From: Hyperoodon ampullatus
Taxonomy: Eukaryota > Chordata > Mammalia > Artiodactyla > Ziphiidae
DNA length: 64,000 nt
Direction of reading: 5' to 3'
NCBI GenBank assembly: GCA_949752795.1
Contig: OX457057.1
Span: forward strand, 157,147,980 to 157,211,979
Shown: positions 1-64,000 of the stretch, piece after piece
Position numbering within the stretch: the first letter of the stretch is position 1
How the letters are laid out: every line of letters begins with the position of its first letter
Program-made: the position numbers and the translations under genes
The notes under the pieces: model-generated
Seen by the model: the letters and a program-made list of their open reading frames with translations, nothing else
Told to the model about the DNA's origin: nothing
The model's database searches: none

Positions 1-66
1 AAACAACGGGAACTATGAACCTGCAGCCTGCAAAAAGGAGACCCCAAACACAGTAAGATAAGCAAA

Positions 67-960
67 ATGATAAGACAGAAAAACACACAGCAGATGAAGG
101 AGCAAGGTAAAAACCCACCAGACCTAACAAATGAAGAGGAAATAGGCACTCTACCTGAAAAAGAATTCAGAATAATGATAGTAAAGATGATCCAAAATCT
201 TGGAAATAGAATAGAGAAAATGCAAGAAACATTTAACAAGGACGTAGAAGAACTAAAGAGGAAACAAGCAATGATGAACAACACAATAAATGAAATTAAA
301 AATACTCTAGAAGGGATCAATAGCAGAATAACTGAGGCAGAAGAATGGATAAGTGACCTGGAAGATAAAATAGTGGAAATAACTACAGCAGAGCAGAATA
401 AAGAAAAAAGAATGAAAAGAACTGAGGACAGTCTCAGAGACTTATGGGACAACATTAAATGCACCAACATTCGAATTATAGGGGTCTCAGAAGAAGAAGA
501 GAAAAGGAAAGGGTCTGAGAAAATATTTGAAGAGATTATAGTTGAAAACTTCCCTAATATGGGAAAGGAAATAGTTAATCAAGTCCAGGAAGCCCAGAGA
601 GTCCCATACAGTATAAATCTAAGGAGAAACATGCCAAGATACATATTAATCAAACTATCAAAAATTAAATACAAAGAAAACATATTAAAAGCAGCAAGGG
701 AAAAGCAACAAATAACACACAAGGGAAGCCCCAAAACGTTAACAGCTGATCTTTCAGCAGAAACTCTGCAAGCCAGAAGGGACTGGCAGGACATATTTAA
801 AGTGATGAAGGAGAAAAACCTACAACCAAGATTACTCTACCCAGCAAGGATCTCATTCAGATTTGATAGAGAAATTAAAACCTTTACAGACTAGCAAAAG
901 CTGAGAGAGTTCAGCACCACCAAACCAGCTTTACAACAAATGCTAAAGGAACTTCTCTAG
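67..960 (+). pseudogene. L1-1 ORF1 (RNA-binding chaperone), nonsense-truncated
   Basis: ORF1p is the trimeric coiled-coil RNA-binding protein of the L1 particle. An open frame of 275 codons starts at 67. It shows a charged N-terminus, a long coiled coil (about residues 30-115, with LEGINSRITEAEEWISDLED), then the RRM (about 125-185) and the C-terminal domain (LKAAREKQQITHKG, then LQARRDW and LYPARISF). It stops at TAG 892-894, where related copies have an AAG lysine codon. The same frame then stays open to the natural stop at 958-960, so one point mutation removed the last 22 residues. It is nearly complete compared with the usual L1 length of about 300-340 aa. No function is expected. Confidence 0.9.
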
Positions 961-1018
961 GCAAGAAACACAAGAGAAGGAAAAGACCTACAATAAGAAA
1001 CCCAAAACAATTAAGAAA

Positions 1019-1423
1019 ATGGTAATAAAACAAACATATCGATAATACCTAAGATGTAAATGGATTAAATGCTCCCACCAAAAGACACAGACTAGCTGAA
1101 TGGATACAAAAACAAGACCCGTATACATGTTGTCTACAAGAGACCCACTTCAGACCTAGGGACACATACACACTGAAAGTGAGGGGATGGAAAAATATAT
1201 TCCATGCAAATGGAAATCAAAAGAAAGCTGGGGGCTTCCCTGGTGGCGCAGTGGTTGAGAGTCCGCCTGCCGATGCAGGGGACACGGGTTCGTGCCCCGG
1301 TCCGGGAAGATCCCACATGCCGCGGAGCGGCTGGGCCCGTGAGCCATGGCTGCTGGGCCTGCGCGTCCGGAGTCTGTGCTCCGCAACGGGAGAGGCCACA
1401 ACAATGAGAGGCCCACGTACCAC

Positions 1424-1457
<34 letters not shown>

Positions 1458-4400
1458 AAGCTGGAGTAGCAATTCTCATATCAGACAAAATAGGCTTTAA
1501 AATAAAGACTATTACAAGACACAAAGAAGGACACTATATAATGATCAAGGGTTCGATCCAAGAAGAAGATATAACAATTGTAAATATTTATGCACCCAAC
1601 ATAGGAGCACCTCAATACATAAGGCAAATACTAACAGCCATAAAAGGGGAAATTGACAGTAACACAACCATAGTAGGGGACTTTAACACCCCACTTTCAC
1701 CAATGGACAGATCATCCAAAATGAAAATAAATAAGGAAACACAAGCTTTAAATGATACATTAAACAAGATGGACTTAATTGATATTTATGGGACCTTCCA
1801 TCCAAAAACAACAGAATACACATTTTTCTCAAGTGCTCCTGGAACATTCTCCAGGATAGATCATATCTTGGGTCACAAATCAAGCCTTGGTAAATTTAAG
1901 AAAATTGAAATCGTATCAAGTATCCTTTCCAACCACAATGTTATGAGACTAGATATCACTTACAGGAAAAGATCTGTAAAAAATACAAACACATGGAGGC
2001 TAAACAATACACTACTTAATAACCAAGAAATCACTGAAGAAATCAAAGAGGAAATAAAAAAATACCTAGAAATGAATGACAATGAAAACACGACGACCCA
2101 AAACTTATGGGATGCAGAAAAAGCAGTTCTAAGAGGGAAGTTTATAGCAATACAATCCTACTTTAAGAAACAGGAAACATCTCAAATAAACAACCTAACC
2201 TTGCACCTAAAGCAATTAGAGAAAGAAGAAGAAAAAAAAAAAAAACCCAAAGTTAGCAGAAGGAAAGAAATCATAAAGATCAGATCAGAAATAAAGGAAA
2301 AAGAAATGAAGGGAATGATAGCAAAGATCAATAAAACTAAAAGCTGGTTCTTTGAGAAGATAAACAAAATTGATAAAGCATTAGACAGACTCATCAAGAA
2401 AAAAAGGGAGAAGACTCAAATCAATAGAATGAGAAATGAAAAAGGAGAAGTAAAAACTGACACTGCAGAAATACAAAGGATCATGAGAAATTACTACAAG
2501 CAACTCTATGCCAATAAAATGGACAGCTTGGGAGAAATGGATAAATTCTTAGAAATGCACAACCTGCCGAGACTGAACCAGGAAGAAATAGAAAATATGA
2601 ACAGACCAATCACAAGCACTGAAAGTGTAACTCTGATTTAAAATCTTCCAACAAACAAAAGCCCAGGACCAGATGGCTTCACAGGCGAATTCTATCAAAC
2701 ATTTAGAGAAAAGCTAACACCTATCCTTCTCAAACTCTTCCAAAATATAGCAGAGGGAGGAACACTCCCAAACTCATTCTATGAGGCCACCATCACCCTG
2801 TTACCAAAGCCAGACAAAGACGTCACAAAGAAAGAAAACTACAGGCCAATATCACTGATGAACATGGATGCAAAAATCCTCAACAAAATACTAGCAAAGA
2901 GAATGCAACAGCACATTAAAAGGATCATACACCATGATCAAGTGGGGTTTATTCCACGTATGTAAGGATTCTTCAATATATGCAAATCAATCAACGTGAT
3001 ACACCATATTAACAAATTGAAGGAGAAAAACCATATGATCATCTCAATAGATGCAGAGAAAGCTTTTGACAAAATTCAACACCCATTTATGATAAAAACT
3101 CTGCAGAAAGTAGGCATAGAGGGAACTTTCCTCAACATAATAAAGGCCACATATGACAAACCCACAGCCAACATTGTCCTCAATGGTGAAAAACTGAAAC
3201 CATTTCCAGTAAGATCAGGAACAAGACAAGGTTGCCCACTCTCACCACTATTATTCAACATAGCTTTGGAAGTTTTAGCCACAGCAGCCAGAGAAGAAAA
3301 AGAAATAAAAGGAATCCAAATTGGAAAAGAAGAAGTAAAGCTGTCACTGTTTGCAGATGACATGATACTATACGTATAGAATCCTAAAGATGCTACCAGA
3401 AAACTACTAGTGCTAATCAAAGAATTTGGTAAAGTAGCAGGATACAAAATTAATGCACAGAAATCTCTGGCATTCCTGTACACTAATGATGAAAAATCTG
3501 AAAGTGAAATCAAGAAAACACTCCCATTTACCACTGCAACAAAAAGAATAAAATATCTATGAATAAACCTACCTAAGGAGACAAAAGACCTGTATGCAGA
3601 AAATTATAAGGCACTGATGACAGAAATTAAAGATGATACAAATAGATGGAGAGATATACCATGTTCTTGGATTGGAAGAATCAACATTGTGAAAATAACT
3701 GTACTACCCAAAGCAATATACAGATTTAATGCAATCCCTATCAAGCTACCACTGGCATTTTTCACAGAACTAGAATAAATAATTTCACAATTTGTATGGA
3801 AACACAAAAGACCCCCGAATAGCCAAAGCAATCCTGAGAACAAAAAACGGAGCTGGAGGAATCAGGCTCCCTGACTTCAGACTATACTACAAAGCTACAG
3901 TAATCAAGACAGTATGGTACTGGCACAAAAACAGAAATGTAGATCAATGGAACAGGACAGAAAGCCCAGAGATAAACCCACACACATATGGACACCTTAT
4001 CTTTGATAAAGGAGGCAAGAATATACAGTGGGGAAAACACAGACTCTTCAATAAGTGGTGCTGAGAAAACCAGACAGGTACATGTAAAAGTATGAAATTA
4101 GAACACTCCCTAACACCATACACAAAAATAAACTAAAAATGGATTAAAAACCTAAGTGTAAGGCCAGACACTGCCAAATTCTTAGAGGAAAACATAGGCA
4201 GAACACTCTATGACATAAGTCACAGCAAGATCCTTTTTGACCCGCCTCCTAGAGAAATGGAAATAAAAACAAAAATAAACAAATGGGACCTAATGAAACT
4301 TCAAAACTTTTGCACAGCAAAGGAAAACATAAACAAGACAAAAAGACAACCCTCAGAATGGGAGAAAATATTTGCAAATGAAGCAATTGACAAAGGATTA

Positions 4401-5075
4401 ATCTCCAAAATTTACAAGCAGCTCATGCAGGTCAATAACAAAAAACCAAACAACCCAATCCAAAAATGGGCAGAAGACCTAAATAGACATTTCTCCAAAG
4501 AAGATATACAGATTGCCAACAAACACATGAAAGAATGCTCCACATCATTAATCATTAGAGAAATGCAAATCAAAACTACAATGAGATACCATCTCACACC
4601 AGTCAGAATGGCCATCATCAAAAAATTTAGAAACAATAAATGCTGGAGAGGGTGTGGAGAAAAGGGAACACTCTTGCACTGTTGGTGGAAATGTAAATTG
4701 ATACAGCCACTATGGAGAACAGTATGGAGGTTCCTTAAAAAAGTAAAAATGGAATTACCTTACGACCCAGCAATCCCACTACTGGGCATATACCCAGAGA
4801 AAACCATAATTCAAAAAGAGTCATGTACCAAAATGTTCATTGCAGCTCTACTTACAACAGCCAGGACATGGAAGCAACCTAAGTGTCCATCATCGGATGA
4901 ATGGATAAAGAAGATGTGGCACATATATACAATAGAATATTACTCAGACATAAAAAGAAATGAAATTGAGTTATTTGTAGTGAGGTGGACGGACCTAGAG
5001 TCTGTCATACAGAGTGAAGTAAGTCAGAAACAGAAAAACAAATACCGTATGCTAACACATATATATGGAATCTAA
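1019..5075 (+). pseudogene. L1-1 ORF2 (endonuclease-reverse transcriptase), broken
   Basis: ORF2p nicks target DNA and copies L1 RNA. The likely start ATG is at 1019 and the stop at 5073-5075. The apurinic endonuclease domain shows VGDFNTPLSPMDRSSK and SRIDHILGHKSS around 1675-1890. The RT domain shows [22 protein letters not shown] sequence, [13 protein letters not shown] (3220-3260) and an intact FADD catalytic motif at 3350-3361. The C-terminal Cys-rich region lies near 4640-4690. Breaks are the SINE insertion at 1232-1451, TAA at 2639-2641, in-frame stops near 2965, 3379, 3560 and 3777, and an extra C in the CCCCC run near 3813. It is not translatable as a whole. Confidence 0.93.
1232..1451 (+). 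mobile_element. Cetacean CHR-type tRNA-derived SINE in L1-1
   Basis: It starts GGGGCTTCCCTGGTGGCGCA and carries an internal polymerase III promoter-like tRNA region (B-box-like GGTTCGTGCCC). It ends in an A tract after CACGTACCACC. It is flanked by the 13-bp TSD AAAAGAAAGCTGG (1219-1231 and 1452-1464), which duplicates L1-1 ORF2 endonuclease-domain sequence, so it is younger than L1-1. Confidence 0.95.
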
Positions 5076-5485
5076 GAGAAAAAAAAAGGTCATGAAGAAC
5101 CAAGTGGTAAGACGGGAATAAAGACACAGACCTACTAGAGAATGGACTTGAAGATATGGGGAGGGAAAGGGTAAGCTGTGACAAAGTGAGAGAGTGCCAT
5201 GGACATATATATACTAATGAACGTAAAATAGATAGCTAGTGGGAAGCAGCTGCATAGCACAGGGAGATCAGATCACTGGTTTGTGACCACCTAGAGGGGT
5301 GGGATATGGAGGGTGGTAGGGAGGGAGATGAAGAGGGAAGAGATATGGGAACATATGTATATGTATAAATGATTCACTTTGTTATAAAGCAGAAACTAAC
5401 ACACCATTGTAAAGCAATTATACTCCAATAAAGATGTTTAAAAAGAATAAAATAAAATATACAAATGAAAAACAACAACAACAAC

Positions 5486-5808
5486 AAAAATAACCCCAAC
5501 TCAATCAAAAAATGGGCAGAGGACGTAAACAGACATTTCTCAAAAGAAGACATACAGATGGCCAATAGTCACATGAAAAATGCTCATCATCGCTAATTAT
5601 TAGAGAAATGCAAATCAAAACTACAGTGAGGTACCACTTCACACCTATCAGAATGGCCATCATTAAAAGTTTACAAATAACAAATGCTGGAGAGGGTGTG
5701 AAGAAAAGCAAATCTTCCTACACTGTTGGTGGGAATACAAATTGGTGCAGCCACTATGGAAAACAGTGTGGAGGTTCCTCAAAAAACTAAAAATAGAAGT
5801 GCTATATG
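5486..5808 (+). mobile_element. Older L1 fragment, left half of a split element
   Basis: This is ORF2 C-terminal sequence ([20 protein letters not shown] region through the Cys-rich GEGV segment). It ends abruptly at the target site AAGTGCTATATG (5797-5808). The next ORF2 bases resume at 13543-13554 and continue GATCCAGCAATCCC. It diverges clearly from the other L1 copies and lacks their diagnostic bases. Confidence 0.85.
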
Positions 5809-6614
5809 GAGGAGAGGAACCAAGATGGTGGAGTAGAATGACGTGCTCTCACTCCCTCTTGCGAGAACACCAGAATCACAACTAGACAGTAGGAGGGGCG
5901 CAATCACAGTAAAATCAAAATCAAATCCCATAACTGGTGGGTGGGTGACTCAGAGGCGGGCGAACACTTATACCACAGAAGTCCACCCACTGGAGCCCAA
6001 CGTCAGGCTTCCCAACCTGGGGGTTCGGCAACGGGAGGAGGAATTCCTAGAGAATCAGACTGTGAAGCCTAGTGGGAATTAACTGCAGGACTTCAACAGG
6101 ACTGGGGGAAACAGAGACTCCACTCTTGGAGGTCACACACAAAGTAGTGTGCACATCGGGAACCAGGGGAAGGAGCAGTGACCCCAGGGGAGACTGAACC
6201 AGAACTACCTGCTAGTGTTGGGTGGTCTCCAGCAGAGGTGGGGAGGGAGGGCTGTGGCTCACTGTGGGGACAGGGACACTGGCGGCAGAAGCTCTGGGAA
6301 GTACTCCTTGGCATGAGCCCTCCCAGAGTCTGTCATTAGCCCCAACAAAGAGCCCAGGCAGGCTCCAGTGTTGGGTTGCCTCAGGCCAAACAACCAACAG
6401 GGATGGAACCCAGCCCCACCCATCAACAGTCAAGTGGATTAAAGTTTAACTGAGCTCTGCCCACCAGAGCAACAGTCAGCTCTACCCACCACCAGTCCCT
6501 CCCATCAAGCCTCTTAGATAGCCTCATCTACCAAAGGTCAGACAGCAGAAGCAAGAAGAAATACAATCCTGCAGCCTGTCGAACAAAAACCACATTCACA
6601 GAAAGATAGACAAG
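5809..6614 (+). promoter_or_regulatory. L1-2 5' UTR (internal promoter region)
   Basis: About 800 bp lie between the left TSD and the ORF1 ATG. It opens with the AACCAAGATGG segment, which in L1 families holds a YY1-type core (CAAGATGG). It is richer in G+C than the coding part. L1 5' UTRs carry an internal polymerase II promoter. Whether this copy keeps activity cannot be judged from sequence. Confidence 0.65.
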
Positions 6615-7521
6615 ATGAAAAGGCACAGGCCTATATACCAGATGAAGGAACAAGATAAAACCCTAGAAAAACAACTAAACGAAGTGGAGATAGGCAACCT
6701 TCCAGAAAAAGAATTCAGAATAATGATAGTGAAGATGATCCAGAACCTCGGAAAAAGAATGGAGGCAGAGAGTGAGAAGATGCAAGAAATGCTTAACAAA
6801 GACCTTGAAGAATTAAAGAACAAACAAACAAAGATGAACAATACAATAACTGAAATGAAAGCTACACTAGAAGGAATCAATAGCAGAATAACTGAGTCAG
6901 AAGAACAGATAAGTGACCTGGAAGACAGAATGGTGGAATTCACTGCTGCGGAACACAATAAAGAAAAAGAATGAAAAGAAATAAAGACAGCCAAAGAGAC
7001 CTCTGGGACAACATTAAATGCAACAACATTGGCATTATAGGGGTCCCAGAAAGAGAAGAGAGAGAGAGAAAGGACCGGAGAAAATATTTAAAGAGATTAT
7101 AGTCGAAAACTTCCTTAACATGGGAAAGGAAATAGCCACCCAAGTCCAGGAAGCACAGCAAGTCCCATACAGGATAAACCCAAGGAGATACATGCCAAGA
7201 CACATAGTAATCTAATTGGTCAAAATTAAAGACAAAGAAAAATTATTGAAAGCAGCAAGGGAAAAATGACAAATAACATACAAGGGAACTCCCATAAAGT
7301 TAACAGCTGATTTCTCAGCAGAAACTCTATAAGCCAGAAGGGAGTGGCATGATATACTTAAAGTGCTGAAAGGGAAGAACCTACAACCAAGTTTACTCTA
7401 CCCAGCAAGGATCTCATTCAGATTCGATGGAGAAATCAAAAGCTTTACAGACAAGCAAAAGCGAAGAGAATTCAGCACCACCAAACCAGCTCTACAACAA
7501 ATGCTAAAGGAACTTCTCTAG
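6615..7521 (+). pseudogene. L1-2 ORF1, broken by frameshift and shared stops
   Basis: The frame starts at ATG 6615 and runs 119 codons through the N-terminus and coiled coil (LEGINSRITESEEQISDLED). It breaks near 6970 (GAAAAAGAATGAAAAG), where a base change or shift ends the frame. The RRM and C-terminal region follow to the natural stop at 7519-7521, with TAA at 7213-7215, TGA at 7267-7269 and TAA at 7330-7332. The last two stops recur in L1-3 at the homologous codons, where L1-1 has CAA, so they predate this insertion. The product would have been non-functional already in the source lineage. Confidence 0.9.
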
Positions 7522-10344
7522 GTGGGAAACACAAGAGAAGAAAAGGACCTACAAAAACAAACCTAAAACAATTAAGAGAATGGTCATAGGAACATACATA
7601 TTGATAATTACCTTAGACATGAATGGAGTAAATGCTCCAACCAAAACACACAGGCTTGCTGAATGGATACAAAAACAAGACCCATATATATGCTGTCTAC
7701 AACAGACCCACTTTAGACCTAGGGACACATAGACTGAAAGTGAGGGGAAGGAAAAAGATATTCCATGCAAATGGAAATCAAAAGAAAGCTGGAGTAGCTA
7801 TACACATATCAGATAAAATACACATTAAAATAAAGAATGTTACAAGACACAAAGAAGGACACTACATAATGATCAAGGGATCAGTCCATGAAGAAGATAT
7901 AACAATTATAAATATATATGCACCCAACATAGGAGCACCTCAATACATAAGGCAACTGCTAACAGCTCTAAAAGAGGAAATTGATAGTAACACAGTAATA
8001 CTGGGGGACTTTAACACCTCACTTACACCAATGGACAGATCATCCAAAATGAAAATAAACAAGGAAACAGAAGCTTCAAATGACACAATAGACCAGATAG
8101 ATTTAATTGATATTTATAGGACCTTCCATCCAAAAACAGCAGATTACACTTTCTTCTCAAGTGCACATGGAACATTCTCCAGGATAGATCATATCTTGGG
8201 TCACAAATCAAGCCGCAGTAAATTCAAGAAAATTGAAATCATATCTAGCATCTTTTCTGACCACACCGCTATGAGATTAGAAATGAATTACAGGGAAAAA
8301 AAACGTAAAAAACACTGACACATGGAGGCTAAACAATACGTTACTAAATAACCAAGGGATCACTGAAGAAATCAAAGAGGAAATCAAAAAATACCTAGAG
8401 ACAAATGAAAATGAAAACACGACGATCCAAAACCTATGGGTTGCAGCAAAAGCAATTCTAAGAGGGAAGTTTATAGCTATGCAAGCCTACCTCAAGAAAC
8501 AAGAAAAATCTCAAGTAAACAATCTAACTGTACACCTAAAGGAACTAGAGAAAGAAGAACAAACAAAACCCAAAGTTAGCAGAAGGAAAGAAATCATAAA
8601 GATCAGAGCAGAAATAAATGAAATAGAAACAAAGAAAACAATAGCAAAGATCAATAAAACTAAAAGCTGGTTCTTTGAGAAGATAAACAAAATTGATAAA
8701 CCATTAGCCAGACTCATCAAGAAAAACAGGGAGAGGACTCAAATGAATAAAATTAGAAATGAAAAAGGAGAAGTTACAACAGACACTGCAGAAATACAAA
8801 GCATCCTAAGACACTACTACAAGCAACTCTATGCCAATAAAATGGACAACCTGGAGGAAATGGACAAATTCTTAGAAAGGTATAACCTCCCAAGACTGAA
8901 CCAGGAAGAAACAGAAAATATGAACCTACCAATCACAGGTAATGAAATTGAAACTGTGATTAAAAATCTTCCAACAAACAAAAGCCCAGGACCAGATGGC
9001 TTCACAGGTGAATTCTATCAAATATTTAGAGGAGAGTTAACACCCGTCTTCTCAAACTCTTACAAAAGTTGCAGAGAAAGGAACACTCCCAAACTCATTC
9101 TATGAGGCCACCATCACCCTGATACAAAAACCAGACAAAGATACTACAAAAAAAAAATTATAGACCAATATCACTGATGAATATCGATGCAAAAATCCTC
9201 AACAAAATACTAGCAAACAGAATCCAACAACACATTAAAAGGATCATACACCATGATCAAGTGGGATTTATCCCAGGGATGCAAGGATTCTTCAATATAT
9301 GCAAATCAATCAATGTGATACAGCATATTAACAAATTGAAGAATAAAAACCAGATGTTCATCTCAATAGATGTAGAAAAAGCTTTTGACAAAATTCAACA
9401 ACGATTTATGATAAAAATTCTCCAGAAAATGGGAGTAGAGGGAACCTACCTCAACATAATAAAGGCCATATATGACAAACCCACAGCAAACATCATTCTC
9501 AATGGTGAAAAACTGAAAGCATTTCCTTTAAGATCAGGAATGAGACAAGGATGTCCACTCTCACCACTATTATGAAACATAGTTTTGGAAGTCCTAGCCA
9601 TGGCAGTCAGAGAAGAAAAAAAAATAAAATGAATACAAATTGGAAAAGAAGAAGTAAAACTGTCACTGTTTGCATATGACATGATACTATACATAGAGAA
9701 TCCTAAAGATGCCACCAGAAAACTACTAGAGCTAATCAATGAATTTGGTAAAGTTGCAGGATACAAAATTAATGCACAGAAATCTCTGGCATTCCTATAC
9801 ACTAATGATGAAAAATCTGAAACAGAAATTATGGAAACACTCTCATTTACCTTTGCAACAAAAAGAATAAAATACCTAGGAATAAACCTACCTAGGGAGA
9901 CAAAAGACCTGTATGCAGAAAACTATAAGACTGATGAAAGAAATTAAAGATGATACCAACAGATGGAGAGATATACCATGTTCTTGGATTGGAAGAATCA
10001 ATATAGTGAAAATGACTATACTACCCAAAGCATTCTACTGATTCAATGCAATCCCTATTGAATTACCAATGGCGTTTTTTTACGGAACCAGAACAAATCA
10101 TCTTAAAATTTGTATGGAGACACAAAAGACCCCGAATAGCCAAAGCAGTCTTGAGGGAATAAAACGGAGCTGGAGGAATCAGACTCCCTGACTTCAGACT
10201 ATACTACAAATCTACAGTAATCAAGACAATATGCTACTGCCACAAAAACAGAAACATAGATCAATGGAACAAGATAGAAAGCCCAGAGATAACCCCACGC
10301 ACCTATGGTCAACTAATCTATGACAAAGGAGGCAAAGATATACA

Positions 10345-10445
10345 ATGGAGAAAAGACAGTCTCTTCAATAAGTGGTGCTGGGAAAACTGGACAGGAGAAA
10401 ACACAGTCTCTTTAATAAGTGGTGCTAGGAAAACTGGACAGCTAC
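10345..10445 (+). repeat. Local tandem duplication inside L1-2 ORF2
   Basis: The segment around AATAAGTGGTGCTGGGAAAA (10368-10387) and its flank is repeated about 50 bp later as AATAAGTGGTGCTAGGAAAA (10415-10434), followed by CTGGACAGCTACATG. L1-3 has the unit once (27878-27915), so this is a private duplication with slight divergence. Confidence 0.8.
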
Positions 10446-10575
10446 ATGTAAAAGAATGAAATTAGAACACTCCCTAACACCATATACAAAAATAAACTCA
10501 AAATGGATTCGAGACCTAAATGTAAGACCAGATGCTATAAAACTCTTAGAGGAAAACATAGGAAGAATACTCTTT

Positions 10576-10775
10576 TTTTTTTTGCAGTACGCGGGCCTCT
10601 CACTGTTGTGGCCTCTCCCGTTGCGGAGCACAGGCTCCGGACGCTCAGGCTCAGCAGCCATGGCTCACGGGCCTAGCTGCTCCGCGGCATGTGGGACCTT
10701 CCCGGACCGGGGTATGAACCCGTGTCCCCTGCATCGGCAGGCAGACTCTCAACCACTGCGCCACCAGGGAAGCCC
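10576..10775 (-). mobile_element. CHR-type SINE, antisense, in L1-2 ORF2
   Basis: This is the reverse complement of the SINE: T run at 10573-10583, then the tRNA-related part ending CCACCAGGGAAGCCC at 10775. The TSD AAGAATACTCTTT lies at 10563-10575 and 10776-10788. It is younger than L1-2. Confidence 0.95.
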
Positions 10776-11861
10776 AAGAATACTCTTTGACATAAATCAC
10801 AGCAAGATCTTTTTTGACCCATTACTCCTAGAGTAATGGAAATAAAAACAAAAATAAACAAATGGGACCTAACCAAACTTCAAAGCTTTTGCACAGCAAA
10901 GGAAAACATAAGACGAAAAGACAACCCTCAGAATGGGAGAAAATATTTGCAAATGAATCAGCGGACAAAGGATTAATCTCCAAAATATATAAACAGCTCA
11001 TGCAGCTCAATATTAAAAAAACAAACAACCCAGTCCAAAAATGGGCAGAAGACGTATATAGACATTTCTCCAAAGAAGACATACAGATGGCCAAGAAGCA
11101 CATGAAAAGCTGCTCAACATCACTAATTATTAGAGAAATGCAAATCAAAACTACAATGAGGTATCACCTCACACCAGTTAGAATGAGCATCATCAGAAAA
11201 TCTGCAAACAACAAATGCTGGAGAGGGTGTGGAGAAAAGGGAACACTCTTGCACTGTTGGTGGGAATGTAAATTGATACAGCCACTATGGAGAACAGTAT
11301 GGAGGTTCCTTAAAAAACTAAAAATGGAATTACCATATGATCCAGCAATCCCACTACTGGGCATATACTCAGAGAAAACCAGAATTCAAAAAGACACATG
11401 CACCCCAATGTTCATTGCAGCACTATTTACAATAGCCAGGTCATGGAAGCAACCTAAATGCCCATTGACAGACGAATGGATAAAGAAGATGTGGTACATA
11501 TATACAATGGAATATTACTCAGCCATAAAAAGGAACGAAATTGGGTCATTTGTTGAGACGTGGAGGGATCTAGGGACTGTCATACAGAGTGAAGTAAGTC
11601 AGAAAGATGAAAACAAGTATCGTATATTAACACATGTATGTGGAACCTAGAAAAATGGTACAGATGAACCAGTTGGCAGGGCAGAAGTTGAGACGCAGAT
11701 GTAGAGAACAAACGTATGGACACCAAATGGGGAAAACCACAGTGGGGGTGGGGATGGTGGTGTGCTGAATTGGGTGATTGGGATTGACATGTATACACTG
11801 ATGTGTATAAAACTGATGACTAATAAGAACCTGCAGTATAAAAGAACAAACAAAACAACTA

Positions 11862-13542
11862 ATACTAAACTTTCTTTGGGTTATTTGTATGTAAATATGT
11901 TAATTTAAATGTTTCAGACATTACATGAAATTTCTAAAAATCTTATATGTTCTGGTATAATGTTATAAGTCATAATTCTAGTTATTACTTTAAAATGTAT
12001 ACCTCAGAAATAACTAAATTTCCTTGTCAATTGCATTATTATGAACTTTCATCAAATCTTTAACCGTGGTCATTTCGAAGTCTTTTGTCATTTACAGACA
12101 GTTCTGGGTGTACTCTGATGCTTTTGCAAAAATGTTCCTATAAAAGGGTTTCATCTTCAAGGAATTCATGGAAAAGACTCTGACAAGTACAGGTTTCTGG
12201 TAACCGACTATACTGCTGAACTGAATAAATAAGCATTTTCAGAACTCTAATGGAAAACTGATGAATTCATCAAAGTGCCAATAAAAGATCAAGATAAAAA
12301 AAATTAATTACATGGGACTGAGTGAACTGATGAGGATGATTATAATTTTTGTGATTTTCTGTTTGAATAAAAAAAAATCCCACAAGGACTCAGAGGCAAA
12401 AAATATACAAATCAATTTTCACTGCAAAGTAAAGGAGCTGTTACAGTGGAGGATTACTGGACTGAATGTCAATATTATGACATAGTATGAGTGTGTTTCG
12501 TGTTTGGTAATTACAATCATTGTTGCTTTTGTTGTGGTCATCCATTTACAATGCTTGGTGACAGTTTATCTCTTGTAAAAATAAAATACAGTGTGTGTGA
12601 GAAAAAAATAAACAACCCCCCCCCCAAAAAAACACAGTGTTTACAGAACAGAGCTCAAGAGATTGGCATGGCATTCAAGGCCCCCACGGTTTAGTTCCTG
12701 CCAAATTCCTTAGCCTCATCTCTCACTCTATGGCTGCCCCAACCCCACCCCATGTCTATGCTGCAGCCATGCACTGGCTGTCATAAATGGGCAGGTGACC
12801 AATGGGCTCATGGCCAAAGCTTGTCCTCACCAGTAGTCCTCAATGTGCCCTGAAGTTTCTGGCCTCCATGTCTTTGCCCAGGCTGTTCCCTCAACCCAGA
12901 AAGCCCTTCCCCATCTCCCACATGAAAATTCTACTCAAGCCTCCAAACATCAACTTAGAGGCCATCATATCCATTGCCAGAGCAGAATCCCTGTTTCTTG
13001 CGGGCACCCCTACAGCACCCGGCCATACTGCTCTCACCACCTCTCACACTCCGCCTCATGTAAAGACATTGATGAGTTATGTGCACCCACCCTTCCCCAG
13101 CTCCCGCTCACATCTGCTCAGGTGTGAGATCCTGAAGGCAGCGACCAACTCTTATTCATCTTTAGATCCCCTCCCAGCACTTGGCAGTGTCTGACACAGA
13201 GACGTGCTCAGTGAATATCTGTATAATCAAATGGATGCACAGATGTGTAACACCTGCCCTTATAGAAGGATTCTGTGATCACTCCAGCCAGGGCCAACAG
13301 AGAGCCTCGTACCTGCTTTGGCTGCTGTCCCATTACCTTGGGCTATAACTATGTATGTGTTGGGTTCCCTACGTCCTACCAACCTACCTCAACTCCTGGC
13401 AAGAGAGTGTGAATTCCGAAGGTAGTGATGATGTCTGATTTATCTTTGTGTGTGCAGCACAGACCCCAGCATGGAAATGATAAATGAATGAAGTCCATTA
13501 ATGATAATAAATTAATCTATGTGGACAACTGTAAGAAAAAAA
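11862..13542 (+). mobile_element. L1-2 3' transduced flank (about 1.7 kb)
   Basis: This is non-L1 sequence lying between the L1-2 3' end and the right copy of the 12-bp TSD (13543-13554). It ends with AATAAA at 13506-13511, a cleavage-like point about 23 nt later and an A run. That is the expected form of a read-through L1 transcript that used a downstream polyadenylation site. The segment itself contains old L2 sequence and unassigned DNA from the source locus. There is no sign of a gene in it; the open frames are short. Confidence 0.82.
12650..13235 (+). repeat. L2-like 3' end (LINE-2 relic) inside the transduced DNA
   Basis: The text follows the L2 3' end: GGCATTCAAGGCCC..., GCTGTTCCCTCAACCCAGAA, CTTATTCATCTTTAGATCCC, then CTCAGTGAATATCTG. 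A second weaker L2-like tail follows at about 13320-13490 (GGTAGTGATGATGTCTG...ATGAATGAAG). Both are old and divergent. Confidence 0.75.
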
Positions 13543-14168
13543 AAGTGCTATATGATCCAGCAATCCCACTCCTGGGCATATATCCAGACAAAACTACAAT
13601 TCAAAAATATACATGCACCTCTATGTTCATAACAGCACTGTTCACAATAGCCAAGACACGGACACAACCTAAATGATATACACACACACAATGGAATACT
13701 ACTCAGCCATAGAAAAGAATGAAATTATGCTATTTGCAAGAACATGGATGGATCTAGAGATTATCATACTAAGTGAAGTAAGTCAGAAAGAGAAAGACAA
13801 ATACAGCAGGATATCACTTGTATGTAGAATCTAAAATACGACACAAATGAACTTATCTTAGAAACAGACTCACAGACATAGAGAACAGACTTGTGGCTGC
13901 CAAGAAAGGGGGGGTTGGGGAAGGGATGGATTGGGAGTTTGGGATTATCAGATGCAAACAATTGATATATAGAATGGATAAACAACAAGGTCCTCCTATT
14001 ATTGTATGTCACAGGGAACTATATTCAGTATCCTGTGATAAACCATAATGGAAAGGAATATGAAAAAGAAAATACATATATCTGTAACTGAATCACCTTG
14101 CTGTACAGCAGAAATTAAGCACAACATTGTAAATCAACTATACTTCAATAAAATAAATTTTTTAAAAA
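13543..14168 (+). mobile_element. Older L1 fragment, right half of the split element
   Basis: It continues the ORF2 C-terminus from the insertion target ([16 protein letters not shown] from 13548), passes EYYSAI-type sequence with a small deletion near 13675, then a 3' UTR ending ACTTCAATAAAATAAATTT near 14160. It joins exactly to 5808 once the 7.7 kb insertion is taken out. Confidence 0.87.
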
Positions 14169-14291
14169 ACAGTCTAGGTCAGTTAAAGGATGAAAGGGAA
14201 AAAGAAAAACATCACACCAGAACCCTCCTATCTTGTGCTTCTGCACAATTCAAGTCCCCTCTGTACCACATGCTACCATGGACATCAGCAG

Positions 14292-14785
14292 TGAAGGGGA
14301 GAATATGCCACCCCATAATATGCTGCTTTGGCATATTGATTATTTTGAATTAAAGTCACTTAAGAAACAGTCAGTGCAAGGACACTCTGACCCTCCTTTG
14401 TCCTCCTGAAGGCGGGAAATAAATCTCCCATGTCAAAGCTACCCTCCATGTCCCAGGAGGGTACAAGACATCCTTATCACCAAAGACAGGCAATTTAGGG
14501 ACAAGAAAGGCAATATAAGCAAACCTTTTATTTCGTCACTAATTTGCTAACTCCAAGCCCAAACCACTTTGTCTTGTCAGTTCTTCGCAAATTTGTTTCC
14601 GTGTCTGAAAGGTATAAAAGCTGCCTACTTTGGTCACTTCTTTGAGTCTCATATTTTTATGAGTTCCTGTACATAGGAATTAAATTTGTTTTCTCTACTG
14701 TTAATCTGTCTTATGTCAATTTAATTATTAGACCAGCCAAAGAACCTAGAAGGGAAGAAGGGAAAGGTTTTCCTTGCCTGTAGCA
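14292..14785 (+). mobile_element. Probable solo LTR, family not assigned
   Basis: The block runs from TGAAGGGGAGAATATGCC to about CTTGCCTGTAGCA. It contains a TATA-like GGTATAAAAGCTGCC (14611-14625) and an ATTAAA-type signal (14679-14686) in the right order for an LTR. The opening AATATGCC/CCCCATAATATG text recalls ERVL-class mammalian LTRs. No partner LTR or internal region is visible. Confidence 0.5.
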
Positions 14786-15751
14786 TCATATAGCTGGGAT
14801 TCAAAATACTGGGAGGAGATGAGGTTTATCAAGAAAAGCATGTGGACTGGGGAAAAGAAACGAGGATCTGAAACAGAGCCCCGAGATTGCCGGCATTTAA
14901 GGATTAGCAGAGGAAGAAGGGCTTGTATGTAACAGAATGGAAACGCAGTTGGAGAGGGCGGAGGAAGATGAGGATAGAGCAGTGTTATAAAAACCACAAG
15001 AAATAATCATTTCAAGGAAGAAGTTGTGAATAACCTGAAACCCCAAAAGAGTTGGTGTCAGTGAACCTTTGGTGTGCCAGAATGTAGGTTCGGTGTGGCT
15101 CCGTCTTCTAACATTTGAGAAAAGCCAGAAATCCCAGTGAAATCTTATTTTAAACACTGTTCAAGTCAAAATAGATGTGACAACAAAAGCCTCCAGTTTG
15201 CAACCTCTGAGCTGGCAGACCCTTACCTCCACCTGTCTAGGTGGAGAGAAGACTTCATTTTCAAGGGACCATTTGCCAATATCCAGTTCTAGATCTATTA
15301 GGGGCACTGAAGGCCTCCTCCAACTGTTGAGATTTTCTGATGGCTTAACGTCTCATATGGTGATTATGTGGCTTTCCAAATACTATAGATGATTGGCTTA
15401 ATCAAGTAAGTCAATGGAAAAAATGTGCCTCATCCATTCACCTTCCTACAGTTCTAATGTCAACCATGGAGGCACCAGTTCAGACCTTGCCTCCATCAAC
15501 TGCTCTGGCCAGAATGCTGACTCAGCTTCACCTCCACTTCTTCCTTCTGTGGTTCCTGGGAGTCCCCCATCTCCAGAAGCCCCATCAGAGTCACATACCC
15601 ACCTAGGATACCTTTATAAGCCTCTGCTCAGCTCAATGGTGATTCCCTCAAGTTCCAGCAACACCAAGAGAACTGATCCAGGTCAGCTTTCCTCTCACAG
15701 GCAGTGTGATGACTAATGCCCTCCTTGCAGACCTGATAATAAAAAGAACCG
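14786..15751. other. Unassigned DNA
   Basis: I see no recognisable gene, RNA or named repeat. Open frames at 15177-15392 and 15414-15716 are short and lack recognisable protein motifs. Confidence 0.5.
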
Positions 15752-15760
15752 CCACTTTTT

Positions 15761-16014
15761 TTTAAAAAAAAAACATCTTTATTGGAGTATAATTGCTTTA
15801 CAATGGTGTGTTAGTTTCTGCTGTATAACAAAGTGAATCAGCTATACATATACATATATCCCCATATCCCCTCCCTCTTGCGTTTCCCTCCCACCCTCCC
15901 TATCCCACCCCTCTAGGTGGTCACAAAGCACCGAGCTGATCTCCCTGTGCTGTGCAGCTGCTTCCCACTAGCTATCTATTTTACGTTTGGTAGTGTATAT
16001 ATGTCCATGCCACC
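15761..16014 (-). mobile_element. L1 3' UTR fragment, antisense
   Basis: This is the reverse complement of the L1-1-type 3' end (CATCTTTATTGGAGTATAAT, then TGTGTTAGTTTCTGC and ACCCCTCTAGGTGGTCAC). It is a 5'-truncated insertion with probable short TSDs CCACTTTTT near 15752 and 16015. Confidence 0.85.
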
Positions 16015-16049
16015 TCCACTTTTTGAACCCTCACTAGGTATTAACATAT

Positions 16050-16240
16050 AGTGGGCACTCAATAGAGGTGATTCCTTATCAATTTGCCAACACTGTGAAA
16101 TGTCTGTAATTTCATTTTATAGATAAGGAAAAATAAAATTCAGCAAAGTTAACTGGTTTGCCCAAAGCCCCAAAGCCAGTTAGATGGATCTGGGACTTGA
16201 GCCTAGATTAATCAGATTTCTATTACACAGGTTGCCTTTC
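16050..16240 (+). repeat. MIR SINE
   Basis: It holds the MIR core: TTTTATAGATAAGGAAA, then AACTGGTTTGCCCAAAGCCC and a TGGGACTTGAGCC tail. It is old and divergent. Confidence 0.75.
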
Positions 16241-16629
16241 CTATCTGTGTACAATGATCCATTTGAACCAAGTGTAATATGGCTGCCAAACGAGGCTGAT
16301 TTAGAGATCCTTGTAAACAATGTTTTACTGCCAACCAGCCAGCCACCAAAAGGATCTGGGAATTGAAGGTATTTTGCACTTACTGAAGCGGTGGTAATAG
16401 AAGAAGGCACTGCTTACAGATTCAGGCGTTATGGTCTCTGAGCTAGAGGATATTTATAAGAAACCCTTCAAAATGGTAGACAGGAGAGATAGTTCTCCCT
16501 CTTTCCAAGGCAACTACTCCTTTCTCTAATCATTGGCTTAAACATTTTGTCTTCTCTAGTCAGAATGGCCAGAACTAGGAGACATCTATAAACCACAAAA
16601 GAAATTAATACAAGTGTGTTTCACCAGCT

Positions 16630-16760
16630 CATCACTGGACTGGGACCCCCTTGAGAAAACAGAAAAGTCTGGCCAATTCACCTGTGTCTCACTTACACCA
16701 GTACCTGGCTCTTGAAAGCTACTCACTAAACACTTGTGGAGAACTAAATGAAATACTTTG
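16630..16760 (+). repeat. L2 3'-end relic
   Basis: GGACTGGGACCCCCTTGAGA, TGTCTCACTTACACCAGTAC and ACACTTGTGGAGAACTAAATG follow the order of the L2 3' end. Confidence 0.6.
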
Positions 16761-16774
16761 TCGATGAAAAAATT

Positions 16775-17300
16775 AATCAGTCAATCTAAGAGAAACAAAT
16801 GTAAAATTTTATTCGAGGCAAATTGAAGATTATAACCCAGGAAGAGCTCAGAAAACTCAGAGAACTGTTCTGCCCATTAGAAGTCAAAACACCATTATAT
16901 AAGTTTTTTGAGACAGAGGGTTATCCATTAAATGGTATATTATTGACAGTTTACACAATCTAGTGGGTAGTGGCTTCTGGGTCATTGTGGCCCCTTACAA
17001 GATTAGAAGGGAACGTTATCTTCTAAGGAGTTGTCTTGTCGATGCTAGGAGAAGGTTGCTCTTTATGGTTGAGCAGATATTTCTGCCAGTGGGGAGGTTT
17101 GGTCAATGCATAATGCAGATACACAATGCACAGTAGAGGGGAAAGAGGAGGCCAAAGGGCAGAGAAATCGTTTTATGTTTAAATTTTTCCTGTCTTGCCA
17201 TAAAATATGAATTTCACAGTCTGGTTCTGAACTAGTGAATATGGGTTTTTTTGGTTTTTGTTTTGGGTTTTTTTGGTTTTGTTTTGTTTTGGTCAGTTCC
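16775..17300 (-). mobile_element. Possible antisense LTR, tentative
   Basis: The text AATCAGTCAATCTAAGAGAA..., with TTTTATTCGAGG (a reverse-strand AATAAA) and TTATATAAG (a reverse-strand TATA-like box), is spaced as in an LTR read on the minus strand. I cannot name the family or fix the far end. A T/G-rich run (17246-17291) closes it. Confidence 0.35.
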
Positions 17301-17439
17301 AAAATTCACATTTATCCTGAAAGAGCTAGGATTTGCAATCACTGAGAAATGTCAAAGAAAGGATGTACCAGCTTTGAAGAGAGTTGTATAAAGGTAATCC
17401 TAAAAATATTTTTTGCTGGAAGTAGATGTTGAAGAGAAC

Positions 17440-17650
17440 AGATAGTGGTCTCAGAGCTTTAGAGCCAAAAAGATCTTTGTGATCATCACATCGCTGATTC
17501 TCCTCCTTGGACAGAAAAGAAACAGAAGCCAGAGGTGGGAAGTGACTTGACCAAGGTCACACATATCTAGGACTGATGTTGCCTTTAGGATGCAGGAAGG
17601 TTCTGGTTCTTCTGTTTCAATGACATTCCACATGCTTTATAGCCTCAGTA
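17440..17650 (+). repeat. MIR-like fragment
   Basis: GGTGGGAAGTGACTTGACCA followed by AGGTCACACATATCTAGG matches the MIR core. The rest is divergent. The surrounding DNA from 17300 to 18240 is otherwise unassigned. Confidence 0.6.
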
Positions 17651-18239
17651 TATTCAATCCTTTGCAAGTTAACATTCAGCCAGTAAGATAATTACTAACT
17701 TCAGCTCTGCCCCTGAGGTGCCTCTGCAAAACTCCAGGGCTCCACTGAACACAGTTTGAAAACTACCAACTTAGATAACTTATCGCTGGTTATTTAAACT
17801 TTTAGCGCATTCAAGCTAAAATGTCTTTTAATTCCCTGAAAACTGGCTATTCTCATTGGCAGCATTTATTCTTCTCTTCCTTTCCTGATGAATAAACCCA
17901 TTAATGAAAGAATGTGCTGTGTACTTTCTTTTGTGCTGTTATCCATCTGAATTAACGTGTGTGGGCAGAGCTCAAGTGGTGAGACCAAGATCCTCTGCTG
18001 GGAGGACCCTCTTGTGGGTCTCAAACCCAAGGGTGCCCAAGCTTGCTTTGCAGTGATGGCAGAGACGGTGCTCTTTAGACCTGAATCACTGAGTCTGAAA
18101 TTTCTAAGTCTGAAATTCTGAGTAAGACAGAGAGCTGCAGGAAAGAATGATAAACAACCTGATTATCTCTATATTGGTAAAGCAGTGATGGAGAATTCTA
18201 GACTAATGAAGCCAGAGACATCTCATTTTAAGCCAGTAT

Positions 18240-18400
18240 TTTCTGTAAAACTTCCTAATAGCTTGTAATAACAAGGATCATTTATTGGATGTCCCATGCT
18301 TAGAATTTACACAACCATATGAGACAAGTACCATTATAATTCTCATTTTGCCAATGAGAAAACTGAGGCTTAGCAGTTGGAGTTCTTAACTCAAAGAAAC
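18240..18400 (+). repeat. MIR-like fragment
   Basis: GTACCATTATAATTCTCATT followed by TTGCCAATGAGAAAACTGAG is MIR core sequence. Confidence 0.7.
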
Positions 18401-18534
18401 ACACTCTGGCTAAATAAAGCAGAGTTGGGGTGGAGAGATACTGGGGAAGAGAGATATCTTGAAGGGTTTTAGTGGTGACACCAAGGGGAGCTGGGGGAGG
18501 GAAGATTTTCTCAATCTTTATTATGTAGGATGTG

Positions 18535-18755
18535 GAAGTTGAGTATAGACTCTGGAGCCAGACTGCTGAGATTAGAATCCTGGCTCCACCCCTTACTCTA
18601 TGTGACCTTGAACTGGGTCTCTCAGTTTCCCCATCTGTAAAGTGAGTATAATAATAGAACCTATCTCAAAGAACAGCTATGTTTAAAAGCAGTTAGCTCA
18701 GTGCCATACTCACTGTGGGATCTCAGCATGATAGTTATCATCAGCTAATGTATAA
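18535..18755 (+). repeat. MIR SINE
   Basis: GACTCTGGAGCCAGACTGCT, TAGAATCCTGGCTCCACCCC and CTCAGTTTCCCCATCTGTAA give the full MIR order. Confidence 0.85.
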
Positions 18756-18766
18756 AGTGCTATGTA

Positions 18767-18845
18767 CTGGGTTGGCCAAAAAGTTTGTTTGGGTTTTTCA
18801 TAACATCTTACAGAAAAACCTTAACAAAGTTTTTGGCCACCCCAA
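18767..18845. mobile_element. MADE1-like mariner MITE
   Basis: This is a 79-bp near-palindrome. The left end CTGGGTTGGCCAAAAAGTTT mirrors the right end AAAGTTTTTGGCCACCCCAA, and a TA dinucleotide lies on both sides (18765-18766 and 18846-18847). Size, terminal repeat and TA target fit the internally deleted mariner elements (MADE1 class) seen in mammals. It encodes nothing. Confidence 0.88.
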
Positions 18846-18847
18846 TA

Positions 18848-19645
18848 AATGTGCTTTCAAGTCCCCTCCTTGTGTCAGCCTCTCTCCCAGCAGATTGCTG
18901 CCCTTGAATTCCACCTATAAACTCTAACTGTATTAATCAGTTCTGGTCATCACTAGTGGCAGCTGTGGCCCAGTGATATGTCCTTCAACCTCTGATTGGT
19001 CCAGGCCGAGATGTAGGGAAAACATCCCACCAATGGAAACAGACCTAATCATCTTAATCTCTCAAAAAACAGCAGAAAATATTCCTTGAAATCATAAGGA
19101 TCTTTCAAAAGCCAAGTTTGGAGGATAAACAATAAGGAATGGCCTGGATTGTTTATACAGATCTCCTGTGACTGGAGACTGGAGTCATAAATTGAATCCT
19201 GGCATGAAACAAAGTACACACAAGGGAAGGCTTGAACTGGGGACACCAGCTTTTGTTCCCCAGTGTAGTTGCTACACCACGAATCCCCAGGAGCAGGCCT
19301 ACCAAGCAGGGACACTCACTAGCTCTCCAATGCAGTCCCTAAGGCTGCCTCCTAATAAGTCTGGCAGAGATAAACAGGGTGACCACCCAGGCAACTGCAT
19401 TATAGGGGAGAACCTCCACCATGTAGAGAGGGCAGTATGACCACTGCCAGAGTGTCTGAGCTGCAGAGTGCTGGCCTCTTTGCACAAGCTCTAAAGCCAG
19501 AGAAAGAGCCCAAATTTGCCAAAGAGCTATATGGGAACAGAGGAAGAAGAGACTTTAAAAAAAAGATAATTATTCTAATAAAACACTAAATTTACAAGGA
19601 AAAAAAAAACAAAGGTACTTTCCTAGGAATTCTAATCTCACCATC
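18848..19645. other. Unassigned DNA
   Basis: No gene or named repeat is recognised in this stretch. Short open frames on both strands lack motifs. Confidence 0.45.
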
Positions 19646-19661
19646 AAAAAAGGATTTTGCA

Positions 19662-19876
19662 GGGGGTTTCCCTGGTGGCGCAGTGGTTGAGAGTCTGCCT
19701 GCCGATGCAGGAGACGCGGGTTCGTGCCCCGGTCCGGGAAGATCCCACATGCTGCGGAGCGGCTGGGCCTGTGAGCCATGGCCGCTGAGCCTGCACGTCC
19801 GGAGCCTGTGCTCCGCAACTGGAGAGGCCACAACAGTGAGAGGCCCACGTACCGCAAAAAAAAAAAAAAAAAAAAA
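19662..19876 (+). mobile_element. CHR-type SINE
   Basis: GTTTCCCTGGTGGCGCAGTG to GTACCGC plus poly(A). The 16-bp TSD AAAAAAGGATTTTGCA (19646-19661) and its copy at 19877-19892 differ by one base. Confidence 0.95.
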
Positions 19877-19892
19877 AAAAAAGGACTTTGCA

Positions 19893-21110
19893 CAACTCAT
19901 CTCCCCGGAAAAGGTAGGGGAAAGCATCTCCCTGGCATAGCCTTGGGCTTTATAGATTCAGATTGGGACATCATTTTCCCTTGGTTCATGAGAGCTGCAC
20001 CTTTTTTGTTTTTGTTCCTAAATTTCCTCTTACATAAAAGAACCAAAATTCCTTCCTGAAGCCTCTGGTTCCCAGAACTTGCTTAGGAAGAATTTGATGT
20101 TATAAATGCAGAACGACTTGCTTGCTTCATGACCTTGGCAAGTCACCGAACTTTGCTGAGACTTGGCTTGTCCTCTACAGAGTCCTGGCTTTGTCTGCCC
20201 AACATGCCTTCCTCCACTTTCTCTGTTAGGTGGGCTCCATCTCACAAACCATGGCGTTGCCTCTGTAGAAATAAAAGCTCTCTGATACAGTCTTGCTTCT
20301 GCAGCCTCTCTTGCAGCCAAGGGTGAACTTATAGTTTAAATTCTGTGAGTTGGAGCTTTGAATTCAAGGCAGGATCTACCTGGAATCTGTTCACATGAGA
20401 GTGGTGTCAGCCATTAAATTCAGTCTCTGGAGACACAGTGACAACAACTGGGCCCAGGGATGCTGGGGAAAGTGGTGATGCTGGGAGGTCTATGCCCAGT
20501 ATGTGTGTGTGGTGGTGGTGGGGGGAACACACATTTTCTACTCCATGTGTTTCCATGGGGAGGAGCCTCCCTAAGGTATCACCGGTCTTGCCTCTCCATC
20601 TGTCAACAGATCACTGAATTGCAAGCCAACTTATCTACGGAAAACACGATTCCCAGTCTACTTTCTACTATGTAGTAAAAGGAGTCTAAACCTATGAGGG
20701 GAGAGGTGTGTGGATGGAGGGAAGTCTGGGTTTTCCTGCTGTGCCAGTCCTGGGGCAGGTAATTCTGCCTAATTCTGAAATGAGGTGTTAGCATTCCCGT
20801 ATTAGTCCTAAAACCCATCTGCTTTTTTTAAAAACTTCAATTTATTTCAGAAGGAAACTTTATATGATCACTAATGGAAAAAGATTCTTCTTAACATTAA
20901 GCATGCATAAACTTTAAATACATGACTGTTAAAAATAAATATATTTGTCTACCACTTAAAATCATCTTCAGATCAGTGGTATGTGAGTTTTATTTTGGAA
21001 AACACTCCATTATGCTATACTGCCTCTTTTTTTTAATTTTGTTTTTTAAATAGAGATAGGCCATTTTTGTCCTGAGGTAAGAAATGATAGACTGCACAGA
21101 AATGAGCCTT
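19893..21110. other. Unassigned DNA
   Basis: No gene is recognised. There is a G/T-rich run TGTGTGTGGTGGTGGTGGGG near 20501-20523. A faint MIR-like text is possible near 20100-20200. Confidence 0.4.
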
Positions 21111-21119
21111 AAAACAATA

Positions 21120-22930
21120 CTTATACAGTCACACCAAATTAATAGGTTCTCATGGCAATTATGCAAATTTCACTTTCTCTTTAATAACGAAGCTTTCTGG
21201 TTAGTGTTGGAATTAGGTAGTGTGAGTCCTCCAGCTTATTTTCAAGATTGTTTTGGTTATACTAGGTCCTTTGCATTTCCACATAAGTTTTCAAATAACT
21301 TGTCACTTCAAAAAACAAGTCTGATGAGGTTTTGATTGGGATTGTACTGAATTTAGAGATGAAACTTTGGGAAAATGGACATTTTTAATAACATTGGGTC
21401 ATCTTTTCCATGAACATGGCATATCTGCCCATTTAATTACGTCTTTAATTTCTCTCAGCAATATTTTGTAGTTTTTAGTGTAAAGTTTTTGCATTTCTTT
21501 GATTAAATTTATTCCTATTGTGTGTTTATGATATAAAATTGTCTTAAAGTTTTATTTACACTTTAAAAATTAATGTTATATATTGGTGCTAATATGTAGA
21601 CATATGATTGATTTTTGTATATTGTTCTTATATCCTAGAGCCTTGTTAGATTCACCTATTAGTTCTAGTAACTTTTTGTACATTCCATAGGATTTTTTAT
21701 GTAAACATTCATGCTATCTGTGAAAAAATGACAACTTTTCCCTTTTCAGTCTTGATGACTGTATTTCACTGTTTGGCCATATAAAACTGGCTAGTATCTC
21801 CAGTACAATGTTGAATAGAGGCTGTGAGAGTTGACATTATTGCCTTGTTCATGAAATTAGGGAGAAAGTACTCAATATTTCATTATTATATGTGATGTTA
21901 GTTTTTTTTTAAGAGAGGCCCTTTTTCAGGTTGAGTAACTTCTATTTCTAATTTGCTGAGAATTGTATTGTGAATAGCTGCTGAATTTTGTCAAATGCTT
22001 TTAATGCTATTTAAATGATCATGTGGTTTTTCTCTTATATTATTAGTGGTGAATTACATTGATTGATTTTTGAATATTAAACCAACCTTATATTCCAGGG
22101 ATAAACCTCATACAATAATGATGTATTTTTCTTTTTGAATTTGACTTATTAATATTCTGGTAAGACTTTTTGTGTCACTATTCATGAGAGATATGCTTTA
22201 TTCTCTTTTCTTGTATCGTCTTTAACAAGCTTTTGTGTTGGGATTATTTTGGCCTCAAAACAAGTTAGGAATATTCCCTCTTCTAATTTTGGAAAGAATT
22301 TAAGATTGGTGTTATGTCTTCCTTAACTGTTTGATAGAATTTACTAGTGAAACCGTTTGGATCTGGAATCCTTTTTCTGGAAAGGTTTTAATAACAAATT
22401 CAATTAAAATAACAGATATATGGATATTCAGAGTTTCCATTTCTTCTTGTCAGTTTAGGTGAGCTGTTTTTCAAGGAATTTGTGCATTTTATTTAAGTTG
22501 TCGAGTTTATTGACAGTTGTGCACCATAATCCCTTATTATTCTATTATTGTCTGTAAAACCTGTAATGATACTCCCTCTTTCATTTTCAGTATTGATAAA
22601 TTGTTTCATTATTTTTTTTGTATCAGTCTAGCTAGGGGCTTAGCAATTTTATTAATTTTTTCAATAAACAAATTTTGGGTTTTGTTAAGTTTTCACAGCT
22701 TTTTTTCTGTTTGATTTCTGTTCTTATCTTGGTCTCATCTCTTCCACATCTTTTGAGTTTAGTTTAGTTATTTTTTTAGTGTCTTAAGGTGGAAACTTAG
22801 GTTATTGGTTTTAAACATTTCCCTTTCAGTTTCTGCCTGCTTTTGGTTTTTCTCTGGTGCCTTTAAAACAACTAGGTAAAATATTTTGTCCATAGTGTAT
22901 AAGTGTTATCTGCAGAACAGTCATTCAGTA
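21120..22930 (-). mobile_element. Old L1 (L1M-type) ORF2 fragment, antisense
   Basis: Read on the minus strand it is decayed L1 ORF2, covering the RT and upstream part. Diagnostic + strand texts are CTTTGCATTTCCACATAAGT, TTTTGATTGGGATTGTACTG, TTTGTAGTTTTTAGTG and CCAGGGATAAACCTCATAC. All frames are full of stops. It is much older than L1-1, L1-2 and L1-3. Confidence 0.8.
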
Positions 22931-22964
22931 TAAGCCCCTCTGCCATTGCTGAAACTGGAACTCA

Positions 22965-23268
22965 TTTTTGTTTTGTTTTTTAATTTTTGGCTGCATGTGG
23001 GCTTCTTCTAGTTGCAGCGAGCGGGGGCTACTCTTCATTGCACTGCATGGGCTTCCCATTGCGGTGGCATCTCTTGTTGCAGAGCATGGGCTCTAGGTGC
23101 GTGGGCTTCAGTAGTTGTGGCTCGCAGGTTCTAGAGGGCAGGCTCAGTAGTTGTGGTGCATGGGCTTAGTTGCTCTGTGGCATGTGGGGTCTTTCCAGAC
23201 CAGGGATTGAACCTGTGTCCCCTGCATTGGCAGGCAGATTCTTAACCACTGTGCCACCAGGGAAGTCC
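22965..23268 (-). mobile_element. CHR-2-type long tRNA-derived SINE, antisense
   Basis: TTTTTGGCTGCATGTGGG opens the antisense copy, and it ends GTGCCACCAGGGAAGTCC. The 10-bp TSD CTGGAACTCA lies at 22955-22964 and 23269-23278. The longer body (repeated TAGTTGTGG units) separates it from the young 210-bp CHR copies. Confidence 0.9.
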
Positions 23269-23789
23269 CTGGAACTCAGTTTTAAGCTTCAAAACCTTGG
23301 GTAAGTATTCTAACCTATGTGTCAACCTCCTCATCTGTAAAGTGGGGGTGATTTAACATACCTTAGAAGATTGTTATGGAAAGCAAATGAGATGATGCAT
23401 ATGAAAACATTTTTGAAAGAATAAACATGATATATAAATTATATTATCATTAATGCAACATAAAGTTAATAAAAATAAACTCCCATGGCATGCACTTGTA
23501 TTTCCACTAAAAGTTAAGACACAATATTAAGTCTTCTAATTTTCATAGCCTGGTAGATGAGGAAGATAGTCCTTTATCCTTTTCCAATATATTCTAACTA
23601 ACCTTGTAATTATATGCAGCTTCACATCCAACGGATATTGAAGGTCTATCATGTATATATTAGGCACGTTTATGTGCACTATCATATTCAATTTCTCACA
23701 GAAATAGTGCCCTCCACTTTATCAACATGTGACAATAACTAAAAAATTTTCACACCTTGATTCTCCTCTTAAGAATCTTAATGAAATCA

Positions 23790-24060
23790 GAGAAGGCCCC
23801 TAGATCTATGTGCAAATTGCTTATTGCAGCTTTACCCATAACCAGAAAAGTGGAACCAAAATAAATGTGTATAAAGGATTTGTTAAATTATGATACATAC
23901 ATATAATGTAATACTATTCAGCTGTAAAAAACATTCAGATTATTTTATCACATGGGAAAATGTATATAATATTAAGTATAAGTATAATATTACTGTTTAA
24001 ACATGATTACAATTTTGTTCAAAAATAGGAATTAGAAAAAAGTAGCCAAAAGGAAATATA
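23790..24060 (+). mobile_element. Old L1/HAL1-like fragment, left part
   Basis: TGCAAATTGCTTATTGCAGC, AATACTATTCAGCTGTAAAA and GTAGCCAAAAGGAAATATA are decayed L1/HAL1 3' sequence. It is interrupted by L1-3 and resumes at 29124 (CCAAAATGTTAATAATGATT). Confidence 0.6.
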
Positions 24061-24132
24061 GCAGCAGAAGCAAGAAGAACTACAATGCTGCAGCCTGTGG
24101 AAAAAAAACACGTTCCCAGAAAGATAGACAAG

Positions 24133-25035
24133 ATAAAAAGGCAGAGGCCTATATACCAGATGAAGGAAAAAGATAAAATCCCAGAAAAACAACTAAATGA
24201 AGTGGAGATAGGCAACCTTCCAGAAAAAGAATTCAGAATAATGATAGTGAAGAATGATCTAGGACCTCGGAAAAAGAATGGAGGCAAAGATCAAGAAGAT
24301 GCAAGAAATGTTGAACAAAGACCTAGAAGAATTAAAGAACAAACAAAAGAGATGAATAATACAATACCTGAAATGAAAACTACACTAGAAGGAATCAATA
24401 GCAGAATAACCTAGGCAGAAGAACGGATAAGTGACCTGGAAGACAGAATGGTGGAATTCACTGCTGTGGAACAGAATAAAGAAAAAAGGAAAAGAAATGA
24501 AGACAGCCTAAGAGACCTCTGGAACAACATTAAACACAACAACATTCACATTCTAGGGGTCCCAAAAGGAGAAGAGAGAGAGGAAGGACCAGAGAAAATA
24601 TTTGAAGAGACTATAGTCAAAAACTTCCCAAACATGGAAAAGGAAATAGCCACCCAAGTCCAGGAAGAACAGTGAGTCCCATACAGGATAAACCCAAGGA
24701 GAAACACACCGAGACACATAGTAAACAAATTGGCAAAAATTAAAGACAAAGAAAAATTATTGAAAGCAGCAAGGGAAAAATGACAAATAACATACAAGGG
24801 AACTCCCATAAGGTTAACAGCTGATTTCTCAGCAGAAACTCTATAAGCCAGAAGGGAGTGGCATGATATACTTAAAGTGCTGAAAGGGAAGAACCTACAA
24901 CCAAGTTTACTCTACCCAGCAAGGATCTCATTCAGATTCGATGGAGAAATCAAAAGCTTTACAGACAAGCAAAAGTGAAGAGAATTCAGCACCACCAAAC
25001 CAGCTCTACAACAAATGCTAAAGGAACTTCTCTAG
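24133..25035 (+). pseudogene. L1-3 ORF1, broken
   Basis: The ORF1 start ATG of L1-2 corresponds here to ATA (near 24133), so the normal initiator is lost. An upstream in-frame ATG at 24085 reads into the N-terminus. The frame shifts near 24250 and again near 24300, and a TAG interrupts near 24412. The RRM region is readable at 24448-24675 and ends in TGA. The homologous stops TGA 24781-24783 and TAA 24844-24846 match those of L1-2. The natural stop is 25033-25035. No functional product is possible. Confidence 0.88.
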
Positions 25036-25093
25036 GTGGGAAACACAAGAGAAGAAAAGGACCTACAAAAACAAACCTAAAACAATTAAGAGA

Positions 25094-28000
25094 ATGGTCA
25101 TAGGAACATATATATCAATAACTACCTAAAACGTGAATGGATTAAATGCTCCAACCAAAACACACAGGCTTGCTGAATGGATACAAAAACAGGACCCATA
25201 TATATGCTGTCTGCAAGAGACTCACTTCAGGCCTAGGGACACATACAGACTGAGAGTGAGGGGATGGAAAAAGATATTCCATGCAAATGAAAATCAGAAG
25301 ACAGCTGGAGTAGCTATACTCAAATCAGATAAAATAGACATTAAAATAAAGAATGTTATAAGAGACAAGGAAGGACACTACATAATGATCAAGGGATCAA
25401 TCCAAGAAGAACATATAACAATTATAAATATATATGCACCCAACATAGGAGCACCTCAATACGTAAGGCAACTGCTAACAGCTATAAAATAGGAAATCGA
25501 CAATAACACAATAATAATGAGGGACTTTACCACCTCACTTACACCAATGGACAGATCCAAAATGAAGATAAATAAGGAAACAGAAGCTTTAAATGACACA
25601 ATAGACCAGATAGATTTAATTCCTATTTATGGGACATTCCATCCAAAAACAGCAGATTAAACATTCTTCTCAAGTGCGCACAGAACATTCTTCAGGATAG
25701 ATCACATCTTGGGTCACAAATCAAGCCTCAGTAAATTTAAGAAAATTGAAATTATATCAAGCATCTTTTCTGACCACAACGCTTTGAGATTAGAAATGAA
25801 TTACAGGGAAAAAATCGTAAAAAACACAAACACATGGAGGCTAAACAATACATCACTAAATAACCAAGAGATCACTGAAGAAATGAAAGAGGAAATCAAA
25901 GAATACCTAGAGACAAATGACAATGAAAACATGATGATCCAAAACCTATGGGATGCAGCAAAAGCAGTTCTAACAGGGAAGTTTATAGCTATACAAGCCT
26001 AGCTCAAGAAATAAGAAAAATCTCAAGTAAACAATCTAACCATACACCTAAAGGAGCTAGAGAAAGAAGAACAAACAAAACCCAAAGTTAGCAGAAGGAA
26101 AGAAATCATAAAGATCAGAGCAGAAATAAATGAAATAGAAACAAAGAAAACAATAGCAAAGATCAATAAAACTAAAAGCTGGTTCTTTGAGAAGATACAC
26201 AAAATTGATAAACCATTAGCCAGACTCATCAAGAAAAACAGGGAGAGGACTCAAATGAATAAAATTAGAAATGAAAAAGGAGAAGTTACAACAGACACCG
26301 CAGAAATACAAAGCATCCTAAGAGACTACTACAAGCAACTCTATGCCAATAAAATGGACAACCTGGAAGAAATGGACAAATTCTTAGAAAGGTATAACCT
26401 TCCAAGACTGAACCAGGAAGAAACAGAAAATATGAACAGACCAATCACAAGTAATGAAACTGAAACTGTGATTAAAAATCTTCCAACAATAAAAGCCCAT
26501 GACCAGATGGCTTCACAGGTGAATTCTATCAAACATTTAGAGAAGAGTTAACACCCATCTTCTCAAACTCTTCCAAAAAATTGCAGAGGAAGGAACACTC
26601 TCAAACTCCTTCTATGAGGCCACCATCACCTTGACACCAAAACCAGACAAAGAAACTACAAAAAAAGAAAATTACAGACCAATATCACTGATGAATATCA
26701 ATGCCAAAACCCTCAACAAAATACTAGCAAACAGAATCCAACAATACATTAAAAGGATCATACACCACAACTATTGGGATTTATCCCAGGGATGCAAGGA
26801 TTCTTCAATATATGCAAATCAATCAATGTGATACACCATATTAACAAATTAAAGAGTAAAAACCAGATGATCATCTCAATAGATGCAGAAAAATCTTTTG
26901 ACAAAATTCAACAACGATTATGATAAAAACTCTCCAGAAAGTGGGCATAGAGGGAACCTACCTCAACATAATAAAGGCCATATATGACAAACCCACAGCA
27001 AACATCATTCTCAATGGTGAAAAACTGAAAGCATTTCCTTTAAGATCAGGAATGAGACAAGGATGTCCACTCTCACCACTATTATTCAACATAGTTTGGA
27101 AGTCCTAGCCATGACAATCAGAGAAGAAAAAGAAATAAAAGGAATACAAATTGGAAAAGAAGAAGTAAAACTGTCACTGTTTGCATATGACATGATACTA
27201 TACATAGAGAATCCTAAAAATGCTACCAGAAAACTACTAGAGCTAATCAATGAATTTGGTAAAGTTGCAGGATACAAAATTAATGCACAGAAATCTCTTG
27301 AATTCCTATACACTAATGATGAAAAATCTGAAACAGAAATTATGGAAACACTCCCATTTACCACTGCAACAAAAAGAATAAAATACCTAGGAATAAACCT
27401 ACCTAAGGAGACAAAAGACCTGTATGCAGAAAACTTTAAGACACTGATGAAAGAAATTAAAGATGATACCAACAGATGGAGAGATATACCATGTTTTTTG
27501 ATTGGAAGAATCAATAGAGTGAAAATGACTATACTACCCAAAGCAATCTACAGATTCAATGCAATCCCTATCAAATTACCAATGGCATTTTTTACAGAAC
27601 TAGAACAAATCATCTTACAATTTGTATGGAGACACAAAAGATCCCGAATAGCCAAAGCAGTCTTGAAGGAAAAAAACAGAGCTGGAGGAATCAGACTCCC
27701 TGACTTCACACTATACTACAAATCTATAGTAATCAAGACAATATGCTACTGCCACAAAAACAGAAACATAGATCAATGGAACAAGATAGAAAGCCCAGAG
27801 ATAAACCCATGCACCTATGGTCAACTAATCTATGACAAAGGAGGCAAAGATATACAATGGAGAAGAGAGAGTCTCTTCAATAAGTGGTGCTGGGAAAACT
27901 GGACAACTACATGTAAAAGAATGAAATTAGAACACTCCCTAACACCATACACAAAAATAAACTCAAAATGGATTCGAGACCTAAATGTAAGACCGGACAC

Positions 28001-28903
28001 TATAAACCTCTTAGAGGAAAACATAGGAAGAACACTCTTTGACATAAACCACAGCAAGATCTTTTTTGACCCACCTCCTAGAGTAATGGAAATAAAACAA
28101 AAATAAACAAATGGGACCTAACCAAACTTCAAAGCTTTTGCACAGCAAAGGAAACCATAAACAAGACGAAAAGATAACCCTCAGAATGGGAGAAAATATT
28201 TGCAAACGAATCCATGGACAAAGGATTAATCTCCAAAATATATAAATAGCTCATGCAGCTCAATATTAAAAAAACAAACAACCCAATACAAAAATGGGCA
28301 GACGACCTAAATAGACATTTCTCCAAAGAAGACATACAGATGGCCAAGAAGCACATGAAAAGCTGCTCAACATCACTAATTATTAGAGAAATGCGAATCA
28401 AAACTACAATGAGGTATCACCTCACACCAGTTAGAATGGGCATCATCAGAAAATCTACAAAAAACAACTGCTGGAGAGGGTGTGGAGAAAAGGGAACACT
28501 CTTGCACTGTTGGTGGGAATGTAAATTGATACAGCCACTATGGAGAACAGTATGGAGGTTCCTTAAAAAATTTAAAATAGAATTACCGTATGATCCAGCA
28601 ATCCCACTATTGGGCGTATACCCAGAGAAAACCATAATTCAAAAAGACATATGCACCCCAATGTTCATTGCATCAGTATTTACAATAGCCAGGTCATGGA
28701 AGCAACCTAAATGCCCATCGACCCACAAATGGATAAAGAAGTTGTGGTACATATATACAATGGAATATTACTCAGCCATAAAAAGGAATGAAATTGAGTC
28801 ATTTGTTGATATGTGGATGGATCTAGAGACTGTCATACAGAGTGAAGTAAGTCAGAAAGAGAAAAACAAATATCGTATATTAAAGCATGTATGTGGAACC
28901 TAG
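25094..28903 (+). pseudogene. L1-3 ORF2, broken, RT motif FAYD
   Basis: The start equivalent is ATG 25094 and the stop 28901-28903. The endonuclease part begins LNAPTKTHRLAEWIQKQD (25139 on). A TAG near 25490 and a small deletion near 25556 interrupt it. A long open stretch (27063-28106) covers the second half of RT and the domain after it, with FAYD at 27180-27191 instead of [19 protein letters not shown] occurs near 28487-28530. There are further stops near 26002 and frameshifts near 26495, 26770 and 27100. Confidence 0.9.
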
Positions 28904-29123
28904 AAAAATGGTACCAATGAACAGGTTTGCAGGGCACAAGTTGAGACACAGATGTAGAGAACAAACGTATGGACACCAAGGGGGGAAAGCCGCAGGTGGG
29001 TGGGGATGGTGGTGTGATGAATTGGCCTATTGGGATTGACATGTATACACTGATGTGTATAAAGCTGATGACTAATAAGAACCTGCAGTATAAAAAAACA
29101 AACAATCAAAAAAAGGAAATATA

Positions 29124-29360
29124 CCAAAATGTTAATAATGATTATCTCTGGAGTGATACAATTAGGGATGAGTCTTTCTTCACATTCTTTGCCGAGGTTC
29201 TATATTATTCACAAGAATGTATGATTTTAGCTTTCAGTTTGTCTTTTGGATGCAGAGACACTCTGAATTGGGTTAATCTTAATCAATTCAGTAAACAGTC
29301 TCCTCATTGGTCCATGCATAGCCATTATTTATTCATTTGTTTATTACAGTGTAGTAAGTA
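29124..29360 (+). mobile_element. Old L1/HAL1-like fragment, right part
   Basis: AATGTTAATAATGATTATCT, CTCTGGAGTGATACAATTAG and TTCTATATTATTCACAAGAA continue the element interrupted at 24060. Confidence 0.5.
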
Positions 29361-29479
29361 CTCATATACCCAATGCTAAATATAAAAGCTAGGACTAAAA
29401 TAAAAATTTGCATCTAGGCATGAATCTTCTCCTATCCCACTCACTACTTTTCTTTACTCAAGATGACCACTTTCCCAAA

Positions 29480-29990
29480 TCTCATAATTCCCTTCTTTTC
29501 CTTTTAATAAAGTTGTATACGGATACATGCTTTTGTAAAGCTATCTTAGCTATATATTTTTTTTATCTTGGTGGCTTCAACTTTAAGACCATAGTATGTT
29601 ATATATTATCTTCTAGGACTGTATTCACTTAATATTGCTGAAGTTCATCTGTATTGATGCATATGCCACTGGAGATCATTTATTTTGATTACTAGGTAAT
29701 ATTCTATTGTGCAACTATATTACTGTTCTTTCTGTATTTTAGGTTATTTCCAGACTTTTCCTGTTATGAACAGTACTATGGATATTCTTGTACATGTCTT
29801 CCCAGTGTCCCTGTATACCAATTTGGATATAAACCTGTGAGTGGAAATGCTTGTCATAGGGTATGTGAAACTTCAAACTGTTTTTTTCAAAGTGGTTGCA
29901 TCAGTCCATACATATTCCCACCAGCAGTGTATGAGATCCTATGAATCTGTATCCTTACCAGCATTTGGTATTGCCAGCTGTATTGCTTTT
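29480..29990 (-). mobile_element. Old L1M fragment, antisense
   Basis: The texts TGAACAGTACTATGGATATT, GAGTGGAAATGCTTGTCATA and AAAGTGGTTGCATCAGTCC, then CCCACCAGCAGTGTATGAGA, are the reverse of old L1 3' sequence. Confidence 0.7.
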
Positions 29991-31024
29991 ATATTCAGGA
30001 AAAGAAGTTTTCTAAAACAAACTAAGAACAAAAACAAAACTGCCTTGCCCTCCCTTCCCCCAAACTCCAGGAAAGATTCGGGGCACAGGAAGTGGTATAT
30101 AAAACTATTCCTCCACCAACAGCTTTTCACCTTCTTCTAGCTCTAGAAACCCTCTTCTAGCAATGAGTTGGAAACAGTGTGGGGGTGTGAGAAGTAGGAA
30201 AACTGCAGAATTTTGTGTCATGAGGACTCTTTCCAGCCGATGGTGAAATTATTCTGAATAATTAGAATTAGAATTCTAATTAAAATTAGAAACCTCTTAT
30301 TCTCTCTTTCTTTTTGTCTCTGTCTTTCCACCTCTTTCTCTTTCTCTCCTGAAATACAAACACTGGACCAGACGTATCATTTTTATTCTCTGCAGTATGT
30401 TCCTAAAATACTCACCTTGCAATCCTCTGCAAATATCAGAGAACTGACCTGCTATCTAGTGTTTTCTTTTTTCTTGACTACAGAGTAAGAACCTGCCAGT
30501 TACACTAAGTGGGGTGAGGGGTTCCCTGAACAAGCATTGCAGAGAATGAGAAATTCAGAACCATAAGAATTGGAAAACCTATTTCAACAGCAGCACTCTG
30601 CTTGCCTCTCCTTTCAAAACTGAGTCCTAGTTTCTATCACTTTGCAGTAGCCTGTGACATGATACAGAACACCAGATGGACATGAGAATCTGTGATTTTG
30701 CCCATTGATTCTGAGAAAGGTAGGCAGCCCACTTTTAAATATACAGAAAAACAACCAGGATAAGCTTGAGGGCCAAACTGATTCTCAACCTGGAATTATC
30801 ATTCAGCCTAGAGGGCAGACCCCAGAGGCATAGTTCCACAGCAGTTCCACAAGGTAAATCAGCCTGCCTCAGGACAGTGGTTTTCCAACTAGGTTTAGCA
30901 GGGCTGTCTCAGAGCTCTGGAGAAAGGAGGAGAGTCAGGGAGGCAGTTAGAAACCCACTTTGAGATAGAAATAGAGTAGCTTCAAAAAGTCTTTAACATA
31001 TTTGGTCAAAATCAATTTTCTTAT
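29991..31024. other. Unassigned DNA with a short C/T-rich run
   Basis: No gene is recognised. There is a pyrimidine-rich run near 30299-30348 (TCTCTCTTTCTTTTTGTCTC and on). Confidence 0.45.
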
Positions 31025-31149
31025 GAAAAAAAAATTTTTTTTTTCTGGCCATGCAGCTTACAGGATCTTAGTTCCCTGACTGAGATCAAAACTGTGCCCC
31101 CTGCAGTGGAAGCACAGAGTCCTAACCACTGGACTGCCAGGGAATTCCC
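31025..31149 (-). mobile_element. Short CHR/tRNA-Glu-type SINE, antisense
   Basis: A-T run, then CTGGCCATGCAGCTTACAGG, ending CCACTGGACTGCCAGGGAAT. This is the older cetartiodactyl tRNA-derived family, shorter than CHR-2. Confidence 0.8.
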
Positions 31150-31588
31150 AATAGTCCTCTATCTTAAAGAAAGTTTAGAGACCATTGACAATGTTTAGAT
31201 CTTAAGGTCTAAGAGTAACAGAGGTATAGATCTGAAACACTCTTTGGAACAGCAGAGTTATATGAGATGAAGTTAGATGTGGATTCTATGTTGCAGAAGG
31301 CAGGTCCATGTGATTTCAAAACCAGCCAAGTGGGAAATAAGGCTTGACTCTTCTGATAAAAATTAAGGAGCTGAACATAAGACTCTTAATTCAACATGAG
31401 TAAAATTATTAGGGGAAAGGAATCTGTGCCACTTTTGTTCACCATTGTCTTGTTTTCCTAGCACAGTGCCTGGTACATAATGGGTGTTGAAAGACTTGAG
31501 AAAGGAAGAAAGAAAAAGGATGGAGGGAGGCATATCACGTGGGCAGGACCAAGAGTCTTTTTATAAAATAATAAAGATTTTTCCAAAA

Positions 31589-31589
31589 A

Positions 31590-31627
<38 letters not shown>

Positions 31628-31632
31628 ACACA
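31589..31632. repeat. (CA)n microsatellite
   Basis: Uninterrupted AC dinucleotides with one ATAC interruption near 31621. Confidence 0.97.
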
Positions 31633-31790
31633 GGAGAATCTCAAGTTTTTCACCAGAGAGCGCAATGAAGAAAAATTCAGAATACTAATTAGCAAACATT
31701 TACCTCATCTACAGAAAAATTCAAACATACCTGTCACACATCTCATTTTAAACAGCAATGGTTCCTTCCAGTAGAAATTGGTTGTGAAAT

Positions 31791-32228
31791 TGTTACCGAG
31801 TCCAAGTTCATACTGCTCACCACATGACAGGCCAATAAATCGCAAGATAAATTGTTGGGGCAAGGAATAGTGACTTTATTCAGAAAGCCAGCAGACCGAG
31901 AAGATGGTGGACTTGTGTTCCAAAGAACCATTTTGCCTGAGCTAGAATTCAGGCTTCTTTTGTACTAAAAGGGGAGGAAGTAAAGCCAAACATTTCCTGG
32001 CCAGTCAGCCTCTGGAGGGGAAGTTTAATTTCTCTCTTCCTGCAGTCATTCACAGGAGGGCCTTGTCAGGATGTTTCATGTGAGCTAAATGATGGTATTT
32101 TAGCTTAATGCTCATTACTGGGGAGGCAGGGTTCCCAGAGATGGGCCATTATGTATAATTTAAGCTTATAGGCAACATCCATTTAGTGATTAACTTGTAA
32201 TAGAATACAAAGATTCTTCCCTATTACA
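31791..32228 (-). mobile_element. ERV 3' LTR
   Basis: Minus-strand ends are TGTAATAGGG and CGGTAACA. The AATAAA polyadenylation signal reads on + as CTTTATT at 31871-31877. It matches the LTR at 37096 along its whole length with roughly one difference in ten by eye. Confidence 0.93.
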
Positions 32229-32459
32229 ATTCCCTACTGTCAATGTCCATTCCACAATCTTGTGGGGAAAGGGACAAGACTGCTTTGACTACTTTCTGCT
32301 GAATGAGGGTGATAAATATTCTCTAGAATCTTTAGTCAGTAGTAAAATCCTCTTCCCTTTTTTATCTACCACTATTTAAACCTGATGAAACCCCTTAGCA
32401 TGTTGTTTTCTAATTTGTAATTGAACTTGGAGTTTTGGTTCCAGCTCCCAATACATATA
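32229..32459 (-). other. ERV interval between integrase and 3' LTR; env nearly absent
   Basis: Only about 230 bp lie where a complete provirus has an env gene of some 2 kb. Minus-strand text includes short readable peptides but no signal peptide, furin site or fusion peptide that I can recognise. A polypurine stretch AAAAAAGGGAAGAGG (minus strand of 32350-32365) is present but is not next to the LTR. Confidence 0.6.
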
Positions 32460-33149
32460 CTAAATTCCTGTGCTATTTATTTGGACAAAATTAAACAAAT
32501 AGGTTGACCCTTCTCCAGCTATAATGAAATTACCATCTACTTTAGTTGGATAGGCAGACCTGTTGGAGGCAACTGCATGAACAGAGGTTAGCATAGTGCC
32601 CAAACTTTTAACATAATGGGCAACTGCTATGCCTTTTAGAGCATTTATAGATTCTCTCACCAGGGCAGACACCTGGAATGGCCTATCACACGATATTTCA
32701 AAGGGGGTTAATTTAAGCCTGCTTCTGGGAGCCACTGATCCATAGTAGGGTAACTGGCAAGGCCCTATCCCAAGAAAATTAGTATCTTGAGATAATTTTA
32801 ATAGTGTTCCTTTTTAACAATGTTCCTTTTTAATGTATGATTCTTTTTCTTGTTTTTTTTCTGTTGACTGTGGTCTCCAGATTGAATGCAGTTTCAATGC
32901 CTTAATCCAAATCAGGGGATAATTTCCTTAAGGAGGGCTTTAACTACTTCAAGACTTTCTGTACAAGTGGAATATGCTTCCACTCACCCTGAAAAAGATA
33001 AAACACTAGCAGATTATCTAAAATTTCCTGCAACTCGAGGCATTTGAGTAAAGTCTATTTTCCACTTCCTGGTAGAGCAGGTGCTCCTGTGTTGAGTCCC
33101 CATCTGGGGAGGTCTGACAGTAGTCATTGTGTTATTTTTAGCACAAATC
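32460..33149 (-). pseudogene. Retroviral integrase (pol 3' part) remnant
   Basis: Integrase joins viral DNA to the host genome. The minus strand from 33149 reads a gamma-type integrase. Near 33040-33070 is KIDFTQMPRVAGNF, where DFTQMP holds the first catalytic Asp. Near 32965-32985 SFSG-VEAYST corresponds to the TFSGWVEA block. Then VVKALLKEIIP precedes FGL. Near 32675-32705 RLKLTPFEISCDRPFQV corresponds to the SPFEILYGRPF block. In-frame stops and deletions remove the second Asp block and scatter the rest. The visible start, just after the ITGA2 part, is CAKNNTMTTVRPPQMGTQH, so the N-terminal zinc-binding half is missing. Non-functional. Confidence 0.85.
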
Positions 33150-33361
33150 ATGGTCTTCTGCAAGCACCTTTCATTATTTTCTTTAAGTAAACCCCCGGAG
33201 GTTACTCTGGATGATTATTGGTCTGCATCAATTGTGATGTTATGTACAATGGCCACTTGATTGTTTTGCTTAGTAGGTCTTGCTTAGTAGGTCTAAACTC
33301 ACACTGAAGCAGAGTTTGAGGTTCATCTCAGAATTCTTGTTGAGCCAAGTGATTTTTTTCT

Positions 33362-33570
33362 TTTTTTTTTTTTTTTTTGCGGTACGTGGGCCTCTCACTG
33401 TTGTGGCCTCTCCCGTTGCGGAGCACAGGCTCCGGACGCGCAGGCTCAGCGGCCATGGCTCACGGGCCCAGCCGCTCCGTGGCATGTGGGATCCTCCCAG
33501 ACCGGGGCACGAACCCGTGTCCCCTGCATTGCCAGGCGGACTCTCTACCACTGCGCCACCAGGGAAGCCC
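33362..33570 (-). mobile_element. CHR-type SINE, antisense, in the ERV ITGA2 segment
   Basis: T run then GCGGTACGTGGGCC..., ending CCACCAGGGAAGCCC. The 13-bp TSD GTGATTTTTTTCT lies at 33349-33361 and 33571-33583. Confidence 0.95.
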
Positions 33571-33700
33571 GTGATTTTTTTCTGGTGCGAATGAAACATC
33601 TGCAGATACATCAGGAATACTTGGGACCAGAGTTGAACAACCTGTCCAAGGGCACCAATGGACACATCAGTGATGGAATCCCCATTTAAATCTCCATAGC

Positions 33701-33996
33701 TGGGAGGGGGAAGGGTAAGCTGTGACAAAGCAAGAGAGTGGCATGGACATATATACACTACCAAACGTAAAATAGATAGCTAGTAGGAAGTAGCCGCATA
33801 GCACAGGGAGATCAGCTAGGTGGTTTGTGACCACCTAGAGGGGTGGGATAGGGAGGGTGTGAGGGAGGGAGATGCAAGAGGGAAGGGATATGGGAACATA
33901 TGTATAACTGATTCACTTTGTTATAAAGCAGAAACTAACACACCACTGTAAAGCAATTATACTCCAATAAAGATGTTAAAATAAATAAATAAAAAA
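33701..33996 (+). mobile_element. 5'-truncated L1 3' end in the ERV ITGA2 segment
   Basis: About 296 bp of L1-1-type 3' UTR (AGGGTAAGCTGTGACAAAGC to AATAAAGATG plus an AAAT-rich tail). The 14-bp TSD TAAATCTCCATAGC lies at 33687-33700 and 33997-34010. It splits the GDLNGDSITD calcium loop of the ITGA2 fragment. Confidence 0.95.
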
Positions 33997-34639
33997 TAAA
34001 TCTCCATAGCCATCTAGGGATCTCCAAAAGTATTGAATATGGCTTCTAAAAGCTCCATTGGATCCCAGGATTTTCTGGGAATACCTCATGTGAATGGTGC
34101 CCTCATGACCACTGTAGATGTACACAGCTCCAGAGTTCTGATTTTCCAAAGGTGAATCAACGATCACATCATTAAAGCCATCCATGTTGATGTCTGAAAG
34201 AGCTGCAATGGCTGAACCAAACTGAGCATTTTCAACACCCTCGGGGCCTTCCACAAATTGGTGCCAATTCAAAACACCCATTGTGATAGTAAATGGGTAG
34301 ATTGTTCCTTTCTCTTTCTTTAGGTCATTCATGTGCATAGGCACACCTATCAAGAGCACATCTGTAATGGTGTCTTTATCCACATCGACTGAACACAGCA
34401 CACTACCAAAATAGCCGATCTGGTCACCTCTGTGAGACTGAGTAACTGACACTGCCATTCTCATGAACACTGTGTAGTACTGTCTGGCTAGTATAATTCA
34501 CCCCAGTAGCAAAGTGGACACTTTTTCCAGTAGGAATTGAAGCCACAGAGTAACCTAAATACGAGCGCCATCTGTAGGCTTAAAGCATGTTCTGGTGGGA
34601 CTCTGATGTCAAGCTGTTCTGGTGAAAAACTTCAGGGTG

Positions 34640-34807
34640 AGGTCTATCAGACTGTTCATCAGCTCATTCCTCACTGTCAGTTTCACTTGGGGCTCCTGTG
34701 GGGAATTAGGTGCCTCAAGTCCAAGGGAGCCCCTGGGCCTCTTCATTCATCAGAGTGATCCTCTCTTTCTACCATATGAGAGGCTCTCAACTTTTATTGT
34801 TTTTCTT
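34640..34807 (-). pseudogene. Retroviral protease start, cut off at the ITGA2 junction
   Basis: On the minus strand, downstream of the nucleocapsid zinc knuckle, the text reads GPGAPLDLRHLIPH-type leader, then EPQVKLTVRNELMNSLID. This matches the beta strand leading to the retropepsin active site, but the expected Asp-Thr-Gly triplet after LID is replaced by unrelated residues. The viral sequence therefore ends within a few codons of 34655, or is scrambled there, close to where ITGA2 begins. Confidence 0.6.
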
Positions 34808-35660
34808 CTTATGTTTTAGTCTAGGCAATCTGTTTTCCAATGTTCTTCCTCCTTATGGCAGCACATTGTTCCTTCCCCAATGGTGACTTCTCTCTCGGGG
34901 TTACTCACCTTCTGGGAATCCAATGCCGCTGCCCAAAAAGTGGCATTTCGTTTTGCATCTTCCTTCTGTCGCTGTTCCTTGTTGAACACTTTAAAAGTAA
35001 CATCTGGGGCTTCCCTGGTGGTGCAGTGGTTGAGAGTCCGCCTGCCGATGCAGGGGACATGGGTTCGTGCCCCGGTCTGGGAAGATCCCACATGCCGCAG
35101 AGCGGCTGGGCCCGTGAGCCATGGCCGCTGAGCCTGAGCATCCCGAGCCTGTGCTCCGCGACGGGAGAGGCCGCAACACTGAAAGGCCCGCGTACCACCA
35201 AAAAAAAAAAAAGAAAGAAAAGAAAAAAAAAAAAGAAAGAAAAGCAACATCTACCAATTGAGAAGGGTTCATTCCAAATGCATCATCTAATCTTTGCAAC
35301 TTTCTCTTGATATCTGAGGCACTTTGCCCAAAAAGGTCAAGTTTACCATTCTAATATTTTCAGGGGCCTCAGGATCTGCATTAGTATACTGTCTGCAGGC
35401 CTGATAAATCTTTTCCAAAAATTCAGAGGGGTCTTCATTTGTTTTTTTGCTGAATTTCTTGAATTTTGTTCAAACTCTTTTGCTTTGGTTCCCCTTTTTA
35501 AAGCCCTGCCAAGATGCACAAATAAGCAGTGTCCTAATAATGGTGTTCCTCCCTCACTGGGGTCCCAATTTGGTTCAGCTGTGGGTTCTGCCAAATGGGC
35601 TTCAAGTGTAGAAGATCCTCCTGTAAGGAGGTTTGCAATCTTCCCAATTAAACAAGCCTG
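34808..35660 (-). pseudogene. Retroviral gag remnant: capsid and nucleocapsid
   Basis: Gag builds the virion core. The minus strand reads PNWDPSEGGTPLL (near 35540), then ALKRGTKAKEFEQ and a frame-broken PADSILM region. Then come KLQRLDDAFGMNPSQLVDVA (35255-35310) and, after the SINE, VFNKEQRQKEDAKRNATF (34955-35000), the classic end of gamma-type capsid. A zinc knuckle CHKEEEHWKTDC (34815-34850) follows, with the first Cys of the CX2CX4HX4C pattern displaced. The matrix region is not recognised. The SINE at 35006-35239 splits the frame. Order and motifs fit class I ERVs. Confidence 0.85.
35006..35239 (+). mobile_element. CHR-type SINE in the ERV gag remnant
   Basis: GGGGCTTCCCTGGTGGTGCA to CGTACCACC followed by a long A/G-rich tail (35200-35239). 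The TSD AAAAGTAACATCT (34993-35005) has a one-mismatch copy at 35240-35252. Confidence 0.93.
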
Positions 35661-37095
35661 AGAAACCCAGGCGGCTGGTCATCTGCATTTAGCCTCCCAT
35701 GAAATAAAGACATAAAGGAAATTGCTCTGCCCCAGAGTGGCTCCTGGCCCAAACTGGGTGCCTTGTCAGGTCTTAGATGGCAATACCAGACCAAATCCCT
35801 GTAACCCAGGAACTAACACAGGATTTTCTAATTGGTCCCTATAAGGAGGGGCAGTCCTGAGCCCCAGTGTCAGGAACTGGGGCTAGATATGAATGGAAGG
35901 CGGGGGAAGGAGTGGATATATCAGAGCGGCTAAAACAGCTAGCCCAGGTGGAAGAATTAAGGTTTGAAGCAACATATCCTCACTTTCATTCCCTTCCTTT
36001 TCTTATTTTCCCTGATGTAGTAGCACAAATGCTTGCATAAAAAGGACTTCGTTATTATTCCCCACTTCTTCAGAAAATAGCTATAGAGTCATTCAAATCC
36101 ACTGTAAAACCATAAATAGCAATTGATCATCTCTAACCATTAAAAGGATGCCCTTTTGCCTTGGCATCAACCAACCAGGCTGAATTCTGGGCTAGGGCTT
36201 TTGGTGATTTTAGGAACCAAGTAGAACTTTTCTCTTCTCCCTGGGAATGTCCCATAGACAGGTTTTTTCTTTTTTGTTCCTTTCCCCCATTGGCATCAGT
36301 AAAAGTTTTAAATATCACAAAACTGATTTGGTTGTAAATGGAGAAACAGTACCAAACAAACTGAAATGAACAACCCAAAGAACAAAACAGAAAATCCTAA
36401 ATAAACCCTCAAGTTTGGTCTTGGGGTTTCACGTATACCATCGACACAGGAGACTGCAAACGATGTAATTAACCCAGCAAGGGTTGCAGTACATGGTGCA
36501 CAGGGTCCCAAGATAATCCTGCCTAAACCCCTTTGGAGATCCTGACAGGTACTGTGGCTACACATTGTTACAATAAAATAGCACCTACAATAAAATAGTA
36601 TCTTCTCACTTATGGATTCATGGCTGTAATCAGATCACTTAGGCAAAATGTGCCTCAGAGGACTTTTTAGGGATAGTTGAAATATTCCCCATTTTTTAAG
36701 AGACAGGAATACAAGACAAAACACAAACAGCACACACAAATGCTAGCATCCACAGAAATGAACTGGTTCACAAAGCAGGTAAAAGTCCAACAACCCTTCC
36801 CTCTTTCCAACAGGGTACCCCACTCAAATACAAAACAAACTTGTTTATTCTGGAGCAAAAACCCCAAACAGAGAGAAAATAAAGTTTCCAGCTGCACACA
36901 CCGGAGTGACTTACCCTAGTGTATGGAGCCTGTTGGTTCTTAAACGTCGATTCCTTGATCCAACTGCCAAGCTCTGGGGCAGCGGGTGCTGCTTCAGGGA
37001 ACTTTAAAGGGCAGGTCCTCAGGACAAGTGGTCCTGGCAGCTGCTAGAACCTTACCCCCAAATTCCCCAACTGGGGCGAGCTGCCCACCAAAAAC
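35661..37095 (-). other. ERV leader and upstream gag region, not resolved
   Basis: This lies between the 5' LTR and the recognisable capsid. The minus strand next to the LTR reads GTTTTTGGTGGGCAGCTCGC. A TGG begins six bases in, as a primer-binding site would, but I cannot assign the tRNA. No clear matrix protein, myristoylation start or PPPY late motif is visible. The frames are broken. Confidence 0.5.
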
Positions 37096-37536
37096 TGTTA
37101 CTGAGTCCAAGCTCATACTGCTCACCACACAACATGCCAATAAATCGAGAGGCAAGTTGTTAGGGCAAGGAATTGCGACTTTATTCGGAAAGCCAGCAGA
37201 CCGAGAAGATGGCGGACTCGTGCCCCACAGAACCATCTTGTCTGAGTTAGAATTCAGGCTTCTCTTATACTAAAAGGGGAGGGAGTAAAGCCAAACACTT
37301 CCTGGTTCCCGTCAGCCTCCAGCGGGGATGTGTTAATTTCTTTCTGCCTGCAGTCATTCACAGGTGGACCTAGTCAAGATGTTTCATGTGAGCTAAATGA
37401 TGGTATTTTAGCTTAATGCTTATTACCTGGGAGGCAGGGTTCCCAGAGATGGGCCATTATGTATCATTTAAGCTTACAGGTGACATCCCTTTAGTGATTA
37501 ACTTGTAATAGAATACAAAGATTCTTTCCTACTACA
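37096..37536 (-). mobile_element. ERV 5' LTR
   Basis: Minus-strand ends are TGTAGTAGGA and CAGTAACA. A TATA-like AGTATAAGAG (minus strand of about 37264-37273) lies upstream of AATAAA (+ strand CTTTATT at 37180-37186), in the order expected for U3-R. Confidence 0.92.
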
Positions 37537-37540
37537 AAAT

Positions 37541-39009
37541 GAAACTCTAGGAAATTGAATGAGCTCATCTGCTATCTGGAGTTGTAAATAGATACAGTAT
37601 GTTTTTAAGAACATATGTCAAAAATGATTTGGGCTTAGCAGCAATTGTTGCTAAGCCGTTCTACCAGAAGGTAGAGAGGTAGAAGCTGCACAATTGGTTC
37701 CTGATCACCAGTGCACAAGAGAGCACTCTCTTTTCTGTCCTCAACAGCAGGTGGGAATGCGGGCATTCTTTGCCAGGATCAAAAAGGGGCCATAAATCAG
37801 CACATATTTTTAACAAAGGGCATAAAACATAACATTGTTTGATCTGGCACCACTCCTTGACTAAAAAAAGAAAATTGTGTGTGTTTTCCAGAAACAATAC
37901 TTAACTGACTCCAACTCTGAAGGTGGTGTAAAATGCTGGTTCACTATAAGAATCAGTTATCAGGCTTCTCTTTTGAATATAAGCAGCTAAATCCAAAAAC
38001 TGATTTCAAGCTACAGAATGAAAGGTTGAGAAAAGTTCAACCTGGGGACAACAGACCATCTTACCTACTGTTCATGAGAGATTCCAGCACAAGTGGATCA
38101 AGAAGCCATCTGTTCTCCATGGGCCTGGAATCAGACCAAGCAGCCCTGGAAATTTCAAGCTGACCCTCACCAGGAAGGAAACAAGCACAGCATTTGGGTA
38201 ACATGTTTAGCAAACTGATAGGGCACTAATTCAAAGGGAATAAACTCCATTCATTGTACTGTCCAGTAGGTTCAGATTGGTAAGCAGGTTGCCTGGGACC
38301 CTACCTGTCAGAGCAGACCACAAACAGTCTCAGGTGGAAAGCCTTTATTCGAAGATTACTGGTTTTTTTTTTTTTTTTTTTGAGGCTTTAAAATAAACTA
38401 AACTCTATGAGAAGACACGACCAAAATCCAACCAGAGAGGAGCCTGTGATCTACGAATTTTAAGACATTTGTGCTGAGGTCAAAGAGCTGAAAGAAGAAA
38501 GTTGTCTGTTTCGATTTGAGCTTCCGTGTTTACACTTGGCCAGTTCATGCCTGGTTGATTATGTCCCAGGGTCTTACCTCATTCGTGGTTGTAACTGCCA
38601 AATCCTGGGCCTCCCACAAAGATTCAAGTTTTTTGGAGGCCATAATAAATTTACGTAAGATTTGAAGCTGATAAATCCTAAAGTGACCTCTTCTAAATTC
38701 TCTTAATCCATGATCTCAACAGTTTACCCAAAGTTTTTGTTATTGTTATTTCCCTTGTGTTGACAAATCAGGAACATGTGGGGACCACTTGCATCTCCCC
38801 AAACATGAAACACTCTGCACCTAATTATGAGTCCTTAGTCTGTACCAGGTGTTTTCTAGGTCCTGGGCAAACAGCAATGAACAAAGTGAGGTTCCAACCC
38901 CCATGGAGCTTCCCTTGGTGTTTTAGTCAACAATTCACTATGGAGACCAGAGAGAAGCAGAACATCTCTTGAGAGACCAGACATAGTTTTAAAACACCAG
39001 AGATGATGT
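37541..39009. other. Unassigned DNA with a T run
   Basis: No gene is recognised. There is a poly(T) run at 38363-38381. An L2/MIR-class 'GTGTTTTCTAGGTCCTGGGC' segment lies at 38840-38930. Confidence 0.45.
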
Positions 39010-39026
39010 TTAAATGACCTTCATTC

Positions 39027-39243
39027 GGGCTTCCCTGGTGGTGCAGTGGTTGAGAGTCTGCCTGCCGATGCAGGGGACACGGGTTCGTGCCCCGGTCCGG
39101 GAAGATCCCACATGCCGTGGAGCGGCTGGGCCCGTGAGCCATGGCCGCTGAGCCTGAGCATCCGGAGCCTGTGCTCCGCAACGGGAGAGGCCACAAAAGT
39201 GAGAGGCCTGCGTACCGCAAAAAAAAAAAAAAAAAAAAAAATG
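39027..39243 (+). mobile_element. CHR-type SINE
   Basis: GGGCTTCCCTGGTGGTGCAG to GCGTACCGC plus poly(A). The 17-bp TSD TTAAATGACCTTCATTC lies at 39010-39026 and 39244-39260. Confidence 0.96.
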
Positions 39244-39260
39244 TTAAATGACCTTCATTC

Positions 39261-40773
39261 ATCAAAAAGTCACCCAGAAGATTAGATCTTTCTCTAAAGA
39301 CTTTCAGAAAGAAAGTCTCCTTCTGCATCCTGCTCTTCTTAACTACTCAATCTACTAGTTCAATGGTAGGCACCAATAGGCCCCAGTACAGCTTGACAAG
39401 GGCAAAGTGGAGGAGGACGTTGTTTATCTGACCCCAAATCATCTTTAGATAAGTAGAGATGGATTCATGATAATATAATGCTGAGACCACCTGTGTGATA
39501 AAAATTTCCCTCAGAGTCCTCATTTTCAGATTCTCTTTATTAATAAATTATCTATAGAGGAGGGATTTTAGCTGCAGAAGTTGCAAATATGAGCAAGACA
39601 TTTCCCAGGGAGAGTTTTAGATGCGACTTACAAACACCAGGCCTTGTTGACGGGCAAGTCATGAAAAATCTGAACCAGAGCAGCAGCCACCGGGAGAAGT
39701 AGGAGATAAAGCAGCAAGAGGCTGTGCTCGGAGAAACGTTTCCAGCTAGAGTTAGTGGCTAACCATGCAAGTGGGGTAGAGAGATCTGATAAGCTAAAAC
39801 TGGGAAAGTATTTTTTGGGCTTTGGCCAGGAGAAGTTCATTCATGACATAGGAAACTGTTTCAGCCAAGAGGTGGAGGAAAGGCCCGGATGCCATGGGTG
39901 GAGGAGGGAACTGATAATGAGGCAGCCAGGGAGTGGGGGTAGACTCCATGTAGCATGACTGCACTCACCTCCTAACTGGCTTCCTTGCCTCTCCTCCATC
40001 CTGCACACCACTTGCTTCTAGAGTGCTCACACTCAGGCCCACAATCCTTCGATTGTGCCATTATCACCTGCACGATAAATGTCAAAATTCTTAGCACAGA
40101 CATCCCATCCTAGCATAAACCTGGCTTACAGTTGTTTGCATAACTGCCAGTCTTTGCCACTAGGTTATTCCCTAACAGACTTTGCTCCTAAAGAAATGTA
40201 CCATTTCTTATTTGGCATTTTATGTCACCTTACCTCTACCCATTATGAAACGGCACTCAACTCACATGGTTGAATGAATGGAAACATAAGTGAGAGATGG
40301 AATGAATGAATGAATGAATGATACCAGCACTGTCTTTGTAAGAATATGTCTCTGAGCCCCAATATGGAAGGTGAAGATAATCTTTGTGAAATGATTACCT
40401 TTCCTTTGTAAAATGTCTCGATGAGCTGGAAATAAAAATCTCTCTATAAATCCAACATCCCGTTGTTGCCTCGTCATTGTCAAAGCGTTTTATTTTGGTG
40501 GTTTGAGTTACCATGATGTTTCTTTATAACTAGACAAGTTCAACAGACGTGAAGATCTCCGACTGGAATAGGATTCTCTCGGCGATATGACAAGTGTGTC
40601 TGGAAGCACTACTGTTTAGCATGACACCAAGACCCAACACATGCCCAGTTCTGTCAAAACTCCGAGTCATGCATGTGGAATCAGTGGAATCACCAGGATG
40701 ACAATTGACTTTACTCTGTGACTCCCCTGTTGGCACATTTATTTTAGCTCTTCTGGCAGAGCTGGAGACTTGC
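39261..40773. other. Unassigned DNA, includes (AATG)n
   Basis: No gene is recognised. There is a tetranucleotide run AATGAATGAATGAATGAATG at 40300-40320. Confidence 0.45.
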
Positions 40774-40782
40774 TCTACTATT

Positions 40783-41115
40783 TTTTTTTTAAACAAATTT
40801 AAAAAAAAATTTTTATTCATTTATTTTTGGCTGCGTTGGGTCTTTGCTGCTGCATGCGTGCTTTCTCTAATTGAGGCGAGTGGGGGCTACTCTTCATTGT
40901 GGTGCATGGCTTCTTACTGCAGTGTCTTCTCTTGTCGCGGAGCACGGGCTATAGGCGCACGGGCTTCAGTACTTGTAGCACGAGGGCTCAGTAGTTGTGA
41001 CTCACAGGCTTAGTTGCTCCGCAGCATGTGGAATCTTCCCGGACCAGGGCTTGAACCCGTTTCCCCTGAATTGGCAGGTGGACTCTTATCCACTGCGCCA
41101 CCAGGGACGTCCCAG
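40783..41115 (-). mobile_element. CHR-2-type long SINE, antisense
   Basis: T/A-rich tail, TTTTTGGCTGCGTTGGGTCT, ending GCGCCACCAGGGACGTCCC. The 9-bp TSD TCTACTATT lies at 40774-40782 and 41116-41124. Confidence 0.9.
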
Positions 41116-41484
41116 TCTACTATTCACTATGACGTTGTTTTCTAATTAGGTGTCTTGACACAGCAGGCATTCCAGTATGAACATTTCTTTTGTTTCTTTA
41201 ATGTGGCAGCAAGCTGTCTGACTTTTAGCTGCCTGATCTTTCAGAAATATTACCTGCCATGTAAAATGAGATATCACACGTAAGGCACCTAGCCCAGTGT
41301 GTGACACCTGAGGGGTCTCTGAGAATGTTCATTACAACTTCCTGTTTATCTTGGTCTTCTGACTTCTGGTGCTTTAGTTACCCTAGGAGATAAAATATTA
41401 CCTTGGTAAGGCTTATGTTTTTCTTCATCCCGGAAAAGAGTCCAGTAAATCTATAAACAGAGACTACATGGATTCTGTAAATAA

Positions 41485-41690
41485 AACGGCCACAATTTAT
41501 TGAGTGCTTTCTATGTGCCAAGTGTTCCCACATTGGATTGCTTTTCATCCTCACAGTAACACTGTGAGGTAGACATTTTTATTCTCCCTGCTTTTTCGAG
41601 GAAGGAACCTTGCCTGAGAAGCCAAGTAGCTGACGTTACAGGGCGGGCGAGCAAGGGAGGTGGGACGAGAGCCCACACCTGCTTCCCTCG
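41485..41690 (+). repeat. MIR-like fragment
   Basis: TTTATTGAGTGCTTTCTATG, ATCCTCACAGTAACACTGTG and GTAGACATTTTTATTCTCCC match MIR. Confidence 0.75.
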
Positions 41691-42530
41691 CACAGTTCTC
41701 GTCCTCAACCATCGCACACACTGCCCTCCACCCGCACCGTTTCAGTGGCCAGCGCAGTCTCGGGGACCCCGCAGGACACAGAGATGGAGAAGCCACAGCC
41801 CTGCTCTAAAGGCATTCTTCCTGGCTGAACAGAAATGTGACCGCCCCCAGGTGTGAGCGCCAACACCTCCGGGGCCCGGAGAGATCCCCTTCCCACCCCC
41901 TTCCTCTGATCAGCCCCCATGGAGCCCCATCTGGAATGTGGGGGAAGAACTTCCTGGGGCGAGTGCACAGCTGGACCCCCTCCCTGCAAGCCCCACCTCC
42001 AACCCCACCCCCACCTCATCCCAGAGGAGAGAACAGCAGGTGCTCCCACCGCCCTCGGTGTCCTGGGAGCCCATTGTCTGGTTTTGCTTAGCGTGGCCTG
42101 CTTCCCTTCTAGCCCTGGGCATGTGGGCAGAGTACAAGCTAATTGGCAGGGCTGCTCCAAAGACTAAAGAGCATGGGAGCTGCCTGCTCGCTAGCGGGAG
42201 GGCGTGTTCCCAGCCAGCGCTCTGACATTTTCTGGTGCCCGGCGGGCGAGGCTACCTGCCTGAGGAAGGTGTAGCAGGGAAAGGGTAAACACGGAAATTC
42301 AGGTTCTGACAGCTTGGCAGAGATTCCCCCAGAGGAATGGACGCAGCTGAAATCCAGCTGCTCAAGATACTTGGTCAGCAAGGAGGAGACTCGACCTGGA
42401 GAGAGAAAGGAGTTCCTATAGGGACAGAGAGAGCTGGTCCTGTCCTCCATCCACCTGCCAGGCAGAAGGATCCTGAGCCCCCAGGTTCCTGGGAGACCAC
42501 ACGGCTGAAGAGAAGGCCGCTCCCAGCCAC
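41691..42530. other. GC-rich unassigned block
   Basis: Overlapping short open frames on both strands reflect high G+C and few stops. None shows a recognisable protein, and there is no convincing splice-bounded exon. A CpG-rich or regulatory role cannot be judged here. Confidence 0.45.
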
Positions 42531-42532
42531 CA

Positions 42533-42620
42533 GCCCCCAATTCCCAGCCCTCAGCCCCCAGCTCCCCAGCTCCCAGCCCCCAGCTCCCAGCCCCCAGCTC
42601 CCAGCCCCCAGCCCCAGGTC
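42533..42620. repeat. GC-rich minisatellite
   Basis: Imperfect tandem units of CCCAGCTCCCAGCC type (CAGCCCCCAGCTCCCAGCCC repeated). It accounts for the Gly/Trp-rich and Pro/Ser-rich open frames on the two strands. Confidence 0.9.
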
Positions 42621-42829
42621 CCCGACAAACACCTTACCTCACATAGACAAAAACAGGGCCTGGTGACGGTTGGGGCTGCTATGCTGGAAGCAAGGCAAAG
42701 TTCCCTGACCTGGATGAAAAAAAACAAAACCCTCACAGAGAAGAGGAGTCCTGCTGGAGAAAAGAAGTTTTGCAGAGTGGAGACTGTGGACTTTGTAGCC
42801 AGATATATCCATGTTCCAACCTCAGCGCT

Positions 42830-43065
42830 GCGGCAGCCTGTAGCTAACCTAGCTGACCATCATGCTAAGGGCTTTGAACAATATGTCATTTAATTCTCAC
42901 AACAACCCTTTAAGGGAAATTATCTTTTAATCTTTATTTTATGAGAAACGGAAGCTTAGTTCAACATCTTGCCCATGGAGAGGTACCCGAGAGTACCAGT
43001 GCCGGGCCTAGAACTTGATGCTGCCTGGTGGAATGCCGTGCTCTTGACCACTAGGCCCCCCATAC
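42830..43065 (+). repeat. MIR-like fragment
   Basis: TTTAATTCTCACAACAACCC, TTATTTTATGAGAAACGGAA and CATCTTGCCCATGGAGAGG follow MIR order. Confidence 0.7.
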
Positions 43066-43399
43066 AAAGATGCTTTCTGTGGCGACAGGATATTTGAGAC
43101 AACACCTGTCCTCATGGAGAATGAGTTTCTTAGTTTCATCATTTCTAACATGGGATTAACCATATTCATCTTTCAGGGTTTTTGTGAAAATTAGAGATAA
43201 TATAAGAAGGCACATGGGAGAGTTCCTTGAGGGTTAAGGGCTAGGGAGGGTCCCCGATACCTCCCTGGGCAGAGAACTACAGAGCCCATGCTCATTGGTG
43301 CTATTTCTTTTAAATTAAATCTCTTGCAAAAACATTACCTTAAATCAGAATGGAAAGATTTTCAAGTCAGAAGAGAAAAATTGTCTCAATTCATTTCAT

Positions 43400-43760
43400 T
43401 TTTATATTGTCCAAATTAAAATCATACGTATTATATTTTTCTCATTAAGATTGTAATACATGTTGATGCATTAATTATGGAAAATACAGAAACTGCAAAA
43501 AAGAAAATAAGAAAAATCTTTACTTCCCACTATTCAGAGATGACTACTGCTAAGACATTTTTTCTTTTTTATTTCTGGTATTTCGTTTATATATATATAT
43601 ATATATTTTTTACAGAATTGGTATCATATTGCATCCTACTGTACTATATCCCACACTTAAAATGCAATGTATCATGAACACTACCATGACACTAAATAAT
43701 TCTTAAAATATATGAGAATGAATAGTTGCTTTCCAATTTTCTTTACAAAGTGGCTCATTA
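43400..43760. repeat. Old L1/HAL1-like relic with (AT)n
   Basis: GAAACTGCAAAAAAGAAAAT and AATGAATAGTTGCTTTCCAA resemble old L1-type 3' sequence. A TA run lies at 43588-43607. Family not fixed. Confidence 0.35.
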
Positions 43761-44859
43761 CTTTTGTAGTGGAAAAACATTATGCTTAAAAGAACTCATT
43801 GTGTTAAAAAATATATTTCTGAGAGGGGTGTGTGGCTTAACCCAACAGGTGTAGTGTCCTATGTTTTACTTCTCACTCAGGCCAAGTGAAGGGTGATATC
43901 CTCCCAGCAGTAACCATGACATATGAAGTGGAGCCATGGTGAGTGCTCAGTAATGATAGAATTGTGTCAGTCAGTGACAATGCAAGGAGAACAAGGTGGG
44001 CATTCACTGGGGTGCCCTGGAGACTTGGAGGGCAGCCCTGCCAGTGATGTGCTGGAGTCAGCTCTTATATGCTCTCAAAAGCCAATTGTTAAATGCTCAG
44101 GAAGTTTTCAGGCTGGTGGTAAAGGTTATAAAACCATTGGTTGCTTGAAATCTGTCACAAGGGGAGTATTTACACCACAGAAATTGGAAATCAGCAAAAG
44201 CTACAAATCAGGGTTATTTATTTGTTTCTTTCCTTATGTATGTATTTTAGCAGCACATCACTGGTAGGGACAACACAAAGACAAGCTTTGCTGCTTCTCA
44301 AAGTGGTGGAGCCCTGAAGAAAATGCTTCTGAGGGCTCGTGTAGCATTAGTCGATTTTGCAAAAATGGAAAGGGATTAACATGAGCTGAGATCCTGGTCT
44401 GATTTCTCTTGCTTTAACTGCAAGGAGGAATAGGGAAGCTTAAGCAATGGGAAACCAAAAGGGCAAACCAGAAGAGTTTTGTTTATGCTCCTAAAACAGA
44501 AATAACTGGATTAGAGGATTAAAGTGCAGGAGATGGGGACACTTGTCAACTGGAGTGACAAGGACCTATTAGTGTAAGTGAATAAGAAGCTCACAGTTGG
44601 AGAGAAATCCTTGCCCAAGCAGAAGGCTGTGGGAAGGAGATGAAGAATGGATGCACACAGCAAGCTCTCTTCCAGCATGTCACAAGGATCAGAGGCATAG
44701 GGTCTGTGTGCTGGAAGGATTCACAGATCACTGGCTCACCTCTAACCTCCTAGGAGGAGACAGGGGCTGGGAATTGAGTTAATCACCAGTTGCCAATGAT
44801 TTAATCAATTGTGCATAAGTAATACAACCTCCATAAAAATCCTAAACAATGGGATCCAG
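43761..44859. other. Unassigned DNA
   Basis: No gene or named repeat is recognised. The frame at 43923-44267 lacks motifs. Confidence 0.45.
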
Positions 44860-44976
44860 GGGAATTCCCTGGCGGTCCAGTGGTTAAGCCTTGGCTTTCA
44901 CTGCTGGGGCCTGGGTTCAATCCATGGTCGGGGAACTAAGATCCCACAAGCCGTGCGGCACGGCCAAAGAAAACGG
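44860..44976 (+). mobile_element. Short CHR/tRNA-Glu-type SINE
   Basis: GGGAATTCCCTGGCGGTCCA, GGTTCAATCCATGGTCGGGG and CGTGCGGCACGGCCAAAGAA. Same family as 31025-31149. Confidence 0.85.
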
Positions 44977-46920
44977 GGTTGAGAGAGCTTCTGTGTTGGT
45001 GAAGCATCCATATGCTAGGAGGGTGATACACCTCAAACTCTGTAGGGTCAGAAGAAGCTCCTGTGTTCTGGACCCTTCCAGACCTTGCCCTATGTATCTC
45101 TTCATCTGGATGTTCATTTGTATCCTTTATAATAGCCTTGTAATAAACTGGTAATAGTAAGTAAACTGTTCCCCTGAGTTCTGAGAGCCATTTATTACTG
45201 GCAAATTTTTCAAACCTGAGGAGGAAGGGGTCATGGGAACCCGTGACTTGTAGCCAAGTCAGATAGAAGTACGGGTAACCTGGGGACCTACTAGTTGTGA
45301 CTAGCATTTGAAGCAGTGGTATGGGGGGAGTCTGGTGGGACTGAGCCCTTGACCTCTGGGGTCTGCACTCACTCCAGGAAGTTAGTGTCAGAATTGAATT
45401 AAATTGGAGGATACCTTGTTGGTTTCCACAGAGAACTGGAGAATTGCTTGGTGTGGAAAACCCACACATTTGGCATCAGAAATGTTATGTGTAAAAACAG
45501 ATCCTCAAGCATGAATGCTGTTTTTATCATTTGTGTGTGTATGTATATATATGTATTATATATATGTATATAATATAATACAATAAAGCTAGTTTCATTT
45601 GGGAAGGGAAATCCCAACAAAAGCTCACACTGAGTGCTTACTGTGCAAGAAAAATTCTGAAAGAAAAGTCATAAGGTGCTGAGAAGTGATGGCTTTTATC
45701 ACGTAAATAACTACGTGAATTTGAGCAAATCATTTCATGTCTCTGGGCTCCAATTCCTCACATAAAATGGAGTTTTCCGCAAATGATCTCTGAGGTTCCT
45801 TTCTGTTCCAGAATTCGATGTATTGTTAGCTGTGAGAAAGTCAGCATGAGGTACAGAGGGGGGACATAGGCTGTAGAATCAGACAGCTCTGGGTTCAATA
45901 CCAAGGCTGCTGTTACTGCACATCTTTGGGCTAAAGAGTTAAACTCTCAAAAAATGAGGTTCCTCATTTGAAAAACGGGAAAATAAAAATTATATTATAA
46001 AATCATAAGAATTGACTGGAAAATAAACATAAAGGACTAAGCATACATACCAGCATTCTTTTTTGAATCTAATGTGAATTAAGAGACAAGTTACTTTAAT
46101 AAGCAAATTAAAATAATGGATTCCATATTATTTTCAAAGCTCTGCTTTGTCATCTTAAGGTGAAACAGTTTAAAAATAGGATATGAAATTCAATGGGGGA
46201 AAATCAGCAAGCGATGAAACAGCAGAATATCTTTGCAGTTTTTTTTCAGAGAATTCATTTCTAAACAGTTTACCAGTGGAACTTTTCTATTTTGGAGAGA
46301 TTTGTCCAAGTTCACACAAACAGGTACTGCTGAATGAAACCTTCCTGGGATTCAGCAATACTGAGAGGTTACATTTTCTTCCCTGTGCTAATGCATCACA
46401 TTTTTCATAAAATTGAAAGAAAAAAATGTTATGAGCAGAATTTCATCAACCAGAACATTTTAGAAATGCAGAACCTGGGCTTTTGATTTTACACCATAAA
46501 TCAAATAAAATGCAGGAAACCATTTTTTCCCAATCCTGATGCCATCATTTTGTACCTGCAAGGCCACATCTTGCCCTGGGAGGAGAGCTACTTCATTTCT
46601 TAACAATTGTAATGTTTTCTCTGAGGAATTCCAGTTGCTGCTGAGAACCAGCCTGTCCGAGAATATCCTTCAATGTTGTCAGTGATTCAATCAGAATCTG
46701 AAATATTCTCACAGAAAAAAATCAGTTAGAAAGTTGCATCATGCAGACTCAATACTGGACCTTCAACTTCATTGTAAAGAAACAATTCTTTAAAAAGTAA
46801 ACACATTGCACAAATAGGTTTGAATTGGCCAAGAGTCATGTTTTGAGTAAAGACCAAGAAGGAAAATAAACAAACAAGGTGGAAGAATTTGGCATGTGAT
46901 TTGTTTTTTCATGGCATAAA
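44977..46920. other. Unassigned DNA with AT repeat and a MIR-like piece
   Basis: A TGTGTATGTATATATATG-type repeat lies at 45530-45583. A MIR-like text (GACATAGGCTGTAGAATCAG...) spans 45865-46030. No gene is recognised. Confidence 0.45.
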
Positions 46921-46926
46921 TTTATA

Positions 46927-47358
46927 CTACTTGTTATGTGCAGAAGACAGGAAAGTGTTGTCTGGGCCAGGATGACTCTCACCAGGTACCAGCACGAGGT
47001 GTGAAAAAGCAACATTCCTTCTACCCGGGAAGAGAGCTTTCTGAATGCAGCAGGACAATTTTTTCCCCACTGAAGAACTGTGTCTTAGGACTGTCTGTAT
47101 TGAATTTGCTGTAGTGGAATTTGGTTCTCTGCAATGAATTTCTTCTCCATCAGTGTCTTCTTTGTCTTGTACTCTGTTTTTAATTTGACCACCAGCATTT
47201 GGCATTGAATGAAAAGCCCCAAACTCACTCAACTGGAGGGTCACTGCATAGAAGAACAAATCATTGTTTGTTTTTAATTTCTTTCCTTTCCTGGCACAAA
47301 TACTAAATTGAAATGATGTTGAAAGTATTGACCTGAAAAAGAAAAAGAAAGAATTCAA
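46927..47358 (-). other. Open frame with splice-like borders, possible exon
   Basis: A 143-codon open frame on the minus strand of DNA that is not obviously repetitive. Within it, a pyrimidine tract followed by CAG ends at 47333 and a donor-like CTGGTGAGAGT lies at about 46978-46985, bracketing about 350 bp (46983-47332) with no stop. The peptide (ICARKGKKLKTNNDLFFYAV near its start, KALFPGRRNVAFSHLVLVP near its end) matches nothing I recognise. It could be chance, an exon of an unknown or non-coding transcript, or part of an old pseudogene. Confidence 0.2.
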
Positions 47359-48151
47359 GGGATTTGCTCCATTTAAAAAAATATGTGTCTTTACTCTGAA
47401 GTATTAAGAGCAGTCAGGGCTGTGGTAAACCAGTTTCCAGCAGGTGACTAGGTGATAAGAAATTGTTCAGGTTCAACTTCTAGTTCTGTTTCGTTCTTAA
47501 TTTATAATAGTAATAGCTGATATATATCTGCCATGTCCAGTTTATAAATTGCTTTAGCATACATTAGTTACCTAATGTGATCCTCAAAGCAGCATAATGG
47601 TACAGATACCATCATTATCCCCATTTCACAGATAAGAAGACTGAGGTTCTGAGAGACTGACTTTACCCAGGTTTTTCAGTTAATGAGAGGCAGTGCTTGA
47701 AATCAAGCTTAAGTGTTCTGACTTCAAATTCCTTGTTCCTACTGTTGCCTTTTAAAGACCTAAAACTATGGGATACTTGAGCTGAAAGGGAACTTAGAGA
47801 TCTGCTGGGCCAGCCTTTGCCTGGTTCTACAGGATGTTAACGTATTTCCACAAAACAAAATTTGGGAAATGCCAAATTAAAGGATGTTAAGTGGATTTCT
47901 TGACCACAGAATGTCCCAGAGCCTTTATTTTGCAATGGATCTTGATGCCTTTTCTGATCTTATTTGGCGATGAATTTATTTTGGGGTCCATCTACCTAAG
48001 AACCACATTGTGTCAGGGGTTTGGAAGGAGCTGTCCTCTCTTCTTTTTTACAGAAATAAATCCTCATTTGTTCTGGACTTTCTCAGAGTATGCTATATTG
48101 TCACTCATATGCCACCTCAAGTCAACTTGGAAGAAAGTAGAAGAATTGAGC

Positions 48152-48264
48152 TTTTAATTGTTATTCAGCAGATTTACCGCTGGAAACAGGAAGTAGTAAC
48201 AAAGTGGCACATTTCTGCCCTCCTGATTCTTTTCACAAACAATTATTAGTTGTGCACCAGATTC
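48152..48264. repeat. Direct repeat, left copy (113 bp)
   Basis: It begins TTTTAATTGTTATTCAGCAG and ends GTTGTGCACCAGATTC. It is nearly identical to 48905-49017, with two differences seen. Confidence 0.93.
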
Positions 48265-48904
48265 CAGGGACTGGGGGGGATCTGCGTGGAAAGATGAAGA
48301 GGACAGTTCCTGCCCTTAATGTATTCCCTCACATTCTAGAACAAGGTGTCAACAAAACTAGCAAATAATGACAAACATCTGATGAAGGCTGGCACGGGAT
48401 GGGAGCCAGAGAGGGCGGCATCTTGTCCTGGAGGAGATCGATGGAGGGGGTGATCTGCGTTCAAGTCCCTGCTCGTCTTCCTGGCAGGAGAAAGGCCACA
48501 TCAGCCCCTTCACCTGCCCCAACTGAGGAGGTGGTGACCGGCTACCCAACTGGCAGAAGGTGTGGATGCTCTCTGGGATCCATCCCAGCCCCAGGGCACC
48601 GGGGTCTGAGCTCCACAGCTTTCCTGACAGAAAGAAAAAAATAGATTGAAAACGTCTCAGCTCCACATGTCCTATTTTTAATTGATTTGCACACAGGCTC
48701 TTCAATCACGGTATTAATATTTAATCGTCCTGTCAGGTCAGAACCTTCCCCATCAGACGGTTAAAGATGGTTTTGGACAGAGGAGGAAATGAGGTGGTGG
48801 AATGGCATGAAATGAGGAAAGGGAGTCATTTGCTCAGAGGGGATTGGATCTGAGGACCAAGAAGGGTCCTGAGAAGAAGTACACCTTGCTCACTTTCTCT
48901 CTGT

Positions 48905-49017
48905 TTTTAATTGTTATTCAACAGATTTACCGCTGGAAACAGGAAGTAGTAACAAAGTGGCAGATTTCTGCCCTCCTGATTCTTTTCACAAACAATTATT
49001 AGTTGTGCACCAGATTC
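48905..49017. repeat. Direct repeat, right copy (113 bp)
   Basis: The second copy is in the same orientation, about 640 bp downstream of the first. The DNA between them is unassigned and not itself repeated. Confidence 0.93.
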
Positions 49018-51430
49018 TCACTGTTCCTCCATTGCACACATCTGTAACCACTGCAGCACTTGTCCAGAAGGCCACTGGGAGCCATATAAGAGCTTAGACA
49101 ACACCAAGGCCTGAGGAGAAAGTAGGGGGTTTCTTCAGTGAGGAGAAGCCAAGAGGCTGGTGCCTGGGGAAGGGTCCAGAGGATGAAGTGTTCACATGCC
49201 ATGTTTTCTAAGTTGGTGAGAAGCCGATTGGTGTTTTGACTCTGGGCTCCACCTCAGCCCGGGTGGAACCGGGTTGAACGCACATTTCTTTGAGAAACCG
49301 GTGTCCTTCTGGGCTGCGCAGCATCACAGCAGCCGAGAAAAATGGCCCGGGAACTATTTTAGGTGAACGCTCTCTCAGAGGTGGTGAATAAACGTCTCAA
49401 ATGTGACTCGTTCCAGGAGGCTATTAATAGGCAGGAGATGAGAGGCATGGGAGAACTGAATTTCATTCAGGTTCGGACTCTTGCTTTACCTATACCTCCT
49501 TTTGCAACACAGAAACGAGGAGGGAGAGCTTGTCTTGCCGCGTTTCCAGGGGAGCAGGGAGAAAGCGGCCACTTCCTCCTCCTCTTCCGAGTCAAAGAGG
49601 GAAAAGCAGCGCACTCACCGCGGGCCCCAGCACAGTCCTTTCTGACCATCGCCCATGGCTTTGCTGAACACAAGCCTACCAAGTCCAGAGAGTCACAGAA
49701 AATCAAGATGAGGCGATGCCTCGATTCATATTCATATTTGCTTCCACATCGCCGTCGCCTCTGTGCATCTTCTGGGTTTGAAGCAGCGGTTCTCATGGGG
49801 AAAGAATTGCTGGAAGGGGACCTTTGGAAATGCCCGAGTGTATGTGGCTGTCTTAACAGTGGCCTGGGATGATCTTACCATTTAGTGGGAAAGGGCAGAG
49901 ATGCTGGACAGGCAGAAACGCTCTGGCTGGTGTCCCCAACCAAGAACTGCCCCTGCCCTGCATGACTACTTGAGGCCTCTCTGTGTATTCTCAGCAGAGG
50001 ATGTGTTTGGAATGGTCTGAGAGTAAACCTGAACTCCATTTTACTCATCAACATAAAGAGTTTTTGTTTCATGTTTTAACGGTTGTGGAAAATCAAGGAA
50101 AGACAGACTTTTGTTTCGTTTGGGGTTTTACCAAGAGTTGTTCATCTTTTGGAAGAATCAGATCCCTGATAGCAATGACACTCGTGGTATTTGTTACCAA
50201 AACCACATGCCTGTGCCGGTCTGCGTCTGCAGCTGTCAGATTTCCGCACGGGAGGATCTGACTACTTCCTGCTGGCTCCTGACGCAGTCGCACCAAACCT
50301 TTACATACGGAAACACATCTGATGTTATCCTAGGCGACTTTGGTTTTATTTTGCCTTTACATTCCATTAGGGCATTATACTGATTTTTAGAATCGAATGT
50401 AGGTGGATAATATTAATTTAATTTAAGGAACATAAAGGGGATATTATAGAATATTTCTTGTGGGGGAGGCATTGGGTCTAATCCAGGTCCTAAAACAGGG
50501 GTGAAATAACTGGTTTAGATTTTAAAACAGGACAAACTCCTGAGAGAAGAGCCAGGCAAATGGATCATCAGCCACAGGACTCTCTGAATCATGTTCTGCT
50601 CTGAGGCTCAAATGCTTCTGCAAATGTGCCTGTGAGAATCAGGCAGTTCATGGGGAAGAGTAAAGGGGCAGAAAAGCAAGAGCTCAAGGGCCATGGCAGG
50701 GGCACCAGCTCTCAGCATTGGGCACCGTGGGGTCTGCGCCTGGATGGGGCTCATGGCCTGTTGACCGTGGCCCTGCAAGATTGCAGGCATAGCGTTGCTA
50801 GATTTTCCATGCTTGCAGTGGAAGCTAGAAAGCCAGTGTGCTGGAAATTGTATTAGGTGTGGTAAGCCTCCAACAAAGAGAGCCAACAATACAACGGCTT
50901 AAGGACCAGGATATTGATTTCTTTTGCAGGTCATGATCAAGGCAGGGCCACAGTCACATGTGGCTGTCAGCCAGGAGAAGAGGGATGAGGGCATGGAGGA
51001 GAGCATGAGCAGCATCACTAAGGTCCAGACCCGGAAGCGGTGCACCTCCACTTTTACATGTTCCACTTTTACATGCCCTCTGATTGGTGGGGAAATGTCA
51101 TCTTTAGCTGGGCATCGCCTGGCTGTAACACTGACCGTCTCTGCCAGAGTACTTACTCCAAGCACTTAAACCAGTCCTCTGCAGACCATGGAGCTGAACT
51201 TGGCTCAAAGACTGCCTGTCCTGCTCTGCTGGAATTCACCATTTAGTTGTAGATTTACGATCCACACCAGGAAAAACCATTTAGACTAGAGGAAGAAGGA
51301 GGAAGGCAGGGGGGCCAATGTGTTTAAGTTGGTGGCGGGGTGGCATACTCAGAGCAGACACTCTTAGTGGGGACAGCTTGGAGGATGGAAGGACACAGAA
51401 CGCAGGTAAGGGAGGTTTTATTCAGGTTAT
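49018..51430. other. Unassigned DNA
   Basis: A 169-codon open frame lies at 49363-49872 (+) but has no motif I recognise and no splice-like borders. The rest shows no gene. Confidence 0.4.
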
Positions 51431-51434
51431 CTGT

Positions 51435-51655
51435 CTTACCTCCACCTTGCCTGACAAAGCCCTCCTGGGCCAGCCTAGGTGCTCCTATTCTGTGTGCCTG
51501 GCACAGCACCAATTGTACTTATTGTTTTCCTTGCCTATTTTTGTCTTCCCATCTAGACTGCAATTATATTTTGCTCACTTTTATATCCCCAGGGTCTTGC
51601 AGAGTAATTAGCATAGTAGGTGCTCAACAAATCCTTGATGAACGACTGAAAAAAT
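51435..51655 (+). repeat. L2 3'-end relic
   Basis: CTTTTATATCCCCAGGGTCT followed by TAGTAGGTGCTCAACAAATC is the L2 tail. Confidence 0.75.
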
Positions 51656-54180
51656 TCTATGAACAGTAGAAAACTAATGCATGCTTCTGAGTCAGTGCAA
51701 GGCACCATCACGGTGTTTCATTAAGACTAATCTGGTTATCACGTTCAGAAGGCCAAAGTCAGCAGGACAAAGACAGACTGGGTTTCTTGGCGAAGTACTC
51801 TGTGACTGAGGGTAGAGATGTCCTGTGGGAAGGAATGGGCTTCAAAAGGCTGATGGGTTGGGGGCGTCTGCATGAGGAGTGGAGAATTAGAAACTCTGCT
51901 TCTGGATGTTTCTGTCCAAGTCTAGTCTAGTGATAACAGAGTTAGCTGCAGTACCAGTCACCAAGGCAAGGCCTGAATGGAGGAGACAGCGGTGAGTAGC
52001 AAACCCTTGAGGGTTCTATGTCCTGTGAAATTGAATTAAAATAGAAACTCTAGGAGAGGCTTCCTGGATGAGGGAACATTTATGATGGGCTTTGAGACGT
52101 GAGGAAAATGAAGGGTCTGAAAAAGCATGTCAGCTTCATTAATTTGCCAAGAATCTAGTGAGTCCAATAAATATTTTTATGAAAGAAAAATAAATTATGA
52201 AATGGACAGTTAGCTATGGTTTTTACTAGTCTCTTCGGAAGAATGAATGGGAGGACAATTGGGGGTTCTTCTCAAGTTGTAAAGTTTCTGTTGCTATATC
52301 AGGTTTTGGCCACTCAAGCCCATTGAAGAAAGCTGTGATCTTTGAGGAATAAAGTTCTGCTGGATGTGAGGGAGAGGTTCTGGGAGAAGTCAGGTCACCC
52401 CTTCCCTGAGCCAGTGATCTAGGAAACACCAAACCGGTGGCAGCCCCTGTGGTCCAGGATCGACCCGGATGCTGACCTTGCCTGTCACCCCAGCCAGCCA
52501 GCGGAAGCTTCTGCAGCCCCAGGGGCTGTCAGGCAGCCCCGGCATCCGCTGTCACATCCTCAGGGGTGTGAAAGAAAGCCACAGGTCTTCCCCTGTGTGC
52601 AGGGGAGTGGGACTGTAGGTGGGGAGCCTCAGACAGAGCCGAGACACACTTCGGGGTGGGGGCAGTCTCCACAATTAAACAAAGGCTTGGCTGTTAGAAG
52701 ATCCCTCGGGGAGTGAGACTTCGGATTATTAGGCTTGGGTTAAGGAAAGGGCTTTCTCTGCAAACACAACAGCTGCCTGGAAGTGACGCTGCCCACTCAA
52801 GATGTTTGTGGGAGGCAAGGCTGAAAGGCCCAGCATGGCAGGTGGTCAGGGTCGCGGCGCTACTAAGCAGGTCTTGGGAGCTGAGGGTGGGGAAGGGTTG
52901 GGCTTGGTTTTAAGTCTTGGAGAAGGAGGCTCTGAATGTGGCTGGAGGTGAAGGTGAGACAGAGGAGGATCATGTTGAAGGAGAACTAGAAAGAAGTCAG
53001 AAGATGGGTTTTAATTTCAAGTTTTACCATCTAACGCTTGACCGTAAGTCACCTTCCTTCTTTGGGCCCTCTTTTCTACACCTGTCCTGCTCTGGCCTAG
53101 GTTTGGTGGGGGTGGGAATAGGGCAGATGGGTAGGCTTGGAAGAGGCACAGAGACCCACACCACTGTGAAGGGCTGATGCATCAGCGATTTCGATTTCCT
53201 TACACTTCGTAAGCACATGACTGATACTCAGTAAATATAACACAGCCACTGTTTCAGGCTCAGAGACCTTCCCTCCTGGAATGATATTCTCTACCAAGGT
53301 CAAGGGGGCTCCAGATAATCTAAGGGAGCAATGATTTCCCTTCCTGCAGCTTCCAGGATAGATTAGAAATAATAAAATGTTTGGGGCTAAGAATTAAAAA
53401 TCGGGATGGATCTAAAGTACTTCACCCCCATATATCTCATTCTTTCAAAGATGATGATCCGAATAATCAAGATTCTGAATGAGACTGAAAAATACTCTTT
53501 GGGGAGGAGATTAGATTTCTTTGCAGAATAACAGATCAAGTTTTTTTTTTAAATGACTGACAACAACAAAGTTAAAATATCCAAAACTACCTCATGAATT
53601 AATCAACCAAGGAAACAGACATTTCCATTATTCAGATGTTAGCAAGACTCTAAGTGTAAATATCTCAGCAGTGCTAGAAAGTCATATTTGCAACGGACTT
53701 TTAAAGGTGAATTTAACCCAACATACACACTTTATGGGTGAAGAAACTGAGACCCAGAAAAGAGGTTACAGTAAGAAAAGAAAAATGCATATGCAAAGTT
53801 TACCTTCTCCTACGCTGAATGAAGATATGATGTCAGCGTGTCCACCCACACATGGCACCTGGCTGCCTGGGACACCTGCAAGGCTGCTGTGGGTGACGTG
53901 TAGTTTGATTTTCCTCAGCATCTCTTCCTTTGGGAGAACACTTCTCTTATTTTCCTGGATCTGTCAGTCAAGGTGCTGTTCATCATGGGAGGACACTTGA
54001 CCCGGGTTGGTCGCTAGTCACAGGGATTGGTCTGGAGTGGGAATGTGATCCAAGCAGAACTCATCAAAGGCTTTTCCTGGGATTTTTATGTGGATGGATC
54101 CAAAGAAGCATGCTTCCTTGACTGCAAAGAGGAAGCTATTTATAGTAGGAGAAAATGAGGCTATTCTTGAAGGAAGAAAA
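51656..54180. other. Unassigned DNA
   Basis: No gene is recognised. A MIR-like piece lies near 53720-53780 (GGTGAAGAAACTGAGACCCA). Confidence 0.45.
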
Positions 54181-54205
54181 CCCTAGATAGACAGACTCTA
54201 GATAA

Positions 54206-54260
54206 ATGATAATAGATAAAGATAGATAGATACGTAGATAGATACACACACACACACAGA
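54206..54260. repeat. (GATA)n / (CA)n simple repeat
   Basis: GATAGATAAAGATAGATAGA followed by ACACACACACACACA. Confidence 0.93.
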
Positions 54261-54389
54261 GAAACATAGAAAGAACCTGCTCCTGCGCTTGCTAGTTCTT
54301 TTGCTTGAGCTAGTTTGAATTAAGTTTCTGTCACTTGCAAACAAAAAAAGTTGTGATCAATATAATAGAAACACAATGGCCCTGTGACT

Positions 54390-54600
54390 GTTTTTTTTTT
54401 TTGCGGTACACGGGACTCTCACTGCTGTGGCCTCTCCCGCTGCGGAGCACAGGCTCCGGACACGCAGGCTCAGTGGCCATGGCTCATGGGTCCAGCCACT
54501 CCACGGCATGTGGGATCTTCCCGGACCGGGACACGAGCACGAACCCGTGTCCCCTGCATTGGCAGGCGGACTCTCAACCACTGCGCCACCAGGGAAGCCC
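54390..54600 (-). mobile_element. CHR-type SINE, antisense
   Basis: T run, GCGGTACACGGGACTC..., ending GCGCCACCAGGGAAGCCC. The 10-bp TSD CCCTGTGACT lies at 54380-54389 and 54601-54610. A small duplication (ACACGAGCACGAACCCG) sits in the B-box area. Confidence 0.94.
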
Positions 54601-54610
54601 CCCTGTGACT

Positions 54611-55801
54611 TTTTAATGATCTAAAGCTGATAAGTTGGTGGTAGAAGGGAAAGAAATGTAAATAGAATCCCTTTCCTCACCTGGAATGTGTTCCCTGGGA
54701 CTTGGTCCTAGGAGGAGACTGCGGGCCTTTCCTGTTTATTGCCCCCCCTTTTGTCTATTTAAAAACATTGACAAGACAATATATTGAAATATATAAACAT
54801 TTTGAAAAGTTACAATGTCCAGCAGCCAAATGCAACTGTTGATTTGGCCACAAGGCAGTCGTGATGTACAGGCTTGATCGAATTCTGCTGCTTACTTTAT
54901 GTATTATTCAGAAACACACAAAAAATGGCCATCTTAATCGTGCTAACGGCTGTACAACACTCCCCTGTGTCATATGACAGTTTATTAAACTGTTCCCCAG
55001 ATGTTCAACATTTTAAAAAAAGAACACCTAGGTGGTCGTCTTCTACTCTTCTGCAAAACTGTAGTCCAATTCATTTTCAGGTCAAATGTTGGATTACTTC
55101 CAATAAGCTGCTGTTCCATGAAAACTGCACATTTGCACTTGCCTTTGTAAATGTTATCCTGTCTGCCCTTGGAATCTCCTGCCCCTTTCTTTTTATGTCC
55201 TTATTTTGATTAACTCTTATTCATCCTTTAAAGCCCTGCTCTGACACTCCCTCATTGATTTGTTCTTTTATCAAGAATTTACTGAACTAAGTGCTGTGCT
55301 GGGAGCTGGGGATATGGCAAGGAACATGACGTTCTTTCATTCAACCAACAGATATTTCTTGAAGGTCTGCTATGTGGCAGTTGCAGTGTTAGGTGCAGGA
55401 AATCCAGTGGTGAGTAAGACAAGGTCCCTGCCCTTGTGGAGCTTAGATTCTATCGGGATATAAAAAAAATAGAATTCATGAAGGAGTGGGATGTGTTCTC
55501 CTGTCATTTATCTCCATCCTTCTCAATAGCTACTTCTTACCTGTGTTTCCTACTAGGCTGTGAGGAATGTGAGGAGAGAGGCTGTGTCCTTCACCCCATC
55601 TCTCCACAGTGGCGCAGGGCCCAAGGACACCACAGTGCCACACAGTGCCCAGCCTGAGCCCACCAGCGCTTCCTTATTCACAGAGGCTGTTGCCCAGTTA
55701 GGTGGGGAGGAGGGGCTACCTGTGGGAGGAGGGCTGTGCTTCCTCAAGCCCTGGCAGACTCCTCTCCAGCAGTAGGTGGAAAGAGGAATTTAATGAGGTT
55801 T
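54611..55801. other. Unassigned DNA with L2/MIR-class relics
   Basis: Two successive copies of an ancient 'TTCAACCAACAGATATTTCT ... GTCCCTGCCCTTGTGGAGCT' motif lie at about 55262-55460. No gene is recognised. Confidence 0.5.
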
Positions 55802-55815
55802 AAAAGAAGACAATA

Positions 55816-56014
55816 GGGCTTCCCTGGTGGCACAGTGGTTGAGAGTCCGCCTGCCGATGCAGGGGACACGGGTTCGTGCCCCAGTCCGGGAGGATCCCAC
55901 ATGCTGCGGAGCGGCTGGGCCCGTGAGCCATGGCCGCTGAGCCTGCGCGTCCGGAGCCTGTGTTCCGCAACGGGAGAGGCCACAACAGTGAGAGGCCCGC
56001 GTATCGCAAAAAAA
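55816..56014 (+). mobile_element. CHR-type SINE
   Basis: GGGCTTCCCTGGTGGCACAG to GCGTATCGC plus A run. The 14-bp TSD AAAAGAAGACAATA lies at 55802-55815 and 56015-56028. Confidence 0.96.
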
Positions 56015-56028
56015 AAAAGAAGACAATA

Positions 56029-58044
56029 AAGAAGATCCAAAGACATGGCCATCTGGGCTTCAGCAGTTTATGAGAAGGGAAGCCCAGGCCCAGACAACAG
56101 CTGGTTAAACTCTGAAGAGGAGCCACATGACTTTAATCCCCCGTGAAAGCTGTTGGTGGGGTCCATAGGCAAGGCTGTGACTGTCACTGCTTTCTAATGA
56201 CGCTGCCGTGGGCTCCCTGCAGCTTGGGGAGAGGGAGGTCAGGAGACCAGCCAGGAGGGCGCAGGGCAGATGCAGGAGGTTCTGGGTGGTAAGTTGCTGG
56301 GTGCTGAGATGGGGCCAAGGCTCCTGTGGCTGGTGACCCGTGGTGCCCTTTGATTCAGAGCTAAAGGGACTGTGGAGTTCATCTGGTCCTACCCCTTTAT
56401 TTAGAAGAGAAAACTGAGACCCACAGAGGTAAGGCAGCCTGACAAAGGCCAAAGAGCTAGGAGGAAGCCAAGCCAGGAGTTAGCTCCCCCAACTTCTCCT
56501 GCCTCTGCAGCAAGCTGAGCTCCCTCAGGTAGGACGTGGGAACTGTGACTAATCCTCCACCACAGGCAGACAGTTTTCAAGATTAGTATCGGGCCCTCTT
56601 TGCTTTTTCTCCCCCTCCCTTCCCTCCCAAGACGAGTGCAACACCCGTGTGCCCCAGACACTGGGAGAGGTGCTGAGGGTAGAGATGCCAGGTCTGGTTG
56701 CAGCCCGAGGGGCTCCCGGGCTCTGGGGGAGAAACACTTACCCCGAGGTAACGAAGCCTCCGTGTGGTCAGGCAGGATGCACCTGAGATCTAAGCGCATG
56801 GGGGTGCCCCGGCTGATCCGGGGGCATCAGGGACCACATTCTGGAAGAGGGGACACTTGTGCCCAGGGGTGAAGAATGAGAGGGAGACAGGCATGCGACA
56901 GGCTTTAAACAGGAAAGGGAGATCCTAGGAATTTCATTTCGGAAAAGACTCTGGTGACAGTGTGATGGGGGGATTTAAAGGGGCAGAGAGAGTCAGGGGA
57001 GAGCTGACGGAAGGCAGGGATCTAAGGAGGAGGTGCCGAGGGCCTGGAGTTGTGCACGGTAGGCAGGCAGGAAGGAAGGAAAAGAGTCAAGAAACATTTA
57101 GAAGGTAACATCAGCACACCTGTCGACTGGTGAGGAGGCGACAAGGAGGCAGTGGAGGGGCAGGCTGAGCCCTCAGGGTCACCTTGTCCTCGTGGTCTGA
57201 CATCTCTTCCTCCAGGCTCCTGGCTGCTCACTGGATATCTCTGTGCGGATAAGCACTGGCCTCTCAAACCCAAAAGCACTTCTTGATTCTTCACAGAATT
57301 GTCTCTTCTGCTTCATTTTCTGGTTTCACTTAGTGGTTCCCTTACTTGGCCAAGCTGATGGTTGGCCAGCCCAACTCACCTGAATTTTTGTGAGGTCGAA
57401 TTTAAAAGGCACACACACACACACACAAAAGGCACATCTAGTCACTTCCCTGGGAGTGGCTGCTTCCCACACTGACCAGTTGAATCATTCAAAATTTAGT
57501 TCAGTTCAACAAACATTTACCCCAAAATCACTATTTGTCGAGCTCCCAGGATCCAACCATGGCAAGAGGAAGGTCTCTGCCCCCTGAGGTCCCCAGAGTA
57601 TAAAGGGATCCTCCGTTTCTGAACTGCAAGTCCTTACCTCTGGGTTCTTTTCTCCACTTTGCTTTGTTGCCCAGAATGGAAAAAAAAAAAAAAATCTGAC
57701 TTAAAAAAACAAATGAACAACAGCAAAATCCCCTTAATTATTTGTTCTAATGGGCCAAAGGTCAGCATGATCTAGGATTTGGTGATAAACCTGTTACAGA
57801 GAAAAAAAATTTTTTTTAATTTGACTTGGTTTTATCATAGGTGCTCAATAACTATTTGTGGAATGAATGAACATCTAGGCTAAGAAAGCATTCATTGCGC
57901 AGGTCCCATAAGATCTGCTTGAGAGCAAGTCTGGGTGCCACCCCTAGGGCACAATGGATAGGCAAAGGTATCAATTATTATGATCATAGTCACTGTTTAT
58001 AAAAATCAGTGATATTACTTTGTCCTGGAAAATAGCTGAATATT
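56029..58044. other. Unassigned DNA, partly GC-rich
   Basis: Overlapping frames at 56401-56872 show no known protein. A (CA)n run lies at 57408-57426. L2-like tails lie near 57490-57600 and 57835-57870. Confidence 0.45.
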
Positions 58045-58057
58045 TAAAGTAGGTCTC

Positions 58058-58383
58058 GGGACTTCCCTGGTGGCGCAGTGGTTAGGAAACTGCCTGACAG
58101 TGCAGGAGACACTGGTTTGAGCCGTGGTCCAGGAAGATCCCACATGCCACGGAGCAACCAAGCCCATGCACCACAACTACTGAGCCTGAATTCTAGAGCC
58201 TGCGAGCCACAACTACTGAGCCCGCGTGCCTAGAGCCCGTGCTCCGCAACAACAGAAGTCACTGCAATGAGAAGCCCGCGCACCGCAATGAAGTGTAGTC
58301 CCCTCTTGCTGCAGCCAGAGAAAGACCACGCGCAGCAACGAAGACCCAACGCAGCCCAAAATAAACAAATAAATTTATAAAAA
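58058..58383 (+). mobile_element. CHR-2-type long SINE
   Basis: GGGACTTCCCTGGTGGCGCA, repeated CACAACTACTGAGCC units, then AAATAAACAAATAAATTTAT. The 13-bp TSD TAAAGTAGGTCTC lies at 58045-58057 and 58384-58396. Confidence 0.95.
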
Positions 58384-58661
58384 TAAAGTAGGTCTCTCCT
58401 GCATCCTGAAATCTTGTTACTCTAATTATTTACATCAATTCAACATTTACTGAGAAAAAGGAGTACAGGTTGTTCAAGGATGAGAAGAAACCAGCTCTGA
58501 TTTCCTAATGATTGCAATCTAGGTGGTGGTGAGCTTTGGGTGTCAGTTCTCTGTTTCTCCCCAGGTTGCCCTACCAGCCACTGGAGTTGAGCAAGCTACC
58601 AGTACTCACAGAGCCTTGTGTTTTTCCTCCTGCCTCCCTCACCTCAGATTGTTGGGAGGAT

Positions 58662-59061
58662 TGTATTAGTCCACGAGGGCTGCCAAGACAAAACACACAG
58701 CCGGGGTAGCTTAAACAACAGAAATTAATTTTCCTACAATTCTGGAAGTGAGAAGTCTGAGATCATGGTGTTGGCAGGTTGGGTTTCTCCTGAGGCCTTG
58801 CCTTGCAAATGGCCACCCCCTTGCTGCCTCTTCACATGGTCGTCCCTCTGTGCCCACGCAACCCTGATGTCTCCCCGTCTGTCCAAATTTCCTCTTGTTA
58901 TAAGGATACCATTCAGGTTGCATTAGGGTCCACCCTAATGGCCTCATTTTAACTCAGTCCCCTCTTTAAAGGCTCCATCTCCTAGTATAGTCACATTCTG
59001 AGGTACTGGGGGTTAGGGCTTCCACATATCAATTTTGGGGGACACAATTCAGCCCATAACA
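58662..59061 (-). mobile_element. MLT1-type MaLR LTR
   Basis: The minus strand starts TGTTATGGGCTGAATTGTGT and ends GGACTAATACA. It contains the MLT1 texts ATTAGGGTGGACCC and TTTCTGTTGTTTAAGC. It is an ancient solo LTR. Confidence 0.85.
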
Positions 59062-59304
59062 AGAACCAAATAAAATCACGTGCAAAATGCCCAGCATGAT
59101 GTCTGCCTGGCACATGGTAACATCCTACAAATTTGAGTTTCCCCCCTCTTCCCTGCTAGTAGGATACTAAAGGTTTAAAACAACCATTTTAGATGGAGCA
59201 AGTATAAACTCTGGCTCCTGTGGGTATAAATTGTTACTAAATAGGGATAAGGGGGATCCAAATTAATGAGCTTCTATTAATCAAAACTGGTTTGGGAATT
59301 TCAG

Positions 59305-60645
59305 TTTTTGAAAATTAGATTTATTGAGGTATAATTCTATATCATAAAATTCACCCTTTCAAAGTGTTCAGTATATGTTCAAGGAGTTCTGACAAAGGTA
59401 TATAGTCAGTCGTGTAACCACCATTACAGTCAATATACAGAACATTTCTATTGCTCCAAAAAGTACCCTCATGTCCCTTTGCCATTTCTCCCCTCTCCGA
59501 GCCCTTTGTAACCACTGATCTTTCTGTCTCTACAATTTTGACTTTTCCATTATGTCATATAAATGGTCATTTGATATGTAGTCATTTGTGATTGACTTCT
59601 TTCACTTAGCATAATACTTTTGAGATTCATCCATACAGCTACATGTATCAGTTTCAGTAGTTATCCGTTTATCAACTTTTTTTTTTTTTTTTACCAATTT
59701 ATACCAAAGATACCACAATTTGTTAAACCATTTGCCAACTGATGGGCATTTGAATGGTTTCTACTTTTCGGTGATTATGAATAGAGCTTCTATGAACATA
59801 AAGAGTACACGTCTTTTTGTGGACGTATGCTTTCCTTTCTCTTGGATAAATACCTTAGAATGGGATTGCTGGGTGCTATGATACAGGGATGCTTAACGTT
59901 TTAAAAAACTGCAAACTGGGTACCATTTTGCACCCCCGTCGGCTGAGTGTTTTACACATATTTTATCACAGTCTGTGCCTTGTCTTTTCATTTTTCTTAA
60001 CACTATCTTTTGAAGAGCATGAGTTTAAAATTTTGATGAAATCTAATTTATCAATTTTTATTTTTATGATGTATGATTTTTGTGTGTGTGTAGCTAAAAA
60101 TCTTTATTTAATCCAAAGTCACAAAGTTTTATCTTCTATTTTTCTTCCAGAAGCTTTATAATTTTAGTTCTTGCATTTACTACTATAATCCGTTTCAAGT
60201 CAATTTTTGTATGTGGTTTGAAGTAAGGGTCAAGGTTAGTTTTAGGCATATGAATGTGCAATCATATACCAACACAATGCATTAAAAAGGCATCGAATTA
60301 CCCCCATCAAACTACCTTGACACCTTTGTCTAAAATCAGTTGACTATACACATGTGGGCCCACATCTGGACTCATACTGTTCCATTAATCTATCTTTCTA
60401 TACTGTGTGCCTATGCTACGTGTGTGTGTCCAAATCCATATTGTCTTTATTTTTGTAGCTTAAAAATAGTCTTCAAATCGGGTAGTGTTAGTTTTCCAAT
60501 TTCATTCTTCTTTTTCAAAATTGTTTCTGCTATTCTAGATCCTCTGCATTTCTATATAAACTTCAGAATCAGTTTGTGAATTTTTACACAAAAGCTTATC
60601 AGGCATTTGATTGGGATTACTTGTATCTATAAAGGAATTCATTTT
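59305..60645 (-). mobile_element. Old L1M fragment, antisense
   Basis: TTAGATTTATTGAGGTATAA, TTTCACTTAGCATAATACTT, GATGGGCATTTGAATGGTTT and GCATTTGATTGGGATTACTT are the reverse of old L1 3' and ORF2 sequence. A T run interrupts it at 59679-59691. Confidence 0.8.
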
Positions 60646-61654
60646 GATAAATTAGATGAACACCATTCCTAATTTGGTCAAGCTTTGAAACAAGCTTTGG
60701 TATTTTAGAAAACTGTTCAGTTTTTAATTAGGTTGGGTGTTTATTTCGAAGCCTGTGATTCTCACCTTCTCTTCTGAGTCTAGGATGCAATAGAAAGAAG
60801 CATCACTCTGGTGACAGAAACCCCCGGGAGTGTGTTTTGTCCTTGAGAGGAAAGGCAGTTTCCTCCTTCAGGTGAACTCTGTCTATGTCTGTGATAGGTA
60901 AAATCTCACAACTCAAACCCAAGAGAAGCTGTTTCAAGGCATTCCCAAATAACCACCCTTCCCTCCTTTGTCAAGAGCAAAGTTCGTCAGACTTAGGAAA
61001 AGTGGTCTCATTCACAGCCCAAGCACAGGCCCCAAGAGGAGCATGTTCTGGGAAGCGATTGAGGGGAGGCCCAGAAAAAGCCAGGGCAGAGGCTTTCTGG
61101 AAGCATTGCCACCACTAGCAGGGGGTCTTCCAGATGAAATATCCAGAGTAGGGGCCATGACTGCCGCCCAGCCAGCTCCCCAGGGACTACCCTGAGAAAC
61201 CCAGCCCGTCAGCAGCAGAATTATTGCCTGTTCTTTATACTGTGAATTGTTAGCAGTCTCTAAATAGACCATTCATTTTTCCTTTTAGCACAGAAGGGTC
61301 TCACAACTCCAAATACCACCAGGGGCCTGAACGTTTCAAGTCAAAACATTCCCCAAACCACAGCTCTCGGGTGAGAGGCCGAGCTAGCCAAGGGTTTGGA
61401 GGAAAAACAACCACCTACCAGCCTGGAAACCACTGTGTACACAGGAGGCTGGTCCCCTTGCTCACAGAGGCTGGGCGACTGAGCATTTTCACTAGTGAGA
61501 CTTAATCTGATAAAGCCACCTTTCCTACACTTACCCTCTGCCCGAGGAAATAAACCCAGTCCTGGGGCTGGAGGCTGCGCGTGGGGTGGGGCCGCCCAGG
61601 GTACCTGGAGGACCTGCGCCACTCCTGTCCCGCTTCTTCCTCCCCGGTTGTGAT

Positions 61655-61655
<1 letters not shown>
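60646..61655. other. Unassigned DNA upstream of the PLK1 pseudogene
   Basis: No gene or named repeat is recognised. Confidence 0.45.

Positions 61656-61658
<3 letters not shown>

Positions 61659-61711
<53 letters not shown>
61659..61711. repeat. (AG)n microsatellite
   Basis: About 25 uninterrupted AG units just upstream of the PLK1 pseudogene. It generates spurious Arg-Glu and Ser-Leu open frames. Confidence 0.97.
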
Positions 61712-61715
<4 letters not shown>

Positions 61716-61737
61716 AGAGGCTTTTGCAACAGTCCCG

Positions 61738-63876
61738 GTGCAGCATTTGATTCGGGGAGCAGCGGAGCGGTGTCAAACCTCTGCCAGGACCCTGCTGCGT
61801 CTGCCAAGCGCTGCAGAGACGCTGGCGCGGGCACCAGCCCACCGGGGAAAGCCGGGATCTCTGGAGCTGTGGCTCCCAGGGCCCCCGACCGCCATCCAGC
61901 AGGCAAAAGAGATCCCGGAGGTTGTAGTGGAGCCGCGCGGTTGGCGGTGCTGCCTGCTGGGCCGCTTCCTGGGGGAGGGGCGGCTTCGCCAAGTGCTTTG
62001 AGATCTCTGACAGGATGAGGACGCCAAGGAGGCGTTTGGCCGCAAGATCCTGCCTGAGTCGCGGCTGCTCAGGCCGCACCGGAAGGAGAAGATGTCCTTG
62101 GAGATGTCTATTCATTGCCCTCTCGCCCACCAGCACGGAGTCGTAGGTGCACGTGGACACGAGCTTTATGTTGGTGGTGCTGGGGCGCTGCTGCCGCCGA
62201 AGATCTCCCCTGGAGCCGCACTGGCGGAGGAAGGCGACGACCCAGCCCGAGGTCCGCCGCTACCTGCAGCACATGGTCCTCGGCTGCCCGTACCTGCACC
62301 CAAACCAGGTTATTCACTGGGACCTCAGGCTGGGCAAACTCTTCCTGAATGACGAGCTGGAGGTGAGAATAGGGGATCTGGCCCGGCAACCAAAGGTGAA
62401 TATGATGGGGCGCAGAAGAAGAAAACCCTGTCTAAATACGTAGCTCTTGAGGTGCTGAGCAAGAAAGGGTGCCATTTCCTGGTGGACGGGGGGGCGCGGC
62501 TATTGGGTGCATCATGTTGATATATACCTTGTCGGTGGGTAGATCACCTTTTGAGATCTCTTGCCTAAAACTGACCTACTTCTGGATCAAGAAGAATGAA
62601 TGCAGGATCCCCAAGCACATCAACCCCGTGGCCACCTCCCGCTTCCAGAAGATGCCGCAGACAGGTCTCCTTGCCCACCTGATCATTCATGAGCGGCTCA
62701 AGACGAGTTCTTTACTTCTGGCTACATCCCAGCCCATCTCCCATTACTGCCCCACCATTCCATCAAGGTATTCAATCGCTCCCACAAGCCTGGATCCCAG
62801 CAACAGGAAGCCACTCACAGTCCTAAATAAAGGCCTAGAGAACTCTATGCCCAAGACTCCCTGAGGAAAAGAGGGACCAGTGGTCCGGAGACCAGAGAGT
62901 GCCACCTTGGTGACATGCTGTAGCGGCTGCATAGCATGAATGCCTCTAAGCCCTCTGAGAGGGGGCTGGTGAGGCAAGAGGAGGCTGAGGATCCCTCCGG
63001 CATCCCCATCTTCTGAGTCAGCAAGTGGGGGACTATTGGGACAAGTGCAGCCTCGGGCATCAGCCGTGTAGCGAAGTGTAGGGGGTGTTCTCTGATGCTT
63101 GGACTCACCTCATCCTCGGGTGCCTTGGTGACGGTCTGTGGTTCACAGAGCACGGTGGTGCAGAGTTCTCCCCCGCCGTGAGTTCCCATCCCGACTCCTC
63201 CATGAAGATCAACTCTCCAAGTACTTCCAAAACTGCATGAGTGAACACTTGCTGAAGGTGGGCACCCAGGGGAAGGTGATGAACTAGTCCAGCAACCCTA
63301 CCTGCCTACCTGATTCTGCAAGCACAGAACCATCACCCTGCATCCTGCAACGTCTTCCAGGACCACAGCAAACTCGTCCTGTGCCCAGCATGGCAGCTGT
63401 GACCTACATCGACTAGAAGCCGGATTTCCACAAGTACTGCCTGAATCTCCTGCAGGAGCACAGCCACCCCACGAGTCTGGCAAGTCAGCTCTTCTATGCC
63501 CGCCCATGGTGGACAAGCTGCTGAGCTTTCGCTCAGCCAACAATCGCCTCAGGACCTCCACATAGTCCCTCCCCAGGACTACTGCCCGTCCTCACCCCCA
63601 CCAGCCCCTTGGGCCCCTATGGGTTAGCCCCCGCCGTGCTGGGTTTTCTGTGCTATGTCCCCTCACTTGGACCGGGTGGCTGGAAAGAGAGCTATGTCTT
63701 CCTTGCAGGTGGGAGTTGCTATTAAGTTATTTTTGTACATGTTGGGGTGTAGGTTCTACGGCCTCTTCACCTTCCCTCTCAACCCCACCGTATGAATTGT
63801 ATAGAATACTGCTATTGAATTCGGGACTGTCTTTTTCTTGGCTTTATACACATTAAACACGTGTGAATCTTTTTAA
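61738..63876 (+). pseudogene. PLK1: PLK1 processed pseudogene
   Basis: PLK1 is the mitotic polo-like kinase. A continuous intronless match runs from near the start codon (the ATG equivalent reads CCA at 61804-61806) to the stop equivalent near 63563, then through the PLK1 3' UTR (AAGTTATTTTTGTACATGTT at 63725, ending near ACATTAAACACGTGTGAATC). The kinase part keeps KEIPEV and the AKCFEIS region. HRD is HWD near 62316, and one lost base destroys DFG near 62369 (GGGGATCTGGCCC). Frameshifts are frequent. In the polo-box part the codon for the first Trp of IFWVSKW is TGA (63014-63016) and YIDEK has a stop. The DHxK pair is still readable near 63360. No clear poly(A) or TSD is left, so the copy is fairly old. 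It is not expected to make protein. Confidence 0.95.
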
Positions 63877-64000
63877 AAAGGTGTGGGGAGCGCTGATTGG
63901 CTGCTAGTTGTCATGTGCACTCAGTGGCCACCTGGCTCAGCCAGTCAGCAGCAAGAATTGAGTACTCTGGAGGTGCTGTGCAGAGGTGGCTATATGGGCT
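63877..64000. other. Unassigned DNA at window end
   Basis: GC-rich flank of the pseudogene. Nothing is recognised. Confidence 0.5.

Follow-up and report, generated by a model that had tools for sequence, protein, structure and literature searches.

In a 64,000-nt stretch of the Hyperoodon ampullatus genome (hereafter the window, meaning this stretch at its full length), a minus-strand provirus spanning 31791-37536 carries part of a spliced mRNA of the integrin alpha-2 gene (ITGA2). Capture of this mRNA by template switching before germline integration, as a sequence-only reading of the window had proposed, is in our assessment highly probable (roughly 0.86), and is supported by a second provirus on C19 with the same 5′ junction and unrelated flanks, by microhomology at the junctions, and by relatives of the virus that lack ITGA2. 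Capture of host genes by endogenous retroviruses (ERVs) is already known; this case is unusual in its apparent age, its coding exons with their splice joins, and its two different 3′ ends.

The provirus and its ITGA2 segment

The features of the provirus are collected in Table 1. Both LTRs have TG...CA ends and ATTT lies on either side, which bears out the paired LTRs and 4-bp target site duplication (TSD) described earlier. The window copy thus has the LTRs and TSD of an integrated transducing retrovirus, and no 3′ LTR was seen in the C19 stretches examined. Pfam support covers gag (Gag_p30, E 8.3e-07 at 35287-35469) and the FG-GAP repeats of the cargo; pro, RT and integrase were assigned by eye, and Pfam gave no match on two integrase-side pieces. 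In our by-eye reading, viral sequence picks up again within the C-x-x-C motif of the integrase zinc finger, and the missing part is therefore less than half of integrase; some of integrase has been lost, as claimed, but not its whole N-terminal half. The presumed L1-like piece is bounded by a 12-bp TSD (AAATCTCCATAG at 33688-33699 and 33998-34009) and is a later insertion, because it is absent from the C19 copy.

Table 1. Proviral, host-derived and inserted features (positions in the window)
Feature	Position	Strand	Remarks
5′ LTR	37096..37536	-	441 bp, TG...CA; TSD ATTT at 37537-37540
Leader and gag region	35263..37095	-	Pfam Gag_p30; alignable with the C19 provirus
Presumed SINE, later insertion	34999..35224	+	in the gag-pro interval; the SINE at 33353-33578 in inverted form
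Viral pro region, named by eye	34565..34998	-	ends at the 5′ junction
5′ junction microhomology	34561..34564	-	TCGT in the window, TCAT in C19
Spliced ITGA2 coding sequence	33147..34560	-	last bases of one exon, five exons and ~70% of a sixth
Presumed L1-like 3′ piece with A-rich tail, later insertion	33700..33997	+	298 nt, within the ITGA2 segment
Presumed SINE with poly(A), later insertion	~33353..33578	-	within the ITGA2 segment
3′ junction microhomology CATGAT	33147..33152	-	5-6 nt, ITGA2 / viral integrase region
Viral integrase region, named by eye	32460..33146	-	
3′ LTR	31791..32228	-	438 bp; TSD ATTT at 31787-31790; K2P to 5′ LTR 0.125

The ITGA2 insert, with the TCAT-type overlap included, occupies 33147-34564 in viral sense between the pro region and integrase; ITGA2 is indeed present in the range first given for it (33150..34640), and the edges of that range were wrong. 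A 381-base piece of it has at least five matches in the 2.83-Gb genome, namely itself, one on C19, and three exons of a gene on C4. Pieces of the window match this gene exon by exon and in order (C4:135451146-135461810) with AG/GT borders, so that the sequence aligns to ITGA2 as the sequence-only reading required. The translation of the C4 gene is integrin alpha-2, with sperm whale (98%), hippo (94%), and warthog (92%) as the first three matches listed in a protein search that gave at least 2512 matches at E up to 1e-30 (8000 candidates scored), the best 120 of which were used. Mapping against this same-genome gene, a check that had been suggested, revealed six exon joins, all spliced in the window, and the source was therefore a processed mRNA; the earlier description of an intronless, viral-sense ITGA2 sequence agrees with this. 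As in a transducing retrovirus, the window thus has viral sequence on both sides of a spliced, viral-sense host mRNA.

The segment covers residues 431 to ~726 (hippo numbering) and includes three Ca2+ motifs, at 495, 559, and 623. The cargo had been described as half of a propeller, and the Ca2+ motifs are there, but the segment extends past the propeller into what we take to be the start of the thigh region. As had been noted from the sequence, no poly(A), TSD, or ITGA2 start or stop codon was found at either window junction, and the poly(A) with TSD at the host piece and the mRNA 3′ end that characterize an L1-made processed pseudogene are absent.

A second ITGA2-bearing provirus, junctions, and relatives without ITGA2

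The match on C19 (C19:38590535-38590928, 83%) led to a second provirus with ITGA2, in which the identical ITGA2 base follows the identical viral base as in the window. Its ITGA2 segment is longer, with two more exon joins and an end within a further exon; eight joins are spliced, one of which lies at the border of two sequence stretches with a few bases missing. The virus is re-entered at a point equal to ~32870-32880 of the window, unlike in the window copy. Comparison of the window and C19 flanks gave no match except one SINE, on which ground segmental duplication was rejected as the source of the two copies. The same 5′ junction at two sites with unrelated flanks means that the fusion predates both insertions, and the chimera, with its 5′ junction common to both copies and its 3′ junction different, was copied as a unit. 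The genome thus holds at least two ITGA2-bearing proviral loci; no third was found among the matches to the 381-base ITGA2 piece or to the 92 viral nt that precede the 5′ junction. The C19 provirus has a 5′ LTR, and no 3′ LTR was seen within the C19 stretches examined, where the provirus ends at G000:C19:38589618 and below.

Relatives have GGCGCTCATGAAAA at the site of the 5′ junction, where the ITGA2 sequence is CAGTTCATATTTAG; the two have TCAT in common, which is intact in 6 of 10 relatives examined there. The junction (virus...[TCAT]ATTTAG) lies 10 nt, TCAT included, ahead of the end of an exon whose next join is spliced. We considered whether splicing had made it, and rejected this for its position 6-10 nt inside the exon. 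For the window 3′ junction, the sequences are GCATGATTTGTGC in relatives and ACCATGATAGTAA in ITGA2, with CATGAT common to both; among 16 relatives, the site is CATGAT in six (one in shifted register), CATGAC in three, another variant in three, and missing in four, and because of this variation the overlap is given as 5 or 6 nt. The C19 3′ junction has 2 nt (AT) common to virus and ITGA2. In 200,000 random virus/ITGA2 pairings, the chance of a microhomology of at least 4, 5, 6, and 2 nt was 0.020, 0.0064, 0.0022, and 0.165, respectively, and the C19 3′ overlap thus falls within chance. None of the three junctions (window 5′ and 3′, C19 3′) has poly(A) or a TSD at the host piece.

Viral sequence next to the junctions is found widely in the genome. 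The 92 viral nt that lead up to the 5′ junction match, in whole or in part, at least 29 further places besides C19, and the first 277 nt past the window 3′ junction match at least 39 places besides itself (40 of 56 candidates scored). All relatives examined across the junction sites (10 at the 5′ site, 16 at the 3′ site) are virus without ITGA2, and the search for related proviruses with and without the insert that had been proposed has therefore returned both kinds: C19 with it, and these relatives, found through junction-side viral sequence, without it. Relatives lacking the cargo, as a transducing retrovirus would have, are accordingly present.

An integrase match lies behind the pro match in 18 of the 29 relatives and in none of the other 11. 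The spacing between the two is 43-45 nt in six, 6 nt in one, 214 nt in one, 436-697 nt in five, 855 nt in one, 2.2-2.5 kb in three, and 9.2 kb in one. By these spacings, a complete pol between pro and integrase is the exception, and RT has often been lost where there is no ITGA2. Pol is missing from the window provirus, as the sequence-only reading held, but its replacement by ITGA2 does not follow: the loss of RT and RNase H cannot be attributed to capture, because relatives without ITGA2 have lost RT too. On helper-dependent replication, the RT-less relatives suggest movement in trans. The 43-45 nt class (C5:70754545, C14:47545807, C8:48781208, C3:11585773, C3:21673330, and C6:55083287 of G000) looks like a subfamily in which RT was lost once and which was then copied in trans. 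The 436-697 nt class (C2:171544761, C16:27194477, C17:62276074, C9:18175421, and C9:92900205 of G000), two of whose five members are ~200 nt longer, perhaps stems from one older RT deletion. Origin of the window integrase side from the 43-45 nt class was rejected for the three members examined (L028, L030, and L042), which are without the TTGTGC kept in the window; the integrase side was therefore derived from a fuller genome.

Recombination, age, and fate of the cargo

The gag regions of the two ITGA2-bearing copies have different histories. In a tree of ~0.75-1 kb and 13 rows (of 12 relatives, L050 was excluded for its short length), the window falls together with L051, a relative that lacks ITGA2, at 98/99, and the window and C19 are united in 0% of 200 bootstrap trees. 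The pro region of L051 (L027) continues without ITGA2. Private states common to the window and L051 reach 89 nt before the junction; contrary to this pattern, sites -416 and -294 near the junction are common to the window and C19 alone. Since the window gag groups with an ITGA2-less relative and not with C19, recombination took place after capture, and on these sequences a single capture requires at least one crossover near the junction. The window-L051 gag distance (0.128) is close to the window LTR-LTR distance (0.125, with bounds a few bases off the final ones), as against 0.164 between the window and C19 gag, and the window-L051 split is therefore about as old as the insertion, which recent gene conversion does not explain.

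The captured residues carry information on the donor. Both copies have states older than those of whales at 254 (T; whales A) and 39 (N; whales S, this genome's gene R), as does the window at 224 (D; whales V) and C19 at 334 (S; N in whales, and in goat and deer too). Artiodactyl states at 9, 47, and 294 are present in both copies. At residues 63 and 204, camels and both copies have S and I, as against A and V in pig, ruminants, hippo, and whales; V at 204 is also found in horse. The protein tree places both copies within artiodactyls (98/94), C19 beside camels (96/66), and unites the two in 2% of 200 bootstrap trees, with the caveat that the long branches of decayed rows pull to the base. In a topology test whose groups were named after the tree had been seen, grouping of the copies with whales was rejected (p-AU 0.015). 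Placements that were not rejected joined the copies to whales plus hippo (0.156), to a group of whales, hippo, and ruminants (0.233), or to every artiodactyl except camels (0.257), set them just outside the artiodactyls (0.262), or made them one clade (0.258). Judged from these residues, the capture is older than the ITGA2 changes common to sperm whale and gray whale, and it probably took place in an early artiodactyl, with any deeper placement tentative. For scale, the divergence of toothed from baleen whales is dated to ~36 million years, and in old whale ERVs the LTR distances have their peak at the value of the whale-hippo intron distance, according to the sections of PMC8297934 that treat these dates.

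Two other readings of the residues were tried. A camel-like donor fits at 63, 164, 165, and 204, and in C19 also at 158 (R), and was rejected for the absence of the camel states at 30, 82, 96, 149, and 159. Replacements at 41, 102, 165, and 280 were considered as marks of a common viral branch and mostly rejected, 102 and 165 being changes in this species' gene and 280 having no single codon common to the copies; only 41 is clean, with N to S in both copies and in 1 of the 120 listed ITGA2 proteins (P0037). The ITGA2 of this genome differs from that of sperm whale and gray whale at residues 39, 42, 102, 127, 165, and 275 (segment numbering), where it seems to have changed in the Hyperoodon lineage itself.

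Private changes over 847 aligned sites number 50 in the window, distributed 21/14/15 over codon positions 1/2/3, and 68 in C19 (25/21/22), an even spread that gives no sign of selection. The copies agree and the gene differs at 28 sites (8/3/17), and all three differ at four; the third-position excess at the 28 sites is expected if most of them are changes of the living gene since capture. No deletions or stops common to the ITGA2 of the window and of C19 were found. In the ITGA2 frame, both copies and 9 of the 10 relatives have a TAA 18 nt ahead of the junction, and a gag-pro-ITGA2 fusion through that point is therefore unlikely. With this stop upstream and a window piece that lacks the protein N-terminus, the oncogene-like product implied earlier is unlikely as well, and the cargo was probably a passenger that decayed neutrally.

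How ITGA2 was probably captured, and comparable cases

We propose that a gamma-like retrovirus lineage took in part of a spliced ITGA2 mRNA during reverse transcription. Initially, a chimeric transcript of 5′ LTR-gag-pro and ITGA2, joined beside an intact splice donor, would have been spliced and packaged. Reverse transcriptase copying a co-packaged viral RNA would then have switched to the ITGA2 part of the chimera at different points, and separate switches would have produced the window 3′ junction (CATGAT) and the C19 3′ junction (AT). Subsequent copy-choice recombination could have set the cargo onto different gag backbones, and a largely defective population, mobilised in trans, would have brought it into the germline at least twice. 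One 5′ junction, two 3′ junctions, spliced exons, and short overlaps are what classical two-step capture predicts, and within the capture reading we lean toward these two steps. Tentatively, and with somewhat less than even confidence, the loci may represent a fossil intermediate: a single chimeric virus-ITGA2 RNA, from which at least two independent 3′ switches were fixed in the germline, would have spread and recombined among trans-mobilised viruses in an early artiodactyl, ahead of the whale changes in ITGA2.

Capture in one step is a less favoured but substantial contender. A single cycle of reverse transcription would have made both junctions of a long insert, C19-like or longer, whose ITGA2 was later cut short at its 3′ side in the window copy, either by a template-switch deletion or through recombination with a relative that carried pol. 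The ITGA2 range of the window is contained in that of C19, which has more, the window 3′ junction has 5-6 nt of microhomology, backbone recombination is indicated by the gag tree and private states, and the same junctions would result from a long capture that the window copy then partly lost; unlike two steps, however, it gives no account of a 5′ junction just before an intact splice donor, a point that weighs little either way. As a counterpoint to capture of any kind, microhomology is also a product of DNA end joining. Post-integration rearrangement, in which a single fusion made in DNA was spread by segmental duplication or gene conversion, could appeal to L051 and the window lying 1.5 Mb apart on one contig, but the flanks are unmatched but for one SINE and the window-L051 gag distance, similar to that between the LTRs, is too big for late conversion, and we regard this history as quite improbable. 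We think equally little of two independent ITGA2 captures at the same spot: the differing gag backbones and 3′ ends and the separation of the copies in the protein tree would suit them, whereas the viral and the host base at the 5′ junction are identical in both copies, which also have in common the rare N to S replacement at residue 41.

Least credible of all is an L1-made processed ITGA2 pseudogene inserted in the provirus, with a deletion that took the poly(A), the ends, and part of pol. The intronless sequence alone is compatible with it, but the common 5′ junction in unrelated flanks would need the event in a master copy before both insertions, poly(A) and TSD are absent at three junctions, and both copies start and stop inside exons. 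The existence of the second copy rules out a pseudogene that entered the window locus once the provirus had integrated, and one inserted in a still active master provirus and then trimmed is unlikely. Two-step capture of a spliced mRNA remains our preferred account. With one common and one differing junction, and the host gene in the same genome, the order of retroviral transduction becomes testable on a natural case. The cargo also serves as a clock, since it keeps ITGA2 residues that have been altered in living whales and so dates the capture independently of LTR divergence. The loci further suggest that capture also occurs in a largely defective ERV population, with cargo of no evident viral use.

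Acute transforming retroviruses carry a piece of host mRNA in a gene-deficient virus, acquired via a chimeric RNA and recombination. Unlike these, the ITGA2 case shows no in-frame product, and we know of no transforming role for an ITGA2 fragment of the window type. FAM8A1, in an account attributed to Jamain (2001), is said to be a host gene transduced by a human ERV. It has been described as expressed, whereas the ITGA2 piece is a decayed fragment. No ERV with captured ITGA2 was found in searches of the open-licence PMC literature. Host-mRNA capture fixed in ERVs is described as relatively uncommon in portions of PMC4299795, which also give background on acute transforming retroviruses. The crocodilian CrocERV29 (KIT-ligand, KITLG) and CrocERV31 (nectin3) presented there resemble our case in that host mRNA was captured, several copies exist, and some relatives are without it; they differ, going by the same portions, in their near-complete ORFs with reported purifying selection, as compared with a neutral internal fragment that lies in pro-pol, has an upstream stop in frame, and has two different 3′ ends. 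Likewise, ERV-Hako, which carries SUSD6 or SPHKAP, is a mammalian ERV with a partial host transcript, and the SUSD6 piece occurs at several loci and in two ERV forms and was passed between host lineages (PMC11905727, excerpted sections). In those sections, ERV-Hako is a group II element with 3′-UTR pieces, whereas the ITGA2 case belongs to a gamma-like family and contains coding exons whose splice joins can be seen. Finally, excerpts of PMC5408686 describe LTR-mediated retroposition, with maize Bs1, in which template switching at short stretches of similarity joins an mRNA to an LTR element, as in our case; unlike what those excerpts describe, the ITGA2 element is a retrovirus-like provirus, and the chimera itself was recopied.
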